From the NCBI GenBank assembly GCA_010093605.1, contig MU004184.1:825897-889896 (forward strand): 64,000 bases of DNA, in the 5' to 3' direction. Source of the stretch: Lophium mytilinum (taxonomy: Eukaryota; Ascomycota; Dothideomycetes; Mytilinidiales; Mytilinidiaceae). The translations under genes were made by a program, and so were the position numbers. Below the pieces are notes generated by a model that searched no databases, had not been told where the DNA came from, and saw only the letters and a program-made list of their open reading frames with translations. Within the stretch, counting starts at the first letter, position 1. Every line of letters starts with the position of its first letter. Of the stretch, positions 1 through 64,000 are shown one piece after another.

Positions 1-438
1 TACTGGCCGGCGAGCGAGACAGGTCGGCGGCTGTTTGGAAGGCGTGCACGGGGCAGTCTTTGACGCCCTGCTGGCGTGGTGTTGCACCTGCAGCAGCCTC
101 TCTCGAAGCGCCCGCATCCAAAATAGACTCCTCCTCCCAAACCGCAGCCTGCCACGCACTGCGCGTGCTAGGCCCGCCCTCGACGCCAAATAACAACACG
201 CCGCCGCCCATCTCTCCCAGGTACCGCCGCCGTCCTCCAACCCTCCACCGCGGTGCAAAAGGCTCGTACCCAGAGACCCCAGAGACTCCAGAGACCTCAC
301 CTTCGTTGCCCACTATCCACCAAGAGTCATTCGTTTGAACTCCCGCCATGGCCACCACTACCTCTGCGAAGCCCGCGCTCTCTGCTCTCAAGACAGACGC
401 CTCTCTCTGCCACCTATCCGTCCGAAGTGCGAAGCCCC
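1..438. other. 5' flank of the first gene
   Basis: Pyrimidine- and proline-codon-rich sequence with several open frames but no recognisable protein. An ATG at 348 opens a plausible N-terminus (it begins MATTTSAKPALSALK) that would join the next gene only if one base were added near 400. Otherwise this is leader and promoter. Confidence 0.5.
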
Positions 439-1152
439 ATGGTCGCAGCGACCCCCACCATCATCAAGCGCGAGGATGGCCAGCAGACTCCCATCACGCC
501 CCCGGCTGCCTATCTCGACTTCCTCAAGACGCTGTCGCCCGTCCTCATGAGCCCGCTGCCCACCGGCTCCAGCTCCAAGTTCACTTTTGGGGACCGCCCG
601 AGCCTGCCCGAGACACGTCCCAGGTCAACGTCTTCAATCACTTCACTGGCTTCTACTGCATCTATCACTTCAGCTTTGACATCTACCTCTGGATCCTTTC
701 CTGCAGACCGCCCCTCGCCAACCTCATCAGTCTCATCAAGGTCCAGCAGCTGCTCCAACTGTGGCCCCGCGTCACCTCCAGCTTCAAGGTCCCCCGCACC
801 GGTCAAGACGGAGAAGGCCGACATGAACATTGTCATACCCCCACCATCACCCTTCATGCGACCTATGTCTGCCCGCACCCCGCGCCTCTTCATTCCGCCA
901 TCGCCCTACTCGGCAGGAATTGTCGCACAATCGCCAATGAGCGCCCACTCGGTGCGCTCGCCCTACTCGGCCACCATGTCACCCCGGACATGGGACCTCG
1001 AAAAGAAGGGCAACACGACCTCACGCAGAGTCAGCGTGCGAGAGGTAGTCACAAGAACTGTCACTTACAGCCGTACGCCAGTCGAAACGACTGCGCCTGC
1101 GTTTCCACCCCTGGATCCAGCGCCCAAGGGAAAGAGGAGGAGGATCGAATAG
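439..1152 (+). CDS. Ser/Pro-rich conserved fungal protein with C-terminal NLS
   Basis: I do not know a function. Taken from the ATG at 439 it is 237 aa, low complexity and rich in Ser, Pro and Thr, with repeated SP dipeptides that look like proline-directed kinase targets. Two stretches match the SUMO consensus (IKRE near the start and VKTE in the middle). The C-terminus is more conserved in character, with RRVSVREVVTRTVTYSRTP followed by a basic end (KGKRRRIE) that looks like a nuclear localisation signal. The same frame stays open upstream to 253 and includes ATYPSEVRSP before the chosen start. A better N-terminus starts at 348 in another frame, so a one-base indel near 399-402 is likely. 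Nuclear location is inferred from the basic tail only. Confidence 0.7.
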   Translation: MVAATPTIIKREDGQQTPITPPAAYLDFLKTLSPVLMSPLPTGSSSKFTFGDRPSLPETRPRSTSSITSLASTASITSALTSTSGSFPADRPSPTSSVSSRSSSCSNCGPASPPASRSPAPVKTEKADMNIVIPPPSPFMRPMSARTPRLFIPPSPYSAGIVAQSPMSAHSVRSPYSATMSPRTWDLEKKGNTTSRRVSVREVVTRTVTYSRTPVETTAPAFPPLDPAPKGKRRRIE

Positions 1153-2162
1153 TTGGTGGCGGTCAGCGGGGATGTGAAGCATTGCATTAGCCGCCGTTAA
1201 TTACGGCGTGTAAATGTGATGTTGTGATGCTGTGCCGCTGGCTTGCATGTTATCAGCGCGGATGCGTTGTTGTCTACGCCGCACTCGCCGCTTCGGAGTT
1301 CATTCTCCATTCGACCTACCTACCTACCTCAACCTAGCCTTTTGATGCTCACGAACATCAACCTATCTTTCATCTACACGACCTAACAAACCACATTAAA
1401 AGAATCTACGACTTGCGTAATTACAAGACACGAGGAACCAAAGCGCTCCAGTCCTGGCGACTGAGCACCCTTCGCTGTCACCAAAGCCGATCAACGAACA
1501 TCTGGCTCCTCTCTCAACCATCTCATCCCACACCCGTGTTTCCAATTTCCTTCAAATCTACATACCCATCTCGCCGCATCGTTAATCCACGAAAGCGTTA
1601 GACAGGGCGGCCCTGTCCTCGAATCATCCTCAATTTTCATTTGTTCATCTGGTTAGTAGTAGAAAGAGGGACGGGCTACGCTACGATGGGATCACGTATG
1701 CTTGCTTTAGCTATTGTTATCAAAGCTCCTCTTGACGAATTGGCTCTTTTGCTTCCATGGGAGGAAAATCTTGCTGTCTTCGGAATCTACTTCATGTCTT
1801 GCGAAACCCGCGAAGGAGTTGACGGCGTGAGCCAGCGTTGTGGGGGGGACGCTTGAACTTGCGGGCGCTGAGTGCGTTTCTGGCGCTTTCATGGGTCATT
1901 GGTATATACCTACATTTTTTGATCATCTTGTCTTCTGCTCGCTTCATGAAGGTGGCTTTGTCGCATTTCTATGATTGTTGTTTCGCTAGGGGAGTGGCGA
2001 GCGTGGGTGGATTAGGATATCTTGTCAATAGGGCTCGTATCCGGTTCAATCAATCATCAGTTAATCAATCAACCCTAACCTCACCAATACTGAACCAAAC
2101 CCATCCCCCGAACCCCAAAATCCCTTTCCCCCAAACACCCGTTCCCCCAATCCTAGCTTCAT

Positions 2163-2183
2163 CACACACACACTCACACACAC
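2163..2183. repeat. (CA)n microsatellite
   Basis: Short run of CA dinucleotides with one interruption, seen directly in the sequence. Confidence 0.8.
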
Positions 2184-2798
2184 GCTATGACGCTCTCCTC
2201 CCGCAGCCCATCATCACACCGATCGCCCGCGCACCCAATCACGCGCGCCATCGCAGCACCGGTGCGCCGTAACCTGTCCCCCCTGCTCTGCGACAAACCC
2301 TCAGACCCTCGCGTTTCATTGGACAAAAGCAAGAAGAGCTAATAGAGCTAGCGTGCCAGGGGTGTGGGTTTCCGCAGAGCCCGAGCGGCTGGGTGGCGCT
2401 ACTAAGCGCCCGCTATGCTGATTGGAGAGGTGAGGGCACGTTGGTGGCGGGGGTTATTTTGGGAGGGATGGAGGTGGTCGAGAGGGAGGCGAAAGACTGT
2501 AGTGAGGGTTTGCGGGTTGTGAACAACTTTTTGGTGAAGTGGAGTTACTTGAAGGAGGTCGAAGAGGTGGTGGGACTTTGGAAGCTTTGTTGAAGTTCGC
2601 TGGTTCTATTCTTCTCGATAGACTGCGAGGGTTTTCGAGACATGCTTGGTTCTGTAGGTCCGACTCGCGACTGTTGGTGGCTGCCAACGACCTCGAAGCT
2701 GCACGTTCCTCGGGCAATAAGCTTCCCCGCCGTCTCTCCTCTCCTATGGCCCGCGTGATGAGGCTCGAGAAATTAAACCTCACTACCTTACCCAGCCT

Positions 2799-2822
2799 GT
2801 CTCTCTCTCCCTCTCTCTCTCT
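2799..2822. repeat. (CT)n microsatellite
   Basis: Imperfect CT dinucleotide run, followed by a short GTGTG stretch. Confidence 0.8.
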
Positions 2823-3905
2823 GTGTGCGTTGACCCCATGTAGCGAAGTGGGTCCGCAGCTGCACACTAGGATATTTCCGCTCGTGTGCTGCATGAGGGC
2901 GTCTTGTTTCATCACACTGGACCTGGCAGGGGTGGAAACGTGAAACTTGAGAGCAGGAACGCGTGCGCACGGTGCGTGATGTGTTTACGGGGAGGCAGTG
3001 CGGTGGGGAGTGAACGTGAGTATCGTTAGAAGTGTGACTGTGTGCGTGTGTTGGTGGTGGTGAGTGAGTCGTGGGAGAAGCGAAGGTTTCATGGTGCTGC
3101 ATGCGCGTTGGCTAGGGCACACCGCTTGGAGGAATGTGGGTTTTGGAGGATGGAGTGGATGGAGTGGACTGAGGAGACCAGGCTGTTAAGGGTTAATATA
3201 GATGAGCTGCCACACACACATGCGAATATACATACTTTCCTGATTAGGCAAGTCGTGGCAGTCAAGAAGATTGTTTGAAGTAAGATATGTTAGATGGGTT
3301 GTGTCTGAATTGGATTTAATTGCTTCTCCATAGACCAAGAGCTGCGGATTAGATGCCTAACTATTTTGATTCAAAAACGTTGTGCAATGAGATTCGATTT
3401 AGCGTATGTTACCCGTCGTCTGTAGTTAAACCTGTGTCTATCTGTGGTTGGAGAAGCTCGTGACGAAGCCAAAGGTGCTTCGGTCTCACAGCTTCTTACC
3501 TTCCAGAGAGCTAATAAGTGCCGCCAATCTCGGACCTCAGAATCCCAAGATTGAATGATACGATTCAAAGCTGGCCCGGCAGTTGACGCGAGAGTGGTGT
3601 CGGTTCAAACCACGGTCGAAAGGCTTCTGGTGGTCGTGTGGAGTAGCGCAGACGGTCCTCGCCCTTGGGAAGCCAGCATCATCCACGTCATCGGGCATGG
3701 CTGGTTGGTAAATCCAATCCATCTCGTGGATTTTATCTCAACGGTTTGGGCATTCCGTCGAGCTTCTTTTATGATCATATGTAAATCATATCCAGTCCCA
3801 AGGGCCCTAGCCTGGTGACCAAACACCTAATATGGACCATCCCTCGAGCTCCTTTCGACATATCGGACAGTGTGAATTTCTCACCATGAAGCATTTTCAA
3901 GGCGC

Positions 3906-5627
3906 TCAGTTAGTCTTCACGGGATGAAGCGCTAGATTCGGAGCCCAAATTCTCCCTTCCGCATCTTTATGCAATATGAATGGCAGCTCCTCGTTCTCCT
4001 TTGGATCCAACCAATTCCGGAAGATATACGCAGGGAAGGGCGAGCTCCACCACCAAGTTGCCGTGTTTGTAATGTCGTAGTGAGGTCTTGCATTGTAGAA
4101 CCCATCCCCTTTAGCCATAGCACCGCGGCTAGCATTAGGCGGGCCGCCATTGAAAAAGATATCCATCTCCTTAAGATCTCGCAGGGGATTCTGGTACATT
4201 GGCTGCGGGGGAAAGACGATTTTGAGTCCGTGCCAGAGTGCGAAGGACGAGACCGTTGCTTCCGAAGGTATCGTGAGACCCTTATCAGCCTGCGCATCGT
4301 GTGCCGCGGCCAGAAGACGATACGAAGTGCGTGTGATAGCCGGTGCGCAGAAGATCCGTGGCGTATCCACGCCGTTCTGGAAGTTGTGTATCCAGTCTCT
4401 ATACACCCAGTCCTCCGTCCACGTGACGTTGGAGCAAGGGTTCGTAGCAATAAGGTCTGCGTCTTCACCAACGCCCCAGGAAAAGTCGTCCTCTTGGGAA
4501 GAGCCGGTTGGTTTTGGCCCCACAGGCTCGACATCTGGAATATTGACAGCGCCCCATACTCCGCCGCCATTCAGAGTGGCGTCTATCAGGGATGTGAAAT
4601 TAGCATAGGTACCGTGTATCGACGGTATGTAGAGATATGAAGACCGTTCTATGCTCTGCTTTCGAGGTTGCTTCCGTGCAAAAGTGTTCAGAGCATCCAG
4701 ATAGTGGGCTGTGTGCCCTGTGAATCGGACGTCGAGCTCGAGTTGCCAGAAATGGTCATACTCCGGATAATAGTACGCAAAGAGTTGCAGCGGCTGATAG
4801 ATTTGGAAGTTGGGATGATGTGTCGCGGTTTTTGGATACCAGTTTTCCAGCAAGGTCTCATCGAAGAGCACAGCAATGCTACGTAGCTCGACAGGCACAA
4901 ATTTTTCGAGCGCTGCGGTGTAATTGGCCTCCGACATATAGATCTCGTGCTCCTTTTCGCGTATATGGACGAGGAGGTAGACGGCATAATTTCCACTGGT
5001 GCTCAAGCCGGCTTCAACGATAAGAGATCGGATGTTCAACAGGTCCTCCGGAGCGTAATTATACGTGTCATAGCCTCTCAAAACAATGGCTGTCCGACCG
5101 GTTGCCTTTTCGGGTCTTGGCCAAACGAAGCCGGGATTTGGGACCATTCGGCCTCGTGAAGAGACATTTGCAACTGCACCGAAGCGGTCTTGATTTTGTG
5201 CAGCACAGTCGTCTTGCAGTCTTCCCCAGTCAACGTGCTCCCAGTCCACCTTCTTCCTATTATAGTCCTCACGTTCGTCTCCATAGCCGTAGGGTCCATA
5301 CTTGATGTCTGCCGTCATCCATGTCTGGGAAAGTGAGAGTTCGTCATGCGAGCCGAAGGGAGCAACAGGATAGGCTTTTAAAAGTCAGCGCCCGTCAAAC
5401 AGAAAATGTTTCGGCTTTTTACGAATTTTAAGGTCAATTGGGATGACCTGATCATCAGAGCTATTGGAGAGCAGAGAGCCTCGCGGTCCACAACACACGA
5501 TTGGCTTGTAAACGGGTTTGTTGGCCCAAGGCCGCTGTCGCAGCGTATCTCGGGACACTGGCAGATAATAGAGGGCCAGCAATATGGCTAGGAATATGAT
5601 GACAGAAGCATACCGACGCGTGAACAT
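3906..5627 (-). CDS. DUF3405 family membrane-anchored protein
   Basis: Two exons, 5423-5627 and 3906-5374, give 557 aa. The 48-nt intron (5375-5422) has a GTAAAA donor, a CTGAC branch point nine bases before the acceptor, and removes the only in-frame stop. The N-terminus has a single hydrophobic segment (about residues 7-22), followed by a region typical of DUF3405 proteins: WPRPEKATGRTAIVLRGYDTY-like start, the YYPEYDHFWQLELDVRFTGH block, and a WWW-containing C-terminal part. The family is fungal, of unknown activity, and looks like a Golgi or ER type II glycosyltransferase-like protein. That placement is inference from the N-terminal anchor and the ELDVR acidic motif. Length is usual for the family. 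Confidence 0.85.
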
Positions 5628-6832
5628 GCTTGAAACAGCGGCAAATGAGGGTAGGGAAGGAGAGAAGTGGAAGGAAGCGCAAACTTGTAAGCGTTCTAAC
5701 TACGTAGACAAAGCCAAGGCAGCTACAAGGACTTAGAGTGGGTCCGGATCGCAGCCCTTAACGGCACAGCAAACAGCCACAGGCCAGGTGGGCCAGGCTA
5801 GACGGTTCATGTTCCAAGGTCTATCGAGTGATGCTAGGCGTAATGGAGAACCGCCGGGAGCCTGCGTTAGCTTATCGAGCAATTATAATTGGATAAGGCC
5901 GCACAGCACAGCCACATGCTGGGATAGGCCTCACGTTACCAACTATATCTTGAAGCTGTGAAACTTAGAAGGCTATAGGAAATATATTGATAAGTTCCGA
6001 GGGCAGATTTGAAGGCGAAGACATTTGGGACGCGAAGAAGTTCGTGGTGTTACCGACTGCGCACTACGAAGTAATCCAACCTTTCTGACGACTGGCTGGT
6101 GGCGCCACTCAATTGCAAGATAGCTGGTGAGAAAACTGGTTCAAAACATAGCTAAACGGAGGAATATGGTGTTCCGTATTGTAGACGGAGAGAAAACAAT
6201 GTTGCTCTAGAGGGAAGACCGGGATATAACGTACTGTGTCTAGCGTCTCCCGCAATGCTGTGTCACGCATCTGAAAAGCACCAAAGTGCTTTCTACGGCA
6301 ATGCAACAAACGCAAAAAGGACAACACCTCAGGTCACTTAAATCTGCATTCATATTAAACGTCTTATATTACAGAAAGCGAAGCCAAGAAAGGCTGAAGA
6401 CAGTCTATCGACTTTGGGCGACGTCAGAGCACTAGACAAATTGTCACACTCCAAGATGTAAGCAGCGCACAGCAAAATGGGGAACATCTAGTTTGATATT
6501 CGCAGTTGTCTACACTAATAAAAGTATCCCCGGCCAATGAGATGCTACAAAAAGGCTAGCTTAATTCAAAGACCCAAGTTCCGCAAAAGATCCAGAGGTA
6601 GAAACGCCAGCCCCGCTCAAACAAGAAACTATGGATGTGTCTCCAAGTCGACTATGTTCGAGCCTGATGTTGGAAAAATATCAATGTGAAAGAAAAGTTT
6701 TCGTTGTAAGGGTGATGTGCCGGGAATAGTAGAAGGGAAAAAATAGAAGCACCAGGTCCGTTGTGTTCTTGCCGCATGGTTGCCTAGAAAGATGGCAGCT
6801 TTTTTTCCATGCTTTGGTCCTTATGACGAGGT
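5628..6832. other. intergenic, no supported gene
   Basis: Promoter side of the DUF3405 gene and 3' flank of the pheromone precursor gene. A 72-codon minus-strand frame at 6109-6327 has no motif or splice partner. Nothing else seen. Confidence 0.6.
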
Positions 6833-7913
6833 TTAGTTCTCCTCACGCTTGGTCTTGCTGCAAGATTGGCCGGGAAGATGGCAACCCGCTGGGGGGCGGG
6901 CCTCGGCGGCAGCCTCAGCCTCACGCTTTTCCTTGGAGCAAGATTGACCGGGGAGATGGCAACCCGCTGGTCGGCGGGCCTCAGCCTCGGCGGCAGCCTC
7001 AGCCTCACGCTTTTCCTTGGAGCAAGATTGACCTGGGAGATGGCAACCCGCTGGGGGACCAGCCTTGGCGGCAGCCTCAGCCTCACGCTTTTCCTTGGAG
7101 CAAGATTGACCTGGGAGATGGCAACCCGCTGGGGGGCCGGCCTTGGCGGCAGCCTCAGCCTCACGCTTTTCCTTGGAGCAAGATTGGCCTGGGAGATGGC
7201 AACCCGCCGGCGGGCGTGCCTCAGCGGCAGCTTCAGCCTCGCGCTTTTCTTTGGAGCAAGATTGGCCTGGGAGATGGCATCCTGCTGGGGGGCGTGCCTC
7301 AGCGGCAGCTTCAGCCTCGCGCTTTTCCTTGGAGCAAGATTGGCCGGGGAGATGGCATCCTGCTGGGGGGCGTGCCTCGGCCGCGGCGATGGGCTCAGGA
7401 TCTAGATTAGATCAGCTTAACGCTTCTCTTCCTGCTGCAAGATTGACCAGGAAGATGACAACCCCAAAATTTTCTGGTGGCCACAGGCTCAGGGTCTGCC
7501 ACGGGTTCAGCCTCGCGCTTGTCCTTGCTGCAAGACTGGCCCGGAAGATGGCAACCCCAGAACTTTCTGGCGGCCTCAGGCTCAGGGTCTGCCACAGGCT
7601 CAGCCTCGCGCTTGTCCTTGCTGCAAGACTGGCCTGGAAGATGGCAACCCCAGAACTTTCTGGTAGGAAGGGGTTCGGGCTCAGGGATGGGCATAGGCTC
7701 AGCCTCGCGCTTGTCTTTGCTGCAAGACTGGCCTGGGAGATGACAACCCCAAAATTTCTTACCAGCTACGGCGACGGGCTCCGGAAGAGCCGCACGCTTG
7801 TCCTTGCTGCAAGACTGGCCTGGGAGATGGCAACCCGCTGGGGGGCCGGGGATCGCGAGAGCGTGGGCGCTGGCAGCTAGGATAGCGGCGGCGATGACGG
7901 CGGTGAACTTCAT
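6833..7913 (-). CDS. ppg1: alpha-factor-like mating pheromone precursor, 12 peptide copies
   Basis: Secreted precursor of the alpha-type sex pheromone. It starts at 7913 with a signal peptide (MKFTAVIAAAILAASAHALA). Exon 1 (7422-7913) carries five copies of GCHLPGQSC, the last four preceded by KFW. Copies end in KR, the Kex2 site. If exon 1 is read through, it stops at 7407, giving a 168-aa protein. A 46-nt intron (7376-7421: GTTAAG donor, CTAAT branch-like site, GAG-type AG acceptor) joins it in frame to exon 2 (6833-7375), which carries seven more copies and ends at a TAA, for 344 aa in total. Spacers in exon 2 are strings of X-Ala or X-Pro dipeptides, the signature of Ste13-type dipeptidyl aminopeptidase trimming. 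The peptide resembles the Aspergillus fumigatus pheromone WCHLPGQGC (from memory). Alternatives to the intron are a fixed frameshift or a separate, headless tandem copy. Confidence 0.9.
6878..7357 (-). repeat. 78-bp tandem repeat array, class B pheromone units
   Basis: Seven units at a regular 78-bp period, with one of 84 bp that has an extra Glu-Ala. Each encodes PAGCHLPGQSC, SKEKR, then EAEAAA-type spacer. Units differ by only a few bases, which suggests recent homogenisation. Confidence 0.9.
7440..7830 (-). repeat. 87-99-bp tandem repeat array, class A pheromone units
   Basis: Five units spaced 87, 99, 93 and 93 bp. Four have a Lys-Phe-Trp before the GCHLPGQSC core, with a dibasic RK or KK just before the Phe. 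The N-terminal-most unit instead has PPAG, like class B. Confidence 0.85.
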
Positions 7914-8052
7914 GTTGATTGGTATCGAGGGAGTGTGTTTGAAAAAGTGAGTGATGAAGAGTTTGTCTTCGTGTAATGAGTGGTGTGTCTGTCGGAAGAG
8001 AGGGACTTGAATGATCTGGATGAGTTAGAAGTCGAGGAGCAGCGTAGAAAGG

Positions 8053-8060
8053 TTTTATAT
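8053..8060 (-). promoter_or_regulatory. TATA-like element of the pheromone gene
   Basis: On the minus strand the sequence reads ATATAAAA about 140 bp upstream of the pheromone start codon. This spacing suits a core promoter with a moderate leader. No other good TATA match lies nearby. Confidence 0.4.
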
Positions 8061-8082
8061 GGAAGAAAGGACCTTGCCGACC

Positions 8083-8530
8083 GTCAATAGCGGAATATAA
8101 AGCCGAATAAGGGTTGAAGGCTCTCAATAAAGACTCGAATAAGCTAGAGGATCCTAGGGGCGAGAGGTACCGGGCCAATAGGAAAGTTGAGTTCTGGATC
8201 GTCTCTCAATAAGGATCAATAGTGGCAATGAATAGGCCAGTGAGCCGGGGTACTCGCGGGCTCCGGGGGGCAAAGGCTTCTTCGGCAGATGCTCCTGACC
8301 ACGAGGACGGCGCTGCTACTAGTCGATGAGGGGCGGTACTCGAAGAATGGATGAATTAGCGCCTTATGGACCGAGTTCTTGGACACCTTGGACAAGAGGA
8401 CCTTTGAAGAAAGAAGATGATAATCAAAGGTATAAGTAGGATAAAGGAATAGGAAGCAATGGACGGTTGGTGGTGAGGAAGGCAAACTTAGAAGCATTAC
8501 CGCATTTGGGTTTCAATAAGCTCTCAATAA
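8083..8530 (-). promoter_or_regulatory. cluster of TATTGA-type elements upstream of the pheromone gene
   Basis: The 10-mer CTCTCAATAA occurs three times (8121-8130, 8203-8212, 8521-8530). Related forms lie at 8083 (GTCAATAG), 8175 (CCAATAG), 8215 (ATCAATAG) and 8512 (TTCAATAA). On the minus strand the exact copies read TTATTGAG, one base from the CTATTGAG core that I recall being reported for the mating-type alpha-domain factor MAT1-1-1 of Penicillium chrysogenum. A role in MAT-dependent expression is inference. Confidence 0.4.
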
Positions 8531-9326
8531 GAATCTGGAAGTCTTGGCATCCCCGAGGTCGCAACGCCACCCAGAAGCCGCGTTCGAGCCATTCAAGTCA
8601 AGGCTATAGAAAAATCTTTGATTCTAGATCGGCAAGTGGGTTGCACTGTGTAGGGTACACGCAAATGCCGACGAGCGCGTGCTGTTAGTCCGTCCACGTG
8701 GCAGCCGGGACTCGTGGTTCGATTTGAAGAGCAATCAAATAATTACAGGCTTCTAGAATATCGTACTACTTGTTGATACAGCCACATCTAGAGCATGCAA
8801 GCGCATTGGCTGCCGTGGAGGTGTGCGTTTCCGTGGGTTCGGTCAGTGGAGCACTTGCCGAGCATTCGGATGAGGCTGGTTATGAAAAAGACGCAGTATT
8901 ACGACGAAATATAGACTGAGCAAACTCGTGCAGGCTCAAAATTCTCATTTGGATAGATTGATGTTGCGCATTTAATGAAAAGAGGAGATTGTGACGACGA
9001 AATGGCGCGAGGCACCACGAGACAGCCATGTAAGATCTTGCACGAATTTGATTATCTGATAAGCACACGTCATGGCTAATTGCCATGCATGACAAATGTC
9101 GTAGAGGACTGAGGCATGTTGGTGGTAGGAAGAGAGCGTGAAGCATCGAGGAGGAGGGCGATCAGGATTCGAGGCGAGCACGTGAGGTGAGGTTGTAAAA
9201 AGCTCGGCCTAGTAAACCGCACGGACCACATCCCACGCGACTTGTTCGGCAGGGACGTAGCATCCGCTCGACGGCGTTGAAGGACGGCAAACAACTTTCC
9301 AGCGAGCGTCGAGCAAGAACGTGGCG

Positions 9327-11321
9327 ATGCTTCCACGAGCATTCAACCCGAGGAGTCTAGCAAGTGTATCCCGATTGGCCCCATGGACATGCGCGTCCTG
9401 CAAAATTCGGGCCACCACAGCTCGCCCATACTCTGCGCAGACACAGGTCGCTGAGAAGCCGTACTATATTACCAGCCCGATATTCTATGTCAATGCTGGT
9501 ATGGAGCTCCTCAGTGGGAACTTGTGTCTCTTACTAACCTTTATCAGCTCCTCATGTCGGCCACCTGTATACAATGGTCCTCACGGACATCCATAAACGA
9601 TGGCAGCTTCTGCAGGGCAAAAAGGCAATACTGTGCACTGGGACAGATGAGCATGGCATGAAGGTGACCTATATTGCTCATCCTAGTCAATTGATTAGGC
9701 CATGCTGATTCCATGTTTGGTAGTAGATACAACAAGCCTCTGCAAAAGCCGGCATGGAGCCAAAACCGTTTTGCGACAAAGGCGCCGAAGTCTTCAAAGT
9801 AGGCTGCAAAGACTGCCTGATGCAACATCTCCTTTCTAATACTTGCATAGAGCCTTGCGCAGAGAGCCGAGATCCTCAACGACCATTTCGTACGAACGAC
9901 CGATAAAGAGCATCGAGAAGCTGTGGAATACGCCTGGTTTCTGCTCCAGGAGGCCGGCTATATATACACAGCCAAGCATGAAGGCTGGTACTCTGTCAGC
10001 GATGAAACCTTTTACCCTCAGTCTACGGTACAGCTCTACCTTGAGCCTGCAACGGGTCGGAAGATTATGGTAGGCGGAGATACGAGACTTGCTCTCTGGA
10101 CTGGCTAACATGCGGCTAGACCTCAATCGAAACGGGGAAGGAGGTGGAGTGGACATCAGAGATAAACTATCACTTCAAACTATCGGCATTCAAGCAGCAA
10201 CTACTCGACTTCTACAAGCAGAACCCGAAATGGATAGTTCCCGAGCACCGCATGAAAGAAGTCGTCCAAGCCGTCGAGTCTGGGCTCGAAGACCTTTCCA
10301 TTTCGCGCCCCTCCGACCGTCTGACTTGGGGCATACCGGTTCCAGAAGACGAAAGTCAGACCATATACGTCTGGCTAGACGCGCTGATGAATTATGTCAC
10401 TAAAGCCGGCTACCCCTGGCCGCCTGGGAAGGAACAGGCTGGAGGCTGGCCGGCTGACTGCCAGGTCATTGGAAAGGACATTGTTCGCTTTCACTGTATC
10501 TACTGGCCGGCTTTCCTTTTGGCTCTTGGTCTTCCACTTCCAAAGCACGTCCTCACCCACGCGCATTGGACATTAGGCAAGGCAAAAATGGCAAAGTCCA
10601 CTGGCAACGTCGTAAACCCTTTCTTCGCAATCGATCGCTTCGGAATAGACGTCATGCGCTTCTACCTTGCCCACGATGGCGGTATAGTCGACGACGCTGA
10701 TTACAGCAACTACCACATCATTGAGCGGTACAAGCATACCTTGAATGGAAGCCTCGGAAACCTCGCTAGCCGCGTAATAAGAGGGAAAGGCTGGAACGTT
10801 AGCCGAGCTGTGAGGCGATGGGCCGCAACAACTGACGAGAAAGAATTTAGGGACGGTGCTGCACAGACCCATTACGTGGCTATCAAGTCTGCACAATTAG
10901 CTGTTCAAAATTGCATGGACGAGTTGGATGCTCGCGGCGCAGTGCAAGCGATCGTGCAGCTGATACAAACTGTGGGTAGCTCCCTTTCCAGTGGGCCGAA
11001 TATGATACTGATCTTGTACAGACAAACGCGTATTTCTCGAACTCGAGTCCGTGGAATCGAGTGAAAGAATCGGGCACAGAAGCTGAAGTGGACACGATTA
11101 TTTATCTCTCCTCAGAAAGTTTACGCGTTGCTGGCATCTTGCTTCAGCCGGTCATGCCCAACAAATCCGCTCTGCTCCTCGATATGCTCGGTGTCGACGA
11201 GAAGCATCGGTCCTTCGATTACGCAGAGCCGGGAAAAGACGCCGAGTACGGTGTCAGCAAAGTACCACTAGGGAAGGGGCTGGAGGGAACGCTTTTCCCG
11301 CCTCTCGACAGCAATCTATGA
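9327..11321 (+). CDS. MSM1: mitochondrial methionyl-tRNA synthetase
   Basis: Charges mitochondrial tRNA-Met. Six exons: 9327-9498, 9548-9663, 9727-9798, 9851-10069, 10120-10971, 11022-11321, giving 576 aa in one frame. The first ~40 residues are basic and Ser/Ala-rich with few acids, a mitochondrial presequence. Class I signatures are present: the HIGH-type motif HVGH directly after the first intron (residues 60-63), the TGTDEHG block ending exon 2, and the KMSKS-type motif KMAKS followed by TGNVVNPF near 10,585. The long zinc-binding insertion of cytosolic enzymes is absent, as usual for MSM1. The start at 9327 is the first ATG of the frame. Introns are 49-63 nt. Confidence 0.95.
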
Positions 11322-11434
11322 TACCATCTGCACCATAACCTGTAATATAGTCCTACAAACTTGTACAACAAACAATCCTAAGATACCTTTCCAGACACCA
11401 GATACCGAACACCTTTGCAGCCGTGAGACGCCCG

Positions 11435-14400
11435 TTACAATTGCTCAATTCCCTTTACGAGTCTCTCTAGACTCTCTTCTCCACCACTCTGCATGAAACC
11501 CTGAACAATCCTCGACCTAGCAATCAGTCAGTAACGTGCTATATGCCAGCTCCACGCAAAGAAGTTGAACTCACATATTCCCCACCTTCTCAGCCCCCAT
11601 TCGAGCCTCCAGTTCTCGACTCTTAACTGCTGCGACCTCCAAGACACCCTCTGGCACCTTCGCAAGCCTCGCAACATTCAGCCCGTAACTCCGATGCGCG
11701 ACCCCGTCACCGACCTCGTACAAAAACACAATCTCCTTTCCACCCTCCCTACTCTCCTCAAACTTAACATGCACATTCTTCAACTCCCCCGCAAAGCGTT
11801 CCTCAATCCTGCTCATATTCTGATAATGCGTGATGAACAGCGTCAACGCCTGGATATCTCTAACAACATAATCCAGCACCGCCTCCGCGATAGCCACACC
11901 GTCGAACGTGCTGGTTCCGCGCCCGAGCTCATCGAGAATGACGAGCGAGCGCTTCGTAGCGGATTTCAGGATGTCCGCCGTCTCGGACAGCTCGACCATG
12001 AAGGTGCTCTCGCCCTTGAGCATGTTGTCGAAGGCGCCCATGCGGGTGAAGACGGCGTCGAGCATGCCGAGCTTGGCGGATTCGGCGGGGACGTAGCTGC
12101 CGATTTGGCCCATGATGGCGATGAGGGCGCCGGAGCGGACGTAGGAGGACTTGCCGCCCATGTTGGGGCCTGTGATGAGGAGGGCGCGCGTGCCGTCGTT
12201 GCGGAGAGAGAGAGGATTCGGCACATAGGAGTCGAGGAGGAGTTGCTCTACCATCGGATGCCGTCCGCCGACGATGTCAAGCTCGATTTCGGAAGTGAAG
12301 GATGGCTTGACGTAGCCGGGCTGCGAGGCCAGTGCCGCGAGGGAGAGGAGAGCGTCCAGGGTCGCGAGGGCATGGACACAGTCGCGAAGTGTCTGGTACT
12401 TTGCTGCAATCTCGTCGAGGAGGGAGAGGAAGGCGGCATCGCAGGCGGCAGCGAGGGCCTCCTTGTGTTGATCACGCTCTCGTACCATTTTGACAACTTC
12501 TGGAGTGTGGAATCGAGACACTGCCTTAGTTCCACTGATCTTGGCCCACGATGCAGGGACGTTCTTAATCTCGTTATTTTTGACCTCGATGAGATATTCA
12601 ATGCCGGAGACGGTGACATAGTCAACTTTGCCCTTCTTGATCTTCGAGGCAGCTACCGCGCGGTGCTCGTTGAGCTCGTGCTCGACAGCTGCAATGCCCA
12701 TTTTACGTTCCATTACGTCCTCGGTTTCGTGCTCCTCGCGGAAGAAAGAGTACTTGTCGTCTTCCTTTGCCGCCTGTGGGTTGATCTTCTCCAGAAAGCT
12801 TACGATGTCATCCGATATCTTTGGCAGACTTGCAATAGCATCATTGATGACAGAGGACGAGAATCCAGCCTTATCAGGGGTGTCCACATGCGCGTACTCG
12901 TTGGCAATTCGTTGAAGTATCTGGAGCGCTCCAAGAAGCTCGGACCGGGTGCACTTTTTGTAATAGATGCGAATCAAAACTTTCTCGAGATCGACTTTGA
13001 TGTTTCTGAAAAGATGTTTCAGCTTATCAACGCGGATAGTATTCTCACCATCCTTCAGCTCTTCGACAGCCTCAATCCGCTGCTCTAATCGGGTTTTATC
13101 GAGAAGCGGCCGGCCTACCCAATTTCTGAGCAACCGGCGCCCGAATCGGGTTCTCGTCCTGTCCATGGTCCAGAATAAGCTACCTTTCTCTGTGTGGTCT
13201 GTCTGATTTTGATAAATCTCCAGACTCGACAAAGTGTTTCCGTTAAGAAGCATATGTGATCGTGCGCTGAACGGCTGGAAGTATTTTGTAAGATCGAAGA
13301 CATGCTCTAGTCCATACTCACTCATGTGAGTGATCATTGCGGAAAGGCATATAGTGACGTGCTCAGAGAGCTGGTGAGACTGGTCGAGAACAGCTCTTTT
13401 GCTATCAGAATCCGCATCAACGCCTTGTTTTACTTTACCAGCGTAGAAGTTGGTAATGTGACTGTAAGACTGCGCAGCCATTGTCTTCGGTTTATCGACT
13501 CGTTCTACTCGGGCTCTGTCGCCGAAGACATTCGTTTTACTTGCCGCAAGGTGCTGGATGAGCTTGTCCGTAGCTTTTGATAGATCTCCCACGATCAAGA
13601 ACTCGCATGGAGCAATGTGAAGGAGTCGTGTCTCAATCTCACTCCTCATGAAGCCGTCCTCAAAGTCATCGTATATGATATCGCCTGTAGCAGGCTGAAC
13701 AGCAATGATGCCCACTTGGACCTTTTCGTCAGTACCCCATCCTTTGGCATTGCTTTCCGTGAGACACAACAAGTATCCGGTGGTTGGTGCTGCGGCACCG
13801 GCTGCTGTATCCGGTCCCTCCAGAGTTTCTACATCATCAACGTACGTGCCTTTCGTGTAGAGGTTTGTTAGTTTGCGCACGAAAGGGGCATTTCGATTAT
13901 CTCCGGCTGCTTTCAGGGCTGCTGTTTCGATCTGACGAACAACGCCAACTTTATGATTTGCCTTGACTAGTCGTTTGACATGGACCTGGAGTCGATGCAC
14001 GGGAAAACTTGCAGAGGCGAACCGGTTGATGTGAGCTTCGGACGGATCTGATTCAGATTAGCACGACTATTGTTAGCTTCATGAACGAAGATGAATGATA
14101 GAACGTACGTTCATCGTATCTGAATTTGCCAGGAATGCAGACAATGCCTAGTTCCTTCGAGGCAATTCTTGCATCTTCTCCAAAGAACTTGAATTTGTAT
14201 CCGACCTCCATGACGATAATAGCATCCAGATGCTTGTTTTTTATCTCCAGGTATTGTTTCTCCATTGGTGTCAACTTTGAGCCATTCTTCTTTGCGGCAG
14301 CGCCCTTCTTTCCTTTTGTTGGCTTCGGAGGTACCTCCTCTTCTTCGCCTTCGTCGTCTTCGCCCTCTGGCCCTTGAGCGCGTTCCTCCGTCTCCTCTGA

Positions 14401-14991
14401 TATGAAATTATTCCTCCGCTTGATCTCCGCAATGCTGTCCGGCCTGCCTAACCTCTTGACAAATCGCTCATGGAGCTTTTCCTTGCGCTTTCGGTCTTCC
14501 AGGGTATCCTCATCCTCGTTCTCATCTTGAACTGGGGAGCTAGAGAATATGTATTTGGAGGTCCTAGCTGAGGCTTCAGGTCGTTTCGCTGCATTGACAC
14601 CCGCGGCGGACGCCTGGCCCAGCGAATTGCGATGCCCCGTAGATTCGTCCGCCATTATTCCGTTCCTCCCATTCGCCTTGTTGCCATCACTGACAATCTG
14701 TCGCGGTTTTTTGGGTACCGGAGATAGATCCTCGTCATCTTCCTCGTCTGGTATCCGCTTCCGTCGGGAGGGAATCTTCTGTGGTATCACAACATCTTCT
14801 TCGTCGGAGCTCGCAGTTAACGCGTCGTTTCTCGACTCGTTAGCGGGCGACGACGGAGAGACGGTCGGTGGCTTTGGGGCGGCGGTAGTTTTGGGCGTCG
14901 CAGAAGGTTTGGGCGTGAAGAAACTTGATATGGATTGCTGCTTCTTTGCCTGAGATGATGTGGGCTGCGACGAGCCTTTCGGGGGGGCCAT
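11435..14991 (-). CDS. MSH3: DNA mismatch repair protein Msh3
   Basis: Partner of Msh2 in MutS-beta, which recognises insertion-deletion loops. Exons 14109-14991, 11575-14047 and 11435-11516 give 1145 aa, normal for fungal Msh3. The N-terminus is disordered and carries a PCNA-binding PIP box (QQSISSFF, residues 18-25) and an acidic-basic linker. The MutS domain I mismatch-binding region ([18 protein letters not shown], then [12 protein letters not shown]) is of Msh3 rather than Msh6 type. The ATPase has Walker [14 protein letters not shown] and Walker [16 protein letters not shown], then a THY-containing switch. The last short exon restores the usual tail ([14 protein letters not shown]). Without it, the frame would stop early at 11571. 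The gene converges on MSM1 with 113 bp between stop codons. Confidence 0.96.
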
Positions 14992-15330
14992 CTGTGCGAA
15001 ATGTTGGCATCGAGTGGTAAATGCGACTAGGGGAGGTCGCTGGCGGAAGAGCTCGCGTCATTGGGATTCACGCAGTCACGTGACAGTGGCGATGGCCATT
15101 TTTAAACCCAAAACCAAATTATTATTCTGTGATGATCCAAAGGGAGTACACACTTAGCTATGCTCCAGATTTCTGTGGACGTGTTAGAGCATCAAAAGCA
15201 GTAGCAGAACAGTGCACACGGATTAATGGTGAAGCACTACGTCAAGCTTTCTCGATACTTCGCGCTACATGCGTATGCTTACTGAGTTGCAGTAATATCT
15301 CTAGCTAATATACATATCTGAAAGGCCGAT
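14992..15330. other. MSH3 promoter, 3' flank of the small gene upstream
   Basis: No coding signal seen. AT-richer toward 15,300. Confidence 0.5.
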
Positions 15331-15815
15331 TCAAAAATCTAAGAGATTGAAGGGTGGTTCCATAAGGGCCTGTGGATGCTGGTGTAAGATACTGAATCTT
15401 AGTTGCTCCAGTTCGTCCGCGAGATACCTCCTCTGCCATCTCCCCTTACGGCTAATTTTCGACATTTCGTACATGGTTCTGGACAAGTTCGCAATTCTTG
15501 CAGCTAGGTTGAATGGGTCAAGTCCTATCTGGCCATTGAAATATCTGTGGATTTTGCGGTACTCTATTATGACTGTTTTGTTCTCCTCAAAGCGCTATAG
15601 GAAGCGTTAGCATGGTTATGGGAGTTGCAGCATCAATTCTTGCACCCGCTTACAAAATGAGGATGCCAACGTTCCCAGATCTCGCACCATGCGCAACCTG
15701 GACAGCCTCCCCACATAGGAGGTAATAGAGCATTCTGTGGAGTCTGAAGTCCGAGAAACGGGAAAGGGTGGTGATGATGAGGACACGGGCAGCCAGGTAG
15801 TCCGCACGGAGGCAT
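15331..15815 (-). CDS. small spliced Cys/His-rich protein, unknown
   Basis: I do not recognise the family. Exon 1 (15654-15815, 54 codons) and exon 2 (15331-15594, 88 codons with stop) are joined by a 59-nt intron with GTAAGC donor, GCTAAC branch point and CTATAG acceptor, phase 0. Neither exon is striking alone, but together they make one 141-aa frame. Residues 1-53 are rich in Cys, His, Pro and Trp: GLPGCPCPHHHHP at 5-17 and CPGCAWCEIWERWHPH at 38-53, spacings that could bind metal. The rest is basic and helical in character (YRKIHRYFNGQIG, MYEMSKISRKGRWQRRYLAD). There is no signal peptide. It may be a short nucleic-acid-binding protein, but this is a guess. Confidence 0.6.
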
Positions 15816-18125
15816 TCTCAAAGAGAGAAACGAGAAATGGAGGAAACGTGAGCTGTATAGTGATTACTTAAGGTTTGGCTGCAAGATGTCAAACCGTCAT
15901 CAAGAATCAAGTAAAGCAGGCACTTGAAAAAAGAGATGCGTTCATGAACGAGGGTGCTCAGAGATACTTATTTGCCGATGTATGTTTACTGACTAACACC
16001 TGCATGGTGACTGCTGAATTGGATTGCAGACAAACAAATGGTAGCGGTGAGATCTAAGACGCCTCTGCAGCAACATTCGTGGTTGAGGAGAGGCGTAAAG
16101 ACCTTACTTTAGAGTCAGGCCCACAGTAAGGAGTGGTATGGTTCAGAGCAAACACGATTTCGAGTTCGGTATGTAACATGCGGCTGCTTGCTTGTGCGAC
16201 TTTGGTCCGAACTGTATGACAGTCAAACTTGAGTGAGTGGGAGGCGAAGCAAAAAAACGATGATTGCTAGATAGGAATCGCTTGCGTGGCGCCATGAGAG
16301 CATAGCCAACGATAGAAGGAATTGTCAAGAATATGCAAGGAAGTTTGAGATGGTAAGCACCAGTACCGCGTGAGACGGTCGGGTGGTTCGAGCGGAGTTG
16401 ATTGCTCGAGCCAAACAGACGCGCGGCGATTCTTGACTGAGCTTGTATGTCAAGTCCATAAGAAGATTCTAGCCACGAGATCTTGACTCTAGATGACCTT
16501 AGATGACCTTATCACGGTTTAGGTTCCTTACATTAGTAGTGAGGCGGGGGACGAAAAATTAGAGCGTGACATTGTAAATGGCGTATGATTATCACCGGCT
16601 GGGTTCTCTTGAGAGAAGCATGTACTGGTGCAAAAAAAAAAGGCAAAATAGACAAAAAGAAAACTGTGTATGACCACGCCAGGGGTCGCTATCACGAGGT
16701 TGTTAGTGATGATATCTTTGGCGCACATAGAAGATACTACTTACAACCTGGAATCTCTTGATTTCGACTGATCGTAGTCAAGCGCCTTGCCATTGGGCCA
16801 CGTGGCCGTTTTGGGTTCCTGGCGAAAATTATTCAGCCTATATTCCCTCTGAGTTGAGGGTGCAAAAAAATCGGGCTAAGCGGCTGGGGTATGATTGTTC
16901 CCACTTTCAACCTTTTCTCCACTTGGTTCATTTCCGGCTACCTGGGTACCAAGCCTCCGCATTAGTCTAGCATTGTGGGCGCTAGGTTCTGATACATATT
17001 CACTACGCAATACCAAGTAGCATAGTTACTGCGCCGCAATAGCCTCCATAGAATGTTTACTTCATAGCGAATATTGGATTGTTGCTACTACATCCTTCGT
17101 CTCCGGGCCCACTATTCTCTCTACTTACTCCACATGCATATATTAGACCTATCGGAAAAGCTTCTCCCAACGTGCAGAAGAAACAGTGTCATTTCAGTAA
17201 CCTGATCATACGAGTGCCCCCGTGACGCTTCCTTTACTCAAAGAAGTATGACAGCAAGCATGATATGTCATTCAGAGCCTTGATCGTGCGAGGAAAGATG
17301 CCTGAAAATACCTCATGGATCCGAGAGATCTGTACTGTCAAATGACTAACTACTTTGGGCTTTCTCGTGTCCGAATTTAGATGCTGCGCAGTGAACGAAT
17401 GAAGGACAACGAGGTGCCTTCTGGCAGCGTCAACAGATGCGACCCGGATGGCTCTAGTCTTTGGCCGCTTGAGAAAAATGGATTTACAGTTTTCGTTCAG
17501 AGGCTGCCTGAGGAGGGGGTCCCATAGAAGATGTAGGAGTGATCGTAATTACTGCTAGCCACGCCTAGGGAAATTCGAGTAGAAGCCACTGGGTCCCCGG
17601 GCGGAGCTACCAGGCGCATTGTGACGAGCAGCGGGAGAGAGGGTGGGGGCGTGACACATGGACACTGTTCCTAGTTACGATGTCGAGGCGTGCGTCCATT
17701 GAACGATCGCTAAGCTCTCTTGTCTGTGCTATTGAGCATGAGCGTATGGTATAATCCAGCTTCTCCTTATGCTAGATGTGCTTCAGTCGCTCTAGGGGCT
17801 GGTGACGTGTGTGTCAAGCGCGGGACCAGTCTATACCCTTCCCTTTGAAGAAGAATGAAGTAGGGTAGACGAGAGTTAGAGTATGGAAGTGAAGGTCTGA
17901 TAGTAGGAAACACCGAAATATGTCCACGACACTTTCAATCCAGAGAGTAGATGTAGAGGACCCGAGGTCGCTGATTGCTTCAGAGGCTAAATAGCCATCA
18001 ATCTTTTGAATGGTTTTATAGCCTACCATAAGGCACCAGAGTCCGGGTATCATGCCCAAATGCAACACATCGCCATTCCAAACGCCCAAGCAATGCAACC
18101 AGAGACTCCCCGCCTAGAAACAGCC
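15816..18125. other. gene-poor stretch
   Basis: 2.3 kb with only short frames (60-94 codons) lacking motifs or splice-consistent partners. A GGTTCGA string near 16,386 is not part of a tRNA. Nothing indicates a transposon. The 3' end is the 3' flank of the THOC5-like gene. Confidence 0.5.
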
Positions 18126-18999
18126 CTAGTTGTCCTGCTCAAATATCTTCGCAATAGGCTCCGCAGCCTCGATGAACTTCTCCAAGTCCCGATCAAGCTT
18201 CGCGAGGTCATCCTTCCGCTTCTTATTTTCAGCGATCAGGCCCTGCTTCTTCGTCAACAAGGCCTGCCGCTGCTTCTCCAACTCCCTTCTCTCGGCGTGC
18301 TCATGCTCGATACGTGCGACCATCAGAGCGTTCTCGTCAGCGTTGCTATGCTCGGGGAATTTGTCAACAAAGTCTTCAGCGGGAATGAGAGGGAGCTGCT
18401 GATACGTGTGACTATAGGAATTAGCTAGAATCCACAGAAGGGTCGCTTTCGACAAGCAAGTCAGAAACTCACTCATAGCCTTCACAGGCTCCAATCTCCC
18501 CCCTCAAATGCCTCTGCTCGTAATACAGGTTCTGCAGTTGCAGGTGCAGGGTATCGATTTCGTGTCTAGCCTCCGCCGTCGTCTGCTTCGTCTGCCGGGT
18601 ACTGAAGATTGCGCGTCGATTCAGATTGCGCGCCTGTATCAAGTACGCGTTCAACAGCTGCTGTTGTTTCGAGATCTCTAGCTCAACTTCCTTGGGTGTG
18701 GGCGAGCCGGGGTTTCGGGGATGCTGGTCGAGAAGGTCAAGCAGTACGAGGCATTGCTTGCGCGCTTCGTCTGCCTTGACGAGAACGGAGCGAAGGAAGG
18801 GGTCGGTGACAATCTCGTCGGCCGTCATTGTGAGGGTGTTGTCGGTGGAGCTGGCTGCTTTCACTGCGGGAGGAGGGTGAGAGGTTGAGGCGGATGCCTT
18901 TGAAGATGCACGGCTTCGTGCTATGTCGCTTTGGGACAAGGGCCCTTCTTGGATGATGCGCCCGCCGCTGCACTTGAAAATGGTTTTCATGTCGTCCAT
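18126..18999 (-). CDS. THO complex subunit, THOC5/Fmip-like
   Basis: Member of the THO/TREX machinery that couples transcription to mRNA export, acting in the nucleus. Exons 18473-18999 and 18126-18411 flank a 61-nt intron (GTGAGT donor, CTATAG acceptor) and give 270 aa. The diagnostic block spans the intron: LYYEQRHLRGEIGACEGY, then HTYQQLPLIPAEDF. This is followed by a long charged coiled coil (HAERRELEKQRQALLTKK onward, about residues 205-255). Fungal members are much shorter than animal THOC5, as here. The N-terminal half is Ser/Ala-rich. The gene is divergent from the unknown gene at 19415, with 415 bp between start codons. Confidence 0.85.
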
Positions 19000-19414
19000 G
19001 CCTATGGAAGGACCTTTTCAGTCTGTAGCCTGGAAACAAGCCTCTCCTTTCCCTGAATTGAGATCTTGGAAGGCACCTTGATGGCGTGGGAATTGATAGA
19101 TATGATCAGAATGGCTAGCGTCCTCGGCTGCTGGTGAAGTGAAGTCAGCAGGCAAAAAATATCAAGACGTTCATTCAGGCGACAATCATCACCACAAGAA
19201 CAGAGATGCGCAGGCGCAACTACGTTATACTGTCCCCGATAATCAAATAATCTGCTGCCCATCCATCAATAGAACCTAGGCTTTCATGGACACCAGCACA
19301 AGCTGCCTCTTGCACTCACCTTCGCTGCACCCTCCGACGCCCCCTTGAACTTACGACGCATCCTCCCTTCAACAATCATAAAGAAAAACCCTCGGGGAAG
19401 AGCTACTTCGCGAC
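19000..19414. other. bidirectional promoter region
   Basis: Shared by the THOC5-like gene (-) and the unknown gene (+). Pyrimidine-rich just upstream of 19415. No defined element recognised. Confidence 0.5.
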
Positions 19415-20032
19415 ATGAGTAGCGCATTCCGATCACTGAAAGTCCGCGCCATTAAACCCACCTATACAACCAAGTATAGCTCCATCTACGCCCAGAACCA
19501 AATTCTTGGAGATCGATCTCACCCTCTCTACAAGAAGACGATCCGGCGCTACGAACAACGCGACACTTCAGGTCTATGGTGGTCTGCTACTACACCGACT
19601 TTTGGAAAGAAGAAAGTTGTTAGGTCGTGGGTGTTAAGAAGGATTCGACAAGCATTCAGCGAGGCACTCGAGGCACGAGGGCTTGACAAAGATGGCAAAC
19701 CCGAGGCTGGAATAGGCAATGAGGCCCACGAGCAGAAGCTACTGAGTCTTTACGGCACACTACGCATTGGTGCGGACGACCGAGCTTCTACGGTGAAATA
19801 TGAGGAGCTTCGCAAGGAGTGTGATGAGCTGGTAAGCGCAGTCATGAATCTGTGCTCCCGTGACAAGAAGACAGTCGACTCAAGCTCGACAATCCCTCAG
19901 TACAGACCTCGCGAAGACCGTCCGAGCAGCTCTAGTGATGCTGGCCCTCAGTCAATAGTAGCCGCAATGGCTCCTAGCGTGCCGCGTGAAAAAAGGAAAA
20001 GACCAAAACTCAGAGACGCGAAGCCAGTCTAG
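19415..20032 (+). CDS. conserved-looking fungal protein, unknown
   Basis: Single exon, 205 aa. I do not recognise a domain. The N-terminal half is basic and aromatic (TYTTKYSSIYAQNQILGD, then RRYEQRDTSGLWWSATTPT), followed by a helical basic stretch (KKKVVRSWVLRRIRQAF). The start codon is the first in the frame, and the initial 20 residues (MSSAFRSLKVRAIK) are basic without acids, so mitochondrial import is possible. The C-terminus is disordered and ends in a basic cluster (REKRKRPKLRDAK) that could be a nuclear signal. These two readings conflict, so location is open. Confidence 0.7.
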   Translation: MSSAFRSLKVRAIKPTYTTKYSSIYAQNQILGDRSHPLYKKTIRRYEQRDTSGLWWSATTPTFGKKKVVRSWVLRRIRQAFSEALEARGLDKDGKPEAGIGNEAHEQKLLSLYGTLRIGADDRASTVKYEELRKECDELVSAVMNLCSRDKKTVDSSSTIPQYRPREDRPSSSSDAGPQSIVAAMAPSVPREKRKRPKLRDAKPV

Positions 20033-20787
20033 ATATAGCCGAGGAACCAATCGCACAGGACTTCTGGTTGATATGGATATCTATCAAGCAGTACTTCACT
20101 TTGTATCGCCGTCTCCAGACCCTTCTCTTGATTTGATCTAATAACCTACAAAGCGGTACTATCTGTCTTATACCCCTTCTTTGTGAACACGCTACTCAAA
20201 TAACGAACCAGTTTATATCATCAAAATTTTATAACCTCTCCTTTTTGTGCATAGTACACAGGTTGCTGTGAGAGCTGTTGTCTCTTTAGCTTGACAAGTG
20301 GAGTGCAAACGAGCCATCTATGATGGTAAGTATAAAGGGTACCAAAATCAAGCCCCTAAATGTAACATAAAGCTCGACATCGTGCCTCTCACATCGTCGT
20401 TCCTCGACACTAGCAGCCTCACCTCTCTTTACCTCAAAGTAAACGGATATCCCTACTCTAGCCATGAGCTAATCCTTACTCCAAAAGACCGTCTACCACT
20501 AGACAGGCCATGGCACTACTACGCAAAATTAGGCTTCAATGGGTTCCCGTTCGTCTTGACTAGCTGATCTAGGAGATGGATTCACAGCGCAGCAGCCTTG
20601 AGAGTCTCGAATACTACTCTTTCTACCTCCTGAACAGAATATGGCGTAGATGGAGGTTGTGTAGCTCCACGACGAGCATCCAACAGTTTAGTAAGGACAG
20701 CAGGTTGTACAATGAACGCTGCCAATCAAGTATAATTATACTTCGCATAGGGAACTGCCTGCATACCCCTCTTTCCACAGTATATCA
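20033..20787. other. intergenic between convergent genes
   Basis: 3' flanks of the gene at 19415 (+) and the protease (-). An 89-codon plus-strand frame at 20298-20567 starts with GTG, contains a GTAAGT string and has no family features, so I do not call it. Confidence 0.5.
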
Positions 20788-21810
20788 TCACATCCCCTCA
20801 ATCCTCCCTGTCAAATCAACGCACTCCACCTCCTCCTCTTTCTCTCCTCCTACCCTCCTCTCCCTTTCCCAAAATCCCGCCCAAAAACTCTTCAGCGCAC
20901 CCCACCCAACTCCTCTTCTCATCCCTGTCTCATCATCCCAACTCGAATGCAGCCCCACTAACTTCCCCATCCCGATTTCCACCAACGGCGCCCCCGAATG
21001 CCCCCAATACGTCCAACAATCATGCATCAGCGCCCCAATTTCCGTATTATCCTGCTCATCTTGCCCCTCGACATACCCCCTAAAAGCCCCGTAGCTCACA
21101 TGCAACACATCATACCCCGTCGGTACCCCGCCAACATCAGCTTCAAGGTCCTCGCTGCCGGGATGCCCGATACACAACAGCTTCGCTCCCGCTTTCGGCT
21201 CCGCGGGCGCCAGCGCAACGCAGGGGAACGCGCTGCCCGTGTCAAGGGGCGCGGAGGCGGCTACGATCTTGAGAAGGGCGAGATCGCGCTGGTGGTCGTA
21301 GGCGACGCAGCGCGCTTCGACGACCTGGCCCGAGGAGAAGAGCAGCCAGTGCCGCGCGGAGAGGGAGAGCTCGGATGGGTGCTCGGCGACGCAGTGCGCA
21401 CATGTGAGGAGCAGGCCGCTGGGGTGGACGCAGACGGCTGTGCCGCCGGCTTCTTGCGCGAAGACGAGAGTGGCGGCGATGGCGGAGGCGAGACGGTGCT
21501 GGGTAGATTTTGAGAGGAGGAGGGCGCGTTTTTGGCGCAGGAGGGCGAGGGCGCGGGTGGAGAGGCCGGTTGTCGTGGTCGTCAGGGTGGAGAGGAGCGT
21601 GATGGGTGGTGGCGGTATGGGTGTGGGTATAGATGGGAGAATTGAGATTGTAGACGACGCTGGCTGAGACGGGCTTGGTTCTTTGCTCTTGCTTTGCTCA
21701 TCTTGCTCTTTCCGAGAACTTGATCTCGTACGTCGTTGGGTGGGCTCTGGTGCTAAGGTTGAAGAGGTGGATGTGTGTTTTTGTCGACGAGGTGGGGCTT
21801 TAGAGTCCAT
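20788..21810 (-). CDS. trypsin-like serine protease
   Basis: Single exon, 340 aa from the ATG at 21810; the frame is open further upstream but without protein character. Residues 1-60 are disordered and basic (Arg, Ser, Lys). The rest is a chymotrypsin-fold domain with all three catalytic residues visible: His in LLTCAHCVAEH, Asp in YDHQRDLALLKI, and Ser in YWGHSGAPLVEIG. The oxyanion motif is GHSGAP rather than the classical GDSGGP, as in DegP-like and intracellular fungal members. There is no signal peptide, so a cytosolic or nuclear role is likelier than secretion. Substrates are unknown. Confidence 0.85.
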   Translation of the reverse strand: MDSKAPPRRQKHTSTSSTLAPEPTQRRTRSSSRKEQDEQSKSKEPSPSQPASSTISILPSIPTPIPPPPITLLSTLTTTTTGLSTRALALLRQKRALLLSKSTQHRLASAIAATLVFAQEAGGTAVCVHPSGLLLTCAHCVAEHPSELSLSARHWLLFSSGQVVEARCVAYDHQRDLALLKIVAASAPLDTGSAFPCVALAPAEPKAGAKLLCIGHPGSEDLEADVGGVPTGYDVLHVSYGAFRGYVEGQDEQDNTEIGALMHDCWTYWGHSGAPLVEIGMGKLVGLHSSWDDETGMRRGVGWGALKSFWAGFWERERRVGGEKEEEVECVDLTGRIEGM

Positions 21811-22235
21811 TTGCGCTTCAGAATGGTCAGTGTGAACAATGGAATGAGGAGCACATGAGGAATACCTCTTTAGTACGTACCTCTTCGATGTACGTTGCTT
21901 CAGGCAACTGTCAAGTATTGTGCACAGCCCCGATGTAAGCCTCAAAAGTGAGTCATGGATCAGTGTACCAGATAAAACGCGAACGACATGGAAGATCGTG
22001 CAAAACTTCAAGAGCACTTCAAGAGCTCATGTGAGATAGTAATAATGTGACTGAAAAGCGTGTGCTATTGGTGGTAACCCAATTTGGAATGAACTTCTCC
22101 CATGATAGACCCCTCAAAAACGCCATACAACTGGTGCCTGACTATGCATCAAGCGGGTAACGCCTGGTTGAGGTCCTCGCTGGTGCCGTGAACGCCTTGA
22201 TATGCAATCCGCCGGATGTAAAAATGAAAATGAAC
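21811..22235. other. protease promoter and 3' flank of the SAGA subunit gene
   Basis: No coding region supported. The protease frame continues open through part of it (to 22,017), but lacks conserved features. Confidence 0.5.
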
Positions 22236-23518
22236 TCAACCACTTAAACCATTGGACCCGATCTCGCTGAGAGAGCTGTCTTCTTTACTCAGTGTGAGCT
22301 TTAGCTTCTTTCGCGGTGATTCGTCCGCATCGCCATCTCGGTCTCTCTTCCCTTCTCCGCCTGCTTTCGACACCCCAGAGCCACTTTCAGCAGGCCTCGG
22401 CAACCTTTTCGCAGCTATCGCAGCCTCCTTCTCTTGTGACTCCTTGCTAGTCTTTAGCTTAACCTTCAGCGTGCCGTCTTTGCCTCCTCGATCAGCCTTC
22501 TTAACATACGAGCTCTTCTTCTTCTTTTTCTTCTCCGGTGTCTCATTGTCGTCCCCGTCGTCATCATCTCCGCCCCTCTTCACCGGGCTGATCCGTTTAT
22601 CCTTCGCCCCAGCACCGCTCCCCTGTGAAGCCGGCACCGGTGTGCCCATACGGCTTCCTAGAGGAGTATTTCCCATCCCGCTGCCATTCCCATTTTGCCC
22701 AGTCAGCTTTGCCATAGCATTCCTTGAACTCTGACGCCCGTTTATACCCAGACACTTCTCCAGATGTTGTGCGAACCGCGTGATTAGCAAGCTGCGCTTG
22801 CAATTCGGACAGGTATGCCAGGGAATGTAATGTGCAGGTTTACCGCCGGTATTGAGCTTAGGTTCACCGGTCATGTCTGTATCCTGTGATCCTGGCGTGC
22901 CGACCGACTCCTTGTCCGCATTCTTAAGCTGCTGCTTCTGTAGCTCCCGCTCCTTTTTGCTCTTGGCCATGTCTGTGGGAAACAGGTTGCCATACACGTC
23001 GTGACCCGGCCGCTGCACCCACGGATGCAGATTGCAATATTCCTTGGTCAAGTCTGGTGCCTGTGCCCCCTTCCCTGATGCAGGATACTTGAGGCGTGGT
23101 AGCTTGCAGTGCGGGCATATTATCTCGGTGGTTGTTTTAAGCGGGTTGCCCTTAAGATGTACTCGCTGCCCGTCCCAACTGGCGGCATCATTACTAATAG
23201 GAGGAGGCAGCGGCGGTGCGTGTGCGGTTTTGGCGGAGGGCTGCGAATCGAGCTGGGCGACGGCGAGAGATTCGACTTGTGTGGCGGCCGAGGACATGCG
23301 GAGGAGCTTCTCGGAGCGGTGGCAGGACAGGGCAATGCTAGACATGACATCGTAGAGGACATCTTCGAAAATGTGCTTCGTCTATAACCGTCTAGGTCAG
23401 CATCTGGGAGGAGATAGCCAGGGTATTGAACACATACAACTTCATCCAGGGTTGCCGGCGAGATCTGGACGCCAGACTTCAGGAGGTCCTCCAACTCAGC
23501 CGGCCCGTCCTCAAACAT
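22236..23518 (-). CDS. SGF11: SAGA-associated factor 11-like protein
   Basis: Likely subunit of the SAGA histone H2B deubiquitinating module, nuclear. Exons 23438-23518 and 22236-23381 with a 56-nt intron give 408 aa. An N-terminal helix, HIFEDVLYDVMSSIALSCHR, resembles the Sgf11 segment that inserts into the module. The Sgf11 zinc finger is seen as CPNCKRSLLITRFAQHLEKC (C-x2-C-x11-H-x3-C). There is an additional upstream Cys/His cluster, CPHCKLPRLKYP and CNLHPW, not in yeast Sgf11. The C-terminal half is disordered and alternates acidic (DDDDGDDNE) and Lys-rich (KKKKKKSS) runs. Much longer than the 99-aa yeast protein, so a merged Sgf11/Sgf73-like architecture is possible. Confidence 0.75.
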
Positions 23519-24160
23519 CGTGAATGGTGTGCTCGTCCGAATGTGACGTAGGGGGAGGGCTGGAGTAAGGTGAGGCTGCGGTCTTAATCAGTCATGCACG
23601 GGAAACGAGTGTGGGTCCAGTATTCTGTCGAGTCCTCATCTCTCTCCAGGTGTACGGGCCAGGCTAGTAAAACGGGGTTTAAGTGGGAATAAGGCCGCTG
23701 TTTCAGACGCTTGAAATATATAGCCGCCGCCCGCTAGGCTTGCATGGGACTGGACTGGGGAAAGCTTGGCAAATGCGGGAAGATCTGATAAGATAGGGCT
23801 GGTCACTTGTATGGGCAGCGTGGAGAAACTCGACCCGCGAACGAGAGAGGACTTTGTAGGGCTGACCGTGGGGTAATTTACTAGGTTCTGAGTTAGGAGG
23901 TCATGACATTGACATGATCATTGATCGGAGCTCAAAAGCCAGGCTTGCTTCGCATAGGTAAGCGCTGCCCCAACACCAATCCAATCTACGCTTGATTCTG
24001 GAGTAAGTGGATATTTCAGGGCTACAGAGAAGTGGTTAGAGAATGAAGAAGAGCCAGCAGATGGAGCATTGTCGAATTGAACATGTGGTATTTATGAATT
24101 ACGAAAAAGTCCGACAGGAAAGGTTGTCCCAGATCAAACAAGGGTATTTCCTGAAGCCTT
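23519..24160. other. intergenic, no supported gene
   Basis: Promoter of the SGF11-like gene and 3' flank of the next gene. Nothing recognised. Confidence 0.5.
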
Positions 24161-25999
24161 CTACTTCTTCAGAGCAGCGTCCGCATCTTTTGCATAGCTC
24201 TTACACCAGCTCACCCACTCGCTAGCTGCCTTTTTCATTATCCGCCTCAGGTCTTCCTTCGCCTCCCGTACCTGCCACGCCTCATCCTGCTCAGGAGTGA
24301 GATGCTCAATCAAGCCCTTCGAGTCCTCCAAATCGAGTTCGTGGCCCTCCCTCTTCTTCGGTTGCCATCCGATAGCTTCTAGCACAGCCCACTCATTCAC
24401 GTCTCCAATCCTCGCATCCAGCTGAGGAAACATGGAGAATTCGCGTTCCAGACACATCATCTCGAGATACCTGCTCATGACCTCAATCTGTGTGTTCGCT
24501 TGCATGGACAACTGGATCCCCTTGTTCTTTCCCTTCACGTTGTGCTCAGCGCCGAATTCGTGCTCATGGTTTCCACAGGTGCATCCTTTAATTTCTGGCT
24601 TCTCCTCTGCAGCCTTCAATCCTTTCGTCATCTGTTTGCTCGTTTTGGCCCCGCGGATCGAAGAATGCGCCCACACAGCGGATACCTCCATCAAGCCGCC
24701 AAAGGTCAAGATAAGTGATAGGTCAACAGCAGCGGCGAAAGGGAGAAGGGACGAAGCGAGAACGGCATCACGTTGCGACTTGGTTCGTGTGCGAAGGAGT
24801 GACTCGACAAATTCGGCGCGGATTTGTTCGGGGTCTAGGGGTAGAGATGGTGGATATATGAGAGTTAAATCTTCTAGTGCTTTTGGTTTAGGCTCAGTCA
24901 CTGTCGTTTTTGAGCGTTTCGGAGCGTTTGGGTTGAAATCGACCCCTGCCCCCATGACAGATAGAGCGCTCGGCAATGAGCTGGGCGACTCTGAAGTTTG
25001 CGAGGCATCTGGTGTCGGTGGTGGAGATTCCGGGACAGAAGATTCGATCGCTCCTACTGAGACCCGGTCAAGAAACTCCAGATTCGATGTCTTCGTCATT
25101 GAAACACCCTTTCCGATGGCTCGAGTTGTCTTAGCCTTGAAGCCTTTCCAGGTAGCTCCGGACGCGTTGCTCATAGTTGCTTTACGTACGTCTTCCTGCC
25201 ACGTCCTTTGCGTCTTGTGCCATTTGCTCTCCTTCTCGCCCGGTGCTGGCTTCGACAGCGGAGGAGTTGGTGGCGTGTAGACTAAGAATCGGTTTGGTAC
25301 TTGGGCTGGATCTACACCTTGGAGCCTGGGTTTTGGGAATGGGACGAGATACGCTATGAGCTTCCCGGCCTCCCGGATGTGGTGGAGCGGTTCATGCGAG
25401 CCGATCATCTTGATACTGGGGAGGCTGGAAGCAGAATCAGTGCGCTCCGTAGGCGGAGGCATGATGTCGAAACCAGCTTCACGGGCTTTAGCGGATTGCG
25501 CTGGGCCCATGTACTCAGGAGAAATGACAGGTTGAGAACTAGTGCTTGAACGGCCATGAGGAAGGGACGGTCGAGCTGACGCTGGGCTTTCTTGACTACT
25601 TCTCAGAGCACTCTGTTGAGAGCTTATGTGTGAGACGGGTCGGTTGGGGTTGCGTGGAGGAGGCACCGGTGCCTCGAAGTCTTCGTGGGGAGACATAACT
25701 AACTGAGGGCTGTTTTCACAGCTATACTCTATAGGCGCAATCTGAGGGGCTCCTGCTGATGGATCCTCGTAAGGTGGGGGAGGTTCGTCATCGCGGACAT
25801 TTTCGGTAGCGCATTGAACAGAGAGACGTTCCATAGGGTCTTGACGAGACATATGACTTGGCGTTGCTTGAATTGATGATGTTTGACCTTGCTCCAATGG
25901 ATTCTCGTCGTGTTGCGAGAACTGATCGTCCCCTTGTAGCTCTGACATGGCCGATGACCCCGACCGGTACACTGGTGAGAGTACCTCTGTGGAAGACAT
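24161..25999 (-). CDS. large Pro/Ser-rich fungal protein, unknown
   Basis: Single exon, 612 aa from the ATG at 25999. The frame is open 51 codons further up, but the extension lacks protein character. The first ~230 residues are disordered and Pro/Ser-rich (EPPPPYEDPSAG resembles a WW-binding PPxY motif). The C-terminal half is ordered: NRFLVYTPPTPPL, WKGFKAKTTRAIGKGVSMTK, a hydrophobic stretch LASSLLPFAAAVDLSLILTF, a Cys/His run (KGCTCGNHEHEFG), and a helical end with GWQPKKREGHELDLEDSKG. I do not recognise the family. The hydrophobic stretch could be membrane-embedded. No signal peptide. Confidence 0.8.
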   Translation of the reverse strand: MSSTEVLSPVYRSGSSAMSELQGDDQFSQHDENPLEQGQTSSIQATPSHMSRQDPMERLSVQCATENVRDDEPPPPYEDPSAGAPQIAPIEYSCENSPQLVMSPHEDFEAPVPPPRNPNRPVSHISSQQSALRSSQESPASARPSLPHGRSSTSSQPVISPEYMGPAQSAKAREAGFDIMPPPTERTDSASSLPSIKMIGSHEPLHHIREAGKLIAYLVPFPKPRLQGVDPAQVPNRFLVYTPPTPPLSKPAPGEKESKWHKTQRTWQEDVRKATMSNASGATWKGFKAKTTRAIGKGVSMTKTSNLEFLDRVSVGAIESSVPESPPPTPDASQTSESPSSLPSALSVMGAGVDFNPNAPKRSKTTVTEPKPKALEDLTLIYPPSLPLDPEQIRAEFVESLLRTRTKSQRDAVLASSLLPFAAAVDLSLILTFGGLMEVSAVWAHSSIRGAKTSKQMTKGLKAAEEKPEIKGCTCGNHEHEFGAEHNVKGKNKGIQLSMQANTQIEVMSRYLEMMCLEREFSMFPQLDARIGDVNEWAVLEAIGWQPKKREGHELDLEDSKGLIEHLTPEQDEAWQVREAKEDLRRIMKKAASEWVSWCKSYAKDADAALKK

Positions 26000-26913
26000 G
26001 GCAAGATGTATGTACCTGATGATGTCTTGATGGAGATGGAAGCGCGAAGACTCTAGCTGACTAGAGATAGCACTGGTGGTGCTTATGTATCCCCAGGCAT
26101 CAACTTCAAACGTCCCCGCAGGTGCCGCGACTCGGGCGTATGCGTGCTGCAAGGATGACGAGTCTTCGCAACTGCGGCCGTATCAGGGATGCTGTAGTGT
26201 AGCCCTATTGGTGTATGCAGCCAGTCAGGAGAGGGAGCCAGGTGGGCAGTGCATCGCGTCTGGCTTCGGCCGCAACGGCCGTAATTCCTCCTCATCACGC
26301 TACTGACTGATCGACAGCGTTCAAGAAGGCTTAACTCCTACGTCTCACTACATAGCTATGTACTTAACTTCTCGAAAGCCAGTCAGGTTACCGGCGCAAA
26401 CTTCTTTCGCAACGAGTGGTTGTTCTTATTGATTAGTATCAGAGTCAATCATGATCAGAAGTCTTCTAGCTGCCAGCCCGCATCTCTACCTCAATGCTGG
26501 GACGCGACCAAACCCCAAGGCTATGTACACTTGATGTAGATCCCAATCCCAGTGCTAACTCAAAATGACTCCACTTCCGAGCCTGGAGAAATTTATATCA
26601 GCACGTGATATCCACTTGTCAAGAAATCATAAGCGTTCGCTGAATACTCATGATGGTAGGTGCACGAAGTACGAAAGTTAGAATACTCTCTTCGATCCTG
26701 ACCAGTAAATCCATAACATCAGTAGTCATACCTCAGTATCTTCAAACCGCCCAAAACGTAATGATCAAGACATACTCCGAGAGGTGCCCTAATAAGCACA
26801 TAAATGCAGAAACATTAGCCAAATCCTTATATAACGCCCCAATCACCAATATTATAAATCCACAGACATTAGGGTATCAGAGTCTACATCACAGCTCCCT
26901 CCTCCCATCTCGG
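26000..26913. other. intergenic, no supported gene
   Basis: 5' flank of the gene at 25999 and 3' flank of the astacin gene. AT-rich toward 26,700-26,880. No gene, repeat or motif recognised. Confidence 0.5.
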
Positions 26914-28412
26914 TTAATAACACATCGGCTCCTCAACCACCTCCGTACACCCATCCTTCCCAAGCTGAAACGCATCACAAAGCTGATTACACGCCACGCC
27001 CGGCTTCACAAACACTCTTCCCTCCTGTCCCACCCACGGCAGCCTCACCTGCACGTTGTTATCCTTCGGATCGGTCCAGTCGGCCCTGAAACCGTGCCTG
27101 CACGCACACAAATGCTCTCCAGCCCCCCCGCTCGCCGCGCCAGTGAGCGAGATGCACGACGTGCTGATATCGCAGCCGTTCGCGCCGGGCGTGGGGTCGC
27201 AGGTCTGGAGTGGGCAGGTAGGCGTCTCGATCTTGCAGTTAGCCGAGCAGCCGTCGCCGTCGATGTTGTTCCCATCATCGCATTCCTCGCCGTTGTTGGG
27301 GGAGAGGATCCCGTCGCCGCAAACGCCCCTGCAGTCTTCCCAGTAGATGTCGCAGATGCGGCGGGCGTCGGTCAGCGTGGGGAGGTTGTGCCACTGCGGG
27401 GACGGGACGCCAGACTTTGGCATAAGCGTAGGTAGGCCATTCTTGCTGAACTCGTACATGGAATAGTGCATAATGGAGAGGACGTCGTAGGCCCCGGCCC
27501 AGTCGGCTTCGGTGACGGAGTTGATGCGGAAGTTGCAACCTAGGCCCTGGCATGAGGCTGAAGTTCGTCGAAGCTTCGAGTCCGGACCCACAGATCAAGT
27601 CAGGGGTGATAACTTTGAGGAGTACCACTGGCACTGGTAGCTGCACCAGTCCGGTCGGGATGAGTACAAGTACAGTCTGGAACTACATCAAGCTGGACGA
27701 CTGTGGTCCTGGTGGCTACGCGCACGAGATCGGTCATAGTAGGTCCCAACCCTCATCATCTCCTAAGCCACGCATACTGACTCATCCCCAGCGCTCGGCC
27801 TCATCCACGAACAACAACGTCCCGACCGGGATTCCTACATGGACCTCCACTGCGAAAACGTCTCCGACGACGACAACGGCGTCAAAGCAGTATGTGGCGG
27901 AACGGTAGTCTGTCCGTCCACCTCTCTACACCCTCAGTCCAATCGGCAATCCGAAAGTCTTTTGAGGCTTGGGATTCCCACTTGTAGTAGATGACGCCAC
28001 CCGGCCATTTGTTGCCTGAGTATGGGAAGATCGAGATCGAGCGTTTGTGTATGCTACCAGCGTGGGGATCTTCGACTGCACGCTTGTTGTGGCCGCCTAC
28101 GGCCCAAGATAGAAGCTCGGCCTCTGACCCAAATATGACGTCTCCGTCGACGATTGCAATGCCATCTTCAACGTAGTAAGACAGGCGCTGCGTCACTGGG
28201 GGGATGGTGAAGTTATTGCTGGAGTCGTTGAAGGCAAGAATGCCAGGGGAAAGCTCGATGTTGATTGTGGAGACGTTGTGGATGGGCTGGTAAATAAAGG
28301 TTGAGTTCGTCAAGTTTTGAGCCACCACAGACGAAATCAAGGGTAAGGCCGAAAGCAACGCAACGGAAAGAGAAAACATACTAAGCACGGCTAGAGAGAT
28401 TATACTATGCAA
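26914..28412 (-). pseudogene. secreted astacin-like metalloprotease split by an internal inversion
   Basis: Zinc endopeptidase of the M12A family, in three blocks. Block 1 (27918-28412, minus) has a signal peptide (MHSIISLAVLSMFSLSVALL), a propeptide ending in a KR site, and the domain start KWPGGVIYYKWE. Block 2 (27552-27917) lies on the plus strand and holds the catalytic zinc motif HEIGHTLGLIHE, split by a 53-nt intron (27739-27791). Block 3 (26914-27551, minus) has the Met-turn SIMHYSMYE and a Cys-rich tail with a DUF4215-type repeat (NGEECDDGNNIDGDGCSANC). As it stands, the gene cannot encode the active site. With block 2 in the other orientation, frame phases match at both joints and the family order is complete (481 aa). 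This may be a real inversion or an assembly error. Confidence 0.85.
27552..27917 (+). other. inverted 366-bp segment of the astacin gene
   Basis: Plus-strand reading gives LKFVEASSPDPQIKSGVITL, then the zinc motif and RPDRDSYMDLHCENV, all parts of an astacin domain whose flanks read on the minus strand. The splice sites inside it (GTAGGT donor, CCCCAG acceptor) also work only on the plus strand. I see no long inverted repeats at the ends. Confidence 0.85.
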
Positions 28413-29186
28413 GCGGAAATAATTGGAATCGATGACTGTGGAGGTCTGCTAGGAGCCTCCTTATACTATTGATCCAAACACCGCTCCTCTGGAGATCTCC
28501 GTCTAGTGGAGGCATATGGAGAGATGGCTGAGCAGGCGCAGCCCGACTCGTGACTTTGATGCATTTGTTTCGGGTCATTGTGGTTGCCCAGCAAGCTCCA
28601 AGAGCGTCGAAGCCTCCACAGAGCCGGTTAAATTCAGAGGAAAGGTTTGAGGGGAACGAGAAGGCAGCAGAGCTCAGGCAGCGCAGCCTATCACACAGCG
28701 CCTGTATTCTCTTCAGCCACCTCTGAACGACTTGGCAGTAAAGCGATTCGGCAAATAGAATTAGAGTTGATAGCCAAGAAAAGCCGGCAGACTGCTTGAA
28801 AGAGAAACCGCGCTAAACTTAGAAAAGTGGCTGAATAGAGTATCGATGAGAGGTTCCAAAAAGCTTCAGCCTCTCCACACAGCGTGACACTTCACGAAAG
28901 CTGAACCACCTTTCTTGCACACGGCCTGGATGGCTACCTTAGCCTCGTACGATAGCCTGTTGCGCGTTTATTTAGTCGACGCCTGCTCGGAAAGAAAGAC
29001 ATGCGGCTGAGGTATATCTGCTTGCAGCTGCTGACTGCAAGCACCGAGAATCGTTTACTTACTCATATTACGACGGAGGAAACCCAGGACTTGAGGTTCC
29101 ATGATTTGCTCGCCTCCGTTGTCATACTAGGACTTACGAATTATCCTTACGTGTTTGATGCTTTCAGGTTTGATATCGCAGTCAAG
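28413..29186. other. divergent promoter region
   Basis: Lies between the astacin gene (-) and the MARVEL gene (+). The MARVEL frame is open back to 29001, but the upstream part lacks family character. Nothing else seen. Confidence 0.5.
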
Positions 29187-30027
29187 ATGCATGCAGGCTC
29201 TCGAAACCAGCCCACATCTTATCTAAAGTTAGCCTTCTATGGCATCCGCTTCTGTCAGCTGCTAGCATCGGTGATTGTTGCAGCGGAGATGTTCTACTTC
29301 GTTTGGCAAATCGAGCACGGTGGTCATCGAGTCCCCTGGATGTTCTTCTTTGTAAGTGAAACTCTCTAGCCTTTAATCTCTGCCAGGGCTCCTTTTTTTC
29401 CTTTCGAAGAACCTAACAATGGCTTAGCTTCATGGGGCCTCGCTCATCACCACTACAACGCTTGTTCTGAACCATACTATACTGCTGTCACAAGCTTTCG
29501 GCGGTATTCAACGGAGCTATTAACCTTGTTGCAAGTGCTCTATGGATAGCAGGTTTCGGACTGCTGGCGGATGCAATGAATGAGACGATTCTCGATGCAT
29601 GCACCCATGCGCTGTGGGGAAATAGTACAGGGATCAACATCTGTAGGCTATACAAGTTGTTGTTCGCGGCGAGTCTCTTTGGGGTGTAAGTAGTCCGTAC
29701 CCATCCGTACAACAAGAGCGACAGATCCATCGGATGCACCAAAGTAACCCTGAAAACTGACTAGCAGGCAGGTTGAGCACCATCTCGGCATTTACGTTGG
29801 ACGTTGTGGTTTACATGCGCGTCCGGCCTGGTGCAAAGCACTCCAAGGCCCAGCCTCTTTTGGAAAATGCTGGTGATACATTGTACCAAGCAGGCTATGA
29901 CGGCCCCTACGATCCCCACAACGTGAAAACAAAGTCTCCGATGGACCGTACTTCTGCATCGGCGTCTCGCTTGCCAGTGTTCGACACGTACACGCATGGC
30001 AGGAAGAGATCTCAGCACGGAGTATAG
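29187..30027 (+). CDS. MARVEL-type four-pass membrane protein
   Basis: Exons 29187-29351, 29428-29685 and 29772-30027, with introns bearing GTAAGT donors. Four hydrophobic segments in MARVEL order are seen: FYGIRFCQLLASVIVAAEMF; VPWMFFFLHGASLITTTTLV; FNGAINLVASALWIAGFGLL; LFGVLSTISAFTLDVVVYM. A polar cytosolic tail follows. Segments 2 and 3 lie in different frames within the middle exon, and its length (258 nt) does not fit both splice phases. Either one base is extra or missing near 29,495-29,510, or a further 46-nt intron (29503-29548) is used, which would delete most of segment 3. I favour the indel. Fungal MARVEL proteins sit in plasma membrane or endosomes; the specific role is unknown. 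Confidence 0.7.
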
Positions 30028-30999
30028 GTCTATAGCGATTCGTAGGGGGATCAGGCCCAAAGGAGTTCGCTTCGGGCGGGCGGGCTGAAACGGCTAGCGG
30101 TGAAATGGGCTTCAAGAAGCTTAGCAGGTGACGATGATTCAGGCTTTCGATGCTGGAGAGTCCTGGAAGGTGGAGAGGCATTTTCGGATTGGTGGTTGCT
30201 GGACGCGGGATGAGGGGTTCAGATCCATGGCGGCGGGAGGCTCTCTTTGATGATCTAGTTTTACGTTGTAATTCCTAGGGCGTACCAAATGAGGAAGCTC
30301 AAAAGCGCGCAATGCACTCGTGCCAGCGGTGACCGGCAGGCAAAGGGGCTCCGGGGCTGAGGCCGTCTCAGGGCCACAGCGGGAGCGCCCCAGGCTTGCC
30401 AGTGAGATCGATTGAATGGATGGAACGCAGACGGCGATGCGGTGCCTTATCATCAATGCCATGTGCGCCGCCGCAAGCCACTCGATAGTGGCTCTACTAC
30501 AGTCTGACTCGCGTTCGGATAGCGATCTTGAGAAGAGAAGGGTAGCTGGTAGGTGACTCGTCGCTGGCGGCTGGTGAACGGGAACTAAATAGGGCGCTGG
30601 TACTGCACCCACGTAGAGGAGACGGCGATGTCACGATGCGCAAGGAGGATGGTGAAGATGTAGGCAGAACGGACTGACTCGCTGTGACGGACTGGCCGAG
30701 AAACCCCACGCTGGCTGCAACGTGCAAGAGTGTATCGGCCCTTGCGGCTGGCTAGGCCTGGCAACAACGTCAATCCCAGCGCGGCGGATTGCTCGAGCCC
30801 CGTTTTTTGTCCCGTTCCCCGGGCCCTGTTCGAGCTACTCCCGAAATATGCCTAGATCGCCTCTCCACATTAGAAGAAGCAGCCTCAACCCGCTTCAACA
30901 CCATGATGCAAACATTCCACCACACCCCAACCCAAGCCTCTGCTGCCCCCCAGCGCCGTCTCTGAATAAGTCCAGCCGTCCGCTCTCCCTCTGGCCTAC
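30028..30999. other. promoter region of the Zn2Cys6 factor
   Basis: Several overlapping frames on both strands have low-complexity composition and no motif. The part after 30,840 is probably the transcript leader. Confidence 0.5.
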
Positions 31000-33571
31000 A
31001 TGGCAGAAGCCATCAGCATCCCGTCGCCCTTCTACCGCACCTCCGCCTCCGATAGCCCCGTCGACCCTCCCACCTCCAGCAATCAGCGGCACCCCCAGAT
31101 CCACTCCAACAAGCCCCATGCTATCGCCGGCGCCAGCCCCATCACCAAGCGCAAGCAGTCCAAGAGCCGCAATGGTAGGCCGCACCACACATCGCTCGCC
31201 TTATCATACCTCTGATAAGGCTGCTCAGCCTTTCCCAGGGCTCCAGCTTCCGTCTCACATTCCGCACGCTGACCTGAACAAATTCCCCAGGCTGTAGCAC
31301 TTGTAAAGCAAAGCGCTTGAAGTGTGACGAAACCAAGCCAACTTGCCAGCAATGCGCCCGTCGCGGCGTGCCGTGCGGCGGATATAAAAAAGACTTCAAA
31401 TGGCGGGCCTTCGATGACGCCAGCTTTCAGCCAGCTCCGAAGGTGAAGAAGGGTGCGTAGAAGTCCCAAAAGATCCCTCTAGGTATACATTACTAACTTT
31501 AGAAGAATCATCTCCGCCACGGTCGTTTACCCCGCAGTCATTTTATTCGAGTACTACACTGGACGAGAACGCTATCAAGTCCGAGCCGTCAACGCGGACA
31601 GCATCGCCAAATGATTTGTCCGAAGTTCAGTACCCTCCAGCGCAAACCTCTGTTCCCACTTCCGCTTTCCAAAATGTTTTCGTTGAATATCGCCCATACG
31701 CGAGTGACCTCTATGCCATGTCCAACGCGCCTCCATTCATGACCCCACCAGCTTCGCTACCCCTTCCCGACCAGCCCGAGCCTACTTCAGATGCACCTAC
31801 ATCAAGAGCCATCGCCGACGCCGATGCCATGCCGAGTCCTGAACCCACCCACACAAGGACAACAGCGCCATCAAGTACGGCGTCCGGCCAATCGCCGCGA
31901 CTAGCTGACTTGCTTCTGCCAGGGACCGACCTTCACTCACCACCTGCAGAGTACTACGCATATCGCAATCAACAAGGGGAGTCGTTCTTTCAGCCCTATT
32001 TATACAACCCTCAGGGGGAGTCAATGGACGAGGATGACGTTGAGGAGATCCCACGCAACCACGATTTCAACGCGGACCCTGAGCTCTGGATAACGGGTCA
32101 ACTATCGCCAACTGGATCCAGTTCCTCGAGCTCATCTTCGAACTCGAACAGTGGCATGCTGCTCTTCGAGCCCACATTCCCTCCAAACTCCCCCGAGCAG
32201 ATAGTGCTCCGATACGACCGCAACACTTGCGGCATACTGTCAGTGAAGGATGGACCAACAGAAAATCCGTGGCGGACATTGATTTGGCCCCTAGCGCGGG
32301 AGACTCCGGCCTTGTATCATGCCATTGCTTCCATGACCTCGTTTCATCACTCTGAAAACAATAAACCAATGAGAGTACAGGGACTGGAGCACATGCGCAC
32401 TTCGATCCAAGAATTATCCAAAGGGATTCAGAATATGAGGTTCGATGCCGCCATCGCAACAACGCTTGTCCTTGCCTTTGCCGAGTCCTGGGACACCCAT
32501 ATCAGCTCTGGAATCGATCATATCAAAGGGGCGAAGATCTTGGTCAACCAAGCACTGGTCCGACACCGGCAGGCACCACTTACGGGCGACGAGCTGACTC
32601 GCCTTAAATTTCTGTGCAAAACTTGGATTTACATGGACGTAATAGCTCGCTTGACATCCGTTGACGAGGACGAGTCCAATGATGTTGAGTTGGTTGCGAG
32701 TCTAATCAGCGAGTCTGCCCAGGATCCACATCTCGACCCGCTGATGGGTTCCGCGGGCGGGTTATTTCCATTAGTTGGCCGGGTCGCAAACTTGGTTCGA
32801 AGAGTTCGGAAGACCGATAGCAATGGTCCCAGCATAATTGCGCAAGCTATCGAGCTCAAAGCACAACTTGACAATTGGACAGCTCCGGATGGTATCGTGG
32901 ACCCGGAAGATCCAACGACTTCTATTGCAGATTCCAGGCGGACCGCCGAAGCCTACAGATACGCTACCCTTCTTTACCTCCACCAAGCCGTCCCGGAAAT
33001 ACCTTCTCTTTTCTCCGCCACACTTGCTAAGAAAGCTTTGAGCGAATTGACGCTCGTAGACACAAACTCTAGGGCAGTCATAGTTCAAATATACCCGCTT
33101 ACTGCCGCAGCGTGTGAGGTGGAAGATGAAGACGACAGGATGTGGATACGAGATCGCTGGAAGGCAATGGGAGGCCGAATGAAGCTTGGAATCATAGACC
33201 GATGTAGCGAAGTTGTCACCGAAGTTTGGAAGAGACGTGACGCGCACGTCGCCGAAAAGGCTCGAGCAGCACGGAGAAAGAGTAGTCTGTCATCTCCAGC
33301 ATCACCGTCACTCAAACGGGGGTGCCCCAGTGAAGGAGGAGTCATCGATGACCAGTTCAACTGGACGGAGTTGAGTGGGAAGAGAAGAGCAGTGGGTGGC
33401 ATTGGAGCTTTTGATACCCCAAGACCGGTTGCAGTAAAAGTAGAAAGAGGAGACGCCAAGTCTCGAACCGGTTTAGACACTGAGATGCTCGAAACAGAGT
33501 ATACGGTCAGAGGAAAACTCCATTGGCTCGGCGTAATGCAAGACTGGAATTGGGAAGTATTACTAGGATGA
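31000..33571 (+). CDS. Zn2Cys6 transcription factor with fungal-specific domain
   Basis: Exons 31000-31174, 31291-31452 and 31503-33571 give 801 aa. The binuclear zinc cluster is encoded by exon 2: CSTCKAKRLKCDETKPTC, then QQCARRGVPC, i.e. C-x2-C-x6-C-x6-C-x2-C-x6-C. A Pro/Ser-rich linker follows, then a long helical fungal-specific regulatory domain of the DUF3468 type (ETPALYHAIASMTSFHH, TTLVLAFAESWDTHISSG, LKFLCKTWIYMDVIARLTS). It is a nuclear DNA-binding regulator. The target genes cannot be read from the neighbours, which are a membrane protein and a tRNA synthetase. The start is the first ATG in frame with exon 2. Confidence 0.92.
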
Positions 33572-34540
33572 GCATACAAGATTTCAGAGTTCTCTACGAC
33601 AACATTTCTATCCTTACGATTCCCGGTACGCCCTACCAGGCCTCTATATTAGGTCACGAAACACTAAGCATATCTTGGTCGGCAATATGCATAATTGCCA
33701 CGCCAATCGTTCAGCTTACACGGCTCTGTCGCATTACCCACGATTTCATTACTGATCACCGGTTATCCCTGTGATATCGCAAACATATACCTACTCGCCT
33801 TTTCGACACCCGGTCACCGCCAGGATAGTGAGGTACCTTTTGCTTGTTGTTTGGATCATATTTGCACATTTGCGTCCTCTTGTCTCATTTATGCTTCGTC
33901 TTGCCTGGTATCTAGCGAGTTGAGTTTAGGCGTTCGCTAAATCTATATCCTTGGAAAGTGTGTATCATTTAGGTTGCTTTGGATCTGTATATGGAATATG
34001 GGAGTCGAGAAGACTAGGCGTTTCAGGCTTCAAACATTCGGCCTCCTTCTGGTTCCGGATAAGGTGGACTGAGACTGTACGACGAGTCAGTATCGGTGCG
34101 AGAGACTGGACGCAGGAGAACAAGGCTCATGTAGTCATTAGTATCTAGATATGCTGTAACGATGCCTAGTACCCACAAGCGCAACTTCCGCGGAACGCCT
34201 CAAAGGTCGCGTTCCCGCTCCAAGCACTCCAAAATGATGTTTCCGCGATAGGCGAGGCGGGGGTCCACTCCACCCGTCACCCGTGCCAAGATTTCGCGGG
34301 GCTGACTCCAGCTGAATCTCTTTTCAGCTCGGACACAGAGTCATCCTGGCCAAGGACCAGACTCAGCTCACTCACCACCGCCATTTTCGCTGCGCTGTCC
34401 CTACGCCCGCTCTCGGAATTGCATAAAATACCCCGGCGACCCAATTGACCTTCTTTGAGTCCTCACATTCACCCACATCGCTGTCTTTCGTGTCCATATC
34501 GAATTCGACTCCGCCGCACCCTCGCGAATCCTGCCCCACC
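33572..34540. other. intergenic, tandem genes
   Basis: 3' flank of the Zn2Cys6 factor and promoter of the tyrosyl-tRNA synthetase. AT-rich with frequent stops in the first half. The last ~150 bp is C/T-rich leader ending in CCCCACC before ATG. Confidence 0.5.
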
Positions 34541-36164
34541 ATGGCCACCGCAATGTCGATCGAGGAGAAGAAAGCTCTAATAGAGTCGAATTTGCAGGAG
34601 GTGTTGAATCCAGAGATCATAGACGCCGTGTTGAAGGAGGGACGGCCACTGAAGATTTACTGGGGTGGGTCACATACTGCATATTCATTTTCGGAGGATA
34701 CAACTGCTTTGCTAGAACATCGACGCTAGAACAAGAACATGGCTTCGAATGACTCGTATGCTAATGTATTCCCTTCTATAGGAACTGCAACGACCGGAAG
34801 GCCACACTGCGGATACTTTGTCCCCTGTTTGAAGTTGGCCGAGTTCTTGAAGGCAGGATGCAATGTCAAGGTTCTGTAAGAGATGTCTCCGCAACAATAG
34901 CTTAAAAAGGCTATACTGATACGCCGCACAGTCTGGCAGACATCCATGCCTTCTTGGACAACCTCAAAGCGCCTATAGAGCTTGTCAAACTTCGCGCCGA
35001 GTAAGCTCAAGAACCCCCAATATGCTTCTAGAGAGACTAACAAATGCCAACAGATACTACAAGCTTGTCATCACCGAGCTGTTGAAAGCCGTAAACGTTC
35101 CAATCGATAAACTCACCTTCACATTTGGATCAGACCACCAGTTGACGCCGGCATACACAATGGACTTGCTCCGGATGAGCACCGCGGTCACTGAGCATGA
35201 CGCGAAGAGGGCAGGTGCGGAAGTCGTGAAGCAAGTGGACAATGCGCCACTAAGTGGCCTGATCTATCCGTTGATGTGAGTTCTTGTTCAACGGCACTGC
35301 ATACTAAAGGTCTAACGCGGGAATTCAGGCAAGCGCTTGACGAGCAGTACCTTGATGTTGATGCACAGTTTGGAGGTACATGGTCGCCAGCTCACCTATA
35401 TCGAAATACTCTTAACAAGTGTCACAGGTGTTGATCAACGCAAAATCTTCGCACTCGCTAAAGACGTCCTACCTCGCGTAGGTTTCAAGGAGCGTGCTCA
35501 CTTGATGAACCCCATGGTACCAGGTCTACAAGGTGGCAAGATGAGCTCGAGCGACCCTGACAGCAAGATCGATCTTCTCGATACCCCCGACGATGTTCGC
35601 AAGAAGCTAAAGAAAGCATTCTGTCCACCTAAACAAGTGGAGGAGAACGGCGTGCTCTCCTTTACCGAGTTTGTTTTGCTACCTGCAGGAACACTGAAGT
35701 ACGGAAAACCGCAATTCGTCGTCGAGCGAAGAGATGCGGAGCCGCTAGTTTACACCGATATCAAGCAGATGCAGGACGATTGGAGAAGTGACGTGGTACG
35801 TAGACTCTTCGCTCTATCTTTACCATGTCCACGAAGTTACAGAAAGAGATTAACATATACCTAGCTCACCCCTCAAATCCTCAAACCCGCCGTCACAGAT
35901 GCCCTCATAGCCCTGATGGCCCCCATTCAAGCTGCCTTCCAAGCCTCCAAGGAATTCCAGGATATCGAGAAGAAGGCCTACCCGCCACCACCAGCACCGG
36001 AAAAGAAGAAGAAGGTGAAGAAGGACAAGGGGACTTTCTACCCTAAGAAAGTCGAGGCGAAGCCAGACGGTCATGTCGAAGGCGAGGATGCCGCGAAAGT
36101 CAATCTAGGCACAGAGGGCGGCGAGAAGGCTATCGAGACCCTAACGCTTAGGGATAAGTCGTAG
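34541..36164 (+). CDS. TYS1: cytosolic tyrosyl-tRNA synthetase
   Basis: Charges cytosolic tRNA-Tyr. Seven exons (34541-34664, 34782-34875, 34932-35000, 35054-35275, 35329-35375, 35428-35795, 35865-36164) give 407 aa, the size of the eukaryotic enzyme. The class I HIGH-type motif is GRPHCGYF, split from the N-terminus by a 117-nt intron. [14 protein letters not shown], the SDHQLTPAY region and [11 protein letters not shown] line the tyrosine pocket, and [12 protein letters not shown] is the KMSKS-type loop. The C-terminus has a basic Lys-rich tail ([15 protein letters not shown]). It lacks the EMAP-II domain of animal enzymes and the mitochondrial presequence. The start codon has a good CCACC context. 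Confidence 0.96.
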
Positions 36165-36452
36165 GATCGAGCATGTCTAGCGTAGATGCATTAGACTTGG
36201 AAACGTTGTGCATGTAAGGTCTGGAGTGTAGGTGTTTCAATTGGTTTTTCCAACTTCTCTTCGGAACGTCACATAGAAGCTAGCATGGGAATACCGCAGC
36301 TCATATCTGTCTGCAGACAGATGCACTTGAATTCGAACTACTCATTGCTCGCTCTATATTTCCCTAGCCGAACTTTCCCTTCCATATATCGCTATTTCAA
36401 GTCATCAACACCAACCACGAAAAGGAACCAAAACCTCAGAAAAACGTCCGCA
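36165..36452. other. intergenic between convergent genes
   Basis: 3' flanks of TYS1 and the secreted protein gene. Nothing recognised. Confidence 0.5.
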
Positions 36453-37776
36453 TCACAAAAGCACAGCCATCCCCTGCGCATTCTTCCCCGCCCCTAGCCC
36501 CGTCAAGTCAAAATGCTGCACCGCCTTCCCCTTTCCCTGGCCCCTCCTCGCATCCACCACCGCCACCGCCGCCCCCGTAGTCCCATTCCCCGGACTCAGC
36601 GCATACACAAAACCTCCGGCTGCTTTTAGGTCAATCAGCCCCGGATCCCCATTCGCACCTAAATCAATCGTCGACAGTATACTCGCGTCCTGCAGACTCA
36701 TCTCCAGCACCCGATTCACCCCGACATCCGTCACGAACGCGCTGCCCGTGGCGTCGGATACAGTAGCCCAGCACGTCGCCTTCTGGTCCGCGATGGTCTG
36801 GTTCGCGGCCAGGGAGGCCTGGTTCGTGGCCGGGTCGACTGCCAGGATTCCCGCGCCAAAGGAGGCGTCAGTGACAAAGATCGAGTTGGTCGACGGGATG
36901 AGCGCCGCGCCGAAGAGCACCGCGGTGCCCGGGGGTGAGCTGCGCGTTTCTGTAGTCGAGAGGCTAGCCGCGCCGCCGCATGCAGTGCCCGCGGTGACGG
37001 GGAAGGCGGAGAGGAAGCCGGTGTTGTTAACGGCTGGGTCGCCTTTCACGGTCGTGAAGAGGACGGATTCGTCGGCTGAGAAGAAGGCCTGCGAGACGGT
37101 GTTTGTGGGGCCGACGGGTGGTGTGGACTGCTGCAGGGCGAACGGGCGGAGGGCATCGAGGGTGCTACCGGCGAGGCCGCTGGCGGAGAAGGTCGTGCAG
37201 GCGATGCCTGCGGCCGCGCCGGTGGAGCCCACGCAGACGAGGCTGTGTTTTGCGGAGGCGGCGACGGTGTTGGGGAATTCGCCGCTGACGGCGATGGGCG
37301 TGCCGAGCATGGTGAGGTTGGTGGGGTCTTGGGGGGATATGGCCATCATGGTGAGGGTGTTGGAGCCGGCGTTGACGGCGAAGAGGTTCTGGAATGTTGT
37401 TAGGATGCGGTTTTTCTGGGGCTTTTGGGGGGGGTGGTACCTGTCCAACTACTGTAAGAGATGACTGGCCGACTAGGGCATCCGGTGCACTTGTCGTGTT
37501 AGTGCTGCCATCGATGGCATTCGAACCTTGGCCACCAGTTGCGGTAACAGTACCCGCTGATAGAGTCCCATCTGCTCCGATAGGTACTGCTACAACCGCA
37601 TTTTGAGCATCGTTCGTTAGGAAGTATATCGCTTTCCCTGTGGCAACGCTTCCGGGGGCAGCGCCCTGTGGTTTGCGGTGTTTCCCATGCATACCACCAT
37701 GGGGAGTTGGCGCAGCATTGATTATCTGCGATAGCACTGCTAACGAGAGCAACATAGAACGAATGAGTGTAGACAT
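36453..37776 (-). CDS. secreted lactonase-like beta-propeller protein
   Basis: Exons 37441-37776 and 36453-37388 with a 52-nt intron give 423 aa. A signal peptide is evident (MSTLIRSMLLSLAVLSQIIN, then AAPTP). The mature part has repeating blade-like segments: AIYFLTNDAQNAVVAVPIGADG, LFAVNAGSNTLTMMAI, FVTDVGVNRVLEMSL and FVYALSPGNGTTGAAVAVVD. This resembles the fungal 3-carboxymuconate cyclase/lactonase-like family, which usually has no proven enzyme activity. Very GC-rich third positions in exon 2. Extracellular location is inferred from the signal peptide. Confidence 0.8.
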
Positions 37777-40754
37777 GGCTGATAGATAGCCAGACTAGGA
37801 TGTAAATTTCAAATGAACGGTTGAGAGAAAAGAATGAAAGTGATCCTATCAAAGAAGCGAACGAAAGAAGAATCTTGACCGCAAAGAATATGAGATGAGT
37901 TGATATACAAACTTCTCTCTAGCGCTCCTCTCGCCTACTCTTATACAACACATCCTCATCCCCAATCTGGCTGAAGCCAAACTCGATACACCTTGGCTAC
38001 GAAGTGAAGCGCAAAAATCGATTTCTGACACTCCTCCAAACCCGCGATTATTCGATCGTATTCCCTATTAGGGAAGAGGGAGAAACACGGCGGTACGGTT
38101 TCAGAGAAGAGATTACAGCCGCGCTAGACCGAAAACGTAGTGCTGGATGATGGAATCACGGGGTTTTGGCGCTGAAACGGGATGTGTGTCGAATTTCAGG
38201 AGGGCGCGCAGAGACCTGAGGCATCAAACCGTGCAAGACCTCAAATTGTCTTGCTACAAGACTAGCTAGGTACGCTTGTCTGGCGCTTCTTGAGGTTTCC
38301 TCGTAGGCTGTAAAAGATCTAGATGGGTTGTAAAGTCAACGAGAGAAGACGTAGCTGGTAAGTGAAGCATTTTGTTCCTTGGACTGATTGGCAGCAATGG
38401 TAGAGCTCTACCCCTGACTGCGACGTTCAGCATCTAAGAGAAGGTTATTTGCCGGCAGAGAACAGTTCGGGAGCCCGAACATAGGACAAGCACTGTGGCA
38501 CTGCAAGTAGTTCGCACACGCTATACTCTAGGATACATATGAAAGTAACCGTCATTTGACGACCGGACCGATCTACCGTACCCCAGCATGACCCCGATCC
38601 TCGGTCCCTCGAAAATTACTTCCTTCGGTTTGCAACTCTTACTATTTTGTCAAATGTAGAGATTACTCGGTCTCATTATACTCTCCTCCGATCCTTGCAA
38701 ACTTCCAACCTAGACGAGCTCCAACGAGTCGAACGAGGAAAGATAGATGCTTGCCTTTGCTGCAAAAAAAGTTCAAAGTGCGGGGACGCAATATGGAAAT
38801 GACGGCTAATGAGATCCCTTGATATGAAATGTTCTAAACGCCGGTTAGAGGGAAACACTGCATAAGATGTGGCTACAAGTCTTACTCTAGAGACGAGCTC
38901 CCTACCTTCAGCAAGCTTTCATACCAGCTCTCCAAAATGCTATCCTCACTCCTCATCTCCACATGCCTTTCCTAGCCAGTGTAGCAGCAAACCCAGAACA
39001 GATTCGCTCCGTGCAAGATCCCAAATTCCACTTCTACCTTCAAGCCCTCCCCAGCGATAGTACGGCGTATTACAAGAAAGAAGAAGCAGAGAAGACGAGC
39101 TCAAGGATCAAGTAAAACCAATGCAAGCAATCTTTACATGGCTCTAGGCTGGGTCGTGCAAATTATATCTTTAAAGCACACTACATTGCTGCTGGAGAAG
39201 TTAGCAATATCAAAAGCTCGAATAATGACGACCATCTAACCTTAATAACGCCTATCACCTCCAAGTCTAGAAATGCACACCCATCCATCTACAAAAATGA
39301 TAATCAGCGAAACGCAAGATCGACCACGGCCATCCTTACCCGAAGAAACCACTCATTATCTTTCCCATAAACGCGGTCGTCTGCCTCCCAAACCTCACCA
39401 CCATCATATGTCATCCATCACGAAGCGGATCCCAACCCACCCAGCACTCCTCCATGAAGTCCCATGGCCAGCATGATGATTTTGATCCCAAACCCCCTCC
39501 CACCTTCCGATGAAGAATCCAACATCACACAACCCCCAACCCCTTTTATACACCCCTCAAAAACCCCCATCACATGCTCACAGCGTGACTAACCCAAAAT
39601 CACCTGATCTGGCCTCAACTCCTCACCTCCTCATCTCCCCACCCCTCGCAACACCCACCACTTTCCGCCCGCACGTCCCCACGCTGACTTACCCGAGCAC
39701 CGCACGTCGCAATCCGCATCTACAGATCAGCGTCAAAGCCCGTCATCGCACGTGGCGCGCCAGGGGCAAGCAGAACAACATGCCACCCCCCTACGCGCGG
39801 CTTAGAGACAAATCCCCAAAGGCAAGGACATCTAAGAAAGTCAGGACATAAGGAGTTTCACAATTAGTACGACTTTCCCGTAATGTACGTACGGAGATTG
39901 AAAGAGTTCGAATATTAGTAAGGGTATCGAACAGACAGGAGCAATCGCACAAGCAAACAAGACGACGTCGGTTTTCAAACCCCAAAAAAGCGCCCGAGCA
40001 GAAAGCTCAATACTCAATTCATGGAGACTCGCACGACTCTGTTCTCTGTGATTTCCATTCCAGTGTAATCGACCTTCCTTCAAACGCCACGCCCATAAGC
40101 AAGCCCCACTCTCCTCACATCGGAGGTTTCAGGTATCGAACGGACAAGAAGGAAGAAAAGAAAAACAAGGTATTTACAGTAAAGAAAAGTGGAGCACCAT
40201 GACAGAGTCTCGGGCAGCAGCATTAAACAAAGAAAAGGGGGCCCGCGTGTGTCTCCGGTGCTTGGTATCTGAGACAGCGGGCTGGAAAGGGTGTATAAAA
40301 CAGAATTGACTGAGGCCGTTAAATGTATTTGTGGGGTATGTGCTTTGCAGAATTACGTTATTGGGAAGCGTAACCAGCAGGGTTTGGGTGTTCGGTATGC
40401 GGATCCAGCGAAGAGCCTAACCCTGGGGGGTGTTTGGCGAAGAAGGTCGTGTGGATGGGTGAGAAGATAGGTTGAGAAGGGTATTCGTTATGCCTGTTTT
40501 TGATATACGGAGGAGGTCTCTCGTTGGCGTATTTGGATTGCCGAAAAGGGCGGCTCCGCTATAGAAAAGGTATGATGAGAATGCGAATCAAAAATACTGA
40601 GTACCACCATAGTGGAGGAAGACGCCATCCGTAGACTTTGCTCTCATTCCAAGCAGCAGACTGAGAAGGTATGCACGAGAAGCTGCGAGTTTGTTAGCGA
40701 TGACGTGATAGAGTGGTCGCGGGTGTACCTACCACAAGAATAAACAGTATCCAT
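37777..40754. other. gene-poor stretch, 3 kb
   Basis: The part near 37,777-38,050 is the leader and promoter of the secreted protein. Apart from a possible gene fragment at 38,900-39,115 (listed), only short pro-rich or stop-ridden frames are seen. No transposon or repeat is recognised. Confidence 0.5.
38898..39115 (+). pseudogene. possible gene fragment
   Basis: After a TTCAG acceptor-like site, a frame of about 70 codons reads as ordinary protein (ALQNAILTPHLHMPFLASVA, then IRSVQDPKFHFYLQALPS) and ends at TAA. I see no convincing upstream exon. It may be a relic or the last exon of an undetected gene. Function unknown. Confidence 0.25.
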
Positions 40755-41348
40755 CTAGTTTTGATCACTGGGTATCTTCTTGTTTGACCCATTGCCAGAC
40801 CAGACACCTCCACCCACAGCCCTCGAGATACCAACACCTAGTCCCACAGCAGCAGCAATGATGAACAGGGCGATGAAGATCTTGGCCCAGAGCTTTTGCT
40901 TCTTGTCCAGCGTCCGCAGGGGATTGCAGCCGCGCTCCTGCTTCCGGGCCTTGGCCTTCTCCATCAGTGTTTGCTTCGACGGCCACATTGTGCACTCCTT
41001 GACCCTGCCATCGACTGAGACCTTGGGAGCTCCAACGGTGCTGGTGGCGGAGATTGGGACGCCCGACTCTAGGTCGTGCTGATATACGTTGAGGTGGCCC
41101 TTGGTAGTGGAGGTGGTGTCGTCCATGGAGCGACGTGCGTCTGGGTGCTTGTAGAAGGCAGAGAAGGGGTTGGATGGGTCGGGGTCGTCGTGGGGAGTGC
41201 CCGTCTTGGAGGCTGAAGTCGATTCGATTGAGGACATGTTACTCTCGTGCGAGTTGGCGTTGCGGAGCTGCTGAGCGGGTGTCTTGAGCGTGGGGGGGAA
41301 ATCAGTGTCGACGACTGAAGCGCCAAAGGTTGTCTTCTCGTTCGTCAT
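40755..41348 (-). CDS. single-pass membrane protein, unknown, fungal
   Basis: Single exon, 197 aa. The ATG at 41348 is preferred to one eight codons upstream because the extra residues look non-coding. The N-terminal 120 residues are polar and disordered, rich in Ser, Thr and Pro. A conserved-looking block before the membrane (KECTMWPSKQTLMEKAKARK, then RGCNPL) is followed by one transmembrane segment (KIFIALFIIAAAVGLGVGIS) and a short Gly-rich tail. Topology is probably N-in with a C-terminal anchor. I cannot assign a function. Confidence 0.8.
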   Translation of the reverse strand: MTNEKTTFGASVVDTDFPPTLKTPAQQLRNANSHESNMSSIESTSASKTGTPHDDPDPSNPFSAFYKHPDARRSMDDTTSTTKGHLNVYQHDLESGVPISATSTVGAPKVSVDGRVKECTMWPSKQTLMEKAKARKQERGCNPLRTLDKKQKLWAKIFIALFIIAAAVGLGVGISRAVGGGVWSGNGSNKKIPSDQN

Positions 41349-42940
41349 TTTGGCGGTGCAGAGGTTCGACAAGATCGACCGGGCTAAGGAGACACGGAGG
41401 GGATTCGGTTGGGGTTATCGCAGATCGGTGCAGCGAGGTTGGGGATAGGGAGACTGCAGGCGTGGTGAATTTGCAGTGGATGTTGAGTAGCTGGGAATGA
41501 GATGGATGAGAGCAGCGGGTAGCAATTGAAGTGTCTCGCGGTGGGCAGACAAGTCAGACTGTCATTCCCAACATGCAGGTCGAAGTGGTGAGGCTGGGTC
41601 TCAGGTGGAGATTGTGGTGCAGGGAGCTGGGGCAGTCGTGACGGGCACGGTTGAGCAGCACGTGGAGCAGGTGGTCGCAGCGTGGGAATTGGTGAAGAAG
41701 GAGCGAGTGGTCAATTGCGTGGCCAGCGTGGAAAACAAGAAGGAGCGGGGTGAGGAGAGGAGGCAGGAGTCGGTGCAGCAATATGGACTCTGGATCATGG
41801 CAATCAAGCTTAAGATGGGGTGCTATGGGGTGGTGGTCTGGTCTCGGCGTGGCTTCATTCACGCCCAGGCCAGCTAGGATGACGCTTGTCGTAGCATTCT
41901 GGCGGGCCGCCGGTCAGTTTCCACCAGATCAGCCACCGTACGAGTCGCCATTGGAGCCCCATCAGCCTGTCAACTATCTCGCGTCCAGTGAGCCATCTCG
42001 ACGCCCAATGCTGCGTGGACAGAGAGATGCGGGAATGGGGACGAACAGCACGCGCTCAGAATGGCTGGATGGTGGATGGTGTTGACGAGCGGCCGCTTGC
42101 ACATCGCCCCACTCGGTACGCGGTGCCTTGCATTAGAGCCTATCGAGAGCCTGTTAGGGGCCAACTCTACTGCTGGCCTGCGAGTCGTACCAAGCCCAAA
42201 AAGGGGCTCCACACTGGCTCCGGGTGCACTGACTTGGCAGATCTCTCCCCTGCCGCTCCAGAAGCTGCAAACACCAGCCGCTTTGGGGCGACAGCCTGCA
42301 TTAATCCAATATTCACGGCCCTATTTATACTTTCGCCCTTTGCCACCACCGCCTCCTGCATCACCACCATGCATGCTGGCTATCGCTGGAAGATTGCCCC
42401 TTATCGCCTCAACAATGCCTTCGAGCAGCCACGTAACCAGGGTTTGGTGTTTTGGTTAGCTGCATGGCTATCTACACGAAGCTCCGATAACACAGCATTG
42501 CTGCGTTTCATCGCTGCGAACTACGCTGCGGTATTGCTCCAATTGCGAATGACGCCATTCGCCAATATACTTTACAAGACAGTTGTTTGACAAACATTTG
42601 AGCTTCCATTGATCAGTATTGCTTGGTCCTCTGCTAATTAATTATGCTGCCTTACTGTCTACATGCAGCTACTTTTAACCATCCCGCGCCAGAAGCCTGA
42701 AACACAACGCTATTGACTGCTATCATTCAGTTGTGTATACCCACTGTTGAGTGGTGAGCAGACATCCCAGTCCGAGCGGTGATGCAGATGTCCAGGCACT
42801 ATAATATGTACTCCCCAACCCAGATAACGCCCGCAAATGCCACACGTGCTGTGCTGTGTACCGGCGCTGAAGACGCAGTGCCATGCTCGCTCAAACCACC
42901 AGAAAGCCCGCTGTCCCTATGCGCCTCCAACCATCTTCCC
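41349..42940. other. intergenic, no supported gene
   Basis: Promoter of the membrane protein gene and 3' flank of the ABC transporter. Overlapping frames near 41,600-42,590 on both strands lack motifs and codon bias. Nothing else seen. Confidence 0.5.
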
Positions 42941-45900
42941 TTAGTACTCCACGAAGAAGTCCTCGCGCCGAATCGAGCTGCGATCGCACATGCCCCGGAA
43001 GATGCCGCCCATGTCGTACAGATTCAACGGCGTGTCCAGCTCCGCAATGCGGCCGGCGTCCATAACACAAATGCGGTCGTAGCCGATGATGGTCTTCAGC
43101 CGATGGGCTATGCACAGCAGCGTCTTGCCCTTGAACCCGTCGACAATCGTGCGCTGGATCTTCTGGTCCGTCTCGAAGTCGACCGAGCTGGTCGCCTCGT
43201 CGCACACGATAATCTGCGACCCGCGCACCAGGGCCCGCGCCAGCGCCATGAGCTGCCGCTGCCCGAGCGAGAAGTTCAGCCCCTCCTCCTCCACCGTGCT
43301 GTCGAGGTGGATGCGGCCCGTCTTGTCGTCCATGGTCGTCTCCGCGCCCACCAGGTCGGCCTGTCGTAGTGCGGACCACAGCTCGAGATCGGTGTGCTCG
43401 TCGAACGGGTCAAGATTCGACCGAATCGTGCCGCGGAACAGTGTGGGATCTTGTGGGATGATGGCTAGCTTGGACCGCAGGTCGTGCAGCCCGATGGTGC
43501 TGATGTCGACGCCGTCGATCGTGATGGAGCCACCGGACAGCTCTACCAGCCGGAATAGCGTGCTCATGATGCTGGACTTGCCAGCACCTGTTCGTCCGAC
43601 CACGCCGATGCGCTCGCCACCCTGGACGTGCATGTTGAGTCCCTGGAGCACCAGAGGTAGACCCTCGCGGTACCGCATCTGCACGTCTTCGAAGACAATT
43701 TCGCCCGTGTCTGGCCACGACTTGGGCACCTCGCCGATGTGTAATGGAGCCTCTTCTTCTAGTTCAGTGCCGTAATGGTAGATACGTTCCGTAGCATTCA
43801 TATTGTTCTCGACTTCGGCGAGCTGTCGCACTGTGAATTGGATCATCTGGACAATTGACAAGATATACGACAGTACCAAACCGCCAATACTCGGGGAGAC
43901 CGAGAATCGGGACGTGACGACTAGGATGCCAACGACGAACACAAGCATGTTCCCGATTGCGTCTAGCCGAACGCTGAGCCATCTTTGATTGGCGAACGTC
44001 AAATAGTAGGCGCTGTCCATGTTGTCGATGGCATCGCGGATTGTCCTTTGGAATTGATCCTGTAAGCCGTATGCACGGATCGTCGAGGTGCCGAAAACGG
44101 CTTCGCTGAATCGTGCAAACACAGTACTTCGAAGAACGGCCTCGTGTCGCTTAACCTCTCTCGCTGACGAACGGTAATACGCCGCCGAGAAGAGGAACAT
44201 GATCATCAGCGGCCCCAAGGCGATAGCGAAGTAGTGGAAATAAACGATGATCAAGATGAAGACGGATATGATCATGGCCATGGTCATGAAGTACATGCGG
44301 ATGGAGTCAGTAAGGTTGTTGTCCATAACGTCGATGTCCTTCGAAAAGCGGTTGGTGATTCGTCCTAGTGGCGTGGTGTCGAAAAAGGACATAGGTGCCC
44401 GGAGCACGCGGTTGATGGCAAGGTGAAGCATGACCTTTCCGGCCTTGGTACCGAAGACCGAGACCGCGACGGAGAACACGAACATGAGGAAAGCTTGAAC
44501 GAAACCAAGAGCTGCGTAGACACCAATCTGCCAGAATTAGTACTTTGATAGCATGGTCCCAAGATTGCATGGAACTTACATATACACCTTCGGTGAACCC
44601 AAACTTGTTAGAGGTCCACCAAGAAAGCCACAAGCTCGTTACGATATTCGCGCCTTGCGACGCGATCAGAAGTACGACCACGTAGGGCGCCACCCACATG
44701 CCTCCTGCAGCTCTGATATACGCAGCCCAGACACCCCATGATACGCTCTTCACAGCCCGCTCTTCTTGTTGCATCAGCACGGCAGCTGGCTTCTTGTTCC
44801 GCCTCTTCTTGCTGATCTTCTTCTCTTCCTCCACTTCATCGTCGTTCACCTCATCTTCTTCCTTGTGTTCCTCTTCGACAGCAGTAGTTGCCATAAGCTT
44901 CATAAAAGTTTCGTTGTGAGCCATGAGGTTATCGAATGTATCGACCGCCTCAATATGGCCTTCATTTAGCAGAATAACCCTGTCGCATCGATTGAGGACG
45001 TGCAGTTGATGCGTTGCAAGTATACGGCACTTGTCCTTGAGAAGTCCACAAATGGCGTTGTCCATGATGTGACGACCGACATGGGCGTCGACCGCGGAGA
45101 GCGGGTCATCCATCAAAATGATATCGGCGTCGAAGTAGATGGCGCGAGCGATGTTCAGCCGTTGCTTTTGACCTCCGGAAACTGTGATCCCTCGCTCGCC
45201 GATTTCCGTTCGGTCGCCAGCTGGCAACATCTCGAGATCTGGGCGCAAAGCACAAGCATCGATGACTTGGTTATACCAGCCATGCTTGAACTCCTTTCCG
45301 AAAAGAATGTTCTCCTTGACCGTCGTGTTCTGGATCCATGCGTATTGAGGACAGAAGGCACGCGACGCACCCAAGATGACTTCGCCGCTCGTTCTCCGCA
45401 TATCTCCGGCCAAAGCGCCCAATAAGGAGCTCTTTCCAGACCCAACAGTACCAATCACGGCAATGAGTTCATTGCGTTGGATGGCAAGATCGATATCTCG
45501 GAGTTTAAATGGCTCTTCGACCGCCGCTGTGCTTGAGCTGTCCCTCGCCTCACCCATGTCCTTCGCCTTTTCTACTTCTTGCGACTTCCTAGCCTTCTTC
45601 GCCTTGGCCGCCTCCTTGGCTTTCTTGTGAGCTTGCGGGCTGTGGGACTGCTCGTCCTCTGCGTCTTGGGTTGGTGTTCGTTCCCAGGTAAAATCGGCAT
45701 GCTTCACTACGACAGCCTCCTTGTGGTTGTAGTCCCATTCAGCATCGTCGTGGGCTTCCTCGGCCATCAAGAATTCTTGGATGCGATTAATCGAAGAGTA
45801 CGCATCAGTGACTTGGCCGATAACCACGGGGAGGAAGTTAAGGGGAAGTCGAAGGGAATTAAACAGCGCCAAGGAAGAGAAAATGGGAGCTGGGTTGAGG

Positions 45901-47459
45901 ACGTGGTTTGAGAGCGAATATGTGATGAATGACAGCATGGAAGCGAAGACTGGCATGGACATTCCCACTGCGAGAATCCCGTTGCGAATGGAGAGTAGAA
46001 TCTGGACAGCGTGGATTTCGTTGTTCCTGATTGCATCGACTCGGGCCAGGAAGCTGGTTTCCCATCCAAAGTACTTTACGAAGCGGACTGCTTGCAAAAT
46101 CTCCTGGGTCAAACTAACTCTCTGATCCGTCATTTTGTTTATGCCAACTCTCCGCCTGAACAGAGTTTTGACGGCTATTCCAAGTAGGGGCATGGTAATC
46201 ATCAGCAGGCCAAACCCAGCCAGTGCGCTGTATGTCAGATTGATGCACAGGAGGGCCAGAGTGAGCAGGATGCAGATGGGAGAGGTCCAGACCATGTGGA
46301 ACATGCCGGAAGCCTGGTCGACTCGGTAGGTATCCGTAGACATCAAGTTAATGATCCGTCCATTACCCCAACCATGGCCGTCTCCTAATATTCCATTTTC
46401 GCCCGGTGCTGTTTTCGCCTCTTTCTCCTTCTTCTTGAGCATCCGCTGGTACCATTTCTTTTCCTCGGGTGATCCAGGTTTGATGTCTGCGGGTGGCGCC
46501 TCGGGAGCATCGAGTGGCTTTCCTCCCGCTTTCGCCCTGCCAGATAGTCGCATTGCCTTATCGAATATGACCGCGATGAGCACAGCACGTGCTTGACCTC
46601 CAACCATCATGCCTCTGTACATGAAATGGTTCGTCGCCATACTTTGTAGCATCTGCATGAGTGTGATTCCAATGACCAGTCCGATTCCTTTTCCAAGGCT
46701 GGGGGGCGGCCGGTCATAGGCTTTCGCGATATAGGCTTCCACGGAGAAGTTGATCAGGTATCGAAGAACAAAGGGTGCAAGCGACTGCAGCATGCTCGAT
46801 GTGAGCTGGCAGCAGCCACCGAATATGAATTCCCATTTGAAAGTGTCGTATAGGGCCTTGGTCAAGGGTTTTGGGTCGCCGCTCGCTACGCGCTTTTTGA
46901 AGGCAGCGTCTAGTTTTTTGCCCAATACATCGGCGCTTCGGTTGGGGTTGACAAGCCATATGTCGTTGACTTCGAGGGGGCGCTGATATCCGATCTACAA
47001 ACTTCAAAGTTAGCGACTTGTAAAAGTAAACCAGGAACGAATCTAGCCACTAACCGTCATTAGGGGCGCCATCCATTGGAAAGTCATCAGACTGAGAAAG
47101 CCCGCGTAGTACTCCCGCGACACCTGCCGTGTCTCCGGGACTGCTGGTTTTTTGCCCCATTTCAGCACATTCAACCGCTTATACCACTTCTTCTGCTTCG
47201 CGCTCGCCTGGCTCTTCGCCTCCAGCACATCGTCGGTGTAGTCGGTGGTTCCGCTCGTAGAACTATCCAGGCGGGAAAGCTGTCGACGATTGTTCAAAGG
47301 GCGCTTCACTCCACTGTCCAAATCCTTTTCAAAGTCCTTGTCTGAAACGACCTCCTCCAATGGCGACGTCGCCACGGGCTGGGAATGCTCTGTACTTTCG
47401 GCGGCGACCTCCTGATCGTTCAGGTGCCACTCCTTCTCGTTCCCAGACGGGGCGGCCAT
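42941..47459 (-). CDS. YOR1: ABCC-type multidrug transporter, Yor1-like
   Basis: Full-length ABC exporter, 1468 aa, from exons 47055-47459, 44580-46994 and 42941-44527. The order is TMD1-NBD1-TMD2-NBD2 without the extra N-terminal TMD0, as in yeast Yor1 (about 1477 aa). NBD1 has Walker A GTVGSGKSSLLG, signature TVSGGQKQR and Walker B IILMDDPLSAVDAH. NBD2 has Walker A GRTGAGKSSIMS and Walker B IIVCDEATSSVD, with a signature reading FSLGQRQ, degenerate at the second position as usual in ABCC NBD2. The acidic DP in NBD1 Walker B is also typical of ABCC proteins. A Glu/Lys-rich linker (DEVEEEKKISKKRRNKK) joins the halves. Likely plasma membrane, organic anion and drug export; substrates not readable. 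Confidence 0.93.
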
Positions 47460-49433
47460 CCTCTCTGGTGTTGAACTGGAGTTTGGCGACGGGCGACGGG
47501 AGGGTGAAAACGCATGACGCTGTCTGGGGCGGCTCAATATATGTAGGCTTCCGAGTGGTGAGGTAGGTGACTAGTCTGTGAATAAAATCCGCCTCTAATG
47601 CCGAGGGCCTTGGGCCCTAGACTTGTCGACACGAGCGGGCAACGCGAGCTAGTGGCCAATCAGTGGCGGCTCAATGCGACGCTGCTCGCGTTTGTCATTT
47701 TCTTTTGCCCAAAGAAAATGTCGGGGTTTAATCAAGCCCCGGTGCCGAGCATTGGCAGGCTTATTTGATAGTAGTAGGACGTGCGAAGGGCGGCCACCAT
47801 GCCGGTGAGCTTTGTGGATGTTGCGGGCGACTCGAGCACTTCGGGCAACCGCTTCGTGCAACCCTTCCAGTTGTTGGAGTCACCAAAACCTCGTTCCCCC
47901 GGCTTCAAGCAGCATCGGGTTCTGCTTTCCCGTCCTGAGTCTCGACCCGAAGCTGTGGAGGAAGTGGCTTTTTCGTCGGCTGCGTGCCGCTTTGCCGCGT
48001 GCGGGACGCCAACCTTGCATCCAGCACCCTCCAAAACTTTGCCCAATCCACACACTGCACACAAATTGTCCTCATCACAGCCAATATCTCCTAGACTCGC
48101 CTACGCTGTCTCAAATTTTGAGCTCTGCCCAATGCTGTGCCGTGGGGAAGGTGGACAGTGATTCACGCGAGCTTTGTCATACGAATTTAGTTAGCAAGCA
48201 TTCTTCGTCCGGATTGGTCCTGTCCCACCTACCTCCGACTCCGAGCCCGCGTTCGCCGACCCATCCCCCTCATCCTCCTCGAGTTCACGTTCGTTGCCTT
48301 GAGAATCCTTGTCGGGACGGCGTCCTCACCGCTTCAACTGCTTTGAGTGTGCAAATAAGGCAATCCATGTCCTTCGTAAAAGTGGCTCGCAGTCTCGGGT
48401 AGCGGGGACTTGCACCATGGAGATCCATCTAGGCACTCTCCCCGCGTCGTCATCGAACGAGCAGACGCCTGCAACCATCCGCAGGATTCACAGTTCAATG
48501 ATTGGCATTCGAGATCTCAAACCCGACAGGACCCGAGTAAGCAGGCAGAAAGATGGGGCGCCTCAATCGAGTAGGTGGGGTAGACGAAAAATGAATACGG
48601 CCGTATGCCAGCATGTCGAAGTTGTCGCGAGGGCACAGCACATATACATATACGATTGCGAAGAAAGGTCTGGGCGCCTGATATCAGCATTTTGATGAGG
48701 ATTTGCGACATCGCTACGTGGCTGTTGTGTTTGTCAGCCCTGAATTGCTAAAGTTCTAGTAGTGTTGCTATCATTGGACTCGATCCTTGTAGAGTTGATT
48801 GGTTGCCGGTTGGCTATTCGTCTTGTTCGACGGCTATATGGAATGCCTGAACTCTCGAAACACGCACAGACGCATTTGATTCGTCAGTGTGGTTATTGAG
48901 ATCTGTCACAGAGACGCCTGAAACCTTAAAACGATTAAATTTAGAGGTTAAGAATGATTATATTTAATGTTTAGTCGATAGAAATATCGTAGGGCTTCGT
49001 GGCACGTTAGAGAGAATCAAATGTCGCAAATATAGGCGCAGTATGGCGATGTCCTGGGTAAGTGTTGCCTGGGCAATAGTTTCTATGTCTTCCTTCCGTG
49101 AAACTGTCCTCTGGATGAGAGAGCCCCACTCGCTATCATTGCTGCCTCCAAAATACAAAATGTACCAGGAACGAAGACGGTGATAGCCGAGGAAAGATAC
49201 ACCCGTCTAGTACAGCATAGTACAACAAAGCTCCGATCTACACAGAAAACGAGGTGAAGACTAACAGGTAAATACCCGAACATCCAAAGTCCAAACGAGA
49301 ACGACCAAAAATCAACGCTGGAATTCATCGCTCCGCATCCAGTAACTCGTAAAGCATAGTCGTAAAGACGTAAGTTCATGGACGGGCCTTAAGCAGTAAA
49401 CGCCGTGGTGCGCACTCCCCTGAAGGCCGTGTA
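47460..49433. other. intergenic, no supported gene
   Basis: Leader and promoter of the ABC transporter and 3' flank of the Zn2Cys6 factor. A plus-strand frame of 196 codons at 47812-48402 is low complexity and has no features. Nothing recognised. Confidence 0.5.
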
Positions 49434-51570
49434 TCATGTGCGAAGCAGAAGAAGCTTCGCGAGCAGTCGATCAAAGAAGCAGTTCATATCGGTGACGTCC
49501 TCCAGGCTGACGTCCTCCCTTTCTCGCAAGTAACCACCCGAGTTGCTATTCCGTATAGCAGCTCTCATGGAATTCACAAATCGATCCTCGGACTTCGTTT
49601 CGCGAGTCGGTTGGAAGCTGGACCCTTCGCCTTCCCAGTTTTCCCGAAGACGGGAGTGGCACCCGCCATAGCACGCCTTGTAGAAATTAAGGAGAGCTTC
49701 TACGCCTTGCTCGTCCATCTCCTGGCATTTCGTTCGTTCTTTCAGTGGCGCCGGGTTGGTGTCGTAGCGGGAGTGGTACGGCATCTTGGCAGCGTGGTAC
49801 TGGACACTCTCAACTGACATCAAGAGTACCACCAAGGTCGCAAGTACAACGGGCCATTCGGTACATTTGCGGGACAATGCTAGACGTTCCAGCTGGGAAA
49901 GAACATCACGCATCAGTTCTTGGGCCAAAATAGGCATGACGGCCCCGAGTTGCGCACGAATGAAACATGGAGTGGGTGTCGTGTCGGCTGGGAGGTTGGC
50001 GCAGGCAATGATAGATGCCACAGTAGGATCTGACGCCGCGACGGTAGTATCGCCCCCAATATGGACCAGTACTAACAATTTCAAGGCTTGGTGGAGAATT
50101 CGGCCGGAGGAAGAAGGAAGGGATCGATAAAGGATGTAAACATCCCGAAGCACCCGCAGAGGCGAGCAGTAAAGAGGAAATGCTTTGAAGTGCGACGTAA
50201 CCAGAAGAGATAGGTGTTGGTCCAAGTTTTGCGAAAGCGTAGAAGTATCTGAAAGAACGGCAGGAAAGACAGCATTGTGACACAGCCTGCCGGAGGTGCT
50301 GCGAGGAGGCCAATCGTACACTATATGTTCGTGCACCAGGCGGCTCATGTCGCTAGGATGTACTATCTGTACGGGGCGCTGGAGGGAGGGACCGAAGCCA
50401 AGGTTTATCGGGATCGTGAGCGTGTAGTCGCTCACGGTAAAGTCTGAAGGAAAGAGAAAGAACTCAGGGGTCCGGGCAGTTGGATGCCATCCCAAGCGCT
50501 CTAGTTTCGACGTTAGCCAGATGGTCTTGTAGCCTTTAGATAAAGACTGATACATACCCGATAGAAATACTGTTGACAAGTCCGCCAATGACCGTTCTCG
50601 ACAGGGGTGATTCACAAGATTCCCTCTGTAGTGCTCGATGCATGCTTTGCAGGGAATTCCGGGATCACACTAATCCACATTAGTTTTCAATGTGAAGTAT
50701 ACGTCAGGCTTATAGACTCACCCTTTCCTTGCGGCGTCTACAGTTACTGCAAGCTTTCACTGCAAGGCCGTTAGCGGAAGCGTTATCGGGAGAACGTAGA
50801 AGACATTTACCGACGCGCATTAGGGCAGCGCTTTTTCGCTGGTCTGGGTTCAACCCCTTGGTTCGACCGCGCTGCCTCCTGCTACCATTTGACCCACTTC
50901 CGAAAGGAACGAGGCGATTGTTGCTATTATTGACTTGATACTGAACCCACCCAAAGGAAGGCGTAGATGGAGAGTTGATGCTGCTAGCTCTGCTTCGCGG
51001 ACCCTTGTGAGGTATTCTGATGGCGCGCTCGTTATTTGCCTCTGGGAGCGGTTCAACAATTCGTGGCCGATCAGAGACGGGAGACGAGAATACAAAGCTG
51101 CTGGCAGTCGATCGAGGATTAGAACGGGGAATCGGAATAGCACGAGCATGCTCAAGTTCTTGCTCATTCGACTGGTCGGCCCACCCGCCGAGATTCTCTA
51201 GAGCTTGAGGCTGGAAGGCAAGAGGGTTGGAGGGGTCGAATGAGCCGGATTGAACTCTGTCGTTTCGAAAGTCCAGTGGGGAGGAGAGGGGAAAAACAGG
51301 GCCAGATGTGATGGAGCTGGAGAATGACAAAGGACTCAATGGATACTCGTAGAAAGATCCATCTCCTACAGAGGGCGGCGCGGAGGGATAGTCGGAGGCG
51401 ACACTCTCAGGAACATGTAGGTCGTTCCAGGAGCTAGCGAAGCTGACATCGCCTTGGAAGAAAGGGTCATAAAGGTCGCCGTCCCACGCAACCAGATCCT
51501 CCCAACCCTCCTTCCTACCTGCGGGCTTGCCGCAATTGATATCAAAAGGGTTCACATGATCGGCGGCCAT
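49434..51570 (-). CDS. Zn2Cys6 transcription factor, spaced-cysteine variant
   Basis: Exons 50722-51570, 50558-50669 and 49434-50500 give 675 aa. The zinc cluster is central rather than N-terminal and spans the first intron: ACSNCRRRKERC, DPGIPCKAC, then 12 residues to a final HPC. The long last spacing is a known variant in fungal factors. The N-terminal 280 residues are Ser/Pro-rich, probably an activation region. The C-terminal part is helical with no recognised domain (FPAVLSDTSTLSQNLDQHLS, FKAFPLYCSPLRVLRDVYI). The second, 57-nt intron (50501-50557) has a GTATGT donor and GCTAAC branch and is in frame, so its retention would add 19 residues without a stop. Targets unknown; it lies upstream of the ABC transporter on the same strand. 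Confidence 0.85.
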
Positions 51571-52155
51571 GCAGGAACCGTCCAGCTGGGGCGATGCAAA
51601 TGACGACGACGTGATGAGAGGTGTGTTGCTTGCGGCGCTTGATGAATTGGTGCTCTTGGACGAGAAATGGTATATTATAGAGAAGTAAACGATACACTAA
51701 GAGGAAATGCTACAGAGAAGGCCGTCGACAGAGTCACCAGATAATTAAGGAAAGGCTGCCACCTATTTGATTCTTTGCGGAGCCCCGAGGCTGAAGTAGG
51801 GCTGCATAAGAATTGCCGGCGACAAGAGTGAAGGAAGCTTTGGCGGTGGAGTTGGAACGGCTCAAGGCAGCAGGCAGGTGAGATCACAGGGCGTCGGACG
51901 CGGCCGACCATCAAATAGCACTCTTCGGGCTTATCACGTCTCGCTGCATTGACAAGAAGATACATCAACGCGCATTGCGGGCAACGAGTCGCGAGGCCAT
52001 CCCCGGCCCCAGTACCACGTCGCCATGTCATCTGCCAGTTCCGGTGAGCCCAAGGGAGCGGTAGTACGCCGTCGCCCCAGACGCCCGGGAGAGTCTCCGC
52101 AGAGCCGTTGACCGGCTGTGATGCATAGAATTGTGTAAATAGCTCGCGCCCGCCT
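51571..52155. other. intergenic, tandem minus-strand genes
   Basis: Promoter of the Zn2Cys6 factor and 3' flank of the AAA ATPase. A 193-codon frame at 51675-52256 has no features and overlaps the ATPase end. Confidence 0.5.
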
Positions 52156-54314
52156 TCAAAGCCCCCACTCCCATACGCCGTCGTTGTATTTAGCCCTCTT
52201 GCTTGCGAGCGGGCTGAACGACGACAGAGAGCTGAGGGCCGGTGCGGATTTGTCAACCGCCCCCCTCGTGTCCAAGAAGCCGAATCCTGGCGCCGCTACT
52301 GAGGGCTCTCTGCAAGGCTGAGAGCCTCCTCCATTGCCCCGGAGACTCGTGTCTGCCAACAACGGAATCATTTCCTCGTAGTCTGCTGCATTTCCGTGGG
52401 TTCCGTCTGGAACCCCTAAGCCGTCGGCAGAAGACAGTGAACTCCCCATTTCATCTCTGAGAACCTTCACCTGCGCTTTGAACTCCTTCCAGAGCTCGTA
52501 CTTGTCCAGTGGATCGTCTCCATCATCATCTCCGTCATCGTCGCTTCCATCTCCCATGGTGCGGTTGCGAGCGAGTTCAAGGAGGGTGGCCACGAACGCC
52601 TCCTTGAGGTACGCAAAGCTGAAGTCGTCCGTGATCTCAGCGATGGACGTGGTGAGTTTCTTAGGGAACTCAATGGCGGGCTTGTTCTTCAGCTTCTGGC
52701 GCCAATACTCGGCATACAAAGCCCGTTCATCTTTGTTGGGACGTGGGAATAGATACAACCTGTCGAACCTGCTGGGTCTCTTGGACAACCCAGGGTCGAG
52801 TTGGTCCACTGATTGACAAGTCAGGTAAAAATGACCAGTTTGTTGTGCCGGAGAGCTTACAATGGTTGGTCGTAGCAATCATCAGAATGCCTGAAACTCT
52901 GGTTAGATTAAGTATTTCAGTTCGAGTCTTGGGGTTGCTTACCATCATTGTTCTCCAATCCATCGACTTCGTTGAAGAAATACGACTGCAATCGGTTATT
53001 TCATGCTCAAAAAGACTGAAGTGCATTTCAATCGTACCCTAGTAGCTTGCGTGACGACTGGACGATGTAAGCAATGATTCTCATTCAAGTCGGAGTTTTC
53101 TGCATCTTCTTACCAGTGTCGATATCCTCAAAAATCAGCAGGCACGGTGTCATGGACCTTGCCATTTGGAAAACAGCCCGGATGTTATAACTGTAAGGGG
53201 CGCTCTTGACATACAAAGACACTACCGGAGAGTCTCGATGATACAAAGTCCGCATCAGAGCTGTATTCCACGTTAGCCATTAACAGTTCCTCGCGTGGTG
53301 GGCTCGCCAAGTGGAAGTGTACCCTTGAGAGAAATTGTTTTGCCATTTCCGACTGTCAATTGTCAGTGATAGATCATTAAGGCTCTTCGACCAAATTGCA
53401 TTACCTGGGCCGTGGAAAATCAATCCTGAGACATATCAGCATTAAAGTTCGGACGTGCTCAGTTTGCAGGGTCTTACCGCGCTTCCAGGGAACGCCGAAT
53501 TCATCATAGATGTCCTTGCCTAAGGAGAAGGTCAACATAGGCCCGAATCTATCCGGAGATGAGCTTACTGTCGAAGAACTTTCCAGTGACCTCTTTCAAG
53601 GCTTTCTTCATCTTCGGATCCAGAATAACGTCATCCCAGCTGCTTTTCTCAACCGACTCCCAGAGCTTAGCATCTCTCCTCCAAAAGCCATCGTACACAT
53701 AGATGGCAGGCTCCTCCTTAGTGAGCCAGGCTCCGATGGAACTGAGGAGAGCGTCGGTGATGGCGGAGTTGCTGTACGTGGTTTCGTCGCCAACCGGTCC
53801 AGTGAGCACATACTGCACTTTTCCGTACCCGATAGTCACATTGTAGAGAATGAAGCTATGACTGTTCCACTCATAGTTGTACTTTGCGAAGAAGATTGCG
53901 TCCGCAAGATGTCCAGAGCCACCTAGATTGTATTTAAGTACTGATAGAGCTCAAACATCATGGACTGTGATCTCAAGTACCTCGATGGGACGGTCCTACG
54001 AATCCGCGCCAGCGCAAGACAGACTCGTTCTCTTTGTCAAGGTGAGCAGTGGCATAGCCGGCAGCAACCTGTAGCAAGTAAGATGATTGTGTAAGTGCAA
54101 CAGTGGGACCTTGAGCGCCTACAAATTGAAGAAGGTTGCAGTTTGAGGAAGGCACGCTTGTGACACAGAGCTCGGGGTACTTGGCTCGGAGGGCTGAAGT
54201 AATTTGAACATCGATATCAGTCGCCTTGCCTGAGTTGAATTTTTGGAACTCATCGAAGAGCTGAGGCTGTTTGTCATCTTTCTCAAGGAAAGTGAAGGCC
54301 TCAGAGGTAGACAT
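52156..54314 (-). CDS. AAA-type ATPase, ten exons
   Basis: Exons from the 5' end: 53981-54314, 53569-53922, 53478-53519, 53405-53425, 53323-53352, 53114-53260, 53038-53057, 52943-52985, 52861-52890, 52156-52808; 557 aa in one frame. One AAA module is seen: pre-sensor WDDVILDPKMKKALKE, Walker A GPVGNGKT (interrupted by two introns), Walker B CLLIFEDIDT, then YFFNEVDGLENNDGILMIATTNH with sensor 1, and RPSRFDRLYLFPRPN with the arginine finger region. The N-terminal domain (residues 1-230) is of the fungal type found in uncharacterised single-module AAA proteins. The C-terminal tail is acidic (DDDGDDDGDD) and disordered. Likely an oligomeric remodelling ATPase; the substrate is unknown. No signal or membrane segment. 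Confidence 0.9.
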
Positions 54315-55514
54315 GATGGGGTGAATTTAGATGACTTGAAGTCGAGGTTGGGAAAGTGATGTATAGATACGATCAGGACTAGATTGTAATTGTAGGTGAC
54401 TGGGCAATGAATGCACTAAATACTAGCTCCAGGCAACACTCGGCGAAGGAGCGCTTTCCTTGGAGATGATGTAGGAATGTCTTAAATGAAGCCAGTTGTC
54501 AGGACTTCTACCGAGCTAGTCACGTCTTTATGTAGTCTCGCTCGTTGATCTGCGCCCTAAGCCCCGCCCCTCAACTCACTGCGCCGCGATGGAGTTCTCA
54601 GGGCTGTCGGGAGTTTGCCGGGGCCGCTGTGTTACTCTGAAACAGGTCGGACGTCATGCACAACCCCTGGACTGCGGGTGAGGAACGACGCTGAATGTAT
54701 TTTTGGACGTATGATATCTGGGGAATCGGTTGCAAGGCTGAGCCTTTTGCTTATCGCTATGTGGCTTGCTTCAGCCCATCAATAACAAAATCTGAAACAG
54801 CTGTAATCTCTCAAAAGTGCGAAGCAGACTGGTCTTAAAGGGCTATGAGGAGCTTGTTGCTGCAGAGAGGCCTACGCAGTGGCGAAGCTTGTGTACAAAC
54901 AAATGTCCTGTATTGTACTGCGTTCGAGGAACAACGGCAAGGCTGAGCAACGGAGCACTGTGAGCGCCATGGCCTAGATTCTCGTGACTAGCTACGGCTG
55001 GGGAAGACGCAGAACGAGGCTGTGCGGAGATGCTGTGCGACGGTGCTACCGAGATTACTTTGACTCTCGTCGCCTTCCCAGACTCGGCTCTTTCGTGCCT
55101 CCCGATGTCACCGCCACATAAAGGATCACGTTCTCACACTTCCACTATTACCTCGACGTCTAGCCCCAGCGGTGGCTTTACTTAATGCGAAAGGTGGGGA
55201 CGTTTGCTCGCTGGCCAATGGCGGCGTTTGCTTTGTAGTTTGGCGCAGGGACGGACGATGCGGGTCGTGACGATGCATTTGGCCGCTATCGGGAGGTTCA
55301 GCCGGCGCGTGAGGATACCAAACTCCTATGCGCAGGTTTTGGCTATCAAAGGCTTAAGCTCACTTGAACGACTCGGAAGAGATTTCTTCTCGCCCTTCAT
55401 TCAATTCCTCCGTCTCTCCTTCATTCTTCTTCCAAAACCTTACTTTGTCCTCTTTGCCCCACCACAAAATCCCCCACCACGAGGTCCATATCGTCCAACA
55501 ACACCAACGTCGCC
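54315..55514. other. divergent promoter region
   Basis: Lies between the AAA ATPase (-) and ornithine aminotransferase (+). The last ~150 bp before 55515 is C/T-rich leader. No gene or defined element recognised. Confidence 0.5.
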
Positions 55515-57298
55515 ATGTCTCCATCTGCTGTAAACAACGGCTCTGGGAACGGAAATGGCACTCTCAAGGCCACCGCGAGGTCGTTCCATCCTACGGGCAC
55601 TCCGGATCCCTCGCGCTATCACGCGAGCTCGTCCAAGGAAGCCATGACTTCAGAGGCCGCCCATGCTGCCCACAACTACCATCCCCTACCCATAGGTACG
55701 TGTCATTGCTTTACCACTTCTTTTGGCGCTTCATCGGAGCTTGAAGATTCCAGACTAGGTGGAAGTTTGCTATGGTAATATCCAGGCTAGCTTTCATAGC
55801 CTCTCGAGCGACCAACAGCTCCATTGGGCCACCTCGCGCATTGGTAGCAAGTATCAAGTAGTCGAAGTGGTACTAAATTGTGGCACCCACTGGATCATGC
55901 TTTGGCCTCATAGTTCATACCACATTAACTGACAATATCTAGTTTTCTCTCGTGCAAGCGGCTGCTCCGTGTGGGACCCCGAAGGCAAGCACTACCTCGA
56001 CTTCCTCTCCGCCTACAGCGCTGTCAACCAAGGCCATTGCCACCCTGAACTAGTGAAAGCCCTGGTCGAGCAGGCTTCGAGGTTGACGCTGAGCAGCCGG
56101 GCTTTCTACAACGATGTCTTCCCCCGTTTCGCCGAGTACGTTACGAAGATGTTCGGATTTGACATGGTCCTACCGATGAACACTGGCGCCGAGGCTGTAG
56201 AGACAGCAGTTAAGATTGCACGGAAGTGGGGATACAAAGTGAAGGGCATCCCAGATAACGAGGCATTGGTGTTCAGTGTGCAGGAGAACTTCCACGGACG
56301 AACTGTATGCCCCCTCAATGGCTGCTCTACTCTACTTCAGTGCTAACGTCACTCTGCTAGTTTGCTGCCATCACCATGTCTACTGACCCAGAATCACGCG
56401 ACAACTATGGCCCATACCTCCCCGGCATTGGCAGCTTCGACCCTACCACCAAAGCACCAATCCGGTACAACAACGTCGAAGACCTCCGAAAGGTGCTCGC
56501 GACCCACGGCAAGAAGACGGCCGCCTTCCTAGTCGAGCCCATCCAAGGCGAAGCCGGCATCGTCGTGCCCGACGACAGCTACCTACGCGAAGTGCGCGCC
56601 CTCTGCGACGAGCACAACGTCCTGCTCATCATCGACGAGATCCAAACGGGCATCGCGCGGACGGGCAAGCTGCTCTGCCACGAGTGGAGCGGCATCAAGC
56701 CCGACCTCGTACTACTGGGCAAGGCCATCTCAGGCGGCATGTACCCGGTGTCCTGCGTGCTCGGCTCGAAAGAAGTCATGCTCACCATCGAGCCCGGCAC
56801 CCACGGCTCGACGTACGGCGGCAACCCGCTGGGCTCAGCCATCGCCATCCGCGCCCTCGAGCTCATCGAAGAGGAGAACATGGTCGAGCGCGCGCAGACC
56901 ATGGGCCAGCGCTTTCGCGACGGCCTGCATCAGCTCAACAGCCCGATGATCTCGCTCGTTCGCGGCAAGGGCCTGCTCAACGCTATCGTTATCGATGAGA
57001 GCAAGACGAACGGCCACTCGGCGTGGGATCTGTGCATGCTCTTCAAGGAGAAGGGGCTTTTGGTAAGCGCGTTGGAGGCGAATTGGGAAGTGAGAGTGCT
57101 GACTAGGAACAGGCCAAACCGACTCACCAGAACATCATCCGCCTCGCGCCGCCGCTGGTCATCACCGAGGAGGAGATCCAGAGCGCGCTCGACATCATTC
57201 GTGATGCTATGCTCGAGCTGCCGGAGCTGAAGGGCAAGAAGGAGGCGGAGATTCTGCCCGAAGGAGAGAAGAATGTGCATATCGGCGTCGACAACTAA
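55515..57298 (+). CDS. CAR2: ornithine aminotransferase
   Basis: PLP enzyme converting ornithine and 2-oxoglutarate to glutamate semialdehyde and glutamate in arginine catabolism. Exons 55515-55695, 55943-56304, 56361-57062 and 57113-57298 give 476 aa. Landmarks: [20 protein letters not shown] and QGHCHPELV at the start, [19 protein letters not shown] (PLP phosphate cup), [37 protein letters not shown] (Asp contacting the PLP ring), and the Schiff-base lysine in [14 protein letters not shown], then [12 protein letters not shown]. The first 40 residues are Gly/Ser-rich and not a mitochondrial presequence, in line with the cytosolic fungal enzyme. The 247-nt first intron is unusually long for this window. 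Confidence 0.96.
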
Positions 57299-57774
57299 AA
57301 GGCTTTTTCCTTTGGTGAGTCGATGCGATCTCAGGCTTTCGGGTCTACACATGTGGTGTATGTGGGTTTCATACCACAGCATTTTCTTGAGTCAAGGAGC
57401 TCCACAAGGCAATTTGCATGGTGATGAGGACGGGGCAATGGAGGTGGATGCGTGATGCGTTCATGGTCATACTGTATAGATAATGATACCACGAAAATGG
57501 AGCGGACAGGACGTCCCGGAGTAATGGTATCCACGAAAAGTGTATGATACTCAAGCCACTTGGTCGGTTCTGGAAGTCAAAGTGACATTTGTGGGTTTGT
57601 GGGTAAAAGTGTCAAGAGTACCTTCACGTAAATAAAAGAGCGAAGCGAACAGCACAAGGGTTGAACGTTTTCCGAAATAAATTTATTTCGATTCAAATGA
57701 ATCCAATGTTGCTTTTGGGACTTAACCATGCCCATGCCCTATGCGTAATTATAGAAAGACCCTGCCCTTTTCGG
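57299..57774. other. intergenic between convergent genes
   Basis: 3' flanks of CAR2 and the Erj5-like gene. AT-rich near 57,660-57,720. Nothing else seen. Confidence 0.5.
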
Positions 57775-59113
57775 TCACTTTGCGCGCTCTAACTTCCGCT
57801 TCCTGGCCTCAGCGTACGCATTGGGAGCCGTTGCGCTGGTCAAAGTGGCCGCTTCTGTCTCGTCTTCGGAGTCGAAAAGAGCGTCGTCGACTTCTTTCTT
57901 GTGAAGAATTCTGCCAACAGACTGCATGTATAAGAACTTTGGGAGGCGCCAGAGGAGGGTGTCGTAGATGGTTGGTTTGGGGATTTCGTCGATCTGAACG
58001 TGTTGTGTTAGAAAGAGTTGGCACAAAGGGCCTAGGTCCACTTACATCGAGCAGGTACTCCTCAGTCTTCCCTTCCTCGGTCTTTTCCTCGATATAGACG
58101 TTTCCGACTGAATCCACGATCATGGTCTTGCCGTTCTCCATCTGTACTCGCTTCTTTGCTCCGACGGGTCCAGAGGTCAGGACTGCTTCGACTGGAGTGC
58201 TGATGCCGGAGGACCTTGCCCCCTTCGCGGCCTTGCCATTCTTGGCTTTCCGTGACTCCTTCTCTTGGTTGCGCTTTTGCCGTCTATTCATGAGAACACC
58301 CTCCTGAGGCTCGTCGCCATTGGAGGGCGTCTCCCAACCCTGCGAGGCCGGGGTCCCGTTCACTCCTGGAATGCCCCCAATGCCCGATTCGTCTCCCCAC
58401 GCCGTCCTCCTCGCGTTTCTGATGTACCTCTCGACAAATTCGCGGTGTCGCTTCCAGCTCAAGATCAGAGTGCCATAGTGCACCGCACCGCCACCAACGA
58501 CAAGCAGGCCCAGCAGCACAGAGCCCAAGCCGGGCCTGAAGCGAGTATAGTAGTAATTCGTGCCCCTCCACTTGGGGAAGCCGTTGCGGAGGAAGTGGTC
58601 GTAGCGCTCGCGCGAGGGGCCCTTGAGGATCTCGACAATGACAGTGAGGCGCTGGTAGCGCGGCGTGGCCTCCTTCACAAAGGCATCAATCTCTTTCTTC
58701 GAGGGTTGGCCCTTGCGCACCGTGACGCCGGGCTTCTTTTTCTTGTCGGCGGCCTTTGCCTTGGGCACCTTGCCATAGTTGGCGATGAAGACCTGGCGGG
58801 CCTTGTCCGGGTGGGTCTCGCGCGACTTCTTGCGGTAGGCCTTGATGATCTGGTCCTGGGTGGCGGAGGGGGTGATATCGAGCAGGTCGTAGAAGCTCAC
58901 ATCGGCACCCTCGTGGGCGACGACCTCGTCGCGGACACGGAAGATTTCGTGATCTAGCGGTGGAGAAGAAAAAAAAACGGTTAGCTTTGCGGCTGCGGCG
59001 TCACACACGTAATTGCACACGCGAGAGGAGCAATGCGTACCTTCTTTCTCCCAGGCAGCGGCGAGCGAGACGAGCAGGCCCAGCACGAGGGCGAGCAGTG
59101 CGTGCGGCTTCAT
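57775..59113 (-). CDS. ERJ5: ER membrane J-domain protein, Erj5-like
   Basis: Co-chaperone for ER-lumen Hsp70 (Kar2/BiP). Exons 59041-59113, 58046-58953 and 57775-57993 give 399 aa. The signal peptide (MKPHALLALVLGLLVSLAAA) is split from the rest by an 87-nt intron with a poly-T tract before its acceptor. The J domain covers about residues 44-130, with the HPD triad at 72-74 (RETHPDKARQ) and a Lys-rich insertion (KAKAADKKKKPG) between helices. A membrane segment follows (GLGSVLLGLLVVGGGAVHYG), then a cytosolic basic tail and a C-terminal block (IYDTLLWRLPKFLYMQSVGR). This layout matches fungal Erj5. Divergent from the PRA1 gene. Confidence 0.88.
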
Positions 59114-59802
59114 TGCGGCGTTGGGGTGGTGGTGTCCTGGGCGAAGTGGTGAATGTCGCGACTTCGACTCCGGATGGAAGAGATGCAGGGTGGACGGAAC
59201 GGTCCCTGTGCGTCTGTAGTGAACCCGTAGGCCACCAGCGTCGTCCAACGTGGCCCAATCGCGCAGGCAGCCGGCGGCGAATGGCAATGCAGCAGCAGGA
59301 GCCGGCGTGTATATGTATCTGCTGGCTGTCCCGCAGTTTCTCGTCGCTACAACTTCTCGTCGACTTGCGGTGGTGCTGCTGCTGCTGTCGTCGTCTCTTC
59401 TGAGGCAGCGTGGCCTCTGGCAAAATTGGGCCCGTGAGTGGCTGAAGTGGATCTTTGTCTTGGGCCTCGCCTGCCAGTGTGCCAGATTACCGCGTCCAGT
59501 GGCTTGGGTTCTCCTTGAATTAGCAACAGGGGGCTGAGCAGCCGCTCCCCTAACAAATTCCTCGTATCGGCCTTCGCACTGCTCGCATTCTTTCAAGCTT
59601 CGAAAGCAACACCACAAGACACTCTCACCCGGCCGCGTCACCATTGTTCGCACCTCCACGCACTTGTAGGCTGCCACTCTCTCTTTATTCTCATCCATTC
59701 CGTCTGCTACATCTGGTATCACTCCCCATTGTTCCGTCCCGACACCTTCCCGACACCAACGACACCACCGACATTGCTCCGTCATTTCATCAGCAGCTAA
59801 TC
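59114..59802. other. bidirectional promoter region
   Basis: Shared by ERJ5 (-) and the PRA1 gene (+), both of the secretory pathway. A CTG-repeat-like patch (CTGCTGCTGCTG) near 59,380 and C/T-rich leader before 59,803 are seen. No defined binding site recognised. Confidence 0.5.
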
Positions 59803-60453
59803 ATGGCCCCTTTAATAGATATCGACGACCAGCCCTCGGTCCTCCCTACATCTCACACTACTCATATTGAGCCCGACCAGCCCCAGCAGTCTGCAGCCCC
59901 TCGCTCACACTTCCACACCGCCATGTCCCGCCTCAACATCCCGCTCGACGCCCTCACCTCCAGAATGAACTTTTCCGGCCGCTTCGAGGGCCTGCGCTCG
60001 CAGTCTGTCACCTCGAGGTTTGCCAACCTGAAACCCGTGTCAGAGTTCTTCGACGTCAAGCGCATCTCGAAACCCGCCAACTTTGCTGAAGCCCAGAGCC
60101 GGGTCAACTACAATTTGGGTTACTTCTCCAGCAACTATGCCGTAGTCCTCGTCATGCTGGTCATCTACAGCCTGCTCACAAACAAAACCCTGCTGTTCGT
60201 CATCGCCCTCACCATCGGAGGCATGTACGGCATTGGCAAGCTCGGGGGCAACGATCTCGAGATTGGCACCTTCCGCGCCACCACTTCGCAGCTCTACACC
60301 GCCCTGCTCGTGATATGTGTCCCGCTCGGCATTTACGCTTCGCCCTTTGCCACTTTCCTGTGGCTCATTGGTGCCAGTGGCGTCACTATTCTCGGCCATG
60401 CCACTTTCATGGACAAGCCAATCGAATCAGCTTTTTCCGAGGAGGCGGTCTAG
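59803..60453 (+). CDS. YIP3: PRA1 family prenylated-Rab acceptor
   Basis: Single exon, 216 aa. It helps place prenylated Rab GTPases on ER and Golgi membranes. The soluble N-terminus (about 110 residues) contains the conserved block PVSEFFDVKRISKPANFAEA and RVNYNLGYFSSNYAV. It is followed by two pairs of hydrophobic hairpins: VVLVMLVIYSLLTNKTLLFV with IALTIGGMYGIGKL, and LYTALLVICVPLGIYASP with FATFLWLIGASGVTILGHAT. The acidic C-terminus (SAFSEEAV) is typical. The stop at 60451-60453 is only 26 nt before the next start codon. Confidence 0.92.
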   Translation: MAPLIDIDDQPSVLPTSHTTHIEPDQPQQSAAPRSHFHTAMSRLNIPLDALTSRMNFSGRFEGLRSQSVTSRFANLKPVSEFFDVKRISKPANFAEAQSRVNYNLGYFSSNYAVVLVMLVIYSLLTNKTLLFVIALTIGGMYGIGKLGGNDLEIGTFRATTSQLYTALLVICVPLGIYASPFATFLWLIGASGVTILGHATFMDKPIESAFSEEAV

Positions 60454-60479
60454 GTGGTCGGCCGCGAACTCCATACGCT

Positions 60480-61985
60480 ATGCCCCCATGGGGAAGACCA
60501 CCAGGGGGCCAGGGGAGGAGGAGAGGGGATTGGGAGAGACCGGCGGAGGGTGTGTACAGATTTCAAGAACTAGACAGCGATGAAGACGGCTTGCACGGTG
60601 TTGCTTTGGATCCGAGCATGCAAAAGGGCAGACCACCCTCGTTCAACCCTGACGAATTATACTTTAACGACATGGACCCAAGGGCGTGGGAACAAATGGT
60701 TACAGAGCGAGACAGACTGGCGTATGGGGATGTTTATGACCACTCTGAGGATGAAGACGGCTATTTTGAGGAAGGCGGAGGCGCAATTGTGCACCTTGCT
60801 CCATTGGACCAGGAGGAGGTGCTCTTTCAAAGAGTGTTAGACAAGATTAGGAGAGCTAGGGGGACTGGCAAGCCAAATGTGGCTTTGACGCAGGAAGAGT
60901 TGGAGGCTTATGAAGCGAGGATACTGCGAAACCAACAGGTCCCGGCGCCTGCAGCGCGCCCGGCTGCCAAAATCAAAAATACTAGCTCCACGCCTACCAG
61001 CGCCAGCAGTAGCACTCGGTCGAAAAACGCCCAGCGGAGGACTTCAATTTTCTCGTCGCCGAAGCCAGTCAAGAACAAGTCCAGTGGCAGTGGAAAGAAA
61101 CGTGTGTCTTCCGGCCAACTGGACAGTACTCCAGTACCCGCACCGGCCCCCGGCTTCATGATTCCAGGACCTGACGGACAACCAATGTATGCGCCTATCA
61201 CGTACAATCCCCGCGGTCCCCAATCTCGTTCTGCGCGTTCTATCTCCTCTCATTCCCGGCCTGGCTCCCGTTCGCCGTCACTTAGCAGTCGGAATGGCAA
61301 TCATCCTTCGACGCCTCCTCGAGAAGCTCCAGGAGCGTTCCCGAGTGACTCTCCTCAACATTACGAAAACGTAACGCCTCCGGTTCAGAAGTCACGCCAG
61401 TCCTCGTACCCACCCCGCCAGAACTCGTTTCTAGAAGACGCCGACTGGATCCAGTCTGCTCGAAGTCGGTCTGACCCCTCTGCTCTCCACCAACTTCCAC
61501 TTCAACCCTCGCCTCAGCTGGTACCTTTTCCCGTATCGCCTTACCAGCACTACAACGCGGATCCTTATCAATATATGCCTCAGTCAGCACCTTCAATGAC
61601 CCCGTCATCAGTTCAACCCCAATCGCAGCCCCAGGTTGCTTCCCAATATGCTCGGGATCGCCGCTTGGGTGCAGCCGCGTCTGATAATTACATCAACATG
61701 CCGCGTCGTGTGCCTGTGCCGAACCAGCGAGCGAGCATGCAGAGCAGCTACTCGGATCCAGCACTCGGCTACAAGGCAAGCGGGCTGCGAGACGAACTCA
61801 GCGACGATGACGACGATGACGGACAGCACGGTGTCCTGGTCGATGTCGTACAAGAAACAGGATCGGGCCCGGGATACAACGTCAACGTGACCAAACCTAC
61901 CGGGCCTGGTAGTGGCAGCGGAGGCGGCAACAGTGGTGGAGGCTCTGGAGGAGGCGAGCGGAGGAGAAGAGGGAGGAGGAAGTAG
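60480..61985 (+). CDS. disordered Ser/Pro-rich protein, unknown
   Basis: Single exon, 501 aa from the ATG at 60480. The same frame is open 55 codons further back, overlapping the PRA1 gene in another frame, so the start is chosen as the first ATG past that gene. The N-terminal 150 residues look ordered and acidic (VYRFQELDSDEDGLHG, PDELYFNDMDPRAWEQMV, LDQEEVLFQRVLDKIRRAR). The middle is Ser/Pro-rich, and there is a GPDGQPMYAPITYNP motif. The end has an acidic DDDDDDG run, then Gly/Ser repeats and a basic tail (ERRRRGRRK). No domain recognised; a scaffold or nucleic-acid-binding role is only a guess. If translation began later (for example at the Met in FNDMDPRAW), the gene spacing would be less tight. 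Confidence 0.8.
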   Translation: MPPWGRPPGGQGRRRGDWERPAEGVYRFQELDSDEDGLHGVALDPSMQKGRPPSFNPDELYFNDMDPRAWEQMVTERDRLAYGDVYDHSEDEDGYFEEGGGAIVHLAPLDQEEVLFQRVLDKIRRARGTGKPNVALTQEELEAYEARILRNQQVPAPAARPAAKIKNTSSTPTSASSSTRSKNAQRRTSIFSSPKPVKNKSSGSGKKRVSSGQLDSTPVPAPAPGFMIPGPDGQPMYAPITYNPRGPQSRSARSISSHSRPGSRSPSLSSRNGNHPSTPPREAPGAFPSDSPQHYENVTPPVQKSRQSSYPPRQNSFLEDADWIQSARSRSDPSALHQLPLQPSPQLVPFPVSPYQHYNADPYQYMPQSAPSMTPSSVQPQSQPQVASQYARDRRLGAAASDNYINMPRRVPVPNQRASMQSSYSDPALGYKASGLRDELSDDDDDDGQHGVLVDVVQETGSGPGYNVNVTKPTGPGSGSGGGNSGGGSGGGERRRRGRRK

Positions 61986-62929
61986 TATCTATTTTCTGCA
62001 TGTTCTTCTGTTCTATTCGGGTCATTGGTTCGCGTAGTCCGAGCGAATGATCTGAGTTTTATTTTTGTCTTTAGTGATGCTTTTTTTGTGCTTCGGAAAG
62101 AAAACTCCCCTAAGGTGATTGGCGCTTCGGGGCTTTTTGGGTGCATAGTAGGCATAGAAATTCCGTGGCCGGTTGGTACACGATGTGGCGAGGGAGAGCG
62201 AATGATTATTTTGAAATCTTCGATAAGGTGCCTGTGACATGGTTCGATATGCTTGTGAGCACTGTGACCTAGTCTTGAACACCGTTTAGTAGCTACAGTA
62301 CTGAGCCATAAGTCTGGGCACACAGAATTATTATAGTTCGGCTCCAATCTTGCGCAACTAACAAGACTGAGAGGAGTATCCCGGCCATTCAATAGACAGT
62401 GAGTCAAGCAGCAGTCTGAGTTACACTACCTAGACCTTGACATTGCGTCTAGATGTTTCAAAGCGTAGGGAGGTACCCCAAGCAGTGGTAAATGGGTGGA
62501 CATAGACTTATGGCCTGTGACTGTATTGACACCAGGGATATGCGCCTCTTGTAGCCTTAGGGTAGAAAATTGGTTTCACAGTTACTTTGCACTTGCTCAG
62601 TAGCTGCTATCTATAGGTGTCTCTTATTACATTAAACGATTGCACGCACCTGCAAGAAAAGCGCGATGCCAAAACTTTGAACACACTCACTCACTACTGT
62701 TTGAGGTGCTTAAGCATATTGTACGTATTTCATTTCGATGTAAACTCAGCGAGAGCTTGAATGGAGAGTTGCAAACATCCGGGGCGATCTCAAGCTTCTA
62801 TAACTCTATGTCTATAATTACCCATACATCATCTAAATCTAATCTTTCTCTAAACGCCAGTCTACCGCCCCGCCCTCCTCTACCCCAGCATAACATCTCA
62901 TCTAACCTCCCACCCCCTCACGCCGCTTC
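61986..62929. other. intergenic between convergent genes
   Basis: 3' flanks of the disordered-protein gene (+) and the phosphatase-like gene (-). Short frames only; AT-rich. Nothing recognised. Confidence 0.5.
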
Positions 62930-64000
62930 TTAAACTGGTTCTTCGTCCACAGTCTCTTCCGGAAAATCGGTCTTCCGCACGCCGAATACTCCCTTCTCAC
63001 TCTTCCCCATCCCACCCCCCTTCTCCTCCGTCTCTTTCCACTCCTTCAGCCTGAATAGCCCCTCTCCATCTAACCCTAGCCCTTTCTCCTTCTCCATCGC
63101 CTCCTCATCGAACTCGAAGATCCGGAAATCGGCATTCGCGTAACGACGTCCGCTCACAGCTGTCCTTAGGAATCCGCTATGGCTGACCACTGCAATGACT
63201 TTCTCTTTGCGGCTGTAGAGTGCTTTTAGGCATGCCTGACCACGAGCTAGGACGGCGAGGCGGGTGAAGGCGTAGGGGTTTGAAGAGGGGGTGGTCTTGT
63301 GAGGGTAGAGAGGGTCGACGGTAGATAGGGTGGTGGCAAATCTGGGGAAGCGGTCGGCGACGGCTTTGAGGGGAGAGCCGGTGTCGCAGGGTTTGTCGGA
63401 GTTCTCTGGGGAGTGGTCAGTGGGTTGTTCGTAGAGAGTTCGAGACAATGTTGAGAGGGTCGTGCGATGAGAAACGTAGACTGTAGGATGCAAAGATGGG
63501 GGTTTTCGGATTATTAGGGAAAGTGTACAAGAAAAGGCTTTGAAAGGAGCTTCTGAAAGTGTGGAGACGGAAGTGTAGACTTGGGATCGTTGGGAAAAGA
63601 TCTGACACTAGAAATGCAGTCATAGGCAACGCCTTCCTTAACATAAGGCATGAAGCGGAAGAGGTTCTTATAGCATTCCTTTTAGACCAAGAAAATGGGA
63701 ATAAATAGACTCGAAGAAACTCAAAGGAACCCTACGCTTTGTACCATGGTTGTAAGAAAAAGCTAATCTTACCTTGCCACCCCGCGTCCGCAATAACCTC
63801 GACGCCCCTCTCAATCAACCAACCCAACCCGATGTCCATCGTCTGCAGTGTCCTCACCATCGGACTTACAACAATGAGCTCGACGTCACTCGCTACTGGT
63901 ACCTTCTTGATCACATCTCTCAGCTCTTCGGACTGCTTTAGACCGAGCTCGGTAAGTTCGGGGTCGGGAAGCGACCAGTTCTGGGAGGCCTTGCCATTGT
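62930..64000 (-). CDS. phosphoglycerate-mutase-like histidine phosphatase, 5' end outside
   Basis: Two exons are seen: 63773-64000, running off the window, and 62930-63405. The 367-nt intron between them is long for this genome but has a GTAAGA donor and CCCCAG acceptor and joins phase 1 correctly. The visible protein (about 234 aa) carries LTELGLKQSEELRDVI and VELIVVSPMVRTLQTMDIGL (the substrate-phosphate arginine region), WQENSDKPCDTGSP, and the second catalytic His in VVSHSGFLRTAV. The first catalytic RHG motif should lie just beyond 64000. It is a branch-2-like or fungal PGM-family phosphatase; the substrate is unknown. The C-terminus is Lys/Glu-rich. Confidence 0.88.

What the first reader, a model, noticed from the sequence alone, without database searches (positions are those of the whole stretch)
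27552..27917. Exact 366-bp inversion of the catalytic segment in an astacin gene
Signal peptide, propeptide and domain start read on the minus strand. The zinc motif HEIGHTLGLIHE, with its own intron, reads on the plus strand. The Met-turn and Cys-rich tail again read on the minus strand. Taking breakpoints at 27551/27552 and 27917/27918, codon phase agrees at both joints with no base lost. Such a clean event points to a recent inversion, an invertible segment or an assembly artefact. If alleles in both orientations exist in a population, it would be an on/off protease switch, which would be unusual in a fungus.
Basis: partly seen in the sequence, partly recalled or inferred. Interest (0 to 1): 0.75.

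Follow-up and report, generated by a model that had tools for sequence, protein, structure and literature searches.

The report
Fungal protease gene with flipped middle
In this fungal DNA one secreted-protease gene has about 360 bases of its middle turned round, which splits its active site between the two strands and should kill the gene; it is most likely a fresh one-off inversion or an assembly error, not a switch.

Summary
The window looks like a filamentous ascomycete (organism not named by any search). One astacin gene (Pfam PF01400) lies in three pieces: N-terminal part on the minus strand (27918-28379), zinc-site part with a 53-nt intron on the plus strand (27552-27917), Met-turn and Cys-rich tail on the minus strand (26914-27551). 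Searched apart, two of four pieces hit Pfam Astacin in order (exon 2: 89-115, E 1.7e-5; tail: 130-161, E 1.6e-4), and all four fall in order on a profile of four bacterial astacins, two of them weakly. At the first joint the register is gap-free, columns 33 then 34. That fixes the sum of the breakpoints, not each one; the profile prefers breaks 3-6 bp further in, so 354-360 bp fits better than 366.

None of the inverted repeats found sits at both ends, so a recombinase or repeat-mediated switch has no support. The 469 codons read hold no stop, so the event is recent or not biological. I favour a recent end-joining micro-inversion that nulls the gene (0.58), assembly error second (0.33). Reads would decide; none are held.

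The parts
27918..28379 (-). Piece A: start codon, leader, propeptide and start of the astacin domain (KWPGG...); reads on into the flipped segment and then stops at 27882-27884
   Evidence: open frame; gapless placement on profile columns 3-33, 20.1 bits, next best -4.2 of 19 placements; no Pfam hit
27552..27738 (+). Piece B exon 1: up to HEIGH; the true left end of the flipped segment is probably 27555-27558
   Evidence: profile 50-88, E 0.0047; break placement; no Pfam hit
27739..27791 (+). Intron, 53 nt, phase 1, inside the zinc motif; GT...AG with ACTGAC branch-like site at 27776-27781
   Evidence: sequence; fungal splice consensus is recalled, not from a call
27792..27917 (+). Piece B exon 2: LGLIHEQQRPDRDSYM and what follows; the true right end of the flipped segment is probably 27911-27914
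   Evidence: Pfam Astacin 89-115/189, E 1.7e-5
26914..27551 (-). Piece C: SIMHY Met-turn, end of the astacin domain, DUF4215 Cys-rich module, stop codon
   Evidence: Pfam Astacin 130-161/189, E 1.6e-4, and DUF4215, E 4.6e-7
27552..27558 (.). Left breakpoint zone
   Evidence: no inverted partner at the other end
27911..27917 (.). Right breakpoint zone
   Evidence: no inverted partner at the other end

Best explanation
A secreted astacin-type metalloprotease gene of a filamentous ascomycete carries a recent micro-inversion of about 354-366 bp. Two breaks fell inside one exon stretch on each side of the catalytic segment, and the segment was rejoined in the other direction with little or no homology and no net gain or loss at the first joint. 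The event puts the zinc-binding helix and its intron on the wrong strand, so a transcript from the gene's own promoter runs into a stop soon after the first joint (27882-27884) and cannot make an active protease: a loss-of-function allele. Shown: three collinear pieces on alternating strands, register, absence of end repeats, absence of stops. Inferred: that the event happened in the organism, that it was end joining, that it is recent, that the allele is null.
For: Pfam and profile order of the separately searched pieces. Gap-free register at joint 1: piece A ends at column 33; the head of piece B has its second-best of 179 placements at column 34 (5.2 bits), the best in the first 99 columns, with one better elsewhere (7.3 bits at column 116). 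469 codons without a stop: under neutrality and stops alone, divergence of 0.0145 would leave a 50% and 0.063 a 5% chance of that. Canonical intron on the plus strand. No second copy of the pieces in the window. No N in the window. Inversions among isolates of one fungus are reported: 111 of 1828 structural variants, the variants ranging from 30 bp to over 10,000 bp, in Fusarium circinatum (PMC9316270, passages).
Against: No reads, no second isolate and no fungal orthologue could be examined, so an artefact gives the same picture. Small real inversions often carry a few lost or added bases (recalled); a clean flip is just as expected of an artefact. Joint 2 could not be tested for register. 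The codon-usage model supports pieces A and C on the minus strand in total (12.9 and 12.1 bits) but is weak or slightly negative for exon 1 (-0.9) and favours a plus frame over part of the C-terminal tail.
Confidence: 0.58

Rival explanations
1. Assembly or processing artefact: the organism has an ordinary uninterrupted minus-strand astacin gene, and a piece of about 360 bp was placed in the wrong direction in the sequence record.
For: Clean flip with no net change at the first joint, no stop in 469 codons, intron intact: all expected if the gene is in fact whole. No reads to contradict it.
Against: No repeat at the ends that would confuse an assembler, no N in the 64 kb, unique sequence within the window. 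Long genes elsewhere in the window match their profiles nearly end to end (DUF3405 7-492 of 493, Fungal_trans_2 6-365 of 384), so there is no sign of general scrambling, though only 20 ORFs were checked.
Confidence: 0.33
2. A programmed or recurrent invertible segment that turns the protease on and off in the population.
For: The gene is otherwise intact and in register, so the other orientation would be open. Fungi do have inversion switches: Sclerotinia MAT, a 3.6-kb inversion between 250-bp inverted repeats (PMC3574095, abstract); Hansenula polymorpha MAT (PMC4238957, search listing and start of abstract only).
Against: No inverted repeats or shared site at the ends; no recombinase among the 20 ORFs scanned by Pfam. 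The breaks lie inside codons of a conserved domain, not at gene borders.
Confidence: 0.03
3. An older or multi-step rearrangement (for example inversion plus small loss, or template switching during replication) in a gene already under no selection.
For: The second joint could not be checked for lost or added codons; piece A and exon 1 match the bacterial profile only weakly.
Against: No stop in 469 codons; joint 1 in register.
Confidence: 0.06

Closest known systems
Astacin family metalloproteases (MEROPS M12A, Pfam PF01400), fungal secreted type with C-terminal DUF4215 module
   Same: WPGG domain start, Cys pair, HExxHxxGxxH zinc site, SIMHY Met-turn, in the family's order; PDB relatives include crayfish astacin, BMP1 and zebrafish/medaka hatching enzymes
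   Different: The zinc-site stretch lies on the opposite strand to the rest; extra Cys-containing stretch between exon 2 and the Met-turn; as it stands no complete astacin is encoded
Micro-inversions within genes (small non-repeat-mediated inversions)
   Same: A few hundred bp, no repeats at the ends, sequence content kept
   Different: Falls inside a coding region and in register; whether it is a real event is not shown
Sclerotinia sclerotiorum MAT inversion (PMC3574095, abstract)
   Same: An inversion in a filamentous ascomycete that truncates a gene
   Different: That one is 3.6 kb, lies between 250-bp inverted repeats and recurs each meiotic generation; here there are no repeats and the size is a tenth

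Membership tests
Astacin (PF01400) | Zinc motif HExxHxxGxxH | tested here: met
   HEIGH / LGLIHE across the 53-nt intron, plus strand; Pfam 89-115, E 1.7e-5
Astacin (PF01400) | Met-turn SxMHY downstream | tested here: met
   SIMHY, minus strand; Pfam 130-161, E 1.6e-4, 21.9 bits, just under the 22.5 cut-off for that piece alone
Astacin (PF01400) | Both on one strand in one reading frame, giving a whole catalytic domain | tested here: not met
   Strand switches at 27552-27558 and 27911-27917; the gene is an astacin gene by descent, not a working astacin as it stands
Astacin (PF01400) | Secreted proenzyme with leader and propeptide | tested here: inconclusive
   Hydrophobic start and KR sites seen by eye in piece A; no predictor run; no Pfam or PDB match for piece A
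Site-specific or repeat-mediated invertible segment | Inverted repeats at both ends | tested here: not met
   0 of 6 inverted pairs has arms at both ends; 11 of 60 positions alike, longest shared word 10 nt and internal
Site-specific or repeat-mediated invertible segment | Both orientations exist in one population or culture | not testable with these tools
   No reads, no own genome, no isolates held
Site-specific or repeat-mediated invertible segment | Recombinase gene nearby | tested here: inconclusive
   None among the 20 long ORFs scanned with Pfam; the rest of the window's ORFs were not scanned
End-joining micro-inversion | No or minimal homology at breakpoints, content kept | tested here: met
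   Single-base agreements only at the ends; gap-free register at joint 1; joint 2 untested
End-joining micro-inversion | Present in the organism's DNA | not testable with these tools
   Needs reads or PCR

The most novel reading that the evidence does not exclude
The segment flips repeatedly in this fungus without flanking repeats, so that a culture holds both a silent and an open form of a secreted protease gene: a repeat-free inversion switch in a eukaryote.
Probability: 0.03. Interest if true: 0.8.

Novelty: new member of a known kind. Interest (0 to 1): 0.3.

Why it matters
If real and recent, it is an unusually clean case of a sub-kilobase inversion caught before any other damage to the gene, useful for studying how such events arise by end joining in fungi, and a null allele of a secreted protease whose family is reported as expanded or retained in plant-pathogenic Pezizomycotina (PMC3087541, passages). 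If an artefact, it is a warning that automatic annotation would report either no astacin or a truncated one here. Either way the practical value is modest.

Tried and rejected
Recombinase switch: rejected for lack of end repeats. A 12-bp palindrome just inside the left end was noticed by eye; about 0.6 such are expected in 2.5 kb (my estimate), so it was not pursued.

Two overlapping antisense genes instead of one flipped gene: rejected because the pieces are collinear on one family profile.

Looking for orthologues: the one scan of bacterial and archaeal contigs gave one locus, L001, which on reading is another metallopeptidase (HEIGHTLGLPH) and was dropped. Two viral-contig scans gave nothing, a phage search nothing. 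A family search in 396 genomes gave 10 with Astacin matches; only L002, which matches profile 1-186, was used, the other nine (L003-L011) match in part and were dropped. Of four plasmid hits three were fetched and used (L012-L014); the fourth, annotated as an injected effector of Legionella, was not fetched. No fungal relative is in any collection I could search.

Codon-usage model: too weak to be decisive; pieces A, C and exon 2 positive (12.9, 12.1, 3.6 bits), exon 1 slightly negative (-0.9), and part of the C-terminal tail scores as well or better in a plus frame.

First motif script found no frame in any locus with its patterns; repeated in six frames with a looser motif, giving 9 of 10 loci.

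Literature: intragenic inversion with fungi, one paper, on fish mitochondria; astacin with DUF4215, none; small inversions with fungal and assembly errors, three papers; microinversions with end joining, one, on Drosophila. These cover only the open library.

Full report
What the sequence shows. The window has 64,000 bases, 52.8% G+C, no N. Pfam hits of 20 long ORFs include Fungal_trans_2, MutS domains I-V, DUF3405, Sgf11, ABC transporters and a class-I tRNA synthetase; with short introns this fits a filamentous ascomycete. No call names the organism, and no whole genome is held.

The locus. On the minus strand from 28379 an open frame gives a hydrophobic leader, a propeptide with KR sites and the astacin domain start KWPGG; it runs into the segment in question and stops at 27882-27884. 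On the plus strand from 27552 a frame leads to HEIGH, an intron of 53 nt (27739-27791; GTAGGT, ACTGAC, CAG) and LGLIHEQQRPDRDSYM. On the minus strand from 27551 down to 26914 follow SIMHY, the rest of the domain, a DUF4215 module and a stop.

Is it more than chance? Each piece was searched apart. In Pfam, exon 2 of the plus-strand piece matches Astacin 89-115 (E 1.7e-5) and the minus-strand tail 130-161 (E 1.6e-4, 21.9 bits against a cut-off of 22.5) and DUF4215 (E 4.6e-7); piece A and exon 1 match nothing up to E 1. In the PDB the spliced plus-strand piece matches 13 chain sequences at E up to 0.01, astacins, BMP1/tolloid, hatching enzymes, meprin; the tail matches pappalysin through its Cys-rich module and astacin weakly, E 0.4-0.7; piece A nothing. 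A profile of four bacterial astacins (L002, L012, L013, L014) places all four pieces in order: A 3-26 (E 0.016), exon 1 50-88 (E 0.0047), exon 2 89-115 (27.1 bits), tail 124-163 (27.5 bits). One astacin gene with its middle reversed is the simple reading.

How exact is the flip? The prior chance of agreement is about one in three, so phase alone is mild evidence. A stronger test is register. Without gaps, the end of piece A lies on columns 3-33 (20.1 bits; next best of 19 placements -4.2). The first ten residues of piece B score best at column 116 (7.3 bits) and second at column 34 (5.2 bits), out of 179 placements. Column 34 directly follows column 33, so joint 1 has no codon missing or extra; this fixes L+R but lets both ends slide inward or outward together. 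The inversion is thus best given as 27555-27558 to 27911-27914, 354-360 bp, with 366 bp not excluded. Joint 2 lies in a stretch that the references lack and could not be tested.

Mechanism. None of six inverted pairs in 26500-29000 has arms at both ends. The end contexts agree at 11 of 60 positions, with single-base agreements only at the breakpoints; the longest inverted word shared by the 300-bp contexts is 10 nt, lies inside the segment and is matched or exceeded by 12% of 300 random placements. This speaks against recombination between repeats and against a site-specific switch of the usual kind, and for end joining of two breaks if the event is biological. The 469 codons read hold no stop; with stops alone, neutral divergence of 0.0145 per site gives a 50% and 0.063 a 5% chance of that; with an assumed indel rate, 0.0043 and 0.019. 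So the event is recent, or it never happened in the cell.

Real or artefact? For real: no repeats to mislead an assembler, no N, no second copy in the window, and other long genes near full length on their profiles. For artefact: the flip is clean, the gene otherwise intact, and no read, isolate or fungal relative could be examined. I put a real recent micro-inversion at 0.58, artefact at 0.33, older or multi-step events at 0.06, a switch at 0.03. These odds are judgement.

Consequence. As the sequence stands, no full astacin can be made: the zinc helix is on the other strand. The allele would be null. Astacin families are reported as gained, expanded or retained in plant-pathogenic relatives (PMC3087541, passages), so the gene was treated with care: its pieces were searched apart and no rejoined reading was made.

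Known parallels. Fungal inversions that work as switches, such as the 3.6-kb Sclerotinia MAT inversion between 250-bp repeats (PMC3574095, abstract), differ in having repeats. Inversions are ordinary among isolates: 111 of 1828 structural variants in Fusarium circinatum (PMC9316270, passages). The finding is therefore a new member of a known kind.

Noticed in passing
6833-8024, minus strand: A gene that looks like an alpha-type mating-pheromone precursor: 12 copies of GCHLPGQSC between KR sites, 5 in the frame of 7407-8024 (one PPAG, four FWG) and 7 in the frame of 6833-7411 (tandem repeats of 93 and 78 bp). Two spacer types and a change of frame or an intron near 7407-7411. The likeness to ascomycete alpha-pheromones is recalled, not from a call.
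   Followed up: partly
27552-27908, plus strand: The flipped piece happens to begin with an ATG (27552-27554) in the astacin frame, so a short plus-strand peptide with the zinc motif could in principle be made if transcribed; no evidence that it is.
   Followed up: no
L003-L007 (unnamed bacterial genomes): A family of bacterial proteins with HEIGH(T/A)LG(L/M)xHEH that matches only part of the Astacin profile; looks like a distinct branch of the metzincins.
   Followed up: no
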